Of a stretch of 64,000 bases of DNA, positions 1 through 64,000 are shown piece after piece; position 1 is the stretch's first letter, and the number at the start of each line of letters is the position of its first letter. Position numbers and translations under genes: made by a program. The notes under the pieces are model-generated. The model saw only the letters and a list, made by a program, of their open reading frames with translations. It did not search any database and was not told where the DNA came from. This stretch comes from Thalassospira sp. MCCC 1A01148 (GTDB lineage Bacteria > Pseudomonadota > Alphaproteobacteria > Rhodospirillales > Thalassospiraceae). The DNA lies in contig NZ_LPVZ01000020.1 of assembly GCF_001613795.1 (NCBI RefSeq), forward strand, positions 186,001-250,000. The letters are read 5' to 3'.

Positions 1-47
1 CCAGATCGGTGTATCGCAACCAACTGCTTTTACGAGTAATTTCGATC

Positions 48-1136
48 ATGTATCAGGCCAGTGCGCTTCGTCATTTCATCACCATTTCCGCCCCGCTTTT
101 TGTCTTGCTGATGGGGATGAAAGGTGCACTTGCGCAGACCGATACCGCGGATGGCCCGCAATCGACCCGTGCCCCGGATGACAAGTGGGGCGTATCCCTG
201 TCGGTTGAAAATGATCTGTTCACGCCCACCAACAGCGATCAGCATTACACGAATGGTGTCCGCCTTGCCTTTATCTCGCCCGAGGACAACGCACCGGCAA
301 GTTTTCTGAACGTTGCCAAGAAAGTCCCGTTCTTTGCATCGGAAGGCCGAATTCGCACCAGTTACTCGCTGGGCCAGACCATGTACACGCCCGATGACAT
401 TACGGTTGCGGAAAATCAGCCCAATGACCGCCCATGGGCCGGGATGCTGTATGGCACGGCGGGACTGTTGTCCGACACCGGTCAGCAGAAAACTGGTTCG
501 GACAGCAACTATTCGCGGATTGATACGCTGGAACTGACCCTTGGCGTGGTTGGTCCGGCATCGCTTGCCGATGAAACGCAATCGTTTGTCCACAAGTTGA
601 TCGATAGCCCCCATCCCGAAGGCTGGAACAACCAAATCAAGAACGAACCGATCATTGGTGTGACCTATGAACGGAAGTATCGTGGCTGGTTTGAGGCTGA
701 TCTGTTGGGTGTTGAGTTCGACGCCACCCCGCACGGCGCCGTAACGGTGGGCAATGCCTTTACCAATGCGGAACTGGGCACGATGTTCCGGATGGGCTTT
801 GACCTGCCTGCCGATTATGGCCCACCGCGCATCCGTCCCAGCCTGCCGGGATCGGATTTCTTTGTTCCAGACACCGATGGCTTCCCGCTGAGCGGTTATG
901 TGTTTGCCGGGTTTGCGGGACGCTATGTCGCACGTGACATCACCCTTGATGGCAACACCTTTGCCGACAGTGCGTCGGTGGACAAGGAACCATGGGTTGG
1001 CGATCTGCAGGTTGGTCTCGCGGTCATCATTGGACAGGCACGCTTGACCTATACCCATGTTTACCGCACACCGGAATTCACCGCGCAAAGCGGGGCGGAC
1101 CAGTTCGGATCCCTATCGCTTTCCTTCCGCTTCTGA
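48..1136 (+). CDS. LpxR-family outer-membrane lipid A 3'-O-deacylase (DUF2219)
   Basis: Outer-membrane beta-barrel hydrolase of the LpxR/DUF2219 family, which removes 3'-O-linked acyl chains from lipid A. The ATG start gives 362 residues and begins with a signal peptide (residues about 1-30, ending in ALAQ). A longer in-frame GTG at position 9 would put extra residues before the signal, so I prefer the ATG. The family active-site motif is visible: E-N-D-L-F near residues 54-58 supplies the Asn/Asp pair, and S-D-Q-H-Y-T-N-G near 63-70 supplies the Ser. A later G-V-V-G-P stretch is followed by a His (SFVHKL), as in LpxR. The protein ends in Phe-Arg-Phe, typical of outer-membrane barrels. It stands alone, followed by a bidirectional terminator. 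The family is clear; actual lipid A substrate specificity is inferred. Confidence 0.85.
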   Translation: MYQASALRHFITISAPLFVLLMGMKGALAQTDTADGPQSTRAPDDKWGVSLSVENDLFTPTNSDQHYTNGVRLAFISPEDNAPASFLNVAKKVPFFASEGRIRTSYSLGQTMYTPDDITVAENQPNDRPWAGMLYGTAGLLSDTGQQKTGSDSNYSRIDTLELTLGVVGPASLADETQSFVHKLIDSPHPEGWNNQIKNEPIIGVTYERKYRGWFEADLLGVEFDATPHGAVTVGNAFTNAELGTMFRMGFDLPADYGPPRIRPSLPGSDFFVPDTDGFPLSGYVFAGFAGRYVARDITLDGNTFADSASVDKEPWVGDLQVGLAVIIGQARLTYTHVYRTPEFTAQSGADQFGSLSLSFRF

Positions 1137-1145
1137 GGCGAGAAC

Positions 1146-1173
1146 AAAAAACGGGGCCAAGTGGCCCCGTTTT
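1146..1173. terminator. Bidirectional rho-independent terminator between convergent genes
   Basis: A perfect GC-rich hairpin (arms ACGGGGCCA and TGGCCCCGT around a 2-base loop) is flanked by a run of A on the left and T on the right. It lies between the lpxR-like gene and the convergent D-lactate dehydrogenase gene. The minus-strand U-run is longer, so it should work best for the flavoprotein transcript. Confidence 0.85.
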
Positions 1174-1203
1174 CAATGAGATAAGCTTATTTGTCTGATG
1201 ATA

Positions 1204-2607
1204 TCAAAGACCCGGAATCAGCTTGCCCGGATTCATCAGACCTTTGGGATCAATCGCTGCTTTAATCGCACGCATGACCGCGATGGTGTCTTCGCCATGC
1301 TCGGTCACCATGAAATCAAGCTTGCCATAGCCAATGCCATGTTCGCCGGTGCAGGTGCCGCCAAGTTTAAGTGCACGTTCTACCATGCGCTTGTGCAGGC
1401 GGTTGGCTTCTTCCATCTGGGCCGGATCTTCGGGATCAAGCAGGATCAGGGTATGGAAGTTGCCATCGCCAACATGACCAATGATCGTGCAGGTCAGCGG
1501 GCTGGCATCGCAATCAGCACGGGTTTCTGAAATTGCCTCGGCCAGCTTTGAAATCGGCACACAGACATCGGTCGGCATGCCGGCCTTGCCCGGTTCAAGC
1601 TGAAGCGACGCGTAATAGGCCTTGTGACGTGCCGCCCAAAGCTTGTTGCGATCTTCCTGACGGGTAGCCCACTGGAATTCCTCGGCACCAAATTCCTCGG
1701 CGACCGATTGCACGAATTCTGCCTGTTCCTTCACCCCGGCCTCTGTGCCATGGAATTCAAAGAACAGGGTCGGCGCTTCCTTGTGGTCCAGCTTGGAATA
1801 GTTGTTGACCGCACGGACCTGCAAAGGATCAAGAAATTCAATACGGGCGACCGGAATACCGGCCTGAATGGTCAGGATGACGGTGTTAACGGCATCCTCG
1901 ACAGTTGGGAAGGCACAGACGGCTGCCGACATCGCTTCGGGAATACCATAAAGCTTCAGGCCGATTTCGGTAATGACACCCAGCGTACCTTCGGAACCGA
2001 CAAACAGACGGGTCAGGTCATAGCCCGCCGAAGATTTACGCGCACGGTTGGCCGTTTTGATGATTTTGCCATCCGGGGTCACAACCGTCAGACTCAAAAC
2101 GTTTTCACGCATGGTGCCGTAACGCACCGCATTGGTACCCGACGCACGTGTCGCGGTCATGCCGCCGATAGAGGCATTGGCCCCCGGATCAATCGGGAAG
2201 AACAAACCTGTATCGCGCAGATAATCATTGAGCTGTTCACGGGTCACACCGGCCTGAACACGGCAATCAAGATCCTCGTTATTCACTTCAAGGATCTGAT
2301 TCATCTGCGATACGTCGATACAGATCCCGCCGCGAAGCGCGGCAACATGACCTTCAAGCGACGAGCCGGTGCCAAACGGCACGATCGGAACATCGTGCGC
2401 AGCACACAGCTTTACGACCTCGGCCACTTCCTCGGTCGAGTTTGCAAAGACCACCGCATCGGGTGGTGATGCCTCATGCCAGCTTTCATCCTTGCCATGC
2501 TGTTCAAGCACGGACGCGGCAGTGGAAAGACGATCACCAAGCAATTCGCGCAAAGCGCTGATCAGACTTTCCGGGGTTTCGATACGTTCATACTGACGAT
2601 CTGACAT
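1204..2607 (-). CDS. FAD-binding D-lactate dehydrogenase / GlcD-type oxidase
   Basis: FAD-linked 2-hydroxyacid dehydrogenase of the vanillyl-alcohol-oxidase fold. It most likely oxidises D-lactate to pyruvate and passes electrons to the respiratory chain. The protein has 467 residues. An N-terminal PCMH-type FAD domain carries P-F-G-T-G-S-S-L-E-G-H and the block A-S-I-G-G-M-T-A-T-R-A-S-G-T-N-A, which strongly resembles mitochondrial LDHD. The C-terminal FAD-oxidase domain carries C-T-G-E-H-G-I-G-Y-G-K. The start is the ATG giving MSDRQYERIE, preceded by AAAGAG at proper spacing; an upstream in-frame extension of 53 residues lacks family similarity. No partner subunits (GlcE/GlcF) are adjacent, which favours a single-subunit Dld-type enzyme. 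Glycolate or D-2-hydroxyglutarate are alternative substrates. Confidence 0.85.
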   Translation of the reverse strand: MSDRQYERIETPESLISALRELLGDRLSTAASVLEQHGKDESWHEASPPDAVVFANSTEEVAEVVKLCAAHDVPIVPFGTGSSLEGHVAALRGGICIDVSQMNQILEVNNEDLDCRVQAGVTREQLNDYLRDTGLFFPIDPGANASIGGMTATRASGTNAVRYGTMRENVLSLTVVTPDGKIIKTANRARKSSAGYDLTRLFVGSEGTLGVITEIGLKLYGIPEAMSAAVCAFPTVEDAVNTVILTIQAGIPVARIEFLDPLQVRAVNNYSKLDHKEAPTLFFEFHGTEAGVKEQAEFVQSVAEEFGAEEFQWATRQEDRNKLWAARHKAYYASLQLEPGKAGMPTDVCVPISKLAEAISETRADCDASPLTCTIIGHVGDGNFHTLILLDPEDPAQMEEANRLHKRMVERALKLGGTCTGEHGIGYGKLDFMVTEHGEDTIAVMRAIKAAIDPKGLMNPGKLIPGL

Positions 2608-2866
2608 GATTTTACTCTTTCGGCCTTTGTGGTCCTGATGGCGTTTGTCCGGGATGCCCTTTGACTGTGGGGAAGGCAACGGCGGACAGAAATTTGGCAG
2701 ACACCCTACGCCCTGATGCCTGAAATTGGTATTACCTTTTGCCGGAAAACAGCAAAAAATTATCACACTATTTCCCTGTGAGGGGTCCGGGGATACCGTG
2801 CCGATATCAAAGGACGATATCCCCAGTGCTTTTTGCTGTGCCCAACATCCGGATCACTTGTCGGGC

Positions 2867-3574
2867 TTAGCCCTTGTTACGATCCTGCGGCAAGGCAGCG
2901 GCAATACGGTCTGCCAGACGCGAGAATGGCAAACTTTGCAGCCAGACAGTACCCGGCCCTTCAAGGGTGGTGACAAACAGCCCCTCACCCCCAAACAGGG
3001 CATTGGTAAAGCCACCAACAAACTTGATGGAATAATCAATCGACGGCGTCATGGCCACCAACGCACCGGTATCAACCCGAAGAGTCTCACCCGCCTGCAG
3101 ATCCTTGCGGATGATTGTCCCCCCGGCATGCATGAAAGCCATGCCATCACCGCTCAGACGTTGCAGGATAAAGCCTTCGCCGCCAAACAAACCGGCACCA
3201 AGCTTCTTGGAAAAGGCGATGTCGATATCAATGCCCGATGCCGCACACAGAAACGCATCCTTTTGACAGATGATCTCGCCGCCATGCTCGGCCAGATTAA
3301 GCGGCACGACCTTGCCGGGGTACGGCGCAGCAAAGGCAACATGCCCCTTGCCCGATCCTTCATGGACAAAGCTTGTGATAAAGAAGCCCTCGCCGGTCAG
3401 CATGCGCTTGAATCCGGAAAACAGGCCGCCACCCGTACCGGTCTGCATGGCAATACCGTCGCCCATATACATCATGGCCCCGGCCTCTGCCCGAACGCCT
3501 TCGCCCGGATCGAGTTCGATTTCAACCAACTGCATTTCTTCGCCATGGATCGTATAATCGATCACGTCTGCCAT
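2867..3574 (-). CDS. TIGR00266 / AIM24-family protein
   Basis: A 235-residue member of the AIM24/TIGR00266 family, a beta-rich fold with no established biochemical activity in bacteria. It is named for the yeast mitochondrial protein Aim24. The sequence shows the glycine-rich repeated strands typical of the family, for example [20 protein letters not shown], and G-L-F-G-G-E-G-F. The N-terminus ([15 protein letters not shown]) matches the usual family start. There is no signal peptide or membrane segment. It lies upstream of the D-lactate dehydrogenase gene on the same strand, with a gap of about 260 bases, so the two are probably separate units. Family assignment is firm; the role is unknown. 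Confidence 0.8.
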
Positions 3575-3861
3575 CCGGGCGTCTCCTGTTTATCTGAATT
3601 GATCGGATCTATCGGACAAGTTTGGAACTTGTCGGTTCCAATCGCAAGAAAAAGGGGCAAAAACACGACAAATGGGCGCGATCCACACGCCGCAAACACA
3701 CGGTTTCACCTTTTTATGGGCTTGTTTGAAAAATCGGCCTCAAGATGTTGATGGGAAAGCATTTTGTTAAGAGGTTTCTTATACTTCCTTATAGTACTGT
3801 GCTATGGTGTAGATAACGCTGATTGGGCACTTTGATCAGCAAAGGGGCAAAGGCGCATGCG

Positions 3862-4863
3862 ATGGTCTTGCTAAGGAAAGTCGACTGGATCACTCAGGAC
3901 GAGGCCATGACGGCGTCGCTTGATAAATGGCAACGTGTTGTCGACCTGATGACCAAGCTATTGGGTGCGACGGCAGGTTACGTTGTTGAATACAATGAAA
4001 AATACGGCTATCGCGCCGCGCTAACCAGTCAGAACCCTGACAATCCGCATCCGCACATTTCGGAAAAACCCGAACCACTGGATTCCAATGTCTATTGCCG
4101 CCGGGTCGTGGAAACAAAGCTGGCTCTTTATGAACGCGATGCCCGCGACAAGCCGGAATGGGCCGACAACCCCGAACTGACCGAGGAAGGATATGTTTCC
4201 TATCTCGGCATCCCGTTGTTGTGGCCCAACGGGACTGTGTTTGGAACCCTCTGTGTCTTTGATCGAAAGCCGACCGGATATGACGACACGCTTCAGGAGT
4301 TGATGGAAGTCTTCCGTGATTTGATCGAAGCTGACCTGCGCCTGTACGAGCAATATGAAATCATGCGCAATCTGTCGATGAGTGACCCGCTGACAGGTAT
4401 GAACAATCGTGCAGGGTTTGAATTGCTCGCCCATCAGAAAATCCGCATTGCCAAACGTTATCACCATCACATCGGGATCATCTTTATCGACCTTGATAAC
4501 ATGAAGCACTGGAATGATGACTATGGCCATGCTGCCGGGGATGCAGCCCTGCGCGCGGTTGGCGACGCCATCAGCGAAAGTATCCGCGAAGTCGATATTT
4601 GCGGACGCATCGGCGGTGACGAATTTGCCGTTCTTGGATATGTGCGTAACCGGGGTGACTTGACCACCATCGTCACCCGGGTACGCAACGCACTTGATCA
4701 AGTGAAGCTGACCGTGCCGAACTCAAAATCCCCCATCCGCGAAACACCGCAGATCAGCTCAGGTGCGTCGGTGTTTTTCCATCCGCTGGATAAAAGCCTG
4801 GAAGACATGATGGCGGTTGCCGATATGGAAATGTATCGTGACAAGAAAAGTCGACGCAAGTAA
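3862..4863 (+). CDS. GAF-GGDEF diguanylate cyclase
   Basis: Predicted soluble diguanylate cyclase that makes cyclic di-GMP from two GTP. The N-terminal half (about residues 15-155) is a GAF sensor domain with the motif G-Y-V-S-Y-L-G-I-P-L and G-T-L-C-V-F-D. The C-terminal half is a GGDEF domain beginning at S-M-S-D-P-L-T-G-M-N-N-R. The catalytic signature G-G-D-E-F is intact, and R-E-V-D lies five residues before it, a perfect inhibitory I-site (RxxD), so product feedback is expected. The ATG at 3862 follows an AAAGG-type site; an earlier in-frame TTG at 3823 is less likely. There are no membrane segments. It stands alone, and the GAF ligand is not evident. Confidence 0.9.
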   Translation: MVLLRKVDWITQDEAMTASLDKWQRVVDLMTKLLGATAGYVVEYNEKYGYRAALTSQNPDNPHPHISEKPEPLDSNVYCRRVVETKLALYERDARDKPEWADNPELTEEGYVSYLGIPLLWPNGTVFGTLCVFDRKPTGYDDTLQELMEVFRDLIEADLRLYEQYEIMRNLSMSDPLTGMNNRAGFELLAHQKIRIAKRYHHHIGIIFIDLDNMKHWNDDYGHAAGDAALRAVGDAISESIREVDICGRIGGDEFAVLGYVRNRGDLTTIVTRVRNALDQVKLTVPNSKSPIRETPQISSGASVFFHPLDKSLEDMMAVADMEMYRDKKSRRK

Positions 4864-5014
4864 CGCCCGGCCCTTCACCACAAGCCCCTGCAAGTCATCA
4901 CCGAAATGCCACGCCGCCCATTGGCAACTGCGAGGCATTAACCTCCCGGTATTCTTTTTGGGCGAAACTCCTCGCAAAGGGTCCGCCCCTAAGAACAATG
5001 ACTTAGAGCATGAT

Positions 5015-5491
5015 ATGCAGATACGCAAAGGCACTATCAACGACCTGCCAGAGGTTCGTGCGATTTCAGAGCGCGCAAATGAAGCCTGCTGTGTTGTTGA
5101 TGACACCGACGAAACGCCCGTTTCACTCGACCATTGCCTGACCAACACTGCCATCGAAGCATTTGTCACCGGGATCGATTCCGAAAATCAATCCGTCTAT
5201 GTCGCAACACGTGACGATGTTCTTCTGGGTTATGTTGTTGCCATTCATGAAACGCCGGAAATTCGCTGGATCGTGGTCGATCCCTCGGTCCTGGGTAACG
5301 GGACCGGCAAAGCATTGATGATCACGGCCCTTGATGCATTGGCAGATCTCGGTGTGCGCAGCAATGTACGCCTGACCGTTCCGGTGACCAATGAACGTGC
5401 CAAGGCGTTTTATCGCAAGTTCGGCTTTATGGTGACCGGCCCGATCAATGACCGACACGTTCCGATGCTGGAAATGCAGCGCGCAGCTTGA
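5015..5491 (+). CDS. GNAT-family N-acetyltransferase
   Basis: A 158-residue protein with the GCN5-related acetyltransferase fold, which moves an acetyl group from acetyl-CoA to an amine. The start at MQIRKGTIND matches the common GNAT beginning; longer in-frame extensions run back into the diguanylate cyclase gene. The acetyl-CoA motif A is visible as V-D-P-S-V-L-G-N-G-T-G-K-A-L. The C-terminal motif N-E-R-A-K-A-F-Y-R-K-F-G-F follows the usual pattern. The substrate is unknown. The next gene on the same strand encodes a YjhX/TopAI-like protein, and in E. coli the TopAI partner YjhQ is also a GNAT protein. A functional link is therefore possible but not shown. Confidence 0.85.
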   Translation: MQIRKGTINDLPEVRAISERANEACCVVDDTDETPVSLDHCLTNTAIEAFVTGIDSENQSVYVATRDDVLLGYVVAIHETPEIRWIVVDPSVLGNGTGKALMITALDALADLGVRSNVRLTVPVTNERAKAFYRKFGFMVTGPINDRHVPMLEMQRAA

Positions 5492-5502
5492 CAACTGCGC
5501 GC
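5479..5502 (+). terminator. Hairpin overlapping the GNAT stop codon
   Basis: Perfect 8-base arms GCGCGCAG and CTGCGCGC flank an 8-base loop that contains the TGA stop. No U-run follows, so this is a weak terminator candidate or an RNA-stabilising hairpin. Confidence 0.35.
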
Positions 5503-5685
5503 AATCGGACAAATTTGCATCCGAACACTAATCGGAGATTTTATGTCAGAGTCCCGGCACAGCCGCTGATCGCGGTTTGACAGCTTAGCGTCTTTCCAGC
5601 TTCCAGACCGCTGATCAGCAGATCGGACCGCCTGCCCGACCTTAAATCGGGTGCGCGTGACCGGTACTGTTGTGCCCGTCCCGAT

Positions 5686-5713
5686 CGAAAACCGTTTTCC
5701 CAACTGGTTTTCG
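5686..5713. promoter_or_regulatory. Inverted repeat directly upstream of the YjhX-like gene
   Basis: Perfect arms CGAAAACC and GGTTTTCG are separated by 12 bases and end 11 bases before the ATG of the YjhX-like gene. No clear Shine-Dalgarno site is present between the repeat and the ATG. It could be an operator for an autoregulator or an RNA hairpin that limits translation. Confidence 0.45.
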
Positions 5714-5724
5714 GACTTTGACCG

Positions 5725-5982
5725 ATGAATATTTCAAAGAATGAACAGCGCGTGCTTCATGCACTCGCACAAGGCGGACTGATCAAAGTGATCAAGGACG
5801 ACAAAAACCATGTTCTTGAAGCAGATTGCATCACACGCGATGGCTGGTTTCTGACCGCCTGTACGCTTGAAGTCTTCAAGAAGCTGCGCAAACGCCGACT
5901 GATCCGTTCACAAGGCGGCGGACCTTACCGCATTACCCGCGAAGGGCTGCTCGCAGTTCGCGCAGAACTATGTCAACGCTAA
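5725..5982 (+). CDS. YjhX/TopAI-family small protein (putative toxin)
   Basis: An 85-residue basic protein that I recognise as the YjhX (UPF0386) family; E. coli YjhX is also 85 residues. Shared features are the start [12 protein letters not shown], an L-A-x-G-G segment, the central [10 protein letters not shown], and the C-terminal P-Y-R-I-T-x-x-G-L-x-x-V-R. In E. coli this protein (TopAI) is reported to inhibit DNA topoisomerase I and to be counteracted by YjhQ, a GNAT-family protein. Here a GNAT gene lies 233 bases upstream on the same strand. In alphaproteobacteria the family also occurs alone, so toxicity is unproven. An inverted repeat precedes the start and a bidirectional terminator follows. 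Confidence 0.8.
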
Positions 5983-5988
5983 CAGAAA

Positions 5989-6014
5989 AGCCCGGCTGCT
6001 CTGACAGCCGGGCT
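5989..6014. terminator. Bidirectional terminator between convergent genes
   Basis: Perfect 10-base arms AGCCCGGCTG and CAGCCGGGCT surround a 6-base loop. On the minus strand the hairpin is followed by TTTTCTGTT, so it serves the membrane-protein gene well. On the plus strand it follows the YjhX-like gene, with only AATTTA after it. Confidence 0.8.
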
Positions 6015-6017
6015 AAT

Positions 6018-6566
6018 TTATGACGCATCCAAATACATAAAGAACCAAACCAAAGTCATCGAAAATGCAATTACTGAGATTACCCCAGCAAGATACTTGG
6101 TACGCTTGTAAGCCGGCTCACCGGCCTTCACTCTTTCCCATTCTTCCTTAAGAACGGCATTCACCTGTTCGACCAACTTGCGGTCAAGAGAATATAACTT
6201 CTCACGGTCTGGACCTTGATCATTCGTGAATAGCTTCTCCATTTGAACAAGTGTGCTCAGTACTTCTTTTGATAAGCTCTCAGATGGATTTAACAGCATT
6301 CGAACACGGGCACCTGCCTCATTCATTTTTTGGAAATCTGGCTTCATTCTCTCCCAATGCCCCGGGACATCTTCAACCTTAAACTGATACCCGTCGACAG
6401 CCGCTCTGGCACATGAAATCAGATTGGCCACCTCCGATCGCAGCGAATTAATCCAGTCTTGGCGGAATTCAGAAGTCTTGTTTTCTTTGCTAATGATAAT
6501 GCCGACGAACGAGAAAAACCCCGCAATGAATGCAGCAATGATTACGCTGGGATTCAGTTCATCCAT
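6018..6566 (-). CDS. Hypothetical two-helix membrane protein
   Basis: A 182-residue protein that I do not recognise. One hydrophobic helix lies at the N-terminus (about residues 7-25, SVIIAAFIAGFFSFVGIII) and one near the C-terminus (about 159-178). Between them is a soluble, charged, largely helical region of about 130 residues that likely faces one side of the membrane. The text F-R-Q-D-W-I-N-S-L-R-S-E after the first helix resembles a pattern seen in many small phage- and island-borne membrane proteins of unknown role. The gene is visibly more AT-rich than its neighbours, which hints at recent acquisition. Its stop is followed at once by a strong terminator. Confidence 0.6.
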   Translation of the reverse strand: MDELNPSVIIAAFIAGFFSFVGIIISKENKTSEFRQDWINSLRSEVANLISCARAAVDGYQFKVEDVPGHWERMKPDFQKMNEAGARVRMLLNPSESLSKEVLSTLVQMEKLFTNDQGPDREKLYSLDRKLVEQVNAVLKEEWERVKAGEPAYKRTKYLAGVISVIAFSMTLVWFFMYLDAS

Positions 6567-6624
6567 TTACTCGTTCCATTGGTCTGTAACGAAAACTCAG
6601 CAAGATCGTAGTGGCTGTCAGCGG

Positions 6625-8301
6625 CTACTGTGCCGCCTTCTCACCAGCAATCGCCTGTGCCCGTTTATAGGGGCCCACCGGGATCTCTTTCGGCTCGAAG
6701 GTTTCCGGTGATGCGCGGCCCCAACGTGAATGCCATTCATGCAGTTCCGGGATTTCCGTGTCTGAAAGAAGGAACCCTTCTGGTAGATAGGGATAGGCTT
6801 CGTTGCCATCAACGAATTCGTTTTCTTTCTGGCGCACCATGAAGTGATAGGGCATGAAATTGCGCGGGTCGGTCAGGCCGGCTGCGCCTGTGATTTCGGC
6901 GAGCGCATGCATGGTGTTTTTATGGAAGCGTGCGACACGTTCGCTTTTGTCACCCGGATCAAGGGCGCGCTGGCGGATTTTATCCTGTGTCGCGATGCCG
7001 ACAGGGCAGCAGTTGGTATGACAGCTTTGCGCCTGAATACAGCCCAAAGCAAACATGAAGCCACGTGCGGCATTACACCAGTCCGCGCCAAGGGCAAGGG
7101 TCCGGGCAATATCAAAGGCCGAGACAATCTTGCCCGCAGCACCGACTTTGATCTGATCGCGCAAACCAGCCCCGCGCAGCGCATTATGAACAAATGTCAG
7201 GCCTTCTTGCATCGGCATGCCGACATGGTTGGCAAATTCGACCGGGGCAGCACCTGTGCCGCCTTCCTTGCCATCGACCACGATAAAGTCCGGCGTAATG
7301 CCGGTTTTAAGCATCCCCTTGATGATCGACATGAATTCGCGCCGATGCCCGATGCAAAGCTTGAACCCGACGGGCTTGCCATCTGCGAGATCGCGCAGTC
7401 GGCCAATGAACTCCATCAGGCCAATCGGGGTTGAAAACACGCTATGTGCGGCGGGCGATACGCAATCATGTCCCATCGGAATCCCGCGCGCCTCGGCGAT
7501 TTCCGGGGTAATCTTGGCCGCAGGCAACATGCCGCCATGGCCCGGCTTTGCGCCCTGGCTAAGCTTTACCTCGATCATTTTGACCTGTGGGTCAGCGGCG
7601 GTTATGGCAAACTTTTCCTCGGAAAAGCTGCCATCTTCATTGCGCGCCCCGAAATAGCCCGACGCCACCTGATAAATCAGATCACCGCCGCCGGCGCGGT
7701 GATAGCGTGAAATGCTGCCTTCGCCGGTATCATGGGCAAAGCCGCCCTTTTTCGCCCCCTTGTTCAGGGCAAGGATCGCATTGCCTGAAAGCGCGCCAAA
7801 GCTCATGGCAGAGATATTATACAGGCTGCAGTCATAGGGTTGCTTGCAATGCGGGCCGCCAACACGCACCCGGAAATCGGTATCGGTAATGTGCTTGGGC
7901 GCAACGGAATGGGTGATCCACGAATAGCCCGATTTATAAACTTCCTCGATCGTGCCAAACGGACGTTTGTCTTCGACACCCTTGGCGCGCTGATAGACAA
8001 GACCGCGCGCCTGACGGCTAAACGGGATTTCGTCCTGATCGCTTTCAAGAAGGTACTGGCGGATTTCCGGACGGAAGCTTTCAAGGATGAAGCGAATATG
8101 CGCGCTTATGGGGTAGTTGCGCAGGATCGAGTGCTTGTTCTGATACAGGTCATGAAACCCGACCACCACCAGCAGCCCGAAGACGATGGCAGGCAGCCAG
8201 AACCAGATATCTATCGCAAGCGCAAGGATCACTGATGCCAATGCCAGAACAACGACACCGGCGATGACGAAATAACGCTGGTTCAATATGAAGAATTTCA
8301 C
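6625..8301 (-). CDS. FMN-binding glutamate synthase-family protein
   Basis: A 558-residue protein related to the synthase (FMN/Fe-S) domain of glutamate synthase large subunit, without the glutaminase or NADPH parts. Two hydrophobic helices at residues about 10-52 suggest membrane anchoring, a known feature of this subfamily. The (beta-alpha)8 FMN domain follows, with S-A-M-S-F-G-A-L-S-G, K-P-G-H-G-G-M-L-P and D-G-K-E-G-G-T-G-A-A-P. Four Cys at 421, 427, 431 and 432 match the Fe-S binding region C-I-Q-A-Q-S-C-H-T-N-C-C-P-V-G. No electron-donor subunit is adjacent. The reaction of these stand-alone proteins is not settled, so glutamate synthesis is only an inference. Confidence 0.85.
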   Translation of the reverse strand: MKFFILNQRYFVIAGVVVLALASVILALAIDIWFWLPAIVFGLLVVVGFHDLYQNKHSILRNYPISAHIRFILESFRPEIRQYLLESDQDEIPFSRQARGLVYQRAKGVEDKRPFGTIEEVYKSGYSWITHSVAPKHITDTDFRVRVGGPHCKQPYDCSLYNISAMSFGALSGNAILALNKGAKKGGFAHDTGEGSISRYHRAGGGDLIYQVASGYFGARNEDGSFSEEKFAITAADPQVKMIEVKLSQGAKPGHGGMLPAAKITPEIAEARGIPMGHDCVSPAAHSVFSTPIGLMEFIGRLRDLADGKPVGFKLCIGHRREFMSIIKGMLKTGITPDFIVVDGKEGGTGAAPVEFANHVGMPMQEGLTFVHNALRGAGLRDQIKVGAAGKIVSAFDIARTLALGADWCNAARGFMFALGCIQAQSCHTNCCPVGIATQDKIRQRALDPGDKSERVARFHKNTMHALAEITGAAGLTDPRNFMPYHFMVRQKENEFVDGNEAYPYLPEGFLLSDTEIPELHEWHSRWGRASPETFEPKEIPVGPYKRAQAIAGEKAAQ

Positions 8302-8609
8302 GGCGCTCTTTTCCTGTCCTGTTCAGGCCAATCTGATCCCCGAAACACCGCCTGCGCGGGCAGGTGCATGGCATTTCGTATCCAAGATCGCAGCAACACC
8401 CGTGATCATGGTTGATTTGACCACGGGCCTCAATGGGCAATGTCGTTGATTTCAGTGACTAATCGCAACTGAATGTGGGTATGCGCAAAAGAACATCAAG
8501 AAAAAGCCGCCTTGCAACAGGGAAGCAAGGCGGCTTTGGGGACCGGAAACATCAGGTGTTTAAGGGGGGAACACATTCCCGGCCCGGGACATCTGGTTGT
8601 GTGGCGCTA
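8302..8609. other. Intergenic region between glutamate synthase-like gene and oxoprolinase
   Basis: This 308-base stretch holds the terminator of the oxoprolinase transcript and, toward its left edge, the presumed promoter of the glutamate synthase-like gene. I see no coding potential or RNA gene in it. Confidence 0.5.
8503..8537 (-). terminator. Terminator of the TRAP/oxoprolinase unit
   Basis: Perfect 13-base arms AAAGCCGCCTTGC and GCAAGGCGGCTTT surround a 9-base loop. In the minus direction the hairpin runs into a T-rich stretch (the plus strand reads AAGAAAAAG). It follows the oxoprolinase stop codon by about 70 bases. Confidence 0.85.
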
Positions 8610-11600
8610 TCAGGCCTTGCCGTAGCCGCCACCACCCGGGGTTTCGATGATGAAGACATCCCCCGCATGCATTTCCGCACCATCGGTGCCCTTAAGCTCG
8701 ATCACTGTGCCATCAACACGCTCAACGGCATTGCGGCCAAGCTTTCCGGGTTCACCGCCCGCACAGGCCTGACCCGGCACACGACGGTGGTTGGACAGGA
8801 TGGATGCGGTCATGTCTTCAAGGAAGCGAACACGACGGATTGCACCATCGCCGCCCTTGTGCTTGCCGTTACCACCTGATCCTTTGCGGATTTCAAAGCT
8901 TTCGAGCAGGACCGGGAAACGCCATTCAAGCACTTCCGGATCGGTCAGGCGCGAGTTGGTCATGTGCGAATGAACAGCTGCCGTACCATCAAAGTCGGGC
9001 CCGGCACCGGTACCGCCACAGATGGTTTCGTAATACTGGTGCGTATCGTTCCCCCAGGTGAAGTTGTTCATCGTGCCCTGACCACCGGAAAGCACGCCAA
9101 GGGCCGCATACAGCGTATCGGTGACATGCATGCTGGTTTCGACGTTACCGGCAACGACAGCGGCCGGATAACGCGGATTAAGCATCGATCCTTCGGGCAC
9201 GATCAGATTGACCGGCTTCAGGCACCCGGCATTGAGCGGAATGTCGTCATCGACAAGTGTTCTGAAGACATAAAGCACAGCCGCACGGGTCACAGCCGAT
9301 GGCGCGTTGAAGTTGTTATCAAGCTGGTCGGATGTGCCCGTGAAATCAACCGTCGCCGAACGGCTTGCCTTGTCGATGGTGACCTTGACGCGGACAACCG
9401 CGCCATTATCCATCTCGTAGGCATATTCACCGTCTTTAAGGACGTCGATCACACGACGTACGCTTTCTTCGGCGTTGTCCTGAACGTGCTGCATATAGGC
9501 ATGCACCACATCAAGGCCAAAGTGTTCGACCATCTTGCGCAGTTCCTGCACACCCTTTTCATTGGCGGCGATCTGGGCCCGCAGATCGGCGATGTTCTGA
9601 TAAGGGTTACGTGCCGGATATTTCGCACCTTCAAGAAGGTCGGTCAGACCTTTTTCATCGAACGTGCCCTGATCAACCAGTTTGAAGTTGTTGATCAGAA
9701 CGCCTTCTTCTTCAAGAACACGCGAATTCGGCGCCATCGAGCCCGGCGTGATGCCCCCGACATCTGCATGGTGACCACGCGATGCGACATAGAACAGCAC
9801 TTCCTTGCCATCATCGCCAAAGACCGGCGTGATCAGGGTAATGTCAGGCAGATGCGTACCGCCGTTATACGGATCATTGAGCATATAGACATCGCCCGGC
9901 TTCATTTTCCCGGCGTTGTTTTTAATCACGGCCTGAACCGATTCACCCATCGAACCAAGGTGGACAGGCATATGCGGGGCGTTGGCGATCAGAAGGCCTT
10001 CCTGATCAAACACCGCACACGAGAAGTCCAGACGTTCCTTGATGTTGACGGAATATGATGTGTTGGCAAGGGTCACACCCATCTGTTCGGCAATGTTCAT
10101 GAACAGGTTGTTGAATACTTCAAGCATCACCGGATCGGCTTGGGTACCAATCGCTTCAGTCCGTTTCATCGCGACAACGCGGGTCAGGATCAGATGATCA
10201 AGACCATTCACCTTGGCTTCCCAACCCGGATCAATCACGGTGGTGCCGACCGGCTCCACAATCACCGCCGGACCACGCACAGTCGCACCAGGTTTCAGGT
10301 TTTCACGTTTGTAGAACGGGGTCTGTTCGGTTTTGCCATCAAATACGACCGGACGGGTCGCAAGTGGCTTGAGCATGACTTCCGCACCATCAAGTTCAGT
10401 CGACGACGCCGGGAGACTTTGGGTTTCACCAATGGCTTCAACCGCGACGGCCTCTACCACGAGTGGCTTTTCACTCATGACAAAGCCGTAACGCTGTTTG
10501 TGCTGCTCTTCGAACTGGGCCTTGATGGCATCGACATCACCAAAATCAACGATCAGCGGGGTGTCGGTACCGTCATAGCGCAGATGCAGACGTTTCAGCA
10601 GGCGGATCTTGTCATCCCCGATGCCCTGCTCCTTGAGTTCAGCCAAAGCATCGACTGCCAGAGCGTCAAGCTGCTTATCGAGATCAGCCAAGCCTTCAGC
10701 GGCGAGCTGGCCTTCGACGGCCTGTTCACGCATGGCACGGATATCGGCCAAGCCCATGCCATAGGCCGACAGAACGCCGGCGAATGGATGAACAAAGACC
10801 TTGGTCATGCCAAGGGTATCGGCAACCTGACAGGCATGCTGACCGCCCGCACCGCCAAAGCACTGCAGAATATAATCACTGACATCATAGCCGCGCTGTA
10901 CCGAAATCTGCTTAATCGCGTTTGCCATGTTTTCAACAGCAATACGCAGGAAACCCTCGGCGACTTCTTCGGGTGTGCGGACCTGACCGGTGTTCTTTTC
11001 GATATCGGCCGCCATGTCTTCGAAGCCCTTGCGGACGGCTTCGGCATTGAGCGGTTCGTCACCCTCGGGGCCAAAAACATTCGGGAAGAAGTCCGGCTGG
11101 ACCTTGCCCAGCATGACGTTGATATCAGTCACCGCCAGCGGACCGCCACGGCGATAGGCCGCAGGCCCCGGATTTGCACCGGCACTGTCCGGGCCAACGC
11201 GGAAACGCGCCCCATCAAAATGCAGGATCGACCCGCCACCGGCCGCAACCGTGTGGATTTTCATCATCGGTGCGCGCATGCGCACACCGGCAACCTGGGT
11301 TTCAAAGTCGCGTTCGTATTCGCCGTCATAGTGCGAAACATCAGTCGATGTGCCGCCCATATCAAAACCGATGACCTGTTTGTAGCCATCCATTTCTGCC
11401 GTGCGTACCATGCCGACAACCCCGCCAGCAGGCCCCGACAGGATCGCGTCCTTGCCCTGGAACTTGACGGCATCGGTCAGACCACCGTTGGATTGCATGA
11501 ACATCAGTTTCACACCGCCCAGTTCACCGGCAACCTGTTCGACATAACGACGCAGGATCGGCGAAAGATAGGCGTCAACCACGGTGGTATCCCCGCGCGA

Positions 11601-12251
11601 GACCAGCTTCATCAACGGGCTGACCTGATGGCTGACGGACACCTGGGTAAAGCCGATGTCACGCGCAACCTTTTCAGCCGCCAGTTCATGTGCGGTATAG
11701 CGATAACCATGCATGAACACGATGGCACAGGCGCGAATGCCGCTGTCATAGACTTTCTGCAAGTCCGCCCGCAGGGCATCAAGGTCCATCCCTTCGAGCT
11801 CTTTGCCCTGCGCGTCAAAACGACCAGCGGTCTCGATCACGGTTTCATAAAGCGTTTCGGGCAGGATGATGTTGCGATCAAACAGACGCGGGCGGTTCTG
11901 ATAGGCCAGACGCAGCGCATCGCGGAAGCCCTTGTTGGTGACCAGAACAGTGCGGTCGCCTTTGCGTTCGAGAAGGGCATTGGTTGCAACCGTTGTGCCC
12001 ATTTTGACGGCTTCGATTTTCTCGGCTGGAATTTTCTCTTCTGCCGGGACTTCAAGCAATTCGCGGATGCCCTGAATGGCGGCGTCCTTGTAGCGTTCGG
12101 GGTTTTCCGACAGCAGCTTGTGGGTGACAAGCGCGCCATTGGGCTTGCGGGCAACGATATCGGTAAAAGTGCCGCCGCGATCGATCCAGAACTGCCATTT
12201 TGGCTGTCCAGTCGTCTGCGAGTTGGGCGATTTTTGGTCGAGCGGTGCCAT
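8610..12251 (-). CDS. Fused hydantoinase/5-oxoprolinase (HyuA-HyuB type)
   Basis: A 1213-residue ATP-dependent amidohydrolase with both subunits fused, as in eukaryotic 5-oxoprolinase. It probably opens 5-oxoproline to glutamate, or a related hydantoin ring. The N-terminal half is HyuA-like: [12 protein letters not shown], then [11 protein letters not shown], both phosphate-binding motifs of the actin-like ATPase fold. The C-terminal half, from about residue 690, is HyuB-like ([13 protein letters not shown] and D-F-S-C-A-V-F-D). The chosen ATG (MAPLDQKS) has GGAG eight bases upstream; an ATG 21 bases earlier overlaps that site. It lies downstream of a TRAP transporter on the same strand, so the substrate is likely imported by that system. 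The exact ring compound is unknown. Confidence 0.88.
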
Positions 12252-12320
12252 GATGCGCACTCCTTCAGGCATCTGTATTCAGAAAATTCGAGTATTTTGG
12301 TCAGTTCAAATAATGAACTG

Positions 12321-13622
12321 TTAGCCACTCATTTGCGTTGGCAGCCATGTGACGATCCCCGGGAAAACGGTGATCAAAAGGGCTGCAAACAACAGCAAGA
12401 AGAAGAATGGCAAAGCAGAAACTGCAATCTTGAACAGGTTCTTGCCTGTCAGTCCTTGCAGAACAAAAAGGTTAAAGCCGACCGGTGGCGTGATCTGCGA
12501 CATTTCGACCACCAGCACCACATAGATGCCAAACCACAACAGATCGATACCTGCCGCCTGCACCATTGGCAGGATCACCGATGTGGTCAGAACCACCACC
12601 GAAATCCCGTCAAGGAAACAACCAAGAACGACAAAGAAGACGGTGAGGGCTGCCAGCAACGCATATGGTGACAGATCCATATGGGCGATCCATGCGGCCA
12701 GTTCACGCGGCACCCCGGTAAAGCCCATGGCAACGGTCAACACTGCGGCCCCTGCAAGGATAAAGCAGATCATGCAGGATGTGCGGGTCGCACCCATAAT
12801 GCCATCAAGCAGGCTTTCCTTTGAAAGCGAACCACTAAGGCCTGACAGGATCAGCGCGCCAACCACGCCAAAGGCCGCAGCCTCGGTCGGGGTGGCAACC
12901 CCGCCATAGATCGAGCCGATCACAGCCGCGATCAGAAGGATGACCGGGATCAGACGACCGGATGCGCGAATTTTTTCGGCAAACGGAATGCTGGGTTCGG
13001 CAGCTGGCATCTTGTCCTTGTTGATCGTGGCCCAGATGCCAACGAAGCTCATGAACATGATGATCAGCATGGCGCCGGGAATAACACCGGCAATGAACAG
13101 ACGGGCGATGGAAAGCTCGGCCGAGACACCATAAACAATCAGGATGATCGACGGCGGGATCAGAAGACCCAGCGTGCCGGACCCGGCTAGCGTGCCCAGG
13201 ATCAGGCTATCGGCATAGCCCTGTTTACGAAGTTCAGGGATCGACATGCGCCCGATGGTGGCCGCTGTCGCGGCCGAAGACCCCGACACCGCAGCAAAAA
13301 TACCGCAGCCCAGAATGTTGACATGTAACAAACGGCCCGGAAGCTTGTTCAACCACGGGGCAAGCCCGGTGAACATGTCTTCGGAAAGGCGGGACCGAAA
13401 CAGGATTTCACCCATCCAGATAAACAGCGGCAGCGGTGCCAAGGACCAGGTCGCAAGGCTTGACCATGCTGTGGTCGCGATGATGGGACCGGTTTGTGCA
13501 CTGGTGAAAACATCAATGGCAAAAACGCCAATGGCAAAAAGTGCAAGTGCAACCCACAGACCAGCGCCCAGAAACAGGAACAGCAGGCCCATCAGGATAA
13601 GACCAATTTGAAGTACGTCCAT
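12321..13622 (-). CDS. dctM: TRAP transporter large permease (DctM)
   Basis: A 433-residue inner-membrane protein with about twelve hydrophobic segments: the large, transport-forming subunit of a tripartite ATP-independent periplasmic transporter. It couples sodium entry to uptake of an organic acid-like solute delivered by the binding protein. DctM signatures include the conserved stretches G-S-S-A-A-T-A-A-T-I-G-R-M, G-S-G-T-L-G-L-L-I-P-P-S-I and V-E-M-S-Q-I-T-P-P-V-G-F-N-L-F-V. It begins nine bases after the small permease gene stop and is followed by the oxoprolinase gene after a 69-base gap. This argues for one transcript and a shared substrate. Confidence 0.93.
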   Translation of the reverse strand: MDVLQIGLILMGLLFLFLGAGLWVALALFAIGVFAIDVFTSAQTGPIIATTAWSSLATWSLAPLPLFIWMGEILFRSRLSEDMFTGLAPWLNKLPGRLLHVNILGCGIFAAVSGSSAATAATIGRMSIPELRKQGYADSLILGTLAGSGTLGLLIPPSIILIVYGVSAELSIARLFIAGVIPGAMLIIMFMSFVGIWATINKDKMPAAEPSIPFAEKIRASGRLIPVILLIAAVIGSIYGGVATPTEAAAFGVVGALILSGLSGSLSKESLLDGIMGATRTSCMICFILAGAAVLTVAMGFTGVPRELAAWIAHMDLSPYALLAALTVFFVVLGCFLDGISVVVLTTSVILPMVQAAGIDLLWFGIYVVLVVEMSQITPPVGFNLFVLQGLTGKNLFKIAVSALPFFFLLLFAALLITVFPGIVTWLPTQMSG

Positions 13623-13631
13623 GACCGCCCC

Positions 13632-14144
13632 CTACTCGTTCAATTCGTTTGCTTCGCCGCCAACAAAAGCGGGTTCGCGGCCAGCCAGAAGGTCAACAAA
13701 CGCTTCGAGCAGGGCAATGGTGAAGACAACAAGTCCGAAAGCCATGGCGGTTTGCGGGATCCATAGCGGGAAAGCCAGAACACCCGGCGACGTATCACCG
13801 TATGAAAAGCTTTCCTGTGCCAGAACCGCCATCCACCAGGCGAAGTAACCAGCAAGATAGATCGCAGCCAGCAAGGTGATTGCCTCGACTGTACGGCGGG
13901 CGCGCCCTTTAAGGTGCGACAGAACGATCATGACCCGGATGTGGGTTCCGGCACGCAAGGCCGGACCAAGGGCAAGGAACGTACCGGCAGCCAGCGAAAA
14001 CCCTGCCAGCTCGTTGGCGTCATGCACAGCGATCCCGACGAGACGCCCCAGCGACTGAGCCAAAATCAGCAGAGCAATGATTACCAAAAACGCGGCCGCC
14101 AAAACGGCGCTGAATTTGAACAAATAGTCTAGCAGTCTGCGCAC
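13632..14144 (-). CDS. dctQ: TRAP transporter small permease (DctQ)
   Basis: A 170-residue membrane protein with four hydrophobic helices, the DctQ subunit that pairs with DctM. The GTG start (reading V-R-R-L-L-D-Y-L-F-K) has GGAAAGGGGG six bases upstream; a TTG start seven codons earlier would sit inside that site, so I use GTG. A typical DctQ pattern is visible: R-A-G-T-H-I-R-V near the middle, followed by a basic loop and the third helix. It lies between the binding-protein gene and dctM, only nine bases from the latter. Confidence 0.9.
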   Translation of the reverse strand: MRRLLDYLFKFSAVLAAAFLVIIALLILAQSLGRLVGIAVHDANELAGFSLAAGTFLALGPALRAGTHIRVMIVLSHLKGRARRTVEAITLLAAIYLAGYFAWWMAVLAQESFSYGDTSPGVLAFPLWIPQTAMAFGLVVFTIALLEAFVDLLAGREPAFVGGEANELNE

Positions 14145-14233
14145 AGCAGTCCCCCTTTCCGCCAACGATCATTCCCAAAGCGAACTATCGCAATCAACGG
14201 ACAGTAGCATTAAAATGTGCGGATTGTCCGGGA

Positions 14234-14259
14234 CCGAACGGAAGACGAAAACCGTCCGG
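14234..14259 (-). promoter_or_regulatory. Hairpin between dctP and dctQ
   Basis: Arms CCGAACGG and CCGTCCGG on the plus strand give an 8-pair stem in the minus-strand RNA, with one G-U pair. No U-run follows. Such a structure between binding-protein and permease genes may protect or attenuate the transcript so that the binding protein is made in excess. Confidence 0.4.
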
Positions 14260-14285
14260 CCCCGACAAATGGCAAGTACTGATGA

Positions 14286-15260
14286 TCAGTTCTTGAACGC
14301 GTCGACGATTGCTTTGCCTTCGTCGCCGGTTTTTTCCAGCCAACCGGCGACCATTTTGTCACCAGCTTCTGCCAGACCGTCTTTGAGTTCTGCACTCGGT
14401 GCAGCAACGTTCATGCCGTTTTCAGCCAGGATTTTCTTCTTGGCTTCGGCTTCTGCCATGCTCATTTCCCAACCGCGGGTCTCAGCTTTGGCTGCCGCTT
14501 CAAGAACAGCGGCCTGAACGTCTGCCGACAGGCCGTCAAATGCGCTTTCGCTTACGACAACCATGTTTTTCGGCAACCATGCCTGAACGTCGTAGAAGTT
14601 GGAAACAAAGTCCCAGGCCTTGGAGTTCGCACCGGTCGACGGCGAGGTGATCATTGCCTCGACAATGCCGGTTGCGAATGCGGTCGGGATTTCCGGAACT
14701 TCAACCTGGGTAGCAACCATGCCGGTGAGCGACGCCAGTTCGGACGTGGTCGCGTTATAGGCACGGAACTTCACACCTTCGAGGTCAGCAACGCTGTTGA
14801 CTTCGTCTGCGGTGTAAAGGCCCTGAGCCGGCCACGGAACAGCATAAAGGACTTTAAGGCCGTCTTCTGCCAGAGCCGCTTCAATGCCCGGACGTGAAAC
14901 TTCCCAAAGTTTCTTGGCACCTTCATAGGAAGTCGCCAGGAACGGGATCGCGTCAACGGTGTAGATCGGGTTTTCGTTGGCCAGCAGCGAAATCAGGGTT
15001 TCGCCGATCGGGATCAGGCCACGCTGAACCGAACGTTTGATATCTGCATGCTTGAACAACGAACCACCGGAATGAACGGTGATGTTCAGTTCGCCACCAG
15101 ATGCCTCATTCACGTCCTTGGCGAATTCGATGATGTTCTGGGTGTGGAAAGTCGCGTCAGGATACGGGGTCGCCATATCCCAAGTTTCTTCAGCCGATGC
15201 AAAGCCAGCCGACATGGTGATCGCTGCAACTGCGACGGTAGAAAGTGCTTTTTTCAACAT
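14286..15260 (-). CDS. dctP: TRAP transporter solute-binding protein (DctP)
   Basis: A 324-residue periplasmic binding protein of the DctP family. The signal peptide covers residues about 1-23 (MLKKALSTVAVAAITMSAGF, cleavage near ASA-E). The mature part starts with T-W-D-M-A-T-P-Y-P-D and has the family pattern G-V-K-F-R-A-Y-N-A near residue 165, where the conserved Arg normally forms a salt bridge with the ligand carboxylate. The ligand is therefore likely a small carboxylate. GGGAGA precedes the ATG. It is the first gene of the transporter unit, with a promoter region and a candidate operator just upstream. The downstream oxoprolinase suggests oxoproline or a related ring acid. Confidence 0.92.
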   Translation of the reverse strand: MLKKALSTVAVAAITMSAGFASAEETWDMATPYPDATFHTQNIIEFAKDVNEASGGELNITVHSGGSLFKHADIKRSVQRGLIPIGETLISLLANENPIYTVDAIPFLATSYEGAKKLWEVSRPGIEAALAEDGLKVLYAVPWPAQGLYTADEVNSVADLEGVKFRAYNATTSELASLTGMVATQVEVPEIPTAFATGIVEAMITSPSTGANSKAWDFVSNFYDVQAWLPKNMVVVSESAFDGLSADVQAAVLEAAAKAETRGWEMSMAEAEAKKKILAENGMNVAAPSAELKDGLAEAGDKMVAGWLEKTGDEGKAIVDAFKN

Positions 15261-15290
15261 TTCTCAAGTCTCCCTGTGTGTGATGCAAGC

Positions 15291-15312
15291 CGATACACGT
15301 TTACGCGTATCG
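15291..15312. promoter_or_regulatory. Imperfect palindrome upstream of dctP (candidate operator)
   Basis: Arms CGATACACG and CGCGTATCG are separated by TTTA, with eight of nine positions pairing. It lies about 30 bases before the dctP ATG, where a repressor would block the start of transcription. The neighbouring marR-like gene encodes the obvious candidate protein. A similar half site (CGATACGTGTTT) occurs inside the first codons of that gene, near 16031. Confidence 0.45.
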
Positions 15313-15338
15313 AGACTCCAATGTAGCCTCCCGACACA

Positions 15339-15367
15339 TTGATCACATTTTACCGATAAATTGTCAA
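15339..15367 (-). promoter_or_regulatory. Candidate promoter of the TRAP/oxoprolinase unit
   Basis: On the minus strand a perfect TTGACA (15367-15362) is followed after 17 bases by GATCAA, a poor -10 element. The transcription start would fall near the palindrome in front of dctP. The weak -10 makes this tentative. Confidence 0.35.
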
Positions 15368-15459
15368 TGTTGATTCATAACTACCATGCAAAAACTGCAA
15401 CCCAAAAACTGTCAGAAAATGGACTGAAGATCTCTAAGCGTTTGTTAAACCAAAGAAAA

Positions 15460-15489
15460 CGGGCGGCAGTCGATATCAACTGCCGCCCG
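15460..15489. terminator. Terminator of the marR-like gene
   Basis: Perfect 11-base arms CGGGCGGCAGT and ACTGCCGCCCG surround an 8-base loop. A T-run follows on the plus strand and GTTTTCTTT on the minus strand. It separates the regulator from the downstream dctP promoter, so the transporter has its own promoter. Confidence 0.85.
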
Positions 15490-15543
15490 CAACTTTTTTT
15501 AGGATCAATAAAGTAAAATCTGCAACGTGATCGGTTTGGGCAC

Positions 15544-16053
15544 CTAGATCGAACTTGCCGCCCGTGATGCCTGATCATACACGCCCGAGATTGCACGCAG
15601 GGTTTTGGCAACATCACCGACTTCTTCGCTGTTTACTCCCAGACGCTGGAAGGTTTCAACAAGACAGTCTTCACGTACCTGGCGATATTTCTCACACATA
15701 TCGCGCCCATCGGCCGTGGTTGCATAATGCACTTCCTTGCCGCGCTTAACCCCTTCGACCAAACCTAGTTTGCGAAGCTTTTTGAGCGAGTAGTTCACAA
15801 GATGGCTGTCCTCGACATTAAGGACAAAGCACACCTCAGACAGACTTTTTTCCCGTTCGCGCGAATTAACATTGTGCAGCACCAGAATATCGAGAACCGA
15901 CACATCAGGCATACCGGCCGCACGCATGCACCGCACCATCCATCGGTTAAACGCATTGCCTGACAGAATCAGCGCAAATTCAAGTTCCGACAGCTCGGCG
16001 GCGCGTTCCGAGACAAGATGTGACGATGATACGATACGTGTTTTATCAGCCAT
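15544..16053 (-). CDS. MarR-like winged-helix transcriptional regulator
   Basis: A 169-residue DNA-binding protein of the MarR-like winged-helix group. The helix-turn-helix lies around residues 65-110 (S-L-S-E-V-C-F-V-L-N-V-E-D-S-H-L-V-N-Y), followed by the wing G-V-K-R-G-K-E-V-H-Y. There is no other domain. It sits directly upstream of the TRAP transporter and oxoprolinase genes on the same strand and is separated from them by a terminator. The likely job is control of that unit in response to its substrate, perhaps through the palindrome in front of dctP. Whether it represses or activates cannot be read from sequence. Confidence 0.8.
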   Translation of the reverse strand: MADKTRIVSSSHLVSERAAELSELEFALILSGNAFNRWMVRCMRAAGMPDVSVLDILVLHNVNSREREKSLSEVCFVLNVEDSHLVNYSLKKLRKLGLVEGVKRGKEVHYATTADGRDMCEKYRQVREDCLVETFQRLGVNSEEVGDVAKTLRAISGVYDQASRAASSI

Positions 16054-16141
16054 CCGACGTTCCCCGTTGTCCTGTATGATGAGGTATTGCAGCTATTTTT
16101 AACCAATATCACTGCAAGTTTGTCGGCATTTTATCTTGATA

Positions 16142-16170
16142 AAGGCAGCAGGGCAAACCCCTGCTGCCTT
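16142..16170 (-). terminator. Terminator of the first chemoreceptor gene
   Basis: Arms AAGGCAGCAGGG and CCCTGCTGCCTT surround a 5-base loop about 20 bases after the chemoreceptor stop. The minus-strand tail is TTTATCAAGA, a weak U-run. Confidence 0.65.
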
Positions 16171-16191
16171 ATACTTATCGACAATTCGTCA

Positions 16192-18153
16192 TTAAAGTGC
16201 CCGCATACGTTCCAGGAAACCGTCAATCTGGGATCGAAGATCACCACTTTGCGTCCCGAGATTATTGGCCGCATCATTGACATCACCTGCCGCGGCATTC
16301 GTTTCTCCGACCGCTGCCGAAACGCCTTGCATTGCCGACGATATTGCCTCGGTCCCCGATGCCGCCTGTTCGACATTTTGCGAAATTTCGCTTGTGGCAA
16401 CTGTTTGCTCCTCGACCGCAGCAGCAACGGCTGAGGCGCGTTCACTGATATCGGAGATCATTTTGACAATTTCGTCAATTGCGTCGACGGCAAGTCCAGT
16501 GGCCTCCTGAATATCGTTGATCTGACTGGTAATATCTTCAGTTGCCTTACCTGTCTGCTTGGCGAGGTTTTTGACCTCGCTTGCCACAACAGCAAAGCCT
16601 TTGCCTGCATCACCAGCACGGGCAGCCTCAATCGTTGCATTCAGTGCGAGAAGGTTCGTCTGTTCGGCAATATCACTGATCAGACTGATGACCTCGCCAA
16701 TCTTGATTGCGGAGTCATTTAGCCCCTGAATATTGTCGTTCGTACTGCGCGCACGTTCAGTTGCTGAAACAGCCATGTTTGAGGTTTCCGTGACTTGCCC
16801 AGAAATCTCGTTAATGGATGCGGACAGCTCCGTCGCCGCCGTAGCAACAAGCTGAACATTTGATGATGCTTCCTCGGCTCCCGATGATACCGCCATTGAT
16901 TGATCGGTTGCGGTTTTGGCACTGTCTCGCAAGACGTTTGAGACCTGATGAAGTTGCTCGACCGCAGACCCAACATCTGACATCACGGCAACAACGGCCT
17001 CGTCGAATTCTTTGATGTACTGCTCCTGGATTTCCATCCGCTTGCGACGTCGTTCATCCTGAGCACGCTGGGCCTCTTCGAGTTTGGCTCGCTCTATCCC
17101 GTTCTCGCGGAATACTCGCACGGCACGCCCCATCTCGCCGATTTCGTCCGAACGGTTCACTTCATTGATTTCGACATCAAAATCGTTGTCAGCTAAACGG
17201 GTCATTTTGCCTGTCAGGCCCGAAATTGCCCTGACGATTGCACCTGACAACAAAAGCGAGAGCCCCAGCAGCGCAACAATACCCGCCACATACATGAAAA
17301 TAGTTACTGTAAGGCTGGTCGCAGCGATTTGTTCGGCACGCTGCTTTTCCGCTGTTGCGATAGAGCCAATCGCCAAACTGATGTCATCAAGAATTGGTTC
17401 GGCTTCCGCGTAGAATGCAGAAAGAAAGCCCAGTTCTTCCTCGCGCTGAAGGATTTTGGCTGAAAGCGCTTTGAAGTCAGTTACATAAGACTTCATGAGG
17501 TCAGAGATTCTTGCCTTGTCGTCTGCCGGAATGGCTGATGCAGCCAAAGCTGGCCCGAACTCTGCAAGACGATCATCTATGCGCCCAACATATTTTGGAT
17601 CAAGCCGGGCGAGAAAATCTTTCTCGTGGCGGCGCATCATCAACATGATCACTGTCAGGTTATCTGCGTTGTATTTCTTAAGCGCCTCTTCAACATTGTG
17701 CACTGAACCACGAAGGCGCCCCAAAAGGCCCTCTTCTTCGTTCAAGCCGATATGCCGCTGCAGCGCGACAACCGTGGCAAACTTCGCTGTGTAATTCGCA
17801 AAAGCTGTTTCAATTTGGGAGATCTGCGCATCAAACGCCCCAAGACTTGGTTCGCGTGACAATTGTTCAAGCCCCGCGATAACACTGGCAACGACATCCG
17901 CATGCTGAGCAACGTACTTTTCATCTTTGCGCAGAAGAAAGTCTTTCTCTCGCCGGCGGGCGTTCAGGAAGTCCTTTGAAATAGCATCCGCGACCAACCT
18001 GTTATCAAGGGTCATATCGGCAATTGATTGCGCAGATCGTCTTTGATGCTCGGCTGCAAATTGAACCCCACCGACCACAACAAATATTACAAGTGACACG
18101 GCACCGATCAGGGATATTTGATAAAGAAGCCTCATTCTGGAAAGAAAATTCAT
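16192..18153 (-). CDS. Methyl-accepting chemotaxis protein with HBM sensor domain
   Basis: A 653-residue transmembrane chemoreceptor. TM1 lies at about residues 8-30 and TM2 at about 284-310, with a periplasmic helical domain of about 250 residues between them. That domain has two copies of the helical-bimodular motif: [15 protein letters not shown] and [20 protein letters not shown] domain follows, then the signalling hairpin tip with [19 protein letters not shown]. In Pseudomonas McpS this sensor type binds TCA intermediates, so an organic-acid ligand is plausible. No CheR-tethering pentapeptide is visible at the end. A close paralogue lies immediately upstream. Confidence 0.92.
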
Positions 18154-18466
18154 CTCAGCCCCACAGAGATTGATCGCGTTGATGCTACGACACTCGGCTT
18201 AGTCATCAGCGCAGATAAAATTCAAAACGAATTGAAGACATCCAAGGGCTTGCAATCGTTGCTTCTGAGAAGTCGCACAGCTTGATTACGATGCAGATTG
18301 ATCGTTCAAATGTGCCCACCCGCAGTATTTTGTCGCCAAGCCAGCTGAATTGGCGCGCCCGTTGTCTCGTCTTGACTGTGAGTCACATTTGTTTTCAGTC
18401 GAAACAAAACAAGGGGGAAGACCACTCTTCCCCCTTGTCTCCATACTCATAGCCTCGCCAAGTGCC
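18154..18466. other. Intergenic region between the two chemoreceptor genes
   Basis: This 313-base stretch carries the terminator of the upstream chemoreceptor and the presumed promoter of the downstream one. No ORF or RNA gene is evident. Confidence 0.5.
18409..18438 (-). terminator. Terminator of the second chemoreceptor gene
   Basis: Perfect 12-base arms ACAAGGGGGAAG and CTTCCCCCTTGT surround a 6-base loop. The minus-strand RNA continues into TTTTGTTTC. It makes the two chemoreceptors separate transcripts. Confidence 0.85.
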
Positions 18467-20464
18467 TCAGGAGATCGAGCGCATTCTGGCAAGGAAGCTG
18501 TCGATGCGTTCGCTAAGCCCATCGCTTTGACGGCCAAGGTTGTCAGCCGACCCGCGCACGTCGTTGGCCGCCTCGCTGGTTTCGGCCACCGCAGTTGAAA
18601 CACCTTGCATAGCATTGGAAATTTCGCTGGTGGCAGATGCAGCCTGTTCAACATTCTGGGAGATTTCGCTTGTAGCGACAGTCTGTTGCTCTACAGCAGC
18701 CGCCACGGCCGAAGCCCGCTCGCTTATATCGGCGATCATTTGCACGATGCCGTCAATCGCATCGACTGCTGATTGGGTTGCCTGCTGAATATCGTTAATC
18801 TGGCTTGAGATATCCTCGGTCGCCTTGGCAGTCTGATTGGCAAGGTTCTTGACTTCGCTGGCGACGACCGCAAATCCTTTGCCGGCATCACCGGCCCGCG
18901 CCGCCTCAATCGTTGCATTCAGTGCCAGAAGGTTCGTCTGTTCGGCAATATCACTGATCAGACTGATGACCTCGCCGATCCGCACAGCAGCAGCGTTCAA
19001 ACCCTGAATGTCGTCGTTGGTTGTTTGGGCACGTTCACTGGCGCTGTTGGCCATATTGGAGGTATCGCTGATCTGTCCGGCGATTTCATGAATGGATGCG
19101 GAAAGCTCGGTCGCGGCTGTCGCCACAAGTTGCACATTTGATGATGCTTCCTCGCTGCCTGCGGAAACAGTCGTGGACTGTTCATTGGCCGTGGCCGCAC
19201 TATTGCGCAAAGCTTCCGACACGGAGTGCAATTGTTGTACCGCGGTGCCGACCTCGCTCATCATCGCGACAACGTCATCATCAAACTCGCGGATGTGTTT
19301 TTCCTGCTGTTCAATGCGCTGGCGTTGTTTTTCATCAAGCTCGCGTTGCTGGGCTTCAAGTTTCTGACGCTCCAACCCGTTTTCACGGAACACCATCACA
19401 GAGCGGGCCATTTCACCGATTTCGTCCTTGCGGTCGGCCTCATCAAGCTTGACGTCAAAGTCGTTTTTGGCCAGTCGGGCCATCTTGGCTGTCAGGCCGG
19501 TGATCGCACGCACAATGGCACGCGCCAAAACAAACGACAGCAAAACCATGATGATCGCACCAGCGATAAAGATCGCAAAGGTAACCTGAACCCCTGTATG
19601 TGCGATTTCCTCAGCCCGCGATTGCATGTTTTCTGCAACCGTCTGAACTTCAACGCGCAGAGTATCGAGAATGGGTTCGACCGCCGCGTAATAGGTACTC
19701 AGACGCTTCAGGGATTCCTCGCGCTCAAGGGCTGCCGCGGCAAGCGTTTTGAAATCCTCTACATAGGATTTCATCAGGTTGCCAAGTTGTTCTTTCTTGT
19801 CATCCTTGATGCTGCCTGCGCGCTCAAGCGCCGCAGAAAACTGTTTGGCATTCTCTTCGACGCTTTGGACATAGGCCGGATCAAGACGCGCCAGAAAGTC
19901 CTTTTCGTCGCGACGCATTTCTAGCAACGCAATCGACAAATCCTTGGTGTTGGTCAACCCCAACATCGCTTCCAGCTTGGCAACTTCGCCAAGAGCACCT
20001 TCGACTTCTGAGGCCGCATTGCGCATCTCCCCCAGCAATCCGGAACTCTTATCCAGTCCGACCTTGCGCTGCAGTTCGACGACAGTCGCGAATTCGACAA
20101 CATAATTATCGACCGCTGACTGCACCTGATTGACCTGTTCAAGAAGTGCGCCGAGTTCTTCACGCCCCGAAAGTTTTTCCAACCCGGCGCGAATTGCAGC
20201 CGCGGCCTCACCATGGGCGACGACATACTCTTCACGTTTTCGAAGAACGAAATCTTTCTCATGACGGCGGGCATCAAGAAAGGCCCGCGCAACGTCCCCG
20301 ACAACTTGGGAATCCTCACTCGCATCCTTGGCGATCACCTGGGCAGACTGACGCTGCTGATCGGCAATGAATTGCGTCGCCCCAACGATGGCAAAAATCA
20401 CCAACGCTACAAGACTGAGCAGCGATATCTGGTAAAGCAGCTTCATGCGCGACAAGAAAGACAT
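18467..20464 (-). CDS. Methyl-accepting chemotaxis protein with HBM sensor domain (paralogue)
   Basis: A 665-residue chemoreceptor with the same layout as its downstream neighbour: TM1 (about 8-30), a helical bimodular sensor with [15 protein letters not shown] and [16 protein letters not shown]2 (about 290-316), HAMP, and the MA signalling domain with the same conserved tip. The signalling half is nearly identical between the two copies, while the sensor half has diverged, so they probably sense different ligands. The ATG follows a GTGGGGTGGA site. The pair most likely arose by tandem duplication. Confidence 0.92.
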
Positions 20465-20723
20465 TTTTCCACCCCACTTCTTATTTCAGTTTTCTTTATT
20501 TCGGTATTTCTTCACCGTATAATATTCTACCATCAGTAGATATCCAAACACTAAAGTATAGACTAATTATTAATTCCCCCTACCTTTGGACATACCCTCT
20601 CCGAAATTAAGGCATTTCCTTTTAACGGGTGCACACTATGTTTGTGCTCTGGCTAGCGCGTGACACCTATTCATTGGGATATGGTGCTTCGCAGGGAAAC
20701 TACAAACAGGGCAATGATCACCC

Positions 20724-21467
20724 ATGAGCATCTGGGGTAAAATAATTGGTGGCACAGCAGGTTTTGCCTTGGGCGGACCACTGGGTGCAATTCTTGGCGC
20801 GGCAGCTGGCCACGTAGTTGACAAACTCAAGAACAGTAAAAGCGCAAGCGGCCCTCATATCGGGGGCCCTGATACCAGACAAATCGCTTTTGCCACTGGC
20901 GTGATCGTGCTAGCCGCCAAGATGGCCAAGGCCGATGGCCATGTCAGTCGCGATGAAATCAACACTTTCAAACGCGTGTTTCATATCCCGCCGGGCGAAG
21001 AGAAGAATGTCGGCCGCATATTTGATATGGCACGCAAGTCATCTGACGGTTTTGAGATTTATGCCCAACAGATGGCCACCATGTTTCGTGGAGAGCGCGC
21101 AATCCTTGAAGGCGTGCTTGAGGCGCTCTATCAGATTGCCATGGCCGATGGTGAACTCCATCCGGCAGAACAGAATTACCTCAAGAAGGTCGCCCATATC
21201 TTTGGCTTTGCCGATGTTGATTTTGACCGTGTCCATCATGCGTTTACCGCATCAAATGGACCGGATCCCTATGAGCAGCTTGGTCTGACCCGCGATGCCA
21301 GTGACGACGACCTGAAATCGGCACATCGCAAATTGTCGCGCGAAAACCACCCTGACACCCTTATGGCCAAGGGCATGCCGCCCGAGTTCATCGAACAGGC
21401 CAATGAAAAGATGGCGCGGATCAATGCTGCTTGGGATCAGATCCGTAAGGAACGTGGCATCAGATAA
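20724..21467 (+). CDS. DjlA-like co-chaperone (TerB-like plus J domain)
   Basis: A 247-residue protein combining a glycine-rich hydrophobic N-terminus (residues 7-33, likely membrane-associated), a TerB-like helical domain (about 50-165, with A-K-M-A-K-A-D-G-H-V and Q-I-A-M-A-D-G-E-L) and a C-terminal J domain. The J domain starts at D-P-Y-E-Q-L-G-L-T and has the invariant H-P-D needed to stimulate DnaK ATPase. This order matches DjlA, a membrane-anchored DnaK partner. It is transcribed away from the chemoreceptor gene; the 259-base AT-rich gap between them must hold both promoters. Confidence 0.88.
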   Translation: MSIWGKIIGGTAGFALGGPLGAILGAAAGHVVDKLKNSKSASGPHIGGPDTRQIAFATGVIVLAAKMAKADGHVSRDEINTFKRVFHIPPGEEKNVGRIFDMARKSSDGFEIYAQQMATMFRGERAILEGVLEALYQIAMADGELHPAEQNYLKKVAHIFGFADVDFDRVHHAFTASNGPDPYEQLGLTRDASDDDLKSAHRKLSRENHPDTLMAKGMPPEFIEQANEKMARINAAWDQIRKERGIR

Positions 21468-21602
21468 CCGACCCTGAATGCATCCGCCCGCCAGATCTGC
21501 CCCGTCAACAGATGATTTCCCTTGCAACAGCGCCTGATTTGCTGTTTGCAGGGGGCCGGTTATTGTGACCGGATTCAAACTTTAAAGCTTATCGGTTTTT
21601 CC

Positions 21603-23426
21603 ATGGCGCCACCGCTGATCAATATAAATGACATTCACCTGACCTTTGGCGGGAACGATTTGTTTTCCGATGTGTCGTTTGCCATCGGGGATCGTGATCG
21701 CCTGTGCCTTGTCGGGCGTAACGGTGGCGGAAAATCGACGCTTTTGAAAATCATCGCCGGGGAAATCGAACCCGACGGTGGCGAACGGTTTGTTCAGCCG
21801 GGCTGCAAGGTGGCTTATCTGAACCAGGAACCGAAATTCGACGGTTACGACACGGTCGAGGAATTTGTTCTTTCGGCCCTGGACGAGCACGAAGAGGAAT
21901 ATTCCTATCGCTCTGACATGTTGCTGGCATCGGTCGATATCGATCCGAAATCCGATCCCAAGCAGCTTTCAGGCGGTGAAGGCCGCCGGGCAGCCATCGC
22001 GCGTGCATTGATTGCGGACCCACAGGTCCTGTTGCTTGATGAGCCGACCAACCACCTAGATCTGCCGACGATTGAATGGCTTGAAGGCGAGATCAAGAAT
22101 TTCCGTGGTGCTGTTGTCGTGATCTCGCACGACCGTGCATTTCTCAATGCCGTGTCCAATGGCGTGCTGTGGCTGGATCGTGGTGTGATGCATCAAGGTG
22201 CGATCAACTTTGCCAAGTTCGAGGAATGGTCCGAGGAAATCTATCGCAAGGAAGCCGAGGAACGCGCCAAACTTGATAAGCTGATTGCACAGGAAACCGT
22301 CTGGTCGGTACAGGGTATTTCCGCGCGCCGCAAACGGAACCAGGGTCGCCTGCGCCGGCTTTATGACATGCGCGCACAGCGTTCCCAGCAGGTTGATCGC
22401 ATTGGCAATGTATCGCTTGCGGCAGATGCCGGTGAATCATCGGGCAAGGTCGTGATCGAAGCCACTGACACTGCCAAGTCGTTTGGTGACCGCCCGATCA
22501 TATCGGACTTTTCCACCCGCATCATGCGCGGCGACAAGGTTGGCATTATCGGCCCGAACGGGGCGGGTAAAACCACGCTTTTGAAGATGCTGACCGGCCA
22601 GCTTGAACCCGACAGTGGCACGATCAAGATCGGTACCAACCTTAATCCGAGTTACTTCGATCAGAAACGCGCCGCCCTTGATGACGACAAAACCCTTTGG
22701 GATACGTTGTGTGATGTTGGCGGTGATCAGGTCATGGTACGTGGCAACCCGCGCCATGTGGTCAGCTATCTGCGTGATTTCCTGTTTGATGAAAAACAGG
22801 CGCGAAGCCCGGTTGGCGCGCTTTCGGGCGGTGAACGCAATCGGTTATTGCTAGCCAAGCAATTGGCAAAGCCGACCAATCTTCTGATCATGGATGAGCC
22901 GACCAACGATCTGGATATGGATACGCTCGATCTGCTTCAGGAAATGCTGAGCGACTATGAAGGCACACTTCTTCTGGTAAGCCACGATCGTGATTTCCTT
23001 GATCGCGTGGTTACATCCTCCATCGTGATGGAAGGCGATGGGACTGCCATCGAATATGCAGGCGGGTATTCCGACTATATCGCCCAGCGCAAATTGTCGC
23101 GCGCCGAGGCGGCCAAGGAAGAAAAAGCTGCTGCGAAACAGGTCAAGAAAACAGCGCAGGCCAGCGCGCCCAAGTCAAAGCCATCTGGCAAGCTGAGCTA
23201 CAAGGACCAGCGCGAATACGATAACCTGCCAGATGCCATGGCCAAACTCGAAAGCGAAATCGCAACTCTTGAGGACGCGCTTTCTGATAGTGACCTGTTC
23301 ACCAAGGACCCGGACGGCTTCCAGCAGAAAGTAGACCGTCTGGACGCTGCCCGTGCGGAACTGGAGTCCTCGGAAGAACGCTGGCTCGAGCTTGAAATGC
23401 TGCGCGAAGAACTTGGTCAGGGTTAA
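21603..23426 (+). CDS. uup: ABC-F ATPase, Uup type
   Basis: A 607-residue soluble twin-ATPase of the ABC-F family, which acts on ribosomes or branched DNA rather than as a transporter. The first ATPase has Walker A G-R-N-G-G-G-K-S-T, signature L-S-G-G-E-G-R-R, and D-E-P-T-N-H-L-D. The second has G-P-N-G-A-G-K-T-T, L-S-G-G-E-R-N-R and D-E-P-T-N-D-L-D. The D-L-D form in the second site and the C-terminal coiled coil (from about residue 535, after a Lys/Ala-rich linker) fit Uup rather than EttA. The ATG start (MAPPLININDIH) matches the family; a longer TTG extension is unlikely. Confidence 0.85.
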   Translation: MAPPLININDIHLTFGGNDLFSDVSFAIGDRDRLCLVGRNGGGKSTLLKIIAGEIEPDGGERFVQPGCKVAYLNQEPKFDGYDTVEEFVLSALDEHEEEYSYRSDMLLASVDIDPKSDPKQLSGGEGRRAAIARALIADPQVLLLDEPTNHLDLPTIEWLEGEIKNFRGAVVVISHDRAFLNAVSNGVLWLDRGVMHQGAINFAKFEEWSEEIYRKEAEERAKLDKLIAQETVWSVQGISARRKRNQGRLRRLYDMRAQRSQQVDRIGNVSLAADAGESSGKVVIEATDTAKSFGDRPIISDFSTRIMRGDKVGIIGPNGAGKTTLLKMLTGQLEPDSGTIKIGTNLNPSYFDQKRAALDDDKTLWDTLCDVGGDQVMVRGNPRHVVSYLRDFLFDEKQARSPVGALSGGERNRLLLAKQLAKPTNLLIMDEPTNDLDMDTLDLLQEMLSDYEGTLLLVSHDRDFLDRVVTSSIVMEGDGTAIEYAGGYSDYIAQRKLSRAEAAKEEKAAAKQVKKTAQASAPKSKPSGKLSYKDQREYDNLPDAMAKLESEIATLEDALSDSDLFTKDPDGFQQKVDRLDAARAELESSEERWLELEMLREELGQG

Positions 23427-23600
23427 CCCGAAGCCAAACCATTTCGTGACAGTTTAGGCCAGAGTTGAGAACAACTCATTTGTGCTTCGCGCCAAAACAT
23501 CGGATCAAGGGATTAGAGGCCGTCTAAAAAATGGGCGGGCTTGACCAACTGTCTGATATCCTTGATGTCGATACCGCCCCTTTTACCGAAAGGCCTCGTC

Positions 23601-24473
23601 ATGCCGATCAAAGCCTTGCTTATGGCCTTTACTGTCGCCGTCATCTGGGGGGTGAATATGCTGACCGTCAAAGGCGCGGTTGGCGAAATTCCACCCTTTA
23701 TCCTGACCGCGATGCGTTTTGCAGCCGTGGCGATCCTGTTGATTCCATTCACACAGGTACCGCGGGGGCGTATCGGAAAACTCGCGCTTATTTCGGTAAC
23801 ATTCGGCGGACTGCATTTCGGCGTTCTGTTTTATGCCCTGTCGATGATTGATGCTGGCCCGGTCGCCGTCATCATCCTTCTGGGCGTACCGTTTTCATCT
23901 ATGCTTGCTACCTATTTCTTCAATGATCGACTGGGATGGAAACGGCTTTCGGGCATGGCACTGGCCTTTATCGGTGTGACCATCATGTTCTGGGATCCGA
24001 CCATGACAGAGCTGCAACTGCCGCTGTTGCTCGTGGTGTTTGCGTCCTTCATGTGGGCGGTTGCCAATGTCATGATCAAGAAACTGGGCGACATTGACAC
24101 CTTTCAGCTTAATGGCTGGATGGCGTTGATGGCAGCGCCGCAACTCTTGGTCTTGTCCCTGATCTTTGAACCACATGCCTTTCAGGCGATTGCCGAAGCA
24201 AGCTGGGTGGCGTGGGCTAACCTGACATTTACCGTCGTGATGTCTTCTATCGTTGCCTATGGTTTTTGGTATCACTTGCTGAAAACTCAGGATGTGAATG
24301 TGGTGGTTCCCTGGATGCTTCTGGCACCCGTGGTCAGTGTTATCGGCTCGCTCCTTGTATTTGACGAACAGTTCTCGCTGCTTAAAATCATCGGCAGTAT
24401 CGTTGTTCTGTGCGGTGTGGCTGTCATCATGCTGCGCAAGCCGGTACAGCGCAAAGCACAAGGGATGGACTGA
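23601..24473 (+). CDS. EamA-family (DMT) exporter
   Basis: A 290-residue inner-membrane protein with ten predicted helices in two EamA repeats. The drug/metabolite transporter pattern is clear: the N-terminal A-V-I-W-G-V-N-M helix, and G-x-x-L-x-F-x-G-V at the second repeat. Family members export amino acids or related metabolites, and the overall sequence resembles E. coli EamA (an O-acetylserine/cysteine exporter). The start giving MPIKALLMAF puts the first helix at the usual position. The murein amidase gene starts five bases after its stop, so both are co-transcribed. The cargo is unknown. Confidence 0.87.
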   Translation: MPIKALLMAFTVAVIWGVNMLTVKGAVGEIPPFILTAMRFAAVAILLIPFTQVPRGRIGKLALISVTFGGLHFGVLFYALSMIDAGPVAVIILLGVPFSSMLATYFFNDRLGWKRLSGMALAFIGVTIMFWDPTMTELQLPLLLVVFASFMWAVANVMIKKLGDIDTFQLNGWMALMAAPQLLVLSLIFEPHAFQAIAEASWVAWANLTFTVVMSSIVAYGFWYHLLKTQDVNVVVPWMLLAPVVSVIGSLLVFDEQFSLLKIIGSIVVLCGVAVIMLRKPVQRKAQGMD

Positions 24474-24478
24474 TCCCA

Positions 24479-25231
24479 ATGGGGGACGACTTGCATAACA
24501 ACAGCTTGCAGGGATGCATCATTTCCCATCCCTCCCCCAACTTCGGTGACCGCCCTGATGGCTGCCCAATTGACATACTGGTTTTGCATTACACCGGGAT
24601 GCAATCAGGCCAAGCTGCACTTGATCGCCTGTGTGACCCGGACAGTTCTGTTTCCTCGCACTACCTGATCGAGGAAGATGGCCGCGTCTTTGGGCTCGTG
24701 GACGAAGAAAAGCGCGCATGGCATGCAGGCGTCGGGGTCTGGCAGGAATGCAAGGATGTAAATTCCCATGCCGTCGGGATAGAGATCGTCAATCCCGGAC
24801 ATGAATATGGCTACCGCCCCTTCCCCGAAATTCAGATTAAATCGATTATCGACCTGACCAGGGATATCCTCGCGCGCCATGACATTCCGGCAAGCCGGAT
24901 CATTGGTCATTCGGATATGGCGCCTGACCGCAAGGACGATCCGGGCGAACTTTTCCCATGGCAGCAACTGGCTGAAAACGGCATTGGGCTTTGGCCCGGA
25001 TGCAATGGCATTCCGACCGTCCCTTCCGAAACGACCGACGCGCCAGCCAACCCGGACGAATTTCATGCCCTGCTGGATGCCATCGGCTATGGCCCTGCAG
25101 CCAGCAAAGAAGATCGGACCAAACGCACCATCGCCTTCCAGCGTCACTGGCGCCAAAACGATATTTCCGGCAAGGTCGACGGCGAATGCGTTGCCATCGC
25201 CAAGGTCCTGACCAGCGCGATTGCCAGCTAA
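24479..25231 (+). CDS. N-acetylmuramoyl-L-alanine amidase (Amidase_2, AmiD/AmpD type)
   Basis: A 250-residue zinc amidase that cuts the bond between N-acetylmuramic acid and L-alanine of peptidoglycan fragments. The Amidase_2 domain runs from about residue 20 to 165. Likely zinc ligands are the His in V-L-H-Y-T-G-M, the His of G-H-S-D-M-A-P-D-R-K-D-D-P-G, and the Asp in that motif. The C-terminal 70 residues look like a peptidoglycan-binding helical domain (F-H-A-L-L-D-A-I-G-Y-G through F-Q-R-H-W-R). No signal peptide is seen, so it may work in the cytoplasm in wall recycling. It is coupled to the EamA gene. Confidence 0.88.
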   Translation: MGDDLHNNSLQGCIISHPSPNFGDRPDGCPIDILVLHYTGMQSGQAALDRLCDPDSSVSSHYLIEEDGRVFGLVDEEKRAWHAGVGVWQECKDVNSHAVGIEIVNPGHEYGYRPFPEIQIKSIIDLTRDILARHDIPASRIIGHSDMAPDRKDDPGELFPWQQLAENGIGLWPGCNGIPTVPSETTDAPANPDEFHALLDAIGYGPAASKEDRTKRTIAFQRHWRQNDISGKVDGECVAIAKVLTSAIAS

Positions 25232-25291
25232 GCAACCTTAGCCACATCGCTTTTTCTTGACGTCATCATTGATGTGACCTACATCCCGATC

Positions 25292-25685
<394 letters not shown>

Positions 25686-25709
25686 ATTATCTTTCCCAGA
25701 CAGATCAAA

Positions 25710-25735
25710 GGCGATGACAGTTTCCCGTCATCGCC
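25710..25735. terminator. Hairpin downstream of rnpB
   Basis: Arms GGCGATGAC and GTCATCGCC surround an 8-base loop, 25 bases after the RNase P RNA end and before the convergent PNPOx stop. No long U-run follows on either strand, so its terminator role is only probable. Confidence 0.5.
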
Positions 25736-25767
25736 CGCAAAAATTTCCCCTGCTTGCAGGCAGAAGA

Positions 25768-26388
25768 TCATCCGCGCTCGGCAATGGATTGCGCGAAATA
25801 CTTGTCTGCTTCTTCCTGCGTACCTTCGGCGAAATCGCTCGACGTCTGATCCTTGATCATCTTGCCCAAGGTCGGCAACGTCTTGCGTTCAATCCGGGTT
25901 TCAGGGTCCCACAGCTTTGAACGCATCAGGGCCTTTGCGCAATGCAGGAAGGCTTCCTCGACCGTGATCCTGATCGCCGTAATCGGCGACTTGGGTGTAT
26001 CGGTAAACAGCCCCAAAAAGTCTGGGTCGGTGCTGATCTCGGCAATACCGTTGATGCGCAGGGTTTCATTCACACCAGGCACGAAGAACAGCATGCCGAC
26101 TTTTGGGTTGTCGACGATGTTTGACAGGCTATCAACCCGGTTGTTTCCCGGACGATCAGGCATGACCAATGTCTTGTCATCAAGAACCTTGATGAAACCC
26201 GGGCCATCACCACGCGGACTGACATCCGCATTGCCATCCGCATCTGCCGAGGAAATTACCGCAAAGGGCGCCAGCGAAATGAAATGCTTGCAGTGTGGAT
26301 CAAGTGCCGACAAACATTTGGCAGCAGCAAGTCCATTGGGCTCCCCATAAATGTCACGGAGCTTTTCCTGAGTATCGATTTTGGTCAT
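25768..26388 (-). CDS. Pyridoxamine 5'-phosphate oxidase-fold protein
   Basis: A 206-residue protein of the PNPOx-like split-barrel superfamily (MSMEG_1061-type subgroup). The N-terminal half has the flavin-binding style text F-A-V-I-S-S-A-D-A-D-G-N-A-D-V-S-P-R-G-D, and P-D-R-P-G-N-N-R-V-D-S-L lies in the middle. These proteins bind FMN or related flavins, but most have unknown substrates, and vitamin B6 synthesis should not be assumed. The start at MTKIDTQEKL is preceded by AAAGG. It lies 69 bases downstream of an isochorismatase-family gene on the same strand, so the two may be co-transcribed. Confidence 0.8.
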   Translation of the reverse strand: MTKIDTQEKLRDIYGEPNGLAAAKCLSALDPHCKHFISLAPFAVISSADADGNADVSPRGDGPGFIKVLDDKTLVMPDRPGNNRVDSLSNIVDNPKVGMLFFVPGVNETLRINGIAEISTDPDFLGLFTDTPKSPITAIRITVEEAFLHCAKALMRSKLWDPETRIERKTLPTLGKMIKDQTSSDFAEGTQEEADKYFAQSIAERG

Positions 26389-26457
26389 GGATGGCACACC
26401 TTTCGCGGGGACTGAAGGCAGAAACTGCTTCAGTTGCGAACGCAAGTCAATTGCCGA

Positions 26458-27006
26458 TTAACCGGCAATGATTTCATCAACGGTTTTGACTGCCGCGAAC
26501 TCGCCATTCAGGCTGGACAACGCCACATCATGCACCAGTTCAGCCGGGAAAGTGCGGCCATCGGGCAAGCCACGATCAAAGGTCGCACAGGCATCTGCGG
26601 CAATTGTGGCCTCAAACCCAAGATTGGCCGCCATGCGCGTGGTCGTATTCACGCAATGATCCGTCGAGATTCCACACAGAACCAGCTTTGAAATACCCTG
26701 CGCACGCAGATCCGCCTCAAGCTCCGTTCCGATCAGGGCGGAATTTACGTTCTTGCCATAGACCGGTTCTCCGTTGCGGGGCTCCAACCCTGGCTTGAAG
26801 GCATTGCCAGGGTGGTCGGGATGCAAGCGGGACTGCTGTTCCGTCGAATTGTGCTTTGCATGAAACACAGGCCAACCTTTGGCGCGCCAATGTTCCAACA
26901 GTTTTTCCCCGTTAGCTTCGGCGTCGGGGTTGTTGCGATTTCCCCAGTAATTGAGGTCATCAAATCCTTGCTGCCAGTCAATCAGGATAAGGGCGGTTTG
27001 GCTCAT
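26458..27006 (-). CDS. Isochorismatase-family cysteine hydrolase
   Basis: A 182-residue hydrolase with the complete Asp-Lys-Cys triad of the family: D10 in L-I-D-W-Q-Q-G-F, K85 in Y-G-K-N-V-N-S-A, and C118 in G-I-S-T-D-H-C-V-N-T-T. The family covers isochorismatase, nicotinamidase, carbamoylsarcosine amidase and ureidoacrylate hydrolase; I cannot pick the substrate. The length is typical for the single-domain form. There are no siderophore genes nearby, so isochorismate is unlikely. It is followed by the PNPOx-fold gene. Confidence 0.88.
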   Translation of the reverse strand: MSQTALILIDWQQGFDDLNYWGNRNNPDAEANGEKLLEHWRAKGWPVFHAKHNSTEQQSRLHPDHPGNAFKPGLEPRNGEPVYGKNVNSALIGTELEADLRAQGISKLVLCGISTDHCVNTTTRMAANLGFEATIAADACATFDRGLPDGRTFPAELVHDVALSSLNGEFAAVKTVDEIIAG

Positions 27007-27101
27007 TTGTGGGGCTCCGATATTTGGGGAATGTGCTGATCAGTTTAGCAGCAAAAATAGTGCCTGAAAGGACAGAAGTCCCACCAATATTGCCAGCAGG
27101 A

Positions 27102-28136
27102 TCAAAGCCAGCCTTTGCGCTTGAAATACAGCAACGGCAGGACGGCAGACAGCACCATCAGGCCGATTGCGACCGGATAGCCGAACTGCCACTCCAGTTC
27201 CGGCATAAATTCGAAGTTCATGCCATAGATACTGGCAATAAGGGTCGGCGGCAGAAACGCGGCTGCGGCAACCGAGAAGATCTTGATGATGTTGTTCTGC
27301 TCAAGACTGATCATGCCAAGTGTAGCATCAAGCAGGAAGGTCACCTTGTTGGCGATAAAATTGGCGTGTTCGGTGATCGAGACAATATCACGCGACAGGA
27401 TCTTGAGACGCGCCTTGGCGTCCTTTTTTAGTCGCGCCTGTGTTGAAAGGAACAAGCCCAGACGATGCAGGTTCAAAAGACTGTCCTTGGCCTTGCCCGA
27501 CAGGTTGCCGGTACGTCCAATCTGACGCAGGGTTTCGCGATGATCACCATCAGAATCCTGATCTTCGGGACTGGCAAAGACCTGATTGGACAGTTTTTCA
27601 AGATCAATCGTGGTCTGTTCCATCAAATCAGCAAGACGATCAACGATCTGTTCGAGCAGACCAAACAAAACCGTCTCTGCGCTATTGGCAAGCGACGGGC
27701 TGCGCTTTACCCGGCGGATGAAGGTCTTGAAGGGCACCGGATCAGCATATCGCACCGTTATCAGGGTTTTCTTGACCAAAATGAAGGTAACAGCGGTCGT
27801 CTGGGGCGCATCGGTGGTTGCCTTGGTCAGAACCGAAACGGTCATGAACAGTGCCCCGTCCTCTTCATACAGGCGCGATGACAGCTCAATTTCCTGCATT
27901 TCTTCACGGGTTGGCATCTCAATGCCAAATCGTTCTTCAATCTCGTGAATTTCTTCGGGTGTCGGAGAATGCAAATCGACCCAGACCGGAAGACGATCAG
28001 CCTTGCCCCCCGCAGGCTTGGCAGACGTAACTTCACCGGCATCAACACTGGCAGAGGACTGCGTTTCGATCGGAGTTGCTGTGTTGGTGTCGTCAGTCGT
28101 CGCGCGCACCGGAGCAAAAAATTCGTTGGTGTCCAT
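27102..28136 (-). CDS. corA: CorA-family magnesium/cobalt transporter
   Basis: A 344-residue ion channel of the CorA family. The long N-terminal cytoplasmic funnel domain is followed by two C-terminal helices. The selectivity motif is present as Y-G-M-N-F-E-F between them, at the end of TM1. The C-terminus is basic (YFKRKGWL), as is usual. An N-terminal extra of about 45 residues, rich in Thr/Ala/Ser, looks disordered. The ATG reading MDTNEFFAP has GGAG six bases upstream; an ATG five codons earlier lacks a good site. An EF-hand protein gene lies upstream on the same strand. Confidence 0.92.
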   Translation of the reverse strand: MDTNEFFAPVRATTDDTNTATPIETQSSASVDAGEVTSAKPAGGKADRLPVWVDLHSPTPEEIHEIEERFGIEMPTREEMQEIELSSRLYEEDGALFMTVSVLTKATTDAPQTTAVTFILVKKTLITVRYADPVPFKTFIRRVKRSPSLANSAETVLFGLLEQIVDRLADLMEQTTIDLEKLSNQVFASPEDQDSDGDHRETLRQIGRTGNLSGKAKDSLLNLHRLGLFLSTQARLKKDAKARLKILSRDIVSITEHANFIANKVTFLLDATLGMISLEQNNIIKIFSVAAAAFLPPTLIASIYGMNFEFMPELEWQFGYPVAIGLMVLSAVLPLLYFKRKGWL

Positions 28137-28230
28137 GAGCCTCTCCGTCATTTCCGGCTTACCGACTATATCGGATGCCAGTTTATGTCTTGCTTGTCAT
28201 GCGATGAATGCGTTTCAGACGAAATCACGC

Positions 28231-29031
28231 CTAAAACGGCAACACTGTCTGAAAGGAAAACGGGTCGATATCCTGATCGTTTCCACGCTTTTCATCATAA
28301 GTCGTGCGCGCTTTTGCCATAAACTCTTCCTTGGTGACCATCTTGTCCCCGTCCGCGTCGTAATCGGGAAACAATAAATCCAGTCGGCGGCTTTCGGTAC
28401 GCAGTCTTTGGCGATTGGCTTCTGCAGAACCGGGCAGTTTTTCAACCGCGGCAAATTCGCGTGCGACAAGCACATTGTCGCCGTTAATGTCACGGCGCCT
28501 AAACATCCAGCTTGCATAGGCAGCGGCTTCGTCTGGACTGATACGGCCATCCTGATCAATATCAATTGGATGATACTGTTCGCGATACACCCTGACCTGT
28601 TCAGGGATGCCGGACGGTGCAACACCCGTTCCACCATTTTGCTGGGCAAGGGCCTTTGCAATTGCTTCGCTCAGTCCGGGGATATTGGCAGCACCGTCAG
28701 CTGACATACCGGGCACACCAGGCATACCTGTGCTGGAACCGCCCCCATCAAGACCATTCAGCCCTGAAAGTCCGCCCAAACCGAATTGCGACATCAGTTC
28801 CGGATTGTTTTGCAGTTGTTTCATAATCAAGGGCAGCAATTCGCGCATCTGCGGCGACGAGACTTCTGGCGAATTTGATCCGCCACCGGCCGGATCAAGG
28901 GGCAAGCCTTGCGCAAACGCCGTCCCGCCAGAAACAGCACCAAGCCCGGGCAGGAAAAACGCACCGGAGAATGCGCAACCCATTAATAGAATGGCAGCTT
29001 TTATCCGCAACAATCGCTTCCTTCGTTTCAC
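28231..29031 (-). CDS. Exported EF-hand calcium-binding protein
   Basis: A 266-residue exported protein. The signal peptide spans residues about 1-40 and ends in A-F-A-Q. A Gly/Pro/Ser-rich spacer (about 84-140) looks flexible. Three EF-hand loops follow: D157-E168 (D-I-D-Q-D-G-R-I-S-P-D-E), a second from D181 (D-I-N-G-D-N), and a third at about 225-236 (D-A-D-G-D-K). The first is canonical; the second and third lack the central Gly at loop position 6 and may bind more weakly. The whole is probably a periplasmic calcium sensor or buffer. Downstream on the same strand is corA, 94 bases away. Confidence 0.8.
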   Translation of the reverse strand: MKRRKRLLRIKAAILLMGCAFSGAFFLPGLGAVSGGTAFAQGLPLDPAGGGSNSPEVSSPQMRELLPLIMKQLQNNPELMSQFGLGGLSGLNGLDGGGSSTGMPGVPGMSADGAANIPGLSEAIAKALAQQNGGTGVAPSGIPEQVRVYREQYHPIDIDQDGRISPDEAAAYASWMFRRRDINGDNVLVAREFAAVEKLPGSAEANRQRLRTESRRLDLLFPDYDADGDKMVTKEEFMAKARTTYDEKRGNDQDIDPFSFQTVLPF

Positions 29032-29083
29032 TGACGCTGCCCCGCGCCAGATGATGCTGCCCCGTTCGGGGCCATATTCAACC

Positions 29084-29119
29084 CTGATGGCCGATCAAAT
29101 TGATCAAAAAGACCATCAG
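29084..29119. promoter_or_regulatory. Nested palindrome upstream of the EF-hand gene
   Basis: Outer arms CTGATGG and CCATCAG enclose an inner palindrome GATCAA-A-TTGATC. It lies 50 to 90 bases before the EF-hand gene start, in its promoter region. It may be an operator; no regulator can be named. Confidence 0.35.
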
Positions 29120-29262
29120 AGATCATTTTGACATTTTGCAGGAGTTTGCCCGCGCATCAAACCCGATTGGACATCAAATCGCAAACTGTCTTCGGCACTC
29201 CATCAAAACCCGATGCCAAATCTGATCCATAAAAACCCGAATTCCGGTTTTTCAATGGTCTT

Positions 29263-29302
29263 CCCATGGGACCCCATGGAACGAGTTTGGGATTTTATGG
29301 GC
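29263..29302. promoter_or_regulatory. Upstream MraZ-box cluster
   Basis: Two CCCAT boxes (29263, 29273) are followed by two TGGGN boxes (29288, 29298), each pair at 10-base spacing. MraZ of E. coli binds TGGGN repeats spaced by 5 bases. The cluster lies upstream of the predicted -35 element. Confidence 0.65.
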
Positions 29303-29335
29303 ACATAATGGAACCATGCTGATTTTCCGCGATTT

Positions 29336-29365
29336 TTGACCGAATTCAGCCTTTCTGCATATACC
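29336..29365 (+). promoter_or_regulatory. Predicted mraZ (dcw) promoter
   Basis: TTGACC at 29336 and TATACC at 29360 are separated by 18 bases. The expected start near 29372 lies between two MraZ-box clusters and about 195 bases before mraZ. Confidence 0.55.
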
Positions 29366-29404
29366 GCAGAAACCCTCGGGAAGCGCCAAAACATCACGTA
29401 TTGG

Positions 29405-29449
29405 CCCATCAAATCCCATTGACCCCCATCATTTCCCATGGTACCCCAT
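29405..29449. promoter_or_regulatory. Downstream MraZ-box array (five boxes)
   Basis: Five CCCAT boxes start at 29405, 29415, 29425, 29435 and 29445, an exact 10-base period. On the opposite strand each reads ATGGG, matching the TGGGN repeat type recognised by MraZ. The array lies in the leader of mraZ, just past the predicted promoter, where binding would repress the operon. Confidence 0.75.
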
Positions 29450-29567
29450 AAAGAGGCACAAATTCCGTGCCATGCGGGGCATATCCATTTCAGACATCAC
29501 ACAGTCGCAAGACAGCCCATCAGGGCCCGAGGTTTGAGATCGGATTTTTGATCAGGGGAATGGCGAC

Positions 29568-30071
29568 GTGCTGTTCACAGGGACGCACATTCACAAGCTG
29601 GACCGGAAGGGGCGCGTATCCGTCCCCAAGCGGTTCCGTGCGGCCCTTGACCAAGAAGAATTCGCCGGCATCTACCTGTATCAATCCCACAAGGAAAGCG
29701 CGCTTGAAGGCTGTAGCCACAGCCATATGGAGCGCATTGCCGCATCGCTTGATGAACTCGACATGTTCTCTGACGAGGCCGACGATCTGGCAGACACCAT
29801 CCTTGGCTCCTCGCATATGCTTCCTTACGACGGCGAAGGCCGCATCATTCTGCCTGCAGAACTGATCGAATTCGCACGTATCGAAGATCAGGTCGCCTTT
29901 GTCGGCCGTGGTCGCACCTTCCGCCTGTGGAACCCTGACATCTTCAAACCCCTGCAAGAAGCCAGCCGGACCCGCACGCTCAACCGTGGTGCGACATTAA
30001 AGCTCAAACCGATGTCCGAACTCCCCAAAGGTGCACGTCCCGGCACCGCGGATGAGGAGGACGCATCATGA
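29568..30071 (+). CDS. mraZ: Transcriptional regulator MraZ
   Basis: First gene of the dcw cluster, 167 residues, with two SpoVT-AbrB-like repeats: H-K-L-D-R-K-G-R-V-S-V-P near the start and L-P-Y-D-G-E-G-R-I-I-L-P near residue 86. Each carries the D-x-x-G-R motif. MraZ forms a ring that binds TGGGN repeats upstream of its own gene and represses the operon. The GTG start has AGGGGA about nine bases upstream. Nine candidate boxes lie in the region before it. The gene overlaps rsmH by four bases (ATGA). Confidence 0.95.
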   Translation: MLFTGTHIHKLDRKGRVSVPKRFRAALDQEEFAGIYLYQSHKESALEGCSHSHMERIAASLDELDMFSDEADDLADTILGSSHMLPYDGEGRIILPAELIEFARIEDQVAFVGRGRTFRLWNPDIFKPLQEASRTRTLNRGATLKLKPMSELPKGARPGTADEEDAS

Positions 30072-31054
30072 GCGACAAGGACCTGAGCTTTGCCACCGAA
30101 GACCGTCCACATAAGCCGGTCCTGCTACGCGAGGTACTAGAATCCCTTGCACCGCGTGACGGCGAGATCATGGTTGACGGCACCTTTGGCGCAGGCGGTT
30201 ACTCCCGCGCCATTCTTGATTCTGCCAATTGCGAGCTTTACGGCATCGACCGCGATCCAACCGCCGTTGCCACAGGCAAACAGCTTGAAGCCGAATATGA
30301 CGGTCGCTTCCACATGGTCGAGGGATGCTTTGGCGATATGGGCCGCCTTATCCCCGAAGCAGGTCCAGAACAGGTCGATGGCATCGTTCTTGATATCGGT
30401 GTTTCATCCATGCAGCTTGATCAGGCGGATCGCGGGTTTTCATTCCGCGAAGACGGCCCGCTTGACATGCGCATGTCCATGTCCGGGCCGACGGCGGCCG
30501 ACTTCGTCAATACCGCCGAAGAAGAAGACATCGCCAATGTCGTTTATCGCTATGGCGAGGAACGCGCATCGCGCAAGGTCGCACGCAAGATTATCGAGAT
30601 GCGTGCAGAGGAACCCTTTACCACCACATCCCAACTGGCGCGTGCGGTACGTTCTGTCGTGCGCAAGTCCAAGGACGGAATTGATCCGGCGACCCGCACC
30701 TTCCAGGCCTTGCGCATCTATGTGAATGACGAGCTTGGCGAACTTGAACGCGCCATGGATGCCGCCGAGACATTGCTGAAACCGGGCGGCCGTCTGGTGG
30801 TTGTAACCTTCCACTCGCTTGAGGATCGGCAGGTCAAGACCTTCATGAAGGAACGCTCAGGCGATCCGAACAAGATGTCACGCCGCCTGCCCGGCGAACC
30901 AGAAGTTGCCATCCCGACCTTTACGGCGATCACGCGCAAGGCTGTCACCGGTCAGAAAGATGAAATTCGCGCCAACCCGCGCGCACGTTCGGCAAAGTTG
31001 CGCGCCGTTGCACGTAACGAGCAACCGGCATCACCGCAAGGAGGTCGCAAATGA
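30068..31054 (+). CDS. rsmH: 16S rRNA (cytosine-1402-N4)-methyltransferase RsmH
   Basis: A 328-residue SAM-dependent methyltransferase (formerly MraW) that modifies C1402 in the decoding centre of 16S rRNA. Family motifs: H-K-P-V-L-L-R-E-V near the N-terminus, D-G-T-F-G-A-G-G-Y-S-R-A for SAM binding, D-I-G-V-S-S-M-Q-L-D, and the late F-H-S-L-E-D-R. Length is typical. The ATG overlaps the mraZ stop, and its own stop overlaps the ftsL start by four bases, so translation is coupled on both sides. Confidence 0.96.
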   Translation: MSDKDLSFATEDRPHKPVLLREVLESLAPRDGEIMVDGTFGAGGYSRAILDSANCELYGIDRDPTAVATGKQLEAEYDGRFHMVEGCFGDMGRLIPEAGPEQVDGIVLDIGVSSMQLDQADRGFSFREDGPLDMRMSMSGPTAADFVNTAEEEDIANVVYRYGEERASRKVARKIIEMRAEEPFTTTSQLARAVRSVVRKSKDGIDPATRTFQALRIYVNDELGELERAMDAAETLLKPGGRLVVVTFHSLEDRQVKTFMKERSGDPNKMSRRLPGEPEVAIPTFTAITRKAVTGQKDEIRANPRARSAKLRAVARNEQPASPQGGRK

Positions 31055-31482
31055 CCCGTGCGGTAACCATCATCGGCCTCATCATGACCATCCTGATCGG
31101 CACCGGCACCTATTGGGTCAGCCATCAGGTCGAACGTCTTGAAAAGCGCTACGCCGAAATCCAGTCCGACATTCTGGCCGAGCAGGAAAGCATCCATGTG
31201 CTTCAGGCGGAATGGAGCTACCTGAACAATCCGGAACGGATCGAGCGCCTGTCCCAGCAGTATCTGAGCCTGGCTCAGATTGAAGTCCTGCAGATGGCCA
31301 GCATCAACGATCTGCCAGAAGACGCCGATCTGCATCAGTATCGTATCGACAAGTTTGGCGAGGCGGTTGCCTTTATGCCGGTACCGCGCGCCCGTCCGGG
31401 TGATCTGATGTATGACGAGGCAGCGGATTCAATGATCATTGATGCGCCGTCGGTTGCCACCGAAACGGGGGGCGCACAATGA
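31051..31482 (+). CDS. ftsL: Cell division protein FtsL
   Basis: A 143-residue bitopic division protein. One membrane helix lies at about residues 3-23, followed by a coiled coil (H-Q-V-E-R-L-E-K-R-Y-A-E-I through H-V-L-Q-A-E-W) with the L-x-x-E-W-x-x-L-N-x-P signature of alphaproteobacterial FtsL. It forms a complex with FtsB and FtsQ and activates FtsW/FtsI. GGAGG precedes the ATG. Identity rests on the motif and on its position between rsmH and ftsI. Confidence 0.9.
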   Translation: MTRAVTIIGLIMTILIGTGTYWVSHQVERLEKRYAEIQSDILAEQESIHVLQAEWSYLNNPERIERLSQQYLSLAQIEVLQMASINDLPEDADLHQYRIDKFGEAVAFMPVPRARPGDLMYDEAADSMIIDAPSVATETGGAQ

Positions 31483-33197
31483 GCCTGACCCGTTTTTCCT
31501 ACTGGTTGCGCGGGGATCGTCCGGAACTGGGCCCGGATCAGCGTGAGCGCCTTGCGCTTGAAACAGCACGTAACCGTATCTTTATTACCGGCGCGATGTT
31601 CATCATCGGTTTTTGCTGGATCACCTATGGTCTGGTTGATGCATCGGTTCTGCGTCAGGGCAATGAACCCGCCGTCGCATCCGGCACCGATACCCGTGAA
31701 CTCAAGACCGAGCGCGCCGATATCGTTGATCGCAACGGCATGCTGCTGGCGACCGATCTTCCGACCAATTCGCTTTATGCTGACGCCCGTGTGGTCAAGG
31801 ACCCGGTTGAATCGGCGGATCTTTTGTTGACGGTTTTACCCGATCTGGATCGCGACACGCTGATCCGTCACCTGAGTTCGCGCAAGGCATTCGTCTGGCT
31901 GCGCCGCAACCTGACGCCCGAGCAGCAATATGAAGTCAATTCACTGGGCATTCCCGGCCTGAATTTCCAACGTGAAGAACGCCGCGTCTATCCGCATGGA
32001 CGTCTGTTGTCGCACGCCCTGGGCTTCACCGATATCGACAATAACGGCATCGCTGGTGCTGAGCGCGAGTTTGATAACGAGCTGCGCATCAATAACGGTC
32101 CGCTGGAACTTTCGCTTGATACCCGGGTGCAATACGCGCTTGCCGAAGAAGTCGAAACCGCGATGGAAACCTATAGCGCGGTTGGTGCGGCAGGCCTTGT
32201 GATGGACGTCTATACCGGCGAAGTGGTTGCGATGACGTCGCTTCCGAATTTTGATCCGCACCGTCCGGGTCAGGCACCGGCTGATGCCCGCTTTAACCGG
32301 CCAACACTTGGCGTTTACGAGATGGGTTCGGTGTTCAAGCTGTTTAACACGGCCATCGCCCTTGAAACCGGCACATCGACCTTGAACTCGGTCTATGACG
32401 CGACGGAGCCGCTGGCCATTGGCGGCTTCAGAATTCGGGACTATCACGCCGAGAACCGGTGGCTGACCCTGCCGGAAATTCTTGTGCACAGCTCAAACAT
32501 CGGCTCAGCGCGCATGGCAATGGCCTTTGGCGGCGAGAACCAGCGTAAGTACCTTAAAAAGCTGGGCATGCTCGACAAGCCTCAGATCGAGCTTCCTGAA
32601 GTCGGCGGACCGCTTGTGCCCAATCCGTGGCGCGAGATTAACACCATGACGATTTCGTTTGGTCATGGTCTGGCCGTTACCCCGCTTCAGGTTGTCAGCG
32701 GCATCTCCACCATCGTCAATGGTGGCATTCGTCGCCCGGCGACCATCCTCAAACAGGATGGTGCACCGGCAGGCGAACGTGTGTTTTCCCAGAAAACTTC
32801 GGAACTGATGCGTCGCCTGATGCGGCTGGTCGTTACCGAAGGTTCTGGCAAGAAGGCCGAAGTAGCGGGTTACTTCCTTGGCGGGAAGACCGGGACTTCG
32901 GAAAAACTCGTGAACGGGCGCTATGTCAAGAACGCCCGCATGTCGACCTTTGTCGCCGCCTTCCCGATGCAGGACCCGAAATATGTGGTCCTGGTGACGT
33001 TGGACGAGCCCAAAGGCACCAAAGAAACTTATGGATTTGCCACAGCAGGTTGGGTGTCCGCCCCTGCAGTTGGCAAGGTTGTGACACGTATTGCTCCCCT
33101 TTTGGGCATTGAACCGGCGAATGCGAAGGCGCCGGAGATTGAGCAAGCGCTGCAGATCGAACTTCGCAAGGGGGAGCGCAAACTTGCGTCTTTCTGA
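31479..33197 (+). CDS. ftsI: Septal peptidoglycan transpeptidase FtsI (PBP3)
   Basis: A 572-residue class B penicillin-binding protein that crosslinks septal peptidoglycan. A single anchor helix lies at residues about 28-48, then a dimerisation domain, then the transpeptidase. The catalytic serine is S284 in G-S-V-F-K, with S-S-N at 338-340 and K-T-G-T from 470. All three active-site motifs are intact. It starts four bases inside ftsL. Its last 14 bases overlap the start of murE. Confidence 0.96.
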   Translation: MSLTRFSYWLRGDRPELGPDQRERLALETARNRIFITGAMFIIGFCWITYGLVDASVLRQGNEPAVASGTDTRELKTERADIVDRNGMLLATDLPTNSLYADARVVKDPVESADLLLTVLPDLDRDTLIRHLSSRKAFVWLRRNLTPEQQYEVNSLGIPGLNFQREERRVYPHGRLLSHALGFTDIDNNGIAGAEREFDNELRINNGPLELSLDTRVQYALAEEVETAMETYSAVGAAGLVMDVYTGEVVAMTSLPNFDPHRPGQAPADARFNRPTLGVYEMGSVFKLFNTAIALETGTSTLNSVYDATEPLAIGGFRIRDYHAENRWLTLPEILVHSSNIGSARMAMAFGGENQRKYLKKLGMLDKPQIELPEVGGPLVPNPWREINTMTISFGHGLAVTPLQVVSGISTIVNGGIRRPATILKQDGAPAGERVFSQKTSELMRRLMRLVVTEGSGKKAEVAGYFLGGKTGTSEKLVNGRYVKNARMSTFVAAFPMQDPKYVVLVTLDEPKGTKETYGFATAGWVSAPAVGKVVTRIAPLLGIEPANAKAPEIEQALQIELRKGERKLASF

Positions 33198-34644
33198 GCT
33201 CATGGCAGGTGATCAAGCGGCATTGAAACATGCCGAAGGACAGGACCCGGATATCACGGGCCTGACAGCAGACTCACGCACTGTAAAGGACGGCTATATG
33301 TTTGCCGCCCTGTCCGGTGCGCGTGATGACGGGTCCAAGTATATTGAAGATGCGATCAAGCTTGGTGCCGCAGCCATCCTTGCAAAGGATGGCACGCCAA
33401 GACAGGCAGCCCCCACCGTTCCGTTGATCCCGGTGGAAAACCCGCGCAAGCGTTATGCCCAGCTTGCTGCGCGTTTCTATGGCCAGCAACCCGCAAACAT
33501 CGCGGCGATCACCGGTACCAACGGCAAGACATCGACCGCGATCTTTACCGAACAGCTCTGGACGATCCTTGGCAATATGTCGGGATCCATCGGCACCCTT
33601 GGCATTCGCGCAGCGGGCGCGAAAATTCCCGGTTCGCTGACAACGCCAGATCCGGTGGCACTTCATCAGAGCCTTGATGAAATGTGCGGTATTGGCGTGA
33701 CCCATGTCGCGATGGAAGCCAGTTCACACGGGCTTGATCAATATCGCCTTGATGGCGTGAAGGTCACCGTTGCCGCCTTTACCAACCTGTCGCGCGACCA
33801 TCTGGATTATCACGGCACGTTCGAAAAATACTTTGCCGCCAAAGCCCGCCTGTTCTCTGATCTTCTGGTCGCCGATGGCACGGCAGTGCTGAATGCCGAT
33901 GTCGAACAATTCGACCTTCTGAAAAAACTTTGCGCCAAGCGCGGTGTGAATGTTCTGTCCTATGGACAGAACGCAGATGACATCAAACTGGTCAAGGCAA
34001 CGCCTGACAGCACCGGCACCCAGATCCGCCTTGCTGCGAACAAGGGTGAATACAACATCCACCTGCCGCTGATGGGCAGCTTCCAGGTGATGAATGCGCT
34101 GGCCGCCCTTTCAATCGTTGTGGCATCGGGTGCCGACCTTGATCAGGCGGTTCTTGCGCTTGAAAAGCTTGAAGGTGTCCGCGGCCGACTTGAACTGGTT
34201 GGCAAAACCGGCTTCGGTGCACCGGTATTTGTCGATTACGCCCATACGCCTGATGCGCTTGAAACCGTGATCAAGGCTGTCCGTCCGCATTGCAAAGGCC
34301 GACTTGTTTGTGTATTCGGGGCCGGTGGAGACCGTGACGTCGGGAAACGCCCGTTGATGGGACAGGTTGCCCGTGACTTTGCCGATATTGCCATCATCAC
34401 CGATGACAATCCGCGCAGCGAAGACCCGGCCACCATTCGTGCTGCAATCAAGGAACAGTGCGAAGGTGCCGTCGAGATTGGTGACCGTGCCGAAGCCATC
34501 AAACGGGGCATCGGCATCCTTCAGCGCAACGATGTCCTTATTATCGCCGGAAAAGGCCATGAAAGAGGCCAAATTGTCGGAGATACGGTTCTTCCATTCG
34601 ATGATGCATCTGTTGCCCGCAGCATCCTTGTCGGCGGCAACTGA
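33184..34644 (+). CDS. murE: UDP-MurNAc-tripeptide synthetase MurE
   Basis: A 486-residue Mur ligase that adds the third stem-peptide residue (meso-diaminopimelate in Gram-negatives) to UDP-MurNAc-L-Ala-D-Glu. The P-loop G-T-N-G-K-T-S-T begins near residue 111. The D-N-P-R motif (I-T-D-D-N-P-R-S-E-D) marks diaminopimelate specificity. I start it at TTG (reading L-R-L-S-E-L), which has GGGGGAG seven bases upstream and matches the family N-terminus; the ATG six codons later has no such site. It overlaps ftsI by 14 bases. Confidence 0.94.
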   Translation: MRLSELMAGDQAALKHAEGQDPDITGLTADSRTVKDGYMFAALSGARDDGSKYIEDAIKLGAAAILAKDGTPRQAAPTVPLIPVENPRKRYAQLAARFYGQQPANIAAITGTNGKTSTAIFTEQLWTILGNMSGSIGTLGIRAAGAKIPGSLTTPDPVALHQSLDEMCGIGVTHVAMEASSHGLDQYRLDGVKVTVAAFTNLSRDHLDYHGTFEKYFAAKARLFSDLLVADGTAVLNADVEQFDLLKKLCAKRGVNVLSYGQNADDIKLVKATPDSTGTQIRLAANKGEYNIHLPLMGSFQVMNALAALSIVVASGADLDQAVLALEKLEGVRGRLELVGKTGFGAPVFVDYAHTPDALETVIKAVRPHCKGRLVCVFGAGGDRDVGKRPLMGQVARDFADIAIITDDNPRSEDPATIRAAIKEQCEGAVEIGDRAEAIKRGIGILQRNDVLIIAGKGHERGQIVGDTVLPFDDASVARSILVGGN

Positions 34645-34703
34645 CCTTAATTCCCGTTACGGCGCTTTGGCCGTGATGGTCTGAGCGAAAAGAAAGTGAC
34701 GTT

Positions 34704-36146
34704 ATGACGAAGGCTGTTTTATGGACCGCACAGGATGCTGCAACCGCAACCGGTGGCAAAACCACAGGGGACTGGACGGTAACCGGCATCTCGATTGACA
34801 GCCGCAAAGTCAGTAAAGGCGATCTGTTCATCGCCCTGAAGGGCCCGAATTTCGATGGTCAGAAATTTGCGCAGGCCGCCCTTGATGCCGGTGCGCACGC
34901 CGTCATGGTCTCGGATGCCAATGGCATTGACGATACCGACAAGGTTCTTCTGGTTGATGACACGATGGCCGCCCTTGAACGACTTGGAATTGCCGGACGT
35001 GAACGCAGCAAAGCCAAGATCGTTGCCATCACCGGCAGCGTCGGCAAGACGGGCACCAAGGAAGCGCTTAAATATGTGCTGTCCCAGCAGGGTAAAACCC
35101 ATGCCAGCCCGGCCAGCTTCAACAATCACTGGGGTGTGCCGATTACTTTGGCGACCCTGCCTGTTGATGCCGAGTTTGGTGTTTTCGAAATCGGCATGAA
35201 CCATCCGGGCGAGATCAGCACACTTGTCAAAATGGTCAAGCCGTCTGTGGCGTTGATCACCACTGTGGTCGGCGCGCATACAGAGTTCTTCAAGGACGAA
35301 GCCGAAATCGCCATGGCCAAGGCCGAGATTTTTGAAGGCCTTGATAGCGACGGTACCGTCATCCTGAACCGTGACAATCTGCATTACTTTGCCCTGGTCC
35401 GGCGCGCCAAGGAACTTGGCCTTTCCAACATCAAGTGCTTTGGCACGGATGCCGTATCAAACTATCGCCTGTTTGAAGCAAATATCGTCACCGATGGCAG
35501 CGCTGTTCGCGCACGCGTCGGTGGCCAGGATCTGGAATACTTCATCGGTTGCCCCGGCGAACACTGGGTTTTGAACTCGCTTGCCGTTCTTGGGTGTGTT
35601 GATGCGATAGGTGCAGACCTTGTCAAAGCGTCGAAGGATCTGGCGGATGTCACTCCGCCTGCCGGACGTGGCGAGACGCACACCGTCAAGCTGCCGACTG
35701 GCGAGGGTACCTTTACGCTGATTGATGATGCCTACAACGCCAATCCGACCTCGATGATGGCCGGGATCAAGGTCCTGTCGCAAACCAAACCGGGCGAAGG
35801 CGGTCGCAAGATCGCAGTTCTGGGTGAAATGCGCGAGCTCGGAGACAGTGCAACCAAAATGCATGCCGATCTTTATCATCCGCTGACCTCGCTTGAGATT
35901 GACCGGGTTTACTCGGTTGGGCCGCTGATGGCCGAACTCGACAAAACTTTGCCTTCCGAACGAAATGCCGGCCACTTTGAAACTGCCGAAGACGCGATAG
36001 AGCCCATCAAGGCCGATTTGCGCGATGGCGACGTGGTTTTGATCAAAGGGTCGCTTGGCATTTACGTTTCGAAAATTGTATCGGCCTTAAAATCCTGTGG
36101 CGTGGTGGAAAAATCCACAACCGCAACAGAAGAGGGTCAGGACTGA
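34704..36146 (+). CDS. murF: UDP-MurNAc-tripeptide:D-Ala-D-Ala ligase MurF
   Basis: A 480-residue Mur ligase that adds the D-Ala-D-Ala dipeptide to complete the pentapeptide precursor. The ATP site is I-T-G-S-V-G-K-T-G-T-K. Other family marks are N-N-x-x-G-V-P (F-N-N-H-W-G-V-P), E-I-G-M-N-H-P-G-E-I, and D-A-Y-N-A-N-P-T-S-M. A 59-base gap separates it from murE, and 30 bases lie before mraY. Confidence 0.96.
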   Translation: MTKAVLWTAQDAATATGGKTTGDWTVTGISIDSRKVSKGDLFIALKGPNFDGQKFAQAALDAGAHAVMVSDANGIDDTDKVLLVDDTMAALERLGIAGRERSKAKIVAITGSVGKTGTKEALKYVLSQQGKTHASPASFNNHWGVPITLATLPVDAEFGVFEIGMNHPGEISTLVKMVKPSVALITTVVGAHTEFFKDEAEIAMAKAEIFEGLDSDGTVILNRDNLHYFALVRRAKELGLSNIKCFGTDAVSNYRLFEANIVTDGSAVRARVGGQDLEYFIGCPGEHWVLNSLAVLGCVDAIGADLVKASKDLADVTPPAGRGETHTVKLPTGEGTFTLIDDAYNANPTSMMAGIKVLSQTKPGEGGRKIAVLGEMRELGDSATKMHADLYHPLTSLEIDRVYSVGPLMAELDKTLPSERNAGHFETAEDAIEPIKADLRDGDVVLIKGSLGIYVSKIVSALKSCGVVEKSTTATEEGQD

Positions 36147-36176
36147 CCCTCAGTCGCAAAAGGAACGACCAGAGCA

Positions 36177-37265
36177 ATGCTCTATAATCTGCTTTATCAA
36201 TTTGCTGATCAGATGCCGGTACTGAACCTGTTTCGGTATATCACCTTCCGCACGGGCGGTGCGATCATCACGTCGCTTATTCTTGCCTTTGTGATCGGTC
36301 CGCATCTGATCAACTGGTTGCGTTCCAAACAAAGCGAAGGCCAACCGATCCGTGAAGATGGACCCGAAAGTCACCTTCTGACGAAAAAAGGCACGCCGAC
36401 AATGGGCGGGCTTTTGCTGTTGCTATCAACCTCGATTGCCACCCTGCTCTGGGCTGATCTGACCAATCCTTATGTCTGGGCTGTTTTGCTGGTCACAATC
36501 GGCTATGGCTTCCTTGGTTTTCTGGACGACTTTCTGAAGGTTTCCAAGCGTAACACCAAGGGCCTTCCGGGAAAGCTTAAACTTCTTGGGCAGTTTTCCA
36601 TCGCAGCCCTTGCCGCCTGGTGGATTTCTTACAATACCGCCGATCCGCTTTCGACAGCGCTTGCTTTCCCGTTCTTCAAGAATTTCCTTCTGGATCTGGG
36701 TTGGTTCTTTGTGCCGTTTGCCATGTTTGTCATGGTCGGGGCCTCAAACTCGGTCAACCTGACCGATGGCCTTGACGGTCTGGCGATTGTTCCGGTGATG
36801 ATTGCCGCGGCCAGTTTTGCGCTGATCACCTATCTGATCGGTAACGTTCAGTTCGCTGAGTATCTGCAGGTCCATTACGTTGCCGGTTCGGGCGAATTGA
36901 CCATTTTCCTTGGCGCACTTGTCGGTGCTGGCCTTGGCTTCCTCTGGTACAATGCCCCGCCTGCGATGGTATTCATGGGCGATACCGGCTCCCTCGCCCT
37001 TGGCGGTGCTTTGGGTGCGGTTTCGGTTGTCACCAAGCACGAACTGGTTCTGGCCATCATTGGTGGTCTGTTTGTTCTGGAAACCCTGTCGGTGATCATT
37101 CAGGTCGGGTCGTACAAACTGACCGGTAAACGCGTGTTCCGCATGGCCCCGCTTCATCACCATTTCGAGAAAAAGGGCTGGCAGGAAGCAACCATCGTCA
37201 TCCGCTTCTGGATCATTGCCGTCATCCTCGCACTGGTTGGTCTTGCGACCCTGAAACTTCGTTAA
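36177..37265 (+). CDS. mraY: Phospho-MurNAc-pentapeptide transferase MraY
   Basis: A 362-residue membrane enzyme with ten helices that makes lipid I on undecaprenyl phosphate. Motifs: K-K-G-T-P-T-M-G-G near residue 64, F-L-D-D-F-L-K-V after it, [13 protein letters not shown], and [12 protein letters not shown]. The C-terminal H-H-H-F-E-K-K-G-W is present. All catalytic Asp and His residues are intact. Confidence 0.97.
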
Positions 37266-37277
37266 GGACACCCCATC

Positions 37278-38684
37278 GTGATTGATCTTTCACATCTGCG
37301 CGGCAAAACCATCGCGGTTCTGGGTCTGGGAAAATCCGGACTGGCCAGTGTGAAAGCATTGATCAATGCAGGCGCAATTGTCTGGGCGTGGGACGACACC
37401 GCATCATCGCGTGAACAGATCGAACCACTTGGTCTTGCGCCGATCAATCTGGCGGAATGTGACTGGTCTGAACCCGACATGCTGGTGATCAGCCCGGGCA
37501 TTCCATCCACCTTTCCGACCCCGCATCCGGCGGCCGAAAAGGCCCGCCGTGCGGGCAAACCGATTATTTGCGACGTTGAACTGCTTTGCGCGGCACAGCC
37601 TGATGTGCCAACACTTGCCATCACCGGCACCAACGGCAAGTCGACCACCACCGCACTGACCGCCCACATTATCGGGCAGGCTGGGATTAAAACGCAGGCT
37701 GGCGGCAACCTTGGCAATGCAGCCCTTGGGCTTGAACCCTCTACCACAGATGATTGTCTGGTTCTTGAACTGTCATCCTATCAGCTCGAACTGCTTGAAC
37801 ATGCGGCCTTTGATGCCTGTGCGCTGTTGAACATCACCCCGGATCATCTGGATCGCCATGGCGGGCTGGATGGCTATATCGGGGCAAAACACCTGATCTT
37901 TGCACGTTCCAAAGGGCCGAAATGGGCAATCATTTCCGTTGATGACGAACCATGTGCCAAAATGGCGGTTGAACTGGCGCGCGAAGGCGGTCGTCACATC
38001 ATCGAAGTTTCTGTCAAACAACCGGTCGATCACGGCATCTATGTTGATGCGGATGGTTGGCTGATTGATGACATGACCGGGGCGCAAACCCGTATTCTGG
38101 ATCTTGCGACCGTCACCCATATGCCCGGTCGACACAACTGGCAAAACATTGCCTTTGCCTATGGGTTGTGCCGTGCGCGGGGTGTGGATGCCACCCGGAT
38201 CATTGATGGCGTCATGTCCTTCCCGGGTCTTGCCCATCGACAGGAACTGCTTGGCAGCATTGATGGTGTGGTATTTGTCAATGACAGCAAGGCCACCAAT
38301 GCCGAAGCATCGGCAAAGGCGCTTTCAGCCTATAAGAACATTTACTGGATCGCGGGTGGCAAACCCAAGGAAGGCGGAATCGCGGGATTGCAGGAATACT
38401 ATCCCCATATCAAGAAAGCCTACTTGATCGGCGCTGCAACCAACGAATTTGCAGAAACCCTTGGTAATGACCTGTCCTGGGAGAAATGCGAAACCCTTGA
38501 TGTCGCAACCAAGGCGGCCTTTGCGGATGCCCAGGCAAGCGGCGATGACAAACCGGTGGTAATGTTAACCCCTGCCTGTGCATCCTTTGATCAATTCAAA
38601 AGCTTTGAGGCGCGCGGCGATGCATTCCGCGACCTTTATGCCGCCTTGGCGAATAGTGACCGGACCGGGAAGGAAAGCGCATGA
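37278..38684 (+). CDS. murD: UDP-MurNAc-L-alanine:D-glutamate ligase MurD
   Basis: A 468-residue cytoplasmic Mur ligase that adds D-glutamate to UDP-MurNAc-L-Ala. It begins with V-L-G-L-G-K-S-G, and has the P-loop I-T-G-T-N-G-K-S-T-T and D-H-L-D-R-H. The GTG start has AAGGA upstream, 12 bases after the mraY stop. The stop overlaps the ftsW start by four bases. Confidence 0.96.
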   Translation: MIDLSHLRGKTIAVLGLGKSGLASVKALINAGAIVWAWDDTASSREQIEPLGLAPINLAECDWSEPDMLVISPGIPSTFPTPHPAAEKARRAGKPIICDVELLCAAQPDVPTLAITGTNGKSTTTALTAHIIGQAGIKTQAGGNLGNAALGLEPSTTDDCLVLELSSYQLELLEHAAFDACALLNITPDHLDRHGGLDGYIGAKHLIFARSKGPKWAIISVDDEPCAKMAVELAREGGRHIIEVSVKQPVDHGIYVDADGWLIDDMTGAQTRILDLATVTHMPGRHNWQNIAFAYGLCRARGVDATRIIDGVMSFPGLAHRQELLGSIDGVVFVNDSKATNAEASAKALSAYKNIYWIAGGKPKEGGIAGLQEYYPHIKKAYLIGAATNEFAETLGNDLSWEKCETLDVATKAAFADAQASGDDKPVVMLTPACASFDQFKSFEARGDAFRDLYAALANSDRTGKESA

Positions 38685-39820
38685 AGTCCCTGTTTGGTCA
38701 TAACACGCATATTGCCTTTTCCCGTGCGGATACCTCGGTTCTGGGGATCTGGTGGTGGACCGTAGATCGCTGGCTGTTGGCAGCCATCATCCTTTTGATG
38801 GGGATTGGCGCACTTCTGGTGATGTCGGCAAGTCCGCCGGTCGCGGATCGCATCAATGTCGACAGCTTCCACTTTGTCACCCGCCAGTTTGTCTTTCTTG
38901 GCATGGCGACGATCTGCATGTTCGGCATTTCGCTGTTGCCGGTGAAATGGGTCAGGCGTCTGGCATCCTTCATGTTTTTGGGCGTGATCTTTTTGCTGAT
39001 CATTACCCCGTTCATCGGATCAGACATCAAGGGTGCGGTACGCTGGATCAATGTTGCCGGGATCAACCTGCAACCGTCAGAATTCCTCAAACCCGCCTTT
39101 GCGGTTGTCATTGCCTGGATGTTTGCCGAAGGGCGACTTAACCCGAACTTCCCGGGCTATATCGTTTCAAGCCTGATCCTTGCTGTTTGCATCTTCCTTC
39201 TAATGATCCAGCCGGACTTCGGCCAGACAGTTGTGATCACCTCAATCTGGTCAGTTCAGATCTTCCTTGCGGGTCTTCCGATCATTCTGGTGTTTTGCCT
39301 TGGACTTGGGGCGGTTGGGTTGGCGGTAACCGCCTATCTGATCATGCCGCACGTACAGTCACGTGTGGATCGCTTCCTTGATCCGGCATCGGGTGACAGT
39401 TATCAGATCGAACGATCCATGGAAGCCTTCATGAATGGTGGCATTATGGGCCGGGGCCCGGGTGAAGGCTGGGTAAAGAACTCCATTCCCGATGCCCATT
39501 CTGACTTCATCTTTGCAGTTGCCGGCGAGGAGTTTGGTCTTCTGTTCTGTGTCCTGGTGGTTGGTGTCTTTACCTTCATCATCATGCGCGGTCTTTCGCG
39601 CCTGATGGGGGAACGCAACCTGTTCGTGGTTCTGGCGGTAACCGGCATTCTGGTTCAGTTCGGCTTGCAGGCCGTGATCAACATGGCATCGACCCTGCAA
39701 TTGGTCCCGCCAAAGGGCATGACATTGCCGTTTGTATCCTACGGTGGTTCAGCGACGATCGGTATTGCGATCGGTATGGGATTTGTCCTTGCCCTGACGC
39801 GCAAGCGGCCCGGTGAATAA
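38681..39820 (+). CDS. ftsW: Septal peptidoglycan glycosyltransferase FtsW
   Basis: A 379-residue SEDS-family polymerase with about ten membrane helices that works with FtsI in septal wall synthesis. SEDS marks: G-A-V-R-W-I-N, Q-P-S-E-F-L-K-P, and G-P-G-E-G-W-V-K-N-S-I-P-D-A-H-S-D-F-I-F-A-V-A-G-E-E-F-G with the catalytic Asp region. The late P-F-V-S-Y-G-G-S is also present. It starts inside the murD stop. A 153-base gap follows before murG. Confidence 0.95.
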   Translation: MKSLFGHNTHIAFSRADTSVLGIWWWTVDRWLLAAIILLMGIGALLVMSASPPVADRINVDSFHFVTRQFVFLGMATICMFGISLLPVKWVRRLASFMFLGVIFLLIITPFIGSDIKGAVRWINVAGINLQPSEFLKPAFAVVIAWMFAEGRLNPNFPGYIVSSLILAVCIFLLMIQPDFGQTVVITSIWSVQIFLAGLPIILVFCLGLGAVGLAVTAYLIMPHVQSRVDRFLDPASGDSYQIERSMEAFMNGGIMGRGPGEGWVKNSIPDAHSDFIFAVAGEEFGLLFCVLVVGVFTFIIMRGLSRLMGERNLFVVLAVTGILVQFGLQAVINMASTLQLVPPKGMTLPFVSYGGSATIGIAIGMGFVLALTRKRPGE

Positions 39821-39973
39821 CCAACCTGCTTCCCAAAAACTTTCTGCATTAAAACGACAAAATCAGGCCTTATTCAGGAACTGGTTTGAAGGGATATTAA
39901 CCTTTGTCGGGTTCTGATGGGGGTAACTGTCGGGGACCATCCCTGCACCGCCGTCGTTTTACATGTGGACAAG

Positions 39974-41173
39974 ATGACTGACTTAGCAAATCCAGAACTT
40001 TCTGCCGCCGAGACGCCGCTGGCAGGTCAGGTGATCGCCGTAACATCCGGTGGTACCGGCGGGCATATGTTTCCGGCTGTTGCCTTGTCCAAATCACTCG
40101 TGCGTCGTGGCGCACAGGTACTGTTTTTCACCGACGCCCGCGCGGCCCGCTATACCGAGGATGTTGAAGGTGTCGAAACCGTTATCTTGCCTGCTGGCGG
40201 CATTGCCGGCAAAGGCATCAAGGGGCGCCTGATCGGGGCCGCCCGCCTTGGCCTTGGCACGCTTAAAGCCAGAAGCCGCATCAAAAAGGCCAAACCGGCA
40301 GCTGTGATCGGATTTGGCGGCTATGCCTCTATCCCCGCGACAATGTCGGCCAAGTGGCTGGGCATTCCATATGCCATTCATGAACAAAACGCCGTTCTTG
40401 GCCGCGCAAACCGTCTGGTGGCAGGCAATGCACAGCGTATTGCAACATCCTTTGCCAAGGTCAGGATGATTGCACCGGGTGACGAGGCCAAAGTAATCTG
40501 GACCGGCAACCCGGTACGTGCCGAAGTCGCCGCCCTTGCATCAAGTGAGTATGATGCGCCAACCAATGACGGGCCGATCCGGCTTTTGATCACAGGCGGA
40601 TCACAAGGGGCGCGCATCCTGTCCGAAGTCCTACCGACTGCACTGGTCAATCTGCCTGAAGGTTTGCGCAAACGTCTGGTCGTAACCCAGCAGGCACGTG
40701 AAGAAGATCTTAATGCTGTTCGCAAGACCTATGACGGATCGCAGATCGACGTAACACTGGCATCCTTCATCGATGACATTCCGGAACGTTTGCGCGACTG
40801 CCATCTGGTGATTGCCCGTTCAGGGGCATCGACGGTTGCCGAGCTAACCGCAGCCGGGCGCCCCGGTTTTCTGGTGCCGCTTCCCCATGCCATTGACGAT
40901 CATCAGCGTTACAACGCCCAGCAAGTCGAAGATGCCGGTGGCGCATGGCTGATGCCACAAGACCGGTTTGGCAGCGAGGCGGTGACGGATCGTTTGGCGA
41001 AACTTTTGACCAACCCTGCCGCCTTGACGCGTGCCGCAAAGGCCGCCAAAAGCAGCGGAAGGGCCAACGCCGCCGAGCGGTTGGCCGACATGGTGCTTGA
41101 TATGCTGGGACTGAACCCGGCAGGAAGCCCGGATAACAAGAACATGAGCAAAGACCGAGGAGACATGCAATGA
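39974..41173 (+). CDS. murG: Lipid II synthase MurG
   Basis: A 399-residue peripheral membrane glycosyltransferase (GT28) that adds GlcNAc to lipid I. The N-terminal G-G-T-G-G-H-M-F-P loop, G-F-G-G-Y-A-S-I-P, the His-Glu-Q-N-A segment, and T-G-G-S-Q-G-A-R are all present. The start is uncertain: I use the ATG (MTDLANPEL) with a weak GGA upstream; an in-frame ATG 19 codons earlier has no visible site. The C-terminal tail is extended by about 20 residues. Its stop overlaps murC by four bases. Confidence 0.94.
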
Positions 41174-42579
41174 ACACCCTGCCGCTCAACATCGGCACCA
41201 TCCACTTTGTCGGTATTGGTGGCATCGGCATGTCCGGTATTGCCGAAATCCTCAACAACCTGGGCTATTCGGTGCAGGGCTCGGACATTTCCGACAATGC
41301 CAATGTGCAGCGCCTGCGCGCCCTTGGCATTAAAGTCTTTGTCGGGCACAAGGAAGAAAATGTCGAAGACGCCAAGGTCGTTGTGATTTCAACCGCCGTC
41401 AAGCCGACCAACCCCGAAGTCGTAGCCGCACGCGCGGCCATGATCCCGGTCGTGCGCCGTGCCGAAATGCTGGCCGAACTGATGCGCCTTAAGGCAGCAA
41501 TCGCGATTGGCGGAACCCATGGCAAAACAACCACCACGTCACTGGTGGCCACCATGCTGGATGCCGCCGGGCTTGACCCGACCGTCATCAATGGCGGGAT
41601 AATTAATTCATATGGCACCAACGCGCGCCTTGGCGAAGGTGACTGGATGGTGGTGGAGGCCGATGAGTCTGATGGCACCTTTGTCAAAGTGCCGTCCACC
41701 ATCTCGGTTGTGACCAACATTGACCCCGAACATCTTGACCACTGGAAAGATTTCGATCAGCTGCGCGAAGCCTTCAAGAACTTCGTTCAGAACATCCCGT
41801 TTTATGGCTTTGCGGTTCTGTGCATCGATCATCCCGAAGTCCAGGCCCTGATTGGGCGCGTGACGGATCGTCGTATTTTCACATTCGGTTTTTCACCGCA
41901 GGCTGATGTCCGCGCGGTAAATGTGCGGACCAATATCGGCGACAGTGTCTTTGATGTTGTTATCCGCGAACGGGTTGATAGCGAAGAACGCGTGATCAAG
42001 GATGTCCGCCTGCCAATGGTTGGCGATCATAACGTGTCAAACTCGCTAGCAGCGATTACGGTCGCGCTGGAACTTGGCATCCCCGATGAGAAAATCGTCT
42101 CCGCCTTTGACGGGTTTACCGGCGTTAAACGTCGCTTCACCAAAACCGGCGAGGTTGATGGCGTTACGATCATCGACGATTACGGTCATCACCCGGTTGA
42201 AATCAAGGCAGTGCTAAAAGCTGCCCGTCAGGCGACGCAAAACAACGTGATCGCAGTCGTTCAGCCGCACCGTTACTCACGCCTGCATGACCTGTTCGAA
42301 GATTTCTGCACCTGCTTTAACGATGCGGATAACGTCATTGTCGCCGACGTCTTTGAGGCCGGTGAAAGCCCGATCGAGGGTGCCTCGCGTGATGCACTTG
42401 TCGAAGGCCTGCGCAACCGTGGCCACCGCCATGTGAGCGCACTGGAAGGCCCGGAAAAACTGGCCGAAGTCATCAAAGCCGAAGCAAAACCGGGCGATCT
42501 TGTCGTTTGCCTTGGTGCTGGTTCAATCAGCGCATGGGCAAATGCCCTGCCCGCCCAACTTGAAGCGATCAAGAACTGA
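41170..42579 (+). CDS. murC: UDP-N-acetylmuramate:L-alanine ligase MurC
   Basis: A 469-residue Mur ligase, first of the peptide-adding enzymes. It begins with [15 protein letters not shown], the standard N-terminal nucleotide fold. The ATP loop is G-G-T-H-G-K-T-T-T. Later [10 protein letters not shown] and Q-P-H-R-Y-S-R mark the C-terminal domain. Start and murG stop overlap by four bases; murB follows seven bases after its stop. Confidence 0.97.
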
Positions 42580-42586
42580 GGCAGAT

Positions 42587-43531
42587 ATGAGCACGCCGAA
42601 ACACCATACGCCCCTGATCGACCGCCTGCCAAAAGTGCGCGGCAAGCTGCGCGAAGGCGCACAACTTGCCAAAGTCACCTGGTTTCAGGTTGGTGGCCCG
42701 GCAGATGTTATGTTTCGCCCAGAGGATGAAGCCGACCTTGCTGATTTTCTAAAAGGCAAACCGGAAGACTTGCCTGTGACTGTCATTGGGGTTGGGTCAA
42801 ACCTTTTGGTTCGCGATGGCGGCATTCGTGGCGTCGTCGTCCGCCTTGGCCGCCCGTTTACCGATGTCGTGGTCGAGGACGGCGCGGTTCACGCCGGTGC
42901 TGGCGCACTTGATCTCAATGTTGCGCAAACCGCGCAGATGAATGGCATTGCCGGTCTGGAATTTCTGTCTGGCATTCCCGGCACCATCGGTGGGGCGTTG
43001 CGCATGAATGCCGGGGCCTATGGAACCGAGATCAAGGATGTTCTTGTATCGGCAACCGCAATTGACGGCAGCGGTAATATCCATACCGTCACCCCCGATG
43101 AAATGAACATGACCTATCGGCATTGCAGCGTTCCAGAGGACTGGATTTTCACGTCTGCAATCTTGCGCGCATCGTCTGGTGATCCTGAAGACATCGCCAA
43201 ACGCATGGATGAAATCCAGAAGTCGCGGGTAGAATCGCAACCGATCAAATCGCGTACCGGTGGCTCAACCTTTGCCAATCCCGTCCCAAAACGCGCATGG
43301 GAAGTCATTGATGCGGCCGGGTGTCGCGGACTTAAAATCGGCGGTGCGCAAATGTCCGAGCAGCACTGCAATTTCATGATCAATACGGGCAACGCCACAG
43401 CCCTTGATCTTGAACAGCTTGGCGATGAAGTCCGCAGACGGGTCAAAGAACATAGCGGCGTTGAGCTGCGCTGGGAAATTCGGCGCATCGGTGAGCGCCT
43501 TGGCCACTCGATCATAGGAAAAGACGCATGA
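42587..43531 (+). CDS. murB: UDP-N-acetylenolpyruvoylglucosamine reductase MurB
   Basis: A 314-residue FAD enzyme that reduces the enolpyruvyl group to make UDP-MurNAc. FAD-binding marks are V-G-S-N-L-L-V-R-D-G-G-I-R-G and G-I-P-G-T-I-G-G-A-L-R-M-N-A-G-A-Y-G. The late G-S-T-F-A-N-P carries the proton-donating Ser. The Tyr-loop is absent, as in type II MurB. The ATG has GAGG nearby; longer in-frame starts lie inside murC. It overlaps ddl by four bases. Confidence 0.96.
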   Translation: MSTPKHHTPLIDRLPKVRGKLREGAQLAKVTWFQVGGPADVMFRPEDEADLADFLKGKPEDLPVTVIGVGSNLLVRDGGIRGVVVRLGRPFTDVVVEDGAVHAGAGALDLNVAQTAQMNGIAGLEFLSGIPGTIGGALRMNAGAYGTEIKDVLVSATAIDGSGNIHTVTPDEMNMTYRHCSVPEDWIFTSAILRASSGDPEDIAKRMDEIQKSRVESQPIKSRTGGSTFANPVPKRAWEVIDAAGCRGLKIGGAQMSEQHCNFMINTGNATALDLEQLGDEVRRRVKEHSGVELRWEIRRIGERLGHSIIGKDA

Positions 43532-44442
43532 GCAAACATGTCGCTGTCATTCTGGGCGGTTGGTCAGCAGAACGGGAAGTTTCCCTGTCATCCGGGCACG
43601 AATGCGCCAAAGCGCTGCGTGAAAAAGGTTATAAGGTTACCGAGATTGATGCGACGCGTGACCTTGCAAGCCAACTTGTGGCGATTGATCCCAAACCCGA
43701 TGTGATCTTTAACGCCCTGCATGGCCGCTGGGGCGAAGACGGCGCGGTTCAGGGATTGCTTGAAATCATGAACATCCCCTACACGCATTCTGGTGTACGC
43801 GCCTCGGCCATTGCCATGGACAAGATGTCGGCAAAGGCGATGTTTGCCGAATATGAAATTCCCTGTGCGCGCCACGTCTGGGTCACACGCGAAGACATTG
43901 CATCTGGCAAGGCACTGCCACCACCTTACGTTCTGAAACCCAATAACGAAGGGTCCTCTGTCGGGGTTGAAATCATCCTGACAGCCGAGGAAGAGCAAAA
44001 CATGCTTGCCCGGAGCTGGGATCACGGCGACGGCGTGATGCAGGAAGAATTCATTCCCGGTCGCGAAATGACCGTTGCCGTCAAGGATGGCAAGGCGATG
44101 GAAGTCATCGAAATCCTGACCGGCAACCATGCCTTCTACGATTTTGAATCCAAATACGCCCAGGGCGGATCGGAACATATCGTCCCTGCCGACATCGAAG
44201 GCGATCTGCGTGATCGTCTGCAACGTCACGCCGAAGAAGCCTATAAGGCGCTTGGCTGCCGGGGCGTGGCGCGTGCTGATTTCCGCTATGATCCGGAAAA
44301 GGACCATCTGGCGATCCTTGAAATCAACACACAGCCGGGCATGACGCCTACATCACTTGTTCCCGATGCCGCCCGCCACGAGGGGCTTAGCTTTGCCGAT
44401 ATCGTCGCATGGATGGTGGAGGACGCCTCATGCGAACGCTAG
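43528..44442 (+). CDS. ddl: D-alanine:D-alanine ligase
   Basis: A 304-residue ATP-grasp ligase that joins two D-alanines for MurF. It starts V-A-V-I-L-G-G-W-S-A-E-R-E-V-S-L-S-S-G. The N-A-L-H-G-R-W-G-E-D-G segment, Y-V-L-K-P-N-N-E-G-S-S-V-G-V, and the closing E-I-N-T-Q-P-G-M-T-P-T-S-L-V-P complete the family pattern. Its last 13 bases overlap ftsQ. Confidence 0.96.
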   Translation: MSKHVAVILGGWSAEREVSLSSGHECAKALREKGYKVTEIDATRDLASQLVAIDPKPDVIFNALHGRWGEDGAVQGLLEIMNIPYTHSGVRASAIAMDKMSAKAMFAEYEIPCARHVWVTREDIASGKALPPPYVLKPNNEGSSVGVEIILTAEEEQNMLARSWDHGDGVMQEEFIPGREMTVAVKDGKAMEVIEILTGNHAFYDFESKYAQGGSEHIVPADIEGDLRDRLQRHAEEAYKALGCRGVARADFRYDPEKDHLAILEINTQPGMTPTSLVPDAARHEGLSFADIVAWMVEDASCER

Positions 44443-45293
44443 AAGAACAGGCCCGCGAACGGCGCGAGAAGCTCGATAAACGACATGGCGTTGCATCAAA
44501 CGTCAAAAAGATTGCCCGGGTCATGTGGTGGAGTGGCTTTATTGGCGCGATCACGATCATTCCGGCTGCCCTTTGGTATACAGGCAAAGCGGACAAATGG
44601 CTCGAAATGGTGGAACAGGAAAGTGTTCACCTGTCAGCTGAATTCGGCATGACGGTCAAAAACATCGAAGTTTCAGGCCGCGAAAAGACCGACACCAATG
44701 CCCTTCTGGCCGCCATCGGCCAAAAACCCGGCACACCGATCATTACCTTTGATGTGGAAGCCGCACGCGAACGGGTCGAGGAACTATCATGGGTACGCAG
44801 CGCAAAAGTCGAACGCCAGTTGCCCGATACCCTTATCGTATCGATTGTTGAGCGCAAACCGCTGGCTCTTTGGCAAACCGAAGGCCGCGACCATGTCCTG
44901 ATTGATGGCGATGGCGAACAGCTCCAGAATTACGAGCTGGGCGATTACCTTGATCTGCCGGTTCTGGTTGGTGATGACGCCCCCAAGGCCGCGGCAGAAA
45001 TGCTGACCACCTTGCAGACCATCCCACATCTTTATGATCAGATCACCGGTGCACAACGGATTGGTCATCGCCGCTGGAACATTCAGCTTGCCAACGGCAT
45101 GTTTATCCGCCTGCCCGAAGAGAACATGGAACTGGCTTGGCAGCGTCTTGAAATGCTTGATCGCGAACACGGTATTCTTGACCGGGATGTCTTGATCGTA
45201 GATCTGCGACTTCCAGACCGGACATTTGTTCGCCTGACACCGGGTGCGGCAGAACAACGGCGCAACCCGCCAAAGAAGGAGGGCGCAGTCTGA
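44430..45293 (+). CDS. ftsQ: Cell division protein FtsQ
   Basis: A 287-residue bitopic division protein that recruits FtsL/FtsB and FtsW/FtsI. After a basic cytoplasmic tail there is one membrane helix at about residues 31-50. A POTRA domain follows (V-K-N-I-E-V-S-G-R-E-K-T-D-T, about 78-150), then the FtsQ beta domain with I-V-E-R-K-P-L-A-L-W-Q. The ATG (MRTLEEQAR) has GGAGG upstream. It starts inside ddl. A 145-base gap follows before ftsA. Confidence 0.93.
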   Translation: MRTLEEQARERREKLDKRHGVASNVKKIARVMWWSGFIGAITIIPAALWYTGKADKWLEMVEQESVHLSAEFGMTVKNIEVSGREKTDTNALLAAIGQKPGTPIITFDVEAARERVEELSWVRSAKVERQLPDTLIVSIVERKPLALWQTEGRDHVLIDGDGEQLQNYELGDYLDLPVLVGDDAPKAAAEMLTTLQTIPHLYDQITGAQRIGHRRWNIQLANGMFIRLPEENMELAWQRLEMLDREHGILDRDVLIVDLRLPDRTFVRLTPGAAEQRRNPPKKEGAV

Positions 45294-45438
45294 ATTGACC
45301 GCGCTTTTGCATTCTTACCGATCTTCCGCCGAAAAAGCGGCTTGGGCAGTTCTTACAAGACTGCCTCTATTGTTTTTACGCAGTTCTTGCGCACATTCGC
45401 ATAAAAGATGCGTTACGTGACGGTCTGCCTTAACCAAA

Positions 45439-46779
45439 TTGCAACGGCTTTTGGTGGAAAACGGGCGTAATAAGGTAGGGTCACAAAAGTCTCACCACAT
45501 AACCCATAAAAAAATTCAGAGCATTCAATTGGCACGCGGCAAAACCAGATCAGGATTGATTGCGGCTTTGGACATTGGAACGTCCAAGGTCTGTTGTTTT
45601 ATTGCGCGACGCGAAAAGGACCAGCCGCCCAAGATCATCGGCATTGGACACAACATGTCCAAGGGCCTTCAAAGTGGATCCATTTCCAACCTTGATGCCG
45701 CGCAGGAAGTCGTGCTTGCCGCAGTTAACGCCGCTGAGAAGATGGCAGGTCAAACCATCGACTCGGTTATTGTGAACCTGTCCGGCGGCCGTCCAGAATC
45801 TGAAACGCACACGGTTGAGCTACCGCTTGGCTCCCGTCCGATTGGCAATCTTGAGATCCGCAAACTCAATGACCAGAAAGAAGCCCTTTTGCGTCAGGCC
45901 GGTGACGAGCTGATCCACACCGTTCCACTTGGCTTCCGTCTTGATGGCGCCAATACAATGAACGACCCACGCGGCATGTACGGGTCGACCCTTGGTCTCG
46001 ATCTGCATTTCGTTCGAACCCAGACAGCACCTTTGCGCAATCTCGATACCCTGTTGGCACGCTGCCATCTTGCGATTGAAGAAACCGTTGTGACGCCGTT
46101 GGCATCTGGTCTTGCCGCTTTGACGCCGGATCAGCGCGATTTGGGTGCGACCGTGATTGATATGGGTGCTGGCACAACCAGTGTTGCCGTCTTTAACGCG
46201 GGCCAAGTTGTTTACACCACGTCGGTTCCGGTCGGTGGCGCACATGTGACGCGCGATATTGCCTATGGTCTCAATACGTCGCTTAGCCATGCGGAACGGA
46301 TGAAAACCTTGCATGGTAGCGCTTTGACCTCTCCATCGGATGATCAGGAAATCCTTGCGGTTCCGACCATCGGCGATGAAGACGAAAACAATTTCAATCA
46401 TGTGCCGCGCTCCATGCTGATCAACATCATCAAGCCCAGGCTTGAGGAAACCTTTGAGTTGATTCGCGATCAGCTTGAAGAACATGGCCTGTCACAGATT
46501 GGTGGACGCAGCATCGTTCTGACCGGTGGTGCGAGCCAGTTGAATGCCATCGCCGATCTTGCCAGCCAAATGTTTGAACGCCCGGCAACCGTTGCCCTGC
46601 CCCACGGGGTATCAGGCCTTGCAGAAGCGACCGCCGGCCCCGCCTTTTCGGCCTGTTCGGGCCTGTTATTGCGCGCTGTCGCCCAGCAAAATGACCCGCT
46701 TAGCGAAGCCATGGCGCAAATCCGTCAATCGGGCGGACGCTGGGGCCGTTTGGGCGCCTGGTTCAAAGAGAACTTCTAG
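45439..46779 (+). CDS. ftsA: Cell division protein FtsA
   Basis: Actin-like ATPase that tethers FtsZ to the membrane, up to 446 residues. The phosphate-binding motif A-A-L-D-I-G-T-S-K-V, V-I-D-M-G-A-G-T-T-S-V and the adenosine motif L-T-G-G-A-S-Q-L are present. The C-terminal amphipathic helix, G-R-L-G-A-W-F-K-E-N-F, is the membrane anchor. The start is unresolved: the family similarity begins at A-R-G-K-T-R-S-G-L, just after a TTG at 45529, and no ATG or clear ribosome site is seen in this stretch. I give the longest frame (TTG). Confidence 0.93.
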   Translation: MQRLLVENGRNKVGSQKSHHITHKKIQSIQLARGKTRSGLIAALDIGTSKVCCFIARREKDQPPKIIGIGHNMSKGLQSGSISNLDAAQEVVLAAVNAAEKMAGQTIDSVIVNLSGGRPESETHTVELPLGSRPIGNLEIRKLNDQKEALLRQAGDELIHTVPLGFRLDGANTMNDPRGMYGSTLGLDLHFVRTQTAPLRNLDTLLARCHLAIEETVVTPLASGLAALTPDQRDLGATVIDMGAGTTSVAVFNAGQVVYTTSVPVGGAHVTRDIAYGLNTSLSHAERMKTLHGSALTSPSDDQEILAVPTIGDEDENNFNHVPRSMLINIIKPRLEETFELIRDQLEEHGLSQIGGRSIVLTGGASQLNAIADLASQMFERPATVALPHGVSGLAEATAGPAFSACSGLLLRAVAQQNDPLSEAMAQIRQSGGRWGRLGAWFKENF

Positions 46780-46967
46780 TACGCAAATCAGCCGTACTTT
46801 TTTCTCCATTTTCCTGAAAACTTTTAGCCGTATTAAGAAGGCAATAACTCTTTGCCAGCTAAAACGAACTTGGAGGTCTTGTGTCCGAAGCATTTCTGGC
46901 ACGCACAGGCAAAGGGAAGGCTTGTGTGGGACCCTCAGCTCTAAAGCGCGGAGAGGAAGAGCAAACA

Positions 46968-48623
46968 ATGAGTACAATCAGTTTTTCCGTTCCTGAAACG
47001 GAAGAAAACCTAAAACCGAAGATTACCGTTATCGGTGTCGGCGGTGCCGGCGGCAACGCCGTTAACAACATGATCGCATCCGAACTCGAAGGATGTGACT
47101 TCGTTGTTGCCAACACCGATTCTCAGGCCCTGACCCAGGCAAAAGCTACGCGCAAGATGCAGCTTGGCCGCAAGATCACCCAGGGGCTGGGTGCAGGCGC
47201 CCGTCCTGATGCAGGCAGCGCCGCAGCAGAAGAATCCATTGAAGAAATTCAGGCGCAGCTTGAAGGCAGCCACATGGTATTCATCACCGCCGGGATGGGC
47301 GGTGGTACGGGTACCGGTGCTGCGCCGGTCATTGCACGTGCCGCAAAAGAGGCCGGCATCCTGACCGTTGGTGTCGTTACCAAGCCGTTCCATTTCGAAG
47401 GCACGCGCCGCATGCGCACAGCCGAACAGGGTATAGAGCAGCTTCAACAGTATGTTGACACCCTGATCATCATTCCAAACCAGAATCTGTTCCGGGTTGC
47501 GAATGAAAAAACCACGTTCGCAGATGCCTTCCAGATGGCGGATGATGTTCTGCGCAATGGTGTGCGTTCGATCACCGACCTTATGATGGTTCCGGGCCTT
47601 GTGAACCTTGACTTTGCCGATATCCGCACTGTGATGAGCGAGATGGGCAAAGCCATGATGGGTACCGGCGAGGCATCGGGTGAAAAACGTGCACTTGAGG
47701 CGGCCGAAGCCGCGATAGCCAATCCGCTTCTTGAAGATGCTTCGATGAAGGGTGCCCGTGCGGTCCTCATCAACATCACCGGCGGCATGGACATGGCGCT
47801 TTATGAAGTTGACGAAGCTGCCAACCGTATTCGCGAAGAAGTCGCATCCGAAGCCAACATCATCTTTGGTTCGACCTTTGATCCGACCATCGAAGGCGCT
47901 CTTCGCGTTTCTGTCGTGGCAACCGGCATCGACGCCGAAGAAGTCCGTCGTCCTCAGCCGACCACGGTTTCCGTCGCACAGCCTGTCGCACAAAAATCGG
48001 CAGAACAGCCAGCAGCCGCACCGTCCTTTGCACAGCATGGTGCCGGTAACGCAGCAGCTGCGGCCGCTGAAAGCACCGGCGCAGGTGATTACGCAGGCGG
48101 TGGATCAGTTGACCACATCCCGGCTGATCGCTTTGCCGCAACCGGCAGCGCACAGCAACCGGAAATCAGCCATCAGGCCGAAGCACAGGAAACCGGTTCG
48201 ATTGAAATGGGCCAGACGGTTCTCAAGCCGAAACCTGTTCTGCGTGCTGACAAGCCGACCGAAAAAACCAACAGCAACGGCGACATGGCTTTCATCCCGC
48301 CACGCGCTGTAACGCCAAGCCAGGCTGAGCACACCTCACACAGCCCGGATGTGTTCGAAGCAGCCGATGCCCAGAACGCAACCTCGCCGCGTTCGGTACT
48401 CAGCAGCCTGTTTGGCAAGAACAAAACCGCCAAGGAACCGCAACACCATGCGGAACCGAAGGTCTCGCAGCCGCAAGCACCGGCACCACGCCAGACCGAG
48501 ATGCCCCTTGGCGAAGACAGAGAACCTGTCATGAAGAAGGAACCCGCTTCCCGGGGTAAGACGCAAGGCGCGTCGGATGACCTTCTTGAGATCCCGGCCT
48601 TCCTTCGTCGTCAGGCCAACTGA
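46968..48623 (+). CDS. ftsZ: Cell division GTPase FtsZ
   Basis: Tubulin-like GTPase that forms the division ring, 551 residues. The core (about residues 1-325) has [13 protein letters not shown], the tubulin signature [10 protein letters not shown], and the T7 loop N-L-D-F-A-D-I. A long, low-complexity, Ala/Gln/Glu-rich linker of over 200 residues follows. The C-terminal peptide I-P-A-F-L-R-R-Q, which binds FtsA and others, ends the protein. The ATG has GAGGAAG upstream. A strong terminator follows. Confidence 0.97.
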
Positions 48624-48644
48624 CGACGATCTCCGCGCGAAGAT

Positions 48645-48675
48645 GGGGAAGGCTTGATGCCTTCCCCTTTTTTTT
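48645..48675 (+). terminator. Strong terminator after ftsZ
   Basis: Perfect 9-base arms GGGGAAGGC and GCCTTCCCC with a 5-base loop are followed at once by eight T. This ends the mraZ-ftsZ transcript and isolates lpxC. Confidence 0.93.
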
Positions 48676-48947
48676 GAATGCACCAGAATAGATGACGCAG
48701 TATTGCGGTGATTGTGATCAAAGCCCCGAAGCCGGACGGTTACAGACTGCAAAAAGACATCAAGATAAACCAAATTTTACTATTTATTTTCAGTTATTTA
48801 CGAAGTTTACAAAGCGTAACAAAGAGTGATTTGAGTGATTGCGTGTTCGTCAGTAATGTCTGAAACTAACAAAGCAGGGGCCGATGGCTTTAAACATGCT
48901 TTGACCGTGATTGATGACAAACTGAATGACCTGATTTGGGGGTTCCT
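48676..48947. other. Leader region of lpxC
   Basis: About 270 bases of AT-rich sequence with the lpxC promoter presumed inside. Short repeats of the type TTTACGAAG, TTTACAAAG and GTAACAAAG occur near 48798-48825. No ORF with support is seen. Confidence 0.45.
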
Positions 48948-49916
48948 GTGAACAAAATTGCCGATCTTGGTTCTGCCATCGCGCAGAAAGACCTTTCCGG
49001 CGACGGCTATGTGGCCCAGCGCACATTGAAGGCCTCCATCGGTTGTGCAGGTGTCGGTTTGCATTCCGGCCAGAAGATCCGCATTACCCTTCACCCTGCC
49101 CCTGCTGATCATGGCATCGTATTTCGCCGCACGGACCTGGATGACCAGCCGCTGTTTCCGGCACGTTACGATGGCGTGATCGATACCCGTCTTTGCACCT
49201 GCCTTGGCGATGCATCCAAGGGCATCAAGATCGGCACCATCGAACATCTGATGGCAGCCCTTGCCGGATCGCGCATTGATAATGTCCTGATCGACATTGA
49301 TGCCGACGAAGTCCCGGTCATGGATGGCAGTTCTGCGCCGTTCAACTTCCTGATTGATTGCGTTGGCATTGAAGAGCTTGGTGCTCCGCGTCAGGTCATT
49401 GAAGTCCTCAAAACTGTAGAAGTCGAATATAACGGCTGCACCGCGCGGATCGAACCTGCCAGCGGATTCGAGATCGATTTCGAGATTGATTTCGCCAGCA
49501 AGGCCATCGCCAACCAGCGCATGTCAGTCAAATTCGATGACGGCGTGTTTGTTGCCGATATTGCCCGTGCCCGTACCTTTGGCTTCCTGCACGAAGTCGA
49601 AGCCATGCGTTCTGCTGGTCTTGCCCGTGGTGGTTCGCTTGATAACGCGGTTGTCCTGTCCGGTGACGAAGTCATGAACGAAGAAGGTCTGCGTTACGAA
49701 GACGAATTCGTCCGCCACAAGATCCTTGATGCGCTGGGCGACCTTTATACCGCAGGCAAGCAGCTTCAGGGCAAGGTTACGGCCTATAAATCCGGCCATC
49801 ACGTCAACAACCTGCTTTTGCAGGCGTTGCTGGCTGATGAAGATGCCTATCGCGTTGTTCCGCTGACCAAGTCTGCCCTGCGCGGCGTATCCGAACCGAT
49901 TCTTGCCACCGCCTGA
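48948..49916 (+). CDS. lpxC: UDP-3-O-acyl-N-acetylglucosamine deacetylase LpxC
   Basis: A 322-residue zinc deacetylase, the committed step of lipid A synthesis. The H-S-G segment (G-V-G-L-H-S-G-Q-K), E-H-L-M-A-A-L-A, H-K-I-L-D-A-L-G-D-L, and S-G-H-H-V-N-N provide the zinc and catalytic residues. The GTG start (reading V-N-K-I-A-D-L-G) has GGGGG upstream. A terminator follows its stop. Confidence 0.96.
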   Translation: MNKIADLGSAIAQKDLSGDGYVAQRTLKASIGCAGVGLHSGQKIRITLHPAPADHGIVFRRTDLDDQPLFPARYDGVIDTRLCTCLGDASKGIKIGTIEHLMAALAGSRIDNVLIDIDADEVPVMDGSSAPFNFLIDCVGIEELGAPRQVIEVLKTVEVEYNGCTARIEPASGFEIDFEIDFASKAIANQRMSVKFDDGVFVADIARARTFGFLHEVEAMRSAGLARGGSLDNAVVLSGDEVMNEEGLRYEDEFVRHKILDALGDLYTAGKQLQGKVTAYKSGHHVNNLLLQALLADEDAYRVVPLTKSALRGVSEPILATA

Positions 49917-49945
49917 TGTCAGGCGCTGGTTGTCCCATGCTCCTG

Positions 49946-49980
49946 AAAATGGCGGCCCCAGTGGTCGCCATTTTTGTTTT
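49946..49980 (+). terminator. Terminator after lpxC
   Basis: Arms AAAATGGCGGCC and GGTCGCCATTTT (one G-T pair) surround a 5-base loop and run into TTTTTGTTTT. Confidence 0.88.
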
Positions 49981-50139
49981 CAGGGTTGGTTTTGCACCTG
50001 CAGATGATGGCGATGAATTTCGAGATCAAAGAAAAGTCTGCATTTGACGACACAACCACTTGCCCAAGCACGCCCTTCACATGATATAGTCCGGCGGATT
50101 TTCTGGTGAATGTGTCACAAATTTCGAGGATAGGTCACA

Positions 50140-50964
50140 GTGCTAAGTACCGTTCGCGCCAAACAGATCATTGCCACTTGCGGCCTGTCGCTGATGCTTG
50201 CGGCATGTTCAAGCAATGAGGCGCCGGAATATGTCGAACGCCCGGTTTCCGAACTGTATAACGGCGCGCAGGACCTGCTGGACGCCAAGGAATACCAGCA
50301 GGCCGCCGAAGCATTTGACGAGGTGGAACGCCAACACCCCTATTCGGTATGGGCAACCAAGGCGACGCTGATGTCGGCCTATGCCTATTATCAGGACAAC
50401 GAGTATGACGATGCGATCAGTGCACTGGATCGCTTCATTTCGCTCCATCCGGCGAACCCGGATGTGCCATATGCCTATTACCTCAAGGCGCTGTCCTACT
50501 ATGAACAGATTTCTGATGTTGGCCGCGATCAGCAGATGACCCAGCACGCCATGGATGCACTTGATGACGTCATCCGCCGTTTCCCGGACAGTAAATATGC
50601 CCGTGACGCCAAGCTGAAAAAGGACCTGACGGTCGATCACTTGGCCGGCAAGGAAATGGATGTTGGGCGCTACTATCAGGACCGCAACCAATATCTGGCC
50701 GCGATCAACCGTTTCAAATCGGTGATCGAAAACTATCAGAGCACAACCCACGTGCCCGAGGCCCTTGCGCGCCTGACGGAATGCTACCTCTCGCTGGGTC
50801 TGGAGGGCGAGGCCAAACGCACTGCCGCTGTCCTTGGTCACAACTTCCCGGGCAGCGAATATTACAGCGAGTCCTATAGCCTTCTGCTGGGCGAAGACGC
50901 CCCGGAGCGCGAAGAGGAAAGCTGGTGGGATTCAACAACAAACTCCATTTCCAGCCTGTTCTGA
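50140..50964 (+). CDS. bamD: Outer membrane assembly lipoprotein BamD
   Basis: A 274-residue lipoprotein of the beta-barrel assembly machine. The lipobox L-M-L-A-A-C-S sits at about residues 17-23, so the mature protein starts at the Cys. Five TPR-like helical repeats follow (for example Y-Q-Q-A-A-E-A-F-D-E-V and Y-D-D-A-I-S-A-L-D-R-F-I), with P-Y-S-x-W-A in the first. The GTG start has GAGGA upstream. It usually sits beside recN in this group, as here. Confidence 0.93.
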   Translation: MLSTVRAKQIIATCGLSLMLAACSSNEAPEYVERPVSELYNGAQDLLDAKEYQQAAEAFDEVERQHPYSVWATKATLMSAYAYYQDNEYDDAISALDRFISLHPANPDVPYAYYLKALSYYEQISDVGRDQQMTQHAMDALDDVIRRFPDSKYARDAKLKKDLTVDHLAGKEMDVGRYYQDRNQYLAAINRFKSVIENYQSTTHVPEALARLTECYLSLGLEGEAKRTAAVLGHNFPGSEYYSESYSLLLGEDAPEREEESWWDSTTNSISSLF

Positions 50965-51002
50965 ATTCAGGTAACCAAACCACAACAAACCCAAGGGATT
51001 GC

Positions 51003-51030
51003 TTGACAATCCGCCTTGTAACAATATAGA
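51003..51030 (+). promoter_or_regulatory. Predicted recN promoter
   Basis: A perfect TTGACA at 51003 and TATAGA at 51025 are separated by 16 bases. The -10 element overlaps an SOS-type LexA box. The start codon of recN lies about 200 bases downstream. Confidence 0.75.
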
Positions 51031-51043
51031 ACAAAAAAAGAAC
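51029..51043. promoter_or_regulatory. LexA (SOS) box of recN, GAAC-N7-GAAC
   Basis: GAAC, seven A, GAAC: an exact match to the direct-repeat LexA box of alphaproteobacteria (GTTC-N7-GTTC on the other strand). It overlaps the -10 element of the predicted recN promoter, a repressing position. recN is a classic SOS gene. Confidence 0.85.
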
Positions 51044-51238
51044 AACCCGTGGTTAACACCTGAAATTACTGCACTTTGACCAAACATCATTGTCGCAGTC
51101 GAATTGAGACCGTTTCACCTTCGCAAGGCTTGCAAGGCGGGGCGGGATTGGGCACTCTGCAATTTCACAAACGAACTAATAGGTCCTGAACCTAGCTGTA
51201 CCTGTCTGCTGCTCCGTTAACAACATCAGTACCCAGCA

Positions 51239-52909
51239 ATGCTTCGACGCCTCAGCATTCGGAACGTCGTCCTTATCGATAAACTGGATCTCGATTTTCA
51301 CGATGGACTAAGCGTCCTCACAGGTGAAACCGGTGCCGGTAAATCGATCCTGCTTGACTCGCTTGGACTTGCCTTGGGCGCGCGTGCAGACAGTGGCCTT
51401 GTCCGCCATGGGTGCGACAAATGCAGTGTTACGGCAACCTTCAACCTGCCACAGGGACATCCGGTTTTCAGACTTCTTTCCGATCAGGACATTGACCTTG
51501 AAGGCGAAGACCTTGTCGTTCGCCGCGTAGTGACGGCCGATGGTCGATCACGCGCCTATGTGAACGATCAGTCGGTCTCGGTTGGGCTGTTGCGCGATGT
51601 TGGCAATTACTGCGTTGAAATTCAGGGCCAGTTTGACCAGCACGGCCTTCTGGATCCGACCACCCACCGCGCGACCCTTGATGCGCATGGCAATCTTGGA
51701 ACGCTTGCGATGAGCGTGCGCGACCACTGGCGCGCCTGGCGAGAAACACAAAAGGAACTCAATGCCGCGCGGGCCCGGATCGAAAAAGCCCGTGAAGAAG
51801 AAGAATGGCTGCGTCATGCCGTGGACGAGCTTGAAAAGCTCGCCCCCGAAGAAGGCGAAGAAGAACGTCTTGCCGAGGAACGCCAGTTCCTGATGCATGG
51901 CGAAAAGCTGGTTGCTGCCCTTAATGACGCCGGATCGGAACTTTCGCGTGGCAAGGGTGCTGAAAGTGCGCTTAGAAGTGCGCAGCGCTGCCTTGAACGT
52001 GAACTTGAAAAGGCCGATGGCCGGTTTGAACCGATCATCGAGGCCCTTGATCGTGCTGCCATCGAACTTGAAGAAGCCAACCGGTCAATTTCGGCAACGC
52101 TGGCCGACCTTAACCTTGATACCGGCCATCAGGAAAATGTAGAGGAACGCCTGTTCGCCCTGCGTGCTGCGGCGCGCAAATATGATGTTCCCGTCGATGG
52201 CCTTAACCCCCTGATGAAGGACTTCCGATCCCAGATTGATCAGCTCGAGTTCGGGGAAAAGGAACTGGACCGCCTGACGGCAGCCGTTACGGAACATCGC
52301 GACGCCTATATCAAGGCGGGTGAAAAGCTTCATGCGGCGCGCAAGGAAGCCGCCGCCAAACTTGATGGCGCCATCAATGCCGAACTGCCCCCGCTGCGTA
52401 TGGAAAAGGCGCGCTTTGTTACTGACATTGCCAAGCTTGAAGAAGCCGACTGGGGGCAGGATGGTATTGACCGGGTGCAGTTTACGGTCGCGACCAACCC
52501 CGGCAGCCCACCGGGGGCGCTTAACAAGATCGCATCGGGCGGGGAGCTTTCGCGGTTCCTTCTGGCACTCAAGGTCGTTCTGGCACGCGTATCAGCCGTG
52601 CCCAGTCTCGTCTTTGACGAAGTCGACAGCGGAGTTGGCGGCGCAACGGCAGCCGCCATTGGTCAACGCCTGCACCTGCTGGCTCAGGAACGTCAGATCC
52701 TTGTCATTACGCACAGCCCGCAGGTCGCAGCCCGGGGTCGCACGCATTTCTATATTGCCAAGCGCGAGGCAGACGGCACCATGGTGACCCGCGTCGATGC
52801 CCTTGTCGACGGTGCCCGGCGCGAGGAAATTGCACGCATGCTGGCCGGTCATTCCGTGACGGCCGAGGCGCGTGCCGCCGCAGACAGCCTGCTTGAACAA
52901 CCCAATTGA
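51239..52909 (+). CDS. recN: DNA repair ATPase RecN
   Basis: A 556-residue SMC-like protein for double-strand break repair. The N-terminal Walker A is G-E-T-G-A-G-K-S (residues 29-36), followed by a long coiled coil (about 155-370), then the C-terminal ATPase half with S-G-G-E-L-S-R-F and the Walker B L-V-F-D-E-V-D-S-G-V-G-G. Length is typical. It has its own promoter with a LexA box about 200 bases upstream, and ligA follows 49 bases after its stop, so ligA may share this transcript. Confidence 0.96.
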   Translation: MLRRLSIRNVVLIDKLDLDFHDGLSVLTGETGAGKSILLDSLGLALGARADSGLVRHGCDKCSVTATFNLPQGHPVFRLLSDQDIDLEGEDLVVRRVVTADGRSRAYVNDQSVSVGLLRDVGNYCVEIQGQFDQHGLLDPTTHRATLDAHGNLGTLAMSVRDHWRAWRETQKELNAARARIEKAREEEEWLRHAVDELEKLAPEEGEEERLAEERQFLMHGEKLVAALNDAGSELSRGKGAESALRSAQRCLERELEKADGRFEPIIEALDRAAIELEEANRSISATLADLNLDTGHQENVEERLFALRAAARKYDVPVDGLNPLMKDFRSQIDQLEFGEKELDRLTAAVTEHRDAYIKAGEKLHAARKEAAAKLDGAINAELPPLRMEKARFVTDIAKLEEADWGQDGIDRVQFTVATNPGSPPGALNKIASGGELSRFLLALKVVLARVSAVPSLVFDEVDSGVGGATAAAIGQRLHLLAQERQILVITHSPQVAARGRTHFYIAKREADGTMVTRVDALVDGARREEIARMLAGHSVTAEARAAADSLLEQPN

Positions 52910-52940
52910 CCCAGACGCCAACGCGTCGGCCCAACCTTGA

Positions 52941-55058
<2,118 letters not shown>

Positions 55059-55085
55059 AAACGTTCTCACTGGGGAAGTGTGCTG

Positions 55086-55478
55086 ATGGAAGACCTTGGA
55101 AATTTCTTTCGCCGTTATGTCGACGCCCATCTCAAGCTCGAAGAAAATGCGCTTGATGATTTCTTTCACTTCCCGTGCCTGATCAACGATCTGTCCGGTG
55201 TTCAGGCAATTGCGAACTCGTCAGACCTGCACAAATATCACCAGTCCTTTTTCGAAGAACTGAAAAACGCTGATCTGGCCATGGCAAAATCCATGGTCGT
55301 TGAACAACATTCCGCCCTTCCCGGTGGCGCGCGCGCGATTGTTTCGTTCCGTTTTGGCAATTCCGAAAACAACCTGATCTTTGATTGCGACTATGCATTT
55401 GCGCTGCTCAAGCAGGATGACCAATGGAAAGTCATCTTCGCGCAGCTTGATGAAATCAGATACAGCGACCTGTATTGA
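55086..55478 (+). CDS. NTF2-like hypothetical protein
   Basis: A 130-residue soluble protein with the pattern of the NTF2/SnoaL fold: an N-terminal helix (F-F-R-R-Y-V-D-A-H-L), a central helix (L-H-K-Y-H-Q-S-F-F-E-E-L) and C-terminal beta strands ending D-D-Q-W-K-V-I-F-A-Q-L. I cannot name a function. The ATG (MEDLGNFFRR) has GGGGAAG upstream; a GTG two codons earlier is also possible. It lies 27 bases after ligA and eight bases before the nuclease-fold gene, likely one transcript. Confidence 0.65.
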   Translation: MEDLGNFFRRYVDAHLKLEENALDDFFHFPCLINDLSGVQAIANSSDLHKYHQSFFEELKNADLAMAKSMVVEQHSALPGGARAIVSFRFGNSENNLIFDCDYAFALLKQDDQWKVIFAQLDEIRYSDLY

Positions 55479-55485
55479 GGCACGC

Positions 55486-56037
55486 ATGGTGCCCGCACTT
55501 CCCCTCTGCCTGATCAGACTGGCCCTTGCCCTGATGCTGGGATGTATTCCCGCTATGGCACAGGCCGATCCGGACTTTGACACGCTGTCAGGTCCGGCAC
55601 GTGCGATTGATGCCGATACGCTCGAATTCGGTTTCAAGCGCATTGACCTTTGGGGCGCGGATGCCATGAACCGTTTTCAACAATGCCGGATAAACGGTCA
55701 AAGCACGGCTTGCGGGGCAGAGGCATGGCAGCTTACCACCAACCTTCTGGTCGCCACCCCGGTCACCTGCGAGGTGCGCGGCAAGAACCGATATCATCGC
55801 AACATGGCCGTGTGCCACAATGCCAATGGGGTTGATATCGGCCAAAGCCTGATTCTGCGTGGCTTGGCCGTTGCCCGCCCCGATCAGATGCCGGAATATG
55901 AAGCCTATGAGAATCAAGCCCGGCAAGCCCGCAGCGGTGTCTGGGCCGGGGAGTTTATCGACCCGCTTAAATGGCGGCGCGGTGAACGCCTGCCCGAACA
56001 TGAAATTGAAGTTCGTCGTTGGCAGCGCGAAGAATAG
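55486..56037 (+). CDS. Exported thermonuclease-fold protein (SNase-like)
   Basis: A 183-residue exported protein with a signal peptide (about residues 1-26, ending A-M-A-Q-A). The staphylococcal nuclease fold is recognisable: G-P-A-R-A-I-D-A-D-T-L-E-F, I-D-L-W-G-A-D-A, R-G-K-N-R-Y-H-R-N-M-A-V-C and A-R-S-G-V-W-A. The usual catalytic Glu after D-A-P is missing here (D-A-M-N), while the later Arg is kept, so nuclease activity is doubtful. Two or more Cys may form disulfides. Longer in-frame starts overlap the NTF2-like gene and are unlikely. Confidence 0.75.
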   Translation: MVPALPLCLIRLALALMLGCIPAMAQADPDFDTLSGPARAIDADTLEFGFKRIDLWGADAMNRFQQCRINGQSTACGAEAWQLTTNLLVATPVTCEVRGKNRYHRNMAVCHNANGVDIGQSLILRGLAVARPDQMPEYEAYENQARQARSGVWAGEFIDPLKWRRGERLPEHEIEVRRWQREE

Positions 56038-56058
56038 GCGCCCGGAGAATTCCATCTG

Positions 56059-57102
56059 TTAGCGCTGCGACGCCCCACCAGAACCAAATGGTCTTGCCAG
56101 CAAACGCCCCAATCCCGCCAGCGTAAAACTGTTCTTGAGGGACGCCACACCCAGTGTAACGACGACAAACCCGATCAACTGCGGGACGGTCAGGACTTCA
56201 CCAAGGAAGAGCCAGGCGGCAAAGAATGTCATCGCCGGACCGGACAGCGAAATCAGCGATGCCTGTGTCGCCCCAACCCTTCGGATGCCTTCATAAAGCA
56301 GGAAAAACGGGATTACTGTACAAAAAATGGATATGCCCGCCGTCCACAGGATGCCAACCGGGTTCAGGTTCAGTGGGTTTTGCATCATCAGCGCATAAAC
56401 CATCATGCAGATACCAGCCGCGGTGTTGATCAGGGCGGCAAAATGCATGGAACCGATGACCGTAATCATGCGTTGCCCAAAATAAAGATAAACCGCATAG
56501 GTCAGGGCAGAGCCAAACGCCCACGCAGCCCCATACCACAATTGATCTGACACCCCGCCAAACCCATCGGGCGCAAGCACCAACACCAAGCCACCATATG
56601 TCACAACAAAGCAGACAACTTGTGGAAATGGCGGGAAACGCCTTTTGTGAACGGCTTCAAGGATCATGACCACAGCCGGGAACGTAAACAGCACGATCCG
56701 CGAAACGATAACATCAATCAGCGAGACGGCCGTGAAGTCGAACAGAGCGGCAAGAAAGAACAACCCGCCATACAGAGCACCCCATGCCACATCGACCGGC
56801 TTCATTTTACGTTCGCCCGGCCGGTTTTTACCAAACATGAACACGCCCAGCCAGAAAAACGGCATGGCAATCAGGAAGCGCAACAGCAACAAACCATCCA
56901 CCGTCATACCTGTCGCATAGACAAACTTCGCCAACAACCCCTTCATCGCCAGGGCAACGGTTGCCAGCAAGACAATGGTCAGCGCTGACCCTGCAGGCGA
57001 GATGACAGACGACGTCGTTGTCTCTGACGTACTTTCCTTGGCACACTGACCTTCCGGTCCGGACGGATTAGACAACGGTGTTGGATGCGACGGTGGCGTC
57101 AT
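56059..57102 (-). CDS. EamA-family (DMT) transporter
   Basis: A 347-residue inner-membrane protein with ten predicted helices after a Pro/Ser-rich N-terminal tail of about 45 residues. Two EamA repeats are visible; the second has V-G-A-T-Q-A-S-L-I-S-L-S-G-P. The start (MTPPSHPT) has GGAG upstream. It is divergent from a LysR-type regulator gene, a common regulator-target layout. The cargo is unknown. Confidence 0.85.
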   Translation of the reverse strand: MTPPSHPTPLSNPSGPEGQCAKESTSETTTSSVISPAGSALTIVLLATVALAMKGLLAKFVYATGMTVDGLLLLRFLIAMPFFWLGVFMFGKNRPGERKMKPVDVAWGALYGGLFFLAALFDFTAVSLIDVIVSRIVLFTFPAVVMILEAVHKRRFPPFPQVVCFVVTYGGLVLVLAPDGFGGVSDQLWYGAAWAFGSALTYAVYLYFGQRMITVIGSMHFAALINTAAGICMMVYALMMQNPLNLNPVGILWTAGISIFCTVIPFFLLYEGIRRVGATQASLISLSGPAMTFFAAWLFLGEVLTVPQLIGFVVVTLGVASLKNSFTLAGLGRLLARPFGSGGASQR

Positions 57103-57158
57103 TGAAATTCTCCGATCCTCTCTTGGTTGCCATAGTCCCCTGCAAGCTGTCATTATTC

Positions 57159-57168
57159 AATTCGAATT
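57159..57168. promoter_or_regulatory. Palindrome in the EamA/lysR divergent promoter region
   Basis: A perfect 10-base palindrome AATTCGAATT sits in the 142-base gap between the divergent genes. It is AT-rich on both sides. LysR-type proteins bind such dyads, so it is a candidate operator. Confidence 0.35.
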
Positions 57169-57244
57169 AATTGCTATCAGATATCAGCTTTGGCTATATC
57201 TTATTGAGACACCACTACTGTTTCCCCGCGCAGGACCGCCACAC

Positions 57245-58150
57245 ATGGATATCAAACAACTTAGAAGTTTTGTGCATATCGCCGAACTCGGAAGTCTGTC
57301 ACGCGCAGCTGAACGCCTGAACCTGTCGCAGCCCGCGCTTAGTCGGCAGCTTAATCTGCTTGAAGAATCACTGGATACGAAACTTCTCGAACGCACCGGC
57401 CGTGGCGTCAAACTGACCGAAGCGGGGCAAATGCTTGCGGAACGGGCACGCGTTATCCTGACCGACCTTGCCCGGCTTGAGGCGGACTTATCGGCCCGAA
57501 GCAGCCAGGTTACCGGCCATGTTCATGTTGGCGTCCCCCCAAGTGCCGGGATCGTCATAACAGGGGCGCTGATTGAAAACCTGCGTGATCGCTATCCGGA
57601 CCTGAATGTGACGGTTGCCGAAGACCTGACCGGTGATGTGCAGGAAGGATTGCTATCAGGACGGATTGATATCGGGATTCTGCACGATGGCATGATTTCA
57701 CGCAGCCTGTATGCCGAACCGTTATGGCGCGAAGACCTGTTTTTGATTTCCCATCCATCACAGGTGGGCGAACAGGAAACTGAAATCGCATATGAAGATG
57801 TTCTGTCCCTGCCCCTGATCATGCCAACCAACAAACACGGATTGCGGGCCATGATGCAGGAAGCCGCTTTCCGTGCCGGTCGCCCTCTCACCCCGGTGGT
57901 CGAGGCCGACGCCCTTCGCGTGCTGATTGATCTTGTTACCCGCAATCTCGGACATACTGTCCTGCCGCGCAGTTCGCTTGTTCAGGAACTCTCAACCGGG
58001 CGGCTGACGGCTCGGCGCATTACAAATCCGCAACTGTCACGCAAGGTGATGTTGTCGTGGTTGCAGGAACGCCCGCTCAGCGCGGGCGGCAAGGCCGTGG
58101 TCGATACATTGCGTGATCTTGCCGGTACGGTCCCAATGGCCAATCAATAG
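57245..58150 (+). CDS. LysR-type transcriptional regulator
   Basis: A 301-residue LysR-family regulator. The HTH occupies residues about 1-60 (M-D-I-K-Q-L-R-S-F-V and L-S-R-A-A-E-R-L-N-L-S-Q-P-A-L-S-R-Q). The effector domain starts at V-H-V-G-V-P-P-S-A-G and resembles the Nac/CbbR-like subgroup. It is divergent from the EamA transporter, which is its likely target. The inducer is unknown. Confidence 0.92.
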   Translation: MDIKQLRSFVHIAELGSLSRAAERLNLSQPALSRQLNLLEESLDTKLLERTGRGVKLTEAGQMLAERARVILTDLARLEADLSARSSQVTGHVHVGVPPSAGIVITGALIENLRDRYPDLNVTVAEDLTGDVQEGLLSGRIDIGILHDGMISRSLYAEPLWREDLFLISHPSQVGEQETEIAYEDVLSLPLIMPTNKHGLRAMMQEAAFRAGRPLTPVVEADALRVLIDLVTRNLGHTVLPRSSLVQELSTGRLTARRITNPQLSRKVMLSWLQERPLSAGGKAVVDTLRDLAGTVPMANQ

Positions 58151-58175
58151 ATGCCCAGCCGGCTGCAAACAAAAA

Positions 58176-58203
58176 CCCCGAACGGATTATGGTCCGCTCG
58201 GGG
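58176..58203. terminator. Bidirectional terminator between lysR and the aldo-keto reductase
   Basis: Arms CCCCGAACGGA and TCCGCTCGGGG surround a 6-base loop. The single mismatch becomes a G-U pair in minus-strand RNA, which also has the better U-run (TTTTTG). Confidence 0.82.
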
Positions 58204-58230
58204 CTTTCGGTATCATATGTGGCGCCGGGA

Positions 58231-59283
58231 TCAGACAGGTGCCTGACTGTCCGAAGACTTTTGCCAAAGGTTGATGCCCGCATCCCCTGCATACTTGTCG
58301 ATCTCAGCCAGTTCTTTTGCACTGAATTCAAGGTTATCAAGGGCATCAAGGCTGTTATCAAGCTGCTGAACATGGCGTGCACCGATCAGGGCAGAAGTCA
58401 CCTCTGGACGGCGCAGCACCCAGGCAATCGCCATTTGAGCCAGTGTCTGACCACGGCGTTTGGCGATTTCATTCAGGGCACGAACACGATCAAGGTTTTC
58501 ATCCGACAACATTCCCGGCTGGAAAGATCCTTCGAGTGCTGCACGGGAGTCTTCCGGCACGCCGTTCAGATACTTGTTGGTCAGAAGCCCTTGGGCAAGC
58601 GGCGAAAAGGCAATACAGCCCATGCCAAGCTCAGAAAGGGTATCAAGCAAACCATCCTCGACCCAGCGATTAACCATCGAATAAGACGGCTGATGAATGA
58701 CACATGGTGTTCCCATGTCTTTAAGGATCGCATGCGCTTCGCGGGTCATTTCCGGTGAATAGGACGAGATCCCAACATAAAGCGCCTTGCCGGACCGCAC
58801 GATCTGATCAAGTGCGCCCATGGTTTCGGCAAGCGGGGTGTTGGGATCGACACGGTGGGAATAAAAGATATCGACATAATCCAGCCCCATCCGTTTCAGG
58901 CTTTGATCAAGGCTTGAAATCAGATATTTGCGCGATCCCCATTCCCCGAACGGTCCTGGCCACATGCGGTAACCTGCCTTGGTCGAAATGATCAGTTCAT
59001 CACGATGGCTTTTGAGATCCTGGGACAGAACCTTGCCAAAGTTTTCTTCGGCCGAACCCGGCGGCGGGCCATAGTTATTGGCAAGATCAAAATGGAACAC
59101 GCCACGATCAAAGGCGCGACGGATCATCGCCCGTTGGGTTTCATAAACGTCCACACCACCGAAATTCTGCCACAGACCAAGTGTGATTTTCGGCAGAAGC
59201 AATCCACTGCGCCCACAACGGTTCCAGTTTTCGTCGTTATAGCGATCAGGGTTAGCCATCCACTGGGCTTCGACTTCAGCCAT
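58231..59283 (-). CDS. Aldo/keto reductase, YghZ/GpR type
   Basis: A 350-residue NADPH-dependent aldo-keto reductase resembling E. coli YghZ (L-glyceraldehyde 3-phosphate reductase). The tetrad is present: Asp and Tyr in F-H-F-D-L-A-N-N-Y-G-P, Lys in I-S-T-K-A-G-Y, and His in Y-S-H-R-V-D. The W-P-G-P-F-G-E-W-G-S-R-K-Y block is typical of this subgroup. The role would be detoxification of reactive aldehydes. It lies downstream of aminopeptidase P with a 109-base gap. Confidence 0.9.
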   Translation of the reverse strand: MAEVEAQWMANPDRYNDENWNRCGRSGLLLPKITLGLWQNFGGVDVYETQRAMIRRAFDRGVFHFDLANNYGPPPGSAEENFGKVLSQDLKSHRDELIISTKAGYRMWPGPFGEWGSRKYLISSLDQSLKRMGLDYVDIFYSHRVDPNTPLAETMGALDQIVRSGKALYVGISSYSPEMTREAHAILKDMGTPCVIHQPSYSMVNRWVEDGLLDTLSELGMGCIAFSPLAQGLLTNKYLNGVPEDSRAALEGSFQPGMLSDENLDRVRALNEIAKRRGQTLAQMAIAWVLRRPEVTSALIGARHVQQLDNSLDALDNLEFSAKELAEIDKYAGDAGINLWQKSSDSQAPV

Positions 59284-59302
59284 ACATTCCTCCTGCTTTC
59301 AG

Positions 59303-59318
59303 AAGCGGTTTACCGCTT
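59303..59318. terminator. Short hairpin between pepP and the aldo-keto reductase gene
   Basis: Arms AAGCGG and CCGCTT with a TTTA loop; TTCTT follows on the plus strand only. It may weakly attenuate read-through. Confidence 0.3.
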
Positions 59319-59392
59319 TTCTTGAATCGATCCAATGCCGCTTTAATAGGGCATTCGACCCTGTTTGTCAGCGCCAAGTCCGTGGCGTGAAA

Positions 59393-61417
59393 TCAATCTG
59401 ATTTCTTTTTGATCGGTGCAGTTGCCTTTTGCAGCCATTCCCGATGGTCATCGTCAAGATCATCGGCATACATCGCATAGACCTGTGCGTGGTAATCGTT
59501 AAGCCACTGCAACTCGTCCCTGCTCATCAATTCGGGATCAATCAGCTTACGTTCAATCGGCGAGAACGTCAGCGTTTCGAAGCCAAGCATCTTGCGGTCC
59601 GCACCGATTGGCGCGTCAATTTCTGCTACCGCAATCAGGTTTTCGATCCGGATGCCGTATTCGCCTTCCTTATAGAAGCCCGGTTCGTTCGAAAGGATCA
59701 TGCCCTGTTTTAGTGGCACCTTGTTCGGCGCCTTGGAAATACGTTGCGGACCTTCATGCACACCAAGATAACTGCCAACGCCGTGGCCTGTGCCATGGTC
59801 AAAGTCCAGCCCGGCCTCCCAAAGCGGCATGCGGGCCAAGGTATCAAGCTGCTGACCCGTTGTTCCCACCGGGAACACGGCACGGGCAAGGGCGATATGG
59901 CCCTTAAGCACGCGGGTAAAACGGTCACGGTGTTCCTGTGTCGGTTCGCCGATGACGGTCGTTCGGGTGATATCGGTGGTGCCATCAAGATACTGCGCAC
60001 CGGAATCAATCAGGAAAATTTCGCCCGGCGTCAGGTTACGGTTGGTTTCCGGGGTATTCCGATAATGACATAGCGCCCCGTTCGGTCCACTGCCGGGAAT
60101 GGTTTCAAAACTGGAATCACGGAATAGCGGATCTTCGGCACGCATCGACAGCAACATGTCTGCAGCAGCACGTTCGTCGATGTCACCACCGCTTGCGGCT
60201 TCATCAAGCCATTTGAAATACCGAATGATCTTTTCTCCGTCGCGCTTGTGCGCCTTGCGCGATCCTTCGAGCTCGACGTCGTTCTTGCATGCCTTGGGAA
60301 TAGCAACCGGATCGCGCCCAACGCGCACGGTTGCGCCCGCCTCAGCCAGTTGCATCCGCAACCAGTCGGCAGCAGTCGCTTCATCCAGCCGCACCGATTG
60401 ATTGCCCATCGACCGCAAAGCGTCTGCAAGTTCCCCCGGCGCACGCAGATTTGCTTCGCCCGACAACCATGCGACGGTTTCGGCAGCAATTTTGCGTTCA
60501 TCCATGAAAAGATCGACCGATGCATCACCATTAATGATTGCATAGCCAAGCGCAAGCGGTGTCTGCGGCACATCGGCACCACGGATATTCAGAAGCCACG
60601 CAATGCTGTCAGGTGCGGACAAAATGGCACTGTCACATGATATACGCGACAGGATTTCAGCAATCTGGGTGCGTTTTTCAAAACTGGATTTCCCGGCATA
60701 TTCCATCGGATGCGGTCGGACAGGCCCCAGCGGCAAGTGCGGTTGCGCATGCCAGATTGCATCTATTGGATTGGTATCAATGGCAACCAGTTCCGCGCCG
60801 ACAGCTTCACATGCAGAACGCAGATGCGTGGCCTGTTGCACGGTATGCAGCCAAGGATCATAGGCCAGTTTTTGCCCGGATTTCAGATTGTCGTGCAACC
60901 ATCCCACCACCGGCTCTTCTACTAGATGGCGGTATTCAAACAGGTCACGGTTAACTTGCTGGCGCACCTGAATGGTATAGCGTCCATCAACAAAAACCGC
61001 CGCCTTGTCGCTCAGAACAACAGCCGCCCCGGCTGAACCGGTAAAGCCGGTCAACCACGCCAGACGTTCGGCGCGCGCGGGAACGTTTTCGCCCTGATGT
61101 TCGTCCGCACGCGGCACGACGAACCCGTCAACACCCTTGGCCGCAAGGTATTTGCGCAATGCATCAAGCCGATGGGCTGAGTCAAAACCGTCCTTGGCCA
61201 TTTTGAAAAGCCTTTTGCGTTCATCACGAAGTGCCAGCAACTCGGCGCGCAATTCGTCATCCGGGGATGGACAGATCAGATCGATCCAGTCTTCTCGCGT
61301 ACTGCCTTCGGCGGCGGCCAGAACACCGTCAACCAGATCAATGACAGCGCTGACATCCTTGTCGACATTGGCGGCTTCAAGCAGTTTGGCAAGTTGAGCA
61401 TCACCGGAAATGGCCAT
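59393..61417 (-). CDS. pepP: Xaa-Pro aminopeptidase (M24B, long three-domain form)
   Basis: A 674-residue metallopeptidase that removes an N-terminal residue before proline. Two creatinase-like N-terminal domains precede the M24 catalytic domain. Metal ligands are visible: Asp in L-I-D-S-G-A-Q-Y and D-G-T-T-D-I-T-R, His in H-G-T-G-H-G-V-G, Glu in N-E-P-G-F-Y and in I-R-I-E-N. The length matches the long, eukaryote-like form, plus an extra N-terminal segment of about 60 residues. Confidence 0.93.
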   Translation of the reverse strand: MAISGDAQLAKLLEAANVDKDVSAVIDLVDGVLAAAEGSTREDWIDLICPSPDDELRAELLALRDERKRLFKMAKDGFDSAHRLDALRKYLAAKGVDGFVVPRADEHQGENVPARAERLAWLTGFTGSAGAAVVLSDKAAVFVDGRYTIQVRQQVNRDLFEYRHLVEEPVVGWLHDNLKSGQKLAYDPWLHTVQQATHLRSACEAVGAELVAIDTNPIDAIWHAQPHLPLGPVRPHPMEYAGKSSFEKRTQIAEILSRISCDSAILSAPDSIAWLLNIRGADVPQTPLALGYAIINGDASVDLFMDERKIAAETVAWLSGEANLRAPGELADALRSMGNQSVRLDEATAADWLRMQLAEAGATVRVGRDPVAIPKACKNDVELEGSRKAHKRDGEKIIRYFKWLDEAASGGDIDERAAADMLLSMRAEDPLFRDSSFETIPGSGPNGALCHYRNTPETNRNLTPGEIFLIDSGAQYLDGTTDITRTTVIGEPTQEHRDRFTRVLKGHIALARAVFPVGTTGQQLDTLARMPLWEAGLDFDHGTGHGVGSYLGVHEGPQRISKAPNKVPLKQGMILSNEPGFYKEGEYGIRIENLIAVAEIDAPIGADRKMLGFETLTFSPIERKLIDPELMSRDELQWLNDYHAQVYAMYADDLDDDHREWLQKATAPIKKKSD

Positions 61418-61676
61418 GAAGGTCCTCTTTAATCATGTGGGGCATCGGGTGGGTGGTACGTACGACTTATGTAAGGGTTAGTACCGATATCACGCAAGCA
61501 CCAAAGCTATCAGCACTATGCTACGTCATTTTTCATCCCGGAAACACCTGTGCATGCATCCGGCGTATGAATGCCTTGCAACCTTCGCAATGCAAATTAG
61601 CCAAAGGTTAACGTATGACATTCCCGTGACAAAAAGATGGCCCGTCGGGACGTCAATTTGCTGGAGACCATGAACG

Positions 61677-61868
61677 GTGATCCGTTTTCCAATTACTGCC
61701 TTGAGCGTCATACAATCTCGTCGCCGCCAGACGGCCTATGACGGCCTTGAGCGCCTGACCCTAGGTCAAAAAGCAGCGCTCGGCCTTGATACTGGCCCTG
61801 CCCATCTGGCAGACGACATCGCTGATCGTATTCCATATGATCAGCACGACGCCCAAGACACGGAATAA
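61677..61868 (+). CDS. Small DUF1127-like protein (tentative)
   Basis: A 63-residue ORF with GTG start and GGAG 11 bases upstream. R-R-R-Q-T-A-Y-D-G-L-E-R-L-T-L and A-A-L-G-L resemble the DUF1127/YjiS pattern of an Arg-rich helix followed by a L-x-D-I-G-L-type segment, but the match is loose. Two terminators follow on the same strand, which supports a short plus-strand transcript. Function unknown. Confidence 0.45.
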   Translation: MIRFPITALSVIQSRRRQTAYDGLERLTLGQKAALGLDTGPAHLADDIADRIPYDQHDAQDTE

Positions 61869-61914
61869 TGGATCAGTCCCGCCCGGGTTGGTCTGATATC
61901 AAATGACGAAGCGC

Positions 61915-61945
61915 AGGATCACGGTTCATGATCCTTGCGGCATTT
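61915..61945 (+). terminator. First of two tandem terminators
   Basis: Arms AGGATCA and TGATCCT with a 7-base loop, followed by CATTTTTGTCTTTTT. It closes the short transcript upstream. Confidence 0.65.
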
Positions 61946-61962
61946 TTGTCTTTTTCCCTCTG

Positions 61963-62001
61963 AAACGGCCCTGCTTCTCCACAGCAGGGCCGTTTCTTTT
62001 T
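61963..62001 (+). terminator. Second tandem terminator upstream of the SDR gene
   Basis: Perfect 13-base arms AAACGGCCCTGCT and AGCAGGGCCGTTT with a 7-base loop and the tail CTTTTT. Very strong. Confidence 0.9.
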
Positions 62002-62062
62002 GACCGGCTCCGACCCTGCACGCCATAGTGATCAGAACACCATGTCATGATGCGGAGTAGAA

Positions 62063-62800
62063 ATGGCCAAGACAGTTCTGATCACCGGTGGGTCGCGTGG
62101 CATTGGACTTGCCACCGCCGTCTTGTTCGCAGCCAAGGGATGGAACATCGCTTTCAGTTTTGTCGGCAATCAGGAAAGCGCAGATGAAACCTGTGCCATG
62201 TGTGAACGGGTCGGGGTCACCGGCAATGTGATTGCCCGCAAATGCGACGTCCGAAACGAGGAAGACGTCATCGCCCTTTTTCAAGCCGCTCGCGACCGAT
62301 TTGGTTCCATTGACGGCGTCGTTAATAACGCTGGCATCGTGGCCCCACAAAGTACGCTGGCAGACATGGATATTGAACGCATGAAGACCGTGTTTGATAC
62401 CAATGTGCTCGGTGCTTATCTGGTCGCGCGCGAAGCTGCACGGGCCCTTCATTCCGGAACAGCCATCGTCAACGTTTCTTCGGTCGCGGCAAAACTTGGA
62501 TCACCGGGTGAATATATCGACTATGCCGGATCAAAAGGCGCAATTGACACCCTTACCAAAGGTCTTGCCAAGGAACTCGGCCCAATGGGCATTCGGGTCA
62601 ATGCCGTGCGGCCGGGCATTATTGAAACCGATATTCACGCCAGTGGTGGCCGGCCAGAACGAATTGCCGAACTAGGCCCGGCGTGCCCGCTCGGACGTGC
62701 CGGTGAGCCCGAGGAAGTCGCACAAAGTATCTTTTGGCTCATCTCGAACGATGCGTCCTATGTTACTGGCAGCATTGTCGATGTTTCAGGCGGGCGGTAA
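62063..62800 (+). CDS. Short-chain dehydrogenase, YgfF-like
   Basis: A 245-residue NAD(P)-dependent oxidoreductase. The cofactor loop is T-G-G-S-R-G-I-G, then N-N-A-G; the catalytic Ser is in N-V-S-S-V-A and the Y-x-x-x-K in D-Y-A-G-S-K-G-A-I-D. The block L-G-S-P-G-E-Y-I-D-Y and H-A-S-G-G are shared with E. coli YgfF, an uncharacterised SDR. The substrate is unknown. Confidence 0.9.
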   Translation: MAKTVLITGGSRGIGLATAVLFAAKGWNIAFSFVGNQESADETCAMCERVGVTGNVIARKCDVRNEEDVIALFQAARDRFGSIDGVVNNAGIVAPQSTLADMDIERMKTVFDTNVLGAYLVAREAARALHSGTAIVNVSSVAAKLGSPGEYIDYAGSKGAIDTLTKGLAKELGPMGIRVNAVRPGIIETDIHASGGRPERIAELGPACPLGRAGEPEEVAQSIFWLISNDASYVTGSIVDVSGGR

Positions 62801-62819
62801 CCCGACATTCTTTGCCCGA

Positions 62820-64000
62820 TTACTCTACCGGTTTCAAACCTGCGCTGTCTTTCGCCTTTGCTGGCGTAGCGGCGGAGTTTGATGGCTTTTCGGTTTTACT
62901 GGCATCATCAAACACGGCCGCCAAGCCATCATGCAATTCAATGATATCAAGCGGCTTGGACATGATGCGCGCAACACCAAGCGCCTCAAATGAGGCCGTC
63001 ACTTCGTCAGAGGCATATCCCGTCATAACGACGACAGGAATATCATTGCCCGCTTCGCGAAGTTTTTCGATCAATTTGTGACCGGTCATGCCGGGCATTG
63101 TTTGATCCGTCAGAAGCCCGTCAAAATCAGCATCCGGTGCGCTCAAGGCATCCAAGGCGGTGGCTGCATCGTTAAAGGTTTCCACGGAATAGCCGATCCG
63201 GCCCAACATCCGCGCGCAAAGCTTGAGGTTCTTTTCCTCGTCATCGACAACGGCAAGATGCCCGCCAGAACTGGCCAACAAACCTTGTGTATCGCGTTTC
63301 TCGTCTGTGGCTTCACGGTCATGTTCCGGTAACAGGATGGAAAACCGCGTCCCCTGCCCCAGACGGCTATAGACCGAGATTTCGCCTTTATGCCCGGAAA
63401 TAATTCCATGCACAGTCGACAGACCAAGTCCGGTCCCCTTTCCGGGCTCCTTGGTCGTAAAGAACGGATCGAATATTTTTTTGGCTGTTTCCGGGTCCAT
63501 CCCGGCACCGTTATCAAGAACACTGATCTGGATATAGTGTCCGGTTGATAACAACGGATGGACTTCCAGACTGTCTTCGGTGACTTCGAACCTGCTGGCC
63601 TTCACACAGATTTCACCATGATCACCAATGGCGTGATATGCGTTGGTAATCAGGTTCATCAGACATTGATCAAGTTGTGTGGCATTGCCCATGACGGTCA
63701 TGGATTGCGCTGCCAGATCAACCCTGAGGGACACACTGGACGGCAGGGAACCGCGCGCAAACCTGACAGCGCCATTAATCATGGACCCGACATCAACTGG
63801 CGAACGTTCCGTTTCCGAGTTCCGGCTAAAGGCCAGAATTTGTCGAACAAGGTCACGGGCGCGATCCGCGCCCTGACGAATTTCCATAACATCTTCACGC
63901 AGTGGCGAATCTTCGGGCAGGTCGGTATAGAGCAACTCGGCATAACCGCTGATCGGCTGCAGGATATTGTTGAAATCGTGCGCGATGCCACCAGCCAGAA
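62820..64000 (-). CDS. Hybrid histidine kinase / response regulator (5' end cut by window)
   Basis: C-terminal part of a sensor kinase; the gene continues past the window end. At the window edge the H box reads [12 protein letters not shown], followed by the dimerisation helix. N box (N-A-Y-H-A-I-G-D), G1 (D-N-G-A-G-M-D), F box (F-D-P-F-F-T-T-K) and G2 ([10 protein letters not shown]) complete the kinase. A receiver domain follows, with D-D-E-E, the phospho-acceptor Asp in L-L-T-D-Q-T-M-P, T in V-M-T-G-Y-A, and K in M-S-K-P-L. The sensor part is not visible. It is convergent with the SDR gene. Confidence 0.92.

Follow-up and report, generated by a model that had tools for sequence, protein, structure and literature searches.

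Gene Organization at the mraZ Locus

The window considered here, namely the whole stretch of 64,000 nucleotides of Thalassospira sp. MCCC 1A01148 that was analyzed, contains a dcw cluster headed by mraZ, which is followed by rsmH and, on the basis of ORFs and Pfam matches, by a transpeptidase (ftsI-like) gene (table 1); a 143-aa ORF located between the latter two genes has no Pfam match. The MraZ protein, which has relatives of solved structure (1n0e, 9qlr, 9sx6, and 9qlg), and the MraZ box array are of already known kinds. The intergenic region of mraZ spans 536 bases and is bordered by the gene of an EF-hand-like protein, the start of which resembles a signal peptide when judged by eye. Within the upstream sequence compared, each of the 30 Thalassospira loci has this EF-hand gene ahead of mraZ, and none of the 153 other leaders does.

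A search of the mraZ leader against Rfam produced a single match, at chance level, and a terminator scan retrieved 3 terminator-like sites vs. 1.0 expected. Where the mraZ mRNA is predicted to begin, there is a short stem (GGCAC...GTGCC, 29455-29471) that is kept in Thalassospira, with changes that are mostly one-sided and one that is two-sided; read on the minus strand, the same stem is also a terminator-like site.

Table 1. Genes and sequence elements around mraZ (positions counted from the first base of the window)
Feature	Position	Strand	Remarks
EF-hand-like protein gene	28231..29031	-	divergent from mraZ; EF-hand matches under the curated cut-off
U1, CCCAT pair	29226..29238	+	degenerate here (TCCATAAAAACCC), exact in some relatives
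U2, ATGGG at 29266 and ATGG at 29276	29266..29279	+	weaker boxes, in U3 orientation
U3, TGGG boxes at 29288 and 29298	29288..29301	+	orientation opposite to the D array
Spacer U3-D	29302..29404		near-constant length, poorly conserved sequence
D array, five CCCAT boxes	29405..29449	+	boxes start at 29405, 29415, 29425, 29435 and 29445; TGGG on the minus strand
-35 of the predicted dcw promoter, TTGACC	29419..29424	+	within the D array
-10 of the predicted dcw promoter, TACCCC	29442..29447	+	within the D array; TG at 29439-29440 (extended -10)
mraZ	29568..30071	+	167 aa, GTG start; Pfam MraZ, 60.8 bits vs. cut-off of 23
rsmH (mraW)	from 30068		follows mraZ; MraW methylase, 334.5 bits

The comparison included 183 mraZ leaders, a non-random sample formed by 30 Thalassospira loci (27 plus L050, L051, and L052, the last two each duplicating another locus) and 153 other leaders. 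The latter comprised the best 30 Pfam matches of a class search, 52 more leaders from the same search that were picked mostly one per family, 13 from a search of relatives and 58 from an order search. Boxes were called in these leaders as CCCAT with four of five letters matched, at exact 10-base steps. For the upstream set, we aligned 29 Thalassospira loci (including the two duplicates), the masked locus L006 being excluded.

A Standard Array that Encloses the Predicted Promoter

The five boxes of the D array follow each other at intervals of exactly 10 bases. Such a chain is not due to chance, since no CCCA chain longer than three boxes emerged in 2000 dinucleotide-preserving shuffles of the intergenic region, vs. 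five observed. A genome scan that covered the three-box CCCA pattern found no exact array elsewhere, all 3 exact matches lying at the D array, whereas matches with one mismatch numbered 18 vs. 16 for a control pattern. Chains of at least five boxes are present in 30/30 Thalassospira loci and in genomes G544 and G545. Five boxes are nonetheless ordinary, because 127 of the 153 other leaders have at least four at exact 10-base steps; at least three occur in 140 and fewer in the remaining 13, while 900 shuffled leaders yielded three boxes in 4 cases and more than three in none. Arrays of four or five boxes represent the norm in the leaders compared. With at least three boxes at 10-base steps, a location ahead of mraZ at the head of the dcw cluster and an overlap with the predicted dcw promoter, the -35/-10 signature of which lies within it, the D array would be an ordinary member of its kind, namely the standard and primary MraZ operator of α-proteobacteria. 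Just before the D array, where the boxes begin, five leaders (L029, L030, L166, L170, and L179) carry a TTTnTTAACCCA-like stretch that is common to several other families of the order and resembles a CtrA half site.

The promoter had previously been placed, with no coordinates given, between the two box sets, with the five boxes downstream of it. Comparative evidence now indicates that the dcw promoter is probably located inside the D array instead. When leaders are anchored on TTGAC, a downstream TG-n-TA is nearly fixed and the other letters between boxes are variable; the TTGAC itself follows CCCA in box phase in 126 of the 170 array-bearing leaders, being out of phase or absent in 44. TTGAC-N15-TGnTA, corresponding to 17 bases between the hexamers, is found in 28/28 Thalassospira leaders and 93/153 others, a hexamer spacing of 18 is seen in 23/153, and none of the remaining spacings between 10 and 27 occurs more than once. 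The combined signature, TTGAC-N15/16-TGnTA, which we take to be a sigma70 -35 element with an extended -10, is thus present in 116/153 other leaders, compared with 1 of 765 mononucleotide-shuffled leaders; its absence from the remaining 37/153 counts against the embedded promoter. The -10 sequence of our strain is a poor match to TATAAT, and a stricter scan for sigma70-like promoters between 28900 and 29700 retrieved none. Transcription of the dcw cluster is predicted to start near 29454, about 7 nt past the -10.

Leader lengths estimated in this way and counted to codon 2 have a median of 96 in the other leaders and lie between 101 and 118 in Thalassospira. They agree only roughly with the values given in the sections of PMC5089854 consulted here, according to which leaders outside Rhodobacteraceae typically have 70 nt or less, including that of Caulobacter crescentus, and that of Sinorhizobium has 170.

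An Inverted Upstream Set Conserved in Thalassospira

The nine boxes counted in the preliminary description are real as words. Upstream, CCCAT is present at 29263 and 29273 and TGGG at 29267, 29288, and 29298, with steps of exactly 10 bases within the upstream pairs as within the five-box set. The upstream words do not form one lattice, however, the distance from TGGG 29267 to 29288 being 21. Moreover, the upstream CCCAT pair (29263..29277, plus strand) was rejected as a pair of boxes, since its CCC is kept in only 14/29 and 15/29 of the aligned genomes; we judge these words to be a probable by-product of CCCATGGG/CCCATGG palindromes.

The alignment across relatives, a check proposed in the preliminary description, has upheld the presence of MraZ-type boxes in two orientations and the conservation of their 10-base step in both the D array and U3. 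Box letters and step are conserved in U3, where TGGG is kept at each box in 28/29 Thalassospira genomes and column identity between clades is 0.9-1.0, vs. a mean of 0.41 in non-box columns. U2 is more variable, with TGGG in 22/29 and ATGG in 24/29 genomes and between-clade identity ranging from 0.2 to 1.0. In U1, where one genome is masked, identity between clades is 1.0 at five of seven positions and 0.58 and 0.80 at the remaining two; the sequence is CCCATCAAACCCCAT in three clade-C rows. Taken together, box columns have a between-clade identity of 0.81 vs. 0.41 for non-box columns (Mann-Whitney p = 1e-8, for box columns picked after the alignment had been inspected).

Taken alone, the upstream pair is weak against chance, for the longest TGGG chain reached two boxes in 27/2000 shuffles and the longest CCCA chain did so in 204/2000. 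When the comparison is limited to leaders whose array could be read, TGGG pairs with a step of 9-11 or 20-22 bases, no more than 200 bp upstream, are present in 29/29 Thalassospira loci (two duplicates included, L006 excluded) vs. 4/140 others, while the control word GGGT under the same rules occurs in 4/29 and 2/140, respectively. Pairs at exactly 10 bases within 300 bp are found in 7/140 others, vs. 2 and 0 for the controls. The idea that the upstream set mirrors the promoter array was likewise dropped, as inspection of the leaders by eye showed no TTGAC at the corresponding position and a scan of the minus strand did not retrieve a consistent site there.

Spacing between the Two Sets

The distance from the last TGGG of U3 to the first CCCAT of the D array is 107 bp in 26/29 genomes, the others having 106, 116, and 118 bp; it is counted from the last box of the TGGG set, ignoring the single TGGG words that lie closer to D in four Thalassospira loci (L005, L016, L017, and L024). 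Identity of the U3-D spacer in seven between-clade pairs is only 37-45%. Gapless comparison gives 40-44% vs. about 25% in shifted controls, so the spacers appear to be still homologous despite their divergence, and few indels may suffice to explain their common length. Nine syntenic intergenic intervals, measuring 79-283 bp in the window, served as controls, and not one of them has the same length in any of the seven genomes from clades B, C, and D. These controls are coarse, however, for three of the nine have insertions exceeding 1000 bp within clades B-D, and some values for clade D are artefacts of gene assignment. Three intervals shorter than 60 bp, one overlapping pair and one interval between tandem paralogues had been excluded. 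Between the start of the EF-hand gene and U1, the distance varies from 55 to 251. Judging from these sequences, the spacing between U3 and D seems to be under constraint, which is what a cooperative or looping arrangement would demand.

Elsewhere in the window, two adjoining large ORFs on the minus strand (16192-18153 and 18467-20464) have matches at identical positions in several relatives, which suggests tandem paralogues, one copy being apparently absent from some genomes.

The Same Layout in a Second Lineage

A strict pattern consisting of two TGGG, 85-115 bases and three CCCA was found in 3/385 genomes of the class, two of which are from Thalassospira and the other is G191, and in 4/299 genomes of a phylum sample, all from Thalassospira. 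In the order of G191, the TGGG set ends 107 bp before the first CCCAT in G191 and G270 and 129 bp before it in G609, whereas G087 has single TGGG words only, G610 has no TGGG set and the sequence of G605 ends too near the array for upstream reading. The order of G206 has the inverted layout in 7/18 genomes, at 106, 106, 118, 127, 128, 128, and 129 bp as derived from match lengths (control pattern, 0), and the remaining 11/18 are without the set by exact pattern. Single TGGG words nearer the array occur at 85 bp in G866 and G867, at 79 bp in G206 and at 31 and 13 bp in G270. A small-genome α-proteobacterial clade therefore shows the same inverted layout as Thalassospira. The upstream ORF is divergent in G270 and co-directional in G191 and G609, so that no divergent gene accounts for the set in the latter two.

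Over both lineages, the distances between U and D fall at 106-107, 116-118, and 127-129 bp, a series in which the phase is confounded by the 10-bp period of the arrays and by shared descent. Indeed, twelve spacing values give R 0.89 at 10.5 bp with a Rayleigh p of about 7e-5, uncorrected for descent, and this helical clustering is partly built in, being exaggerated by the array period as well as by common ancestry. Owing to the array step, distances that differ by approximately 10 bp are a likely outcome wherever an end box has been gained or lost.

All ten leaders of the small-genome clade that were compared here (L239, L240, L244, and L252-L258) additionally contain a DnaA-box-like TTATCCACA between their MraZ arrays; its distance to the first CCCAT is 59 bp, or 60 bp in one of them. 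G087 has TTATCCACA at 59 bp though it has no TGGG set, and G610 is without TTATCCACA.

A Model of Cooperative Repression and Its Alternatives

The boxes, the promoter signature, their conservation and the near-constant spacing are observed; MraZ binding, the loop and the effect on expression we infer from sequence. In the interpretation that we favor, with a probability of roughly 0.6, the remote U operator and the operator at the promoter would cooperate via MraZ, probably through a DNA loop. Since -35, spacer and -10 all lie under the D array, a MraZ ring bound there would directly block RNA polymerase. U3 and U2, together with the CCCAT pair of U1, would constitute a second MraZ operator of opposite orientation. 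Rings on U and D might then interact, or a single ring contact both, with the intervening ~107 bp held as a short loop or compact complex, and the outcome would be stronger repression and a steeper response to the level of MraZ.

The chief rival to this model is a separate role of the upstream set as MraZ operator of the divergent EF-hand gene, without action on the mraZ promoter and without a loop. The distribution of the EF-hand gene (30/30 Thalassospira loci, 0/153 others) matches that of the set, the TGGG boxes read on the minus strand are a CCCAT set ahead of this gene, and all six clade-B genomes have a candidate minus-strand promoter (TTGGCA-N17-TTTGAT, 9/12) between the set and the EF-hand gene, on the EF-hand gene side of U1 and at a distance of 238-256 bp from D. 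A divergent ORF upstream is likewise present in G270 of the second lineage. Yet 17/29 genomes show no such promoter at threshold, and its positions are scattered outside clade B. The set also lies at a variable distance from the EF-hand gene (55-251 from its start to U1b) and at a nearly fixed one from the mraZ array, and the layout is present in G191 and G609 with a co-directional upstream ORF. On balance we regard an operator devoted to the EF-hand gene as unlikely, even if the two roles could coexist.

It is also conceivable that a factor other than MraZ recognizes the upstream set, or that the set is remnant sequence, only the D array working, as a plain MraZ operator. Indeed, shuffled sequence yields a lone TGGG pair not so rarely (27/2000), and 136/140 other leaders lack an upstream pair within 200 bp, which counts against cooperation between U and D as well, as does the lack of the upstream set in many second-lineage relatives. 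This possibility seems rather improbable to us nevertheless, given that 28/29 genomes, belonging to different clades, retain the U3 boxes at a near-constant distance despite spacer identity of 37-45%, and that the inverted layout recurs in the second lineage. We give very little credence to a promoter lying between the box sets with MraZ sites on its flanks: its best candidate, TTGACC-N18-TATACC at 29336-29365, scores 9/12 in this genome, but other clade-A rows have TTGGCC or different letters at the -35, between-clade identity at 29336-29364 is 0.36, below the background of 0.41, and many leaders share the TTGAC-N15/16-TGnTA signature within the array.

Cooperation between the two operators could be extended, tentatively and with somewhat more doubt than confidence, to the view that MraZ rings are loop-forming repressors in at least two α-proteobacterial lineages, with a reversed remote array kept in fixed helical register with the array over the promoter. 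The DnaA box of the second lineage would then lie within the loop, and the division cluster could come under joint control by replication initiation and MraZ. We know of no settled reason why MraZ forms large rings despite having short linear arrays as sites; a layout in which one ring may bridge two arrays makes the role of such rings experimentally approachable. The promoter signature within the MraZ array of most leaders compared would moreover offer a simple occlusion mechanism for α-proteobacteria, as well as a consensus for predicting dcw start sites.

Comparison with Known Systems

The MraZ operator of E. coli, reportedly defined at mraZ1p by Eraso and colleagues in 2014, resembles the Thalassospira array in having direct TGGG repeats at 10-base steps before mraZ, the first gene of dcw (NC_000913). 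A contrast with the 5-base spacing of E. coli, drawn in the preliminary description, disappears on inspection, for TGGGN plus a 5-base spacer is the same 10-base period, and E. coli has three TGGG in 10-base steps. The real differences are that E. coli has three boxes with TGGG on the coding strand, whereas the D array has five in reverse orientation, and that the 181 bases examined in E. coli contain no inverted set, unlike Thalassospira. Its boxes span the start site, 38 nt ahead of mraZ, according to the sections of PMC5089854 consulted, while the D array lies over the -35/-10.

In PmraBc of Burkholderia cenocepacia, as presented in the consulted part of PMC7761207, four seven-base repeats with 3-base spacers share the 10-base period and lie within a fragment bound by MraZ in EMSA; these repeats come after the -10 and extend over the start site, and the same part of the article mentions no remote set. 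In the α-proteobacterial leaders compared, the array is thus further upstream and reversed with respect to E. coli and B. cenocepacia, as far as the portions of these articles indicate. The Mollicute MraZ site, (AAAGTGKN3)3 in the portion of PMC5282649 considered, has tandem repeats and a 10-base period in common with the arrays described here, but consists of three repeats with box letters unlike those of Thalassospira.

The portions of the open-access literature on MraZ covered by our searches yielded no description of either a remote inverted MraZ operator or a promoter-in-array layout. Open-access searches for MraZ in Thalassospira, and for MraZ with dcw and TGGG, returned no paper, and among the matches listed for MraZ with DNA looping and for MraZ with DnaA box nothing on MraZ operators was apparent in titles and the beginnings of abstracts.

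Repressors that form loops with remote operators are represented by GalR and LacI. If looping does occur at the mraZ promoter, Thalassospira would be comparable to these systems in having two operators that are separated by about ten turns of the helix and keep their phase, although GalR and LacI have a different protein fold and bind palindromic single sites, vs. the box arrays of MraZ, for which the loop is deduced from the arrangement of sites.
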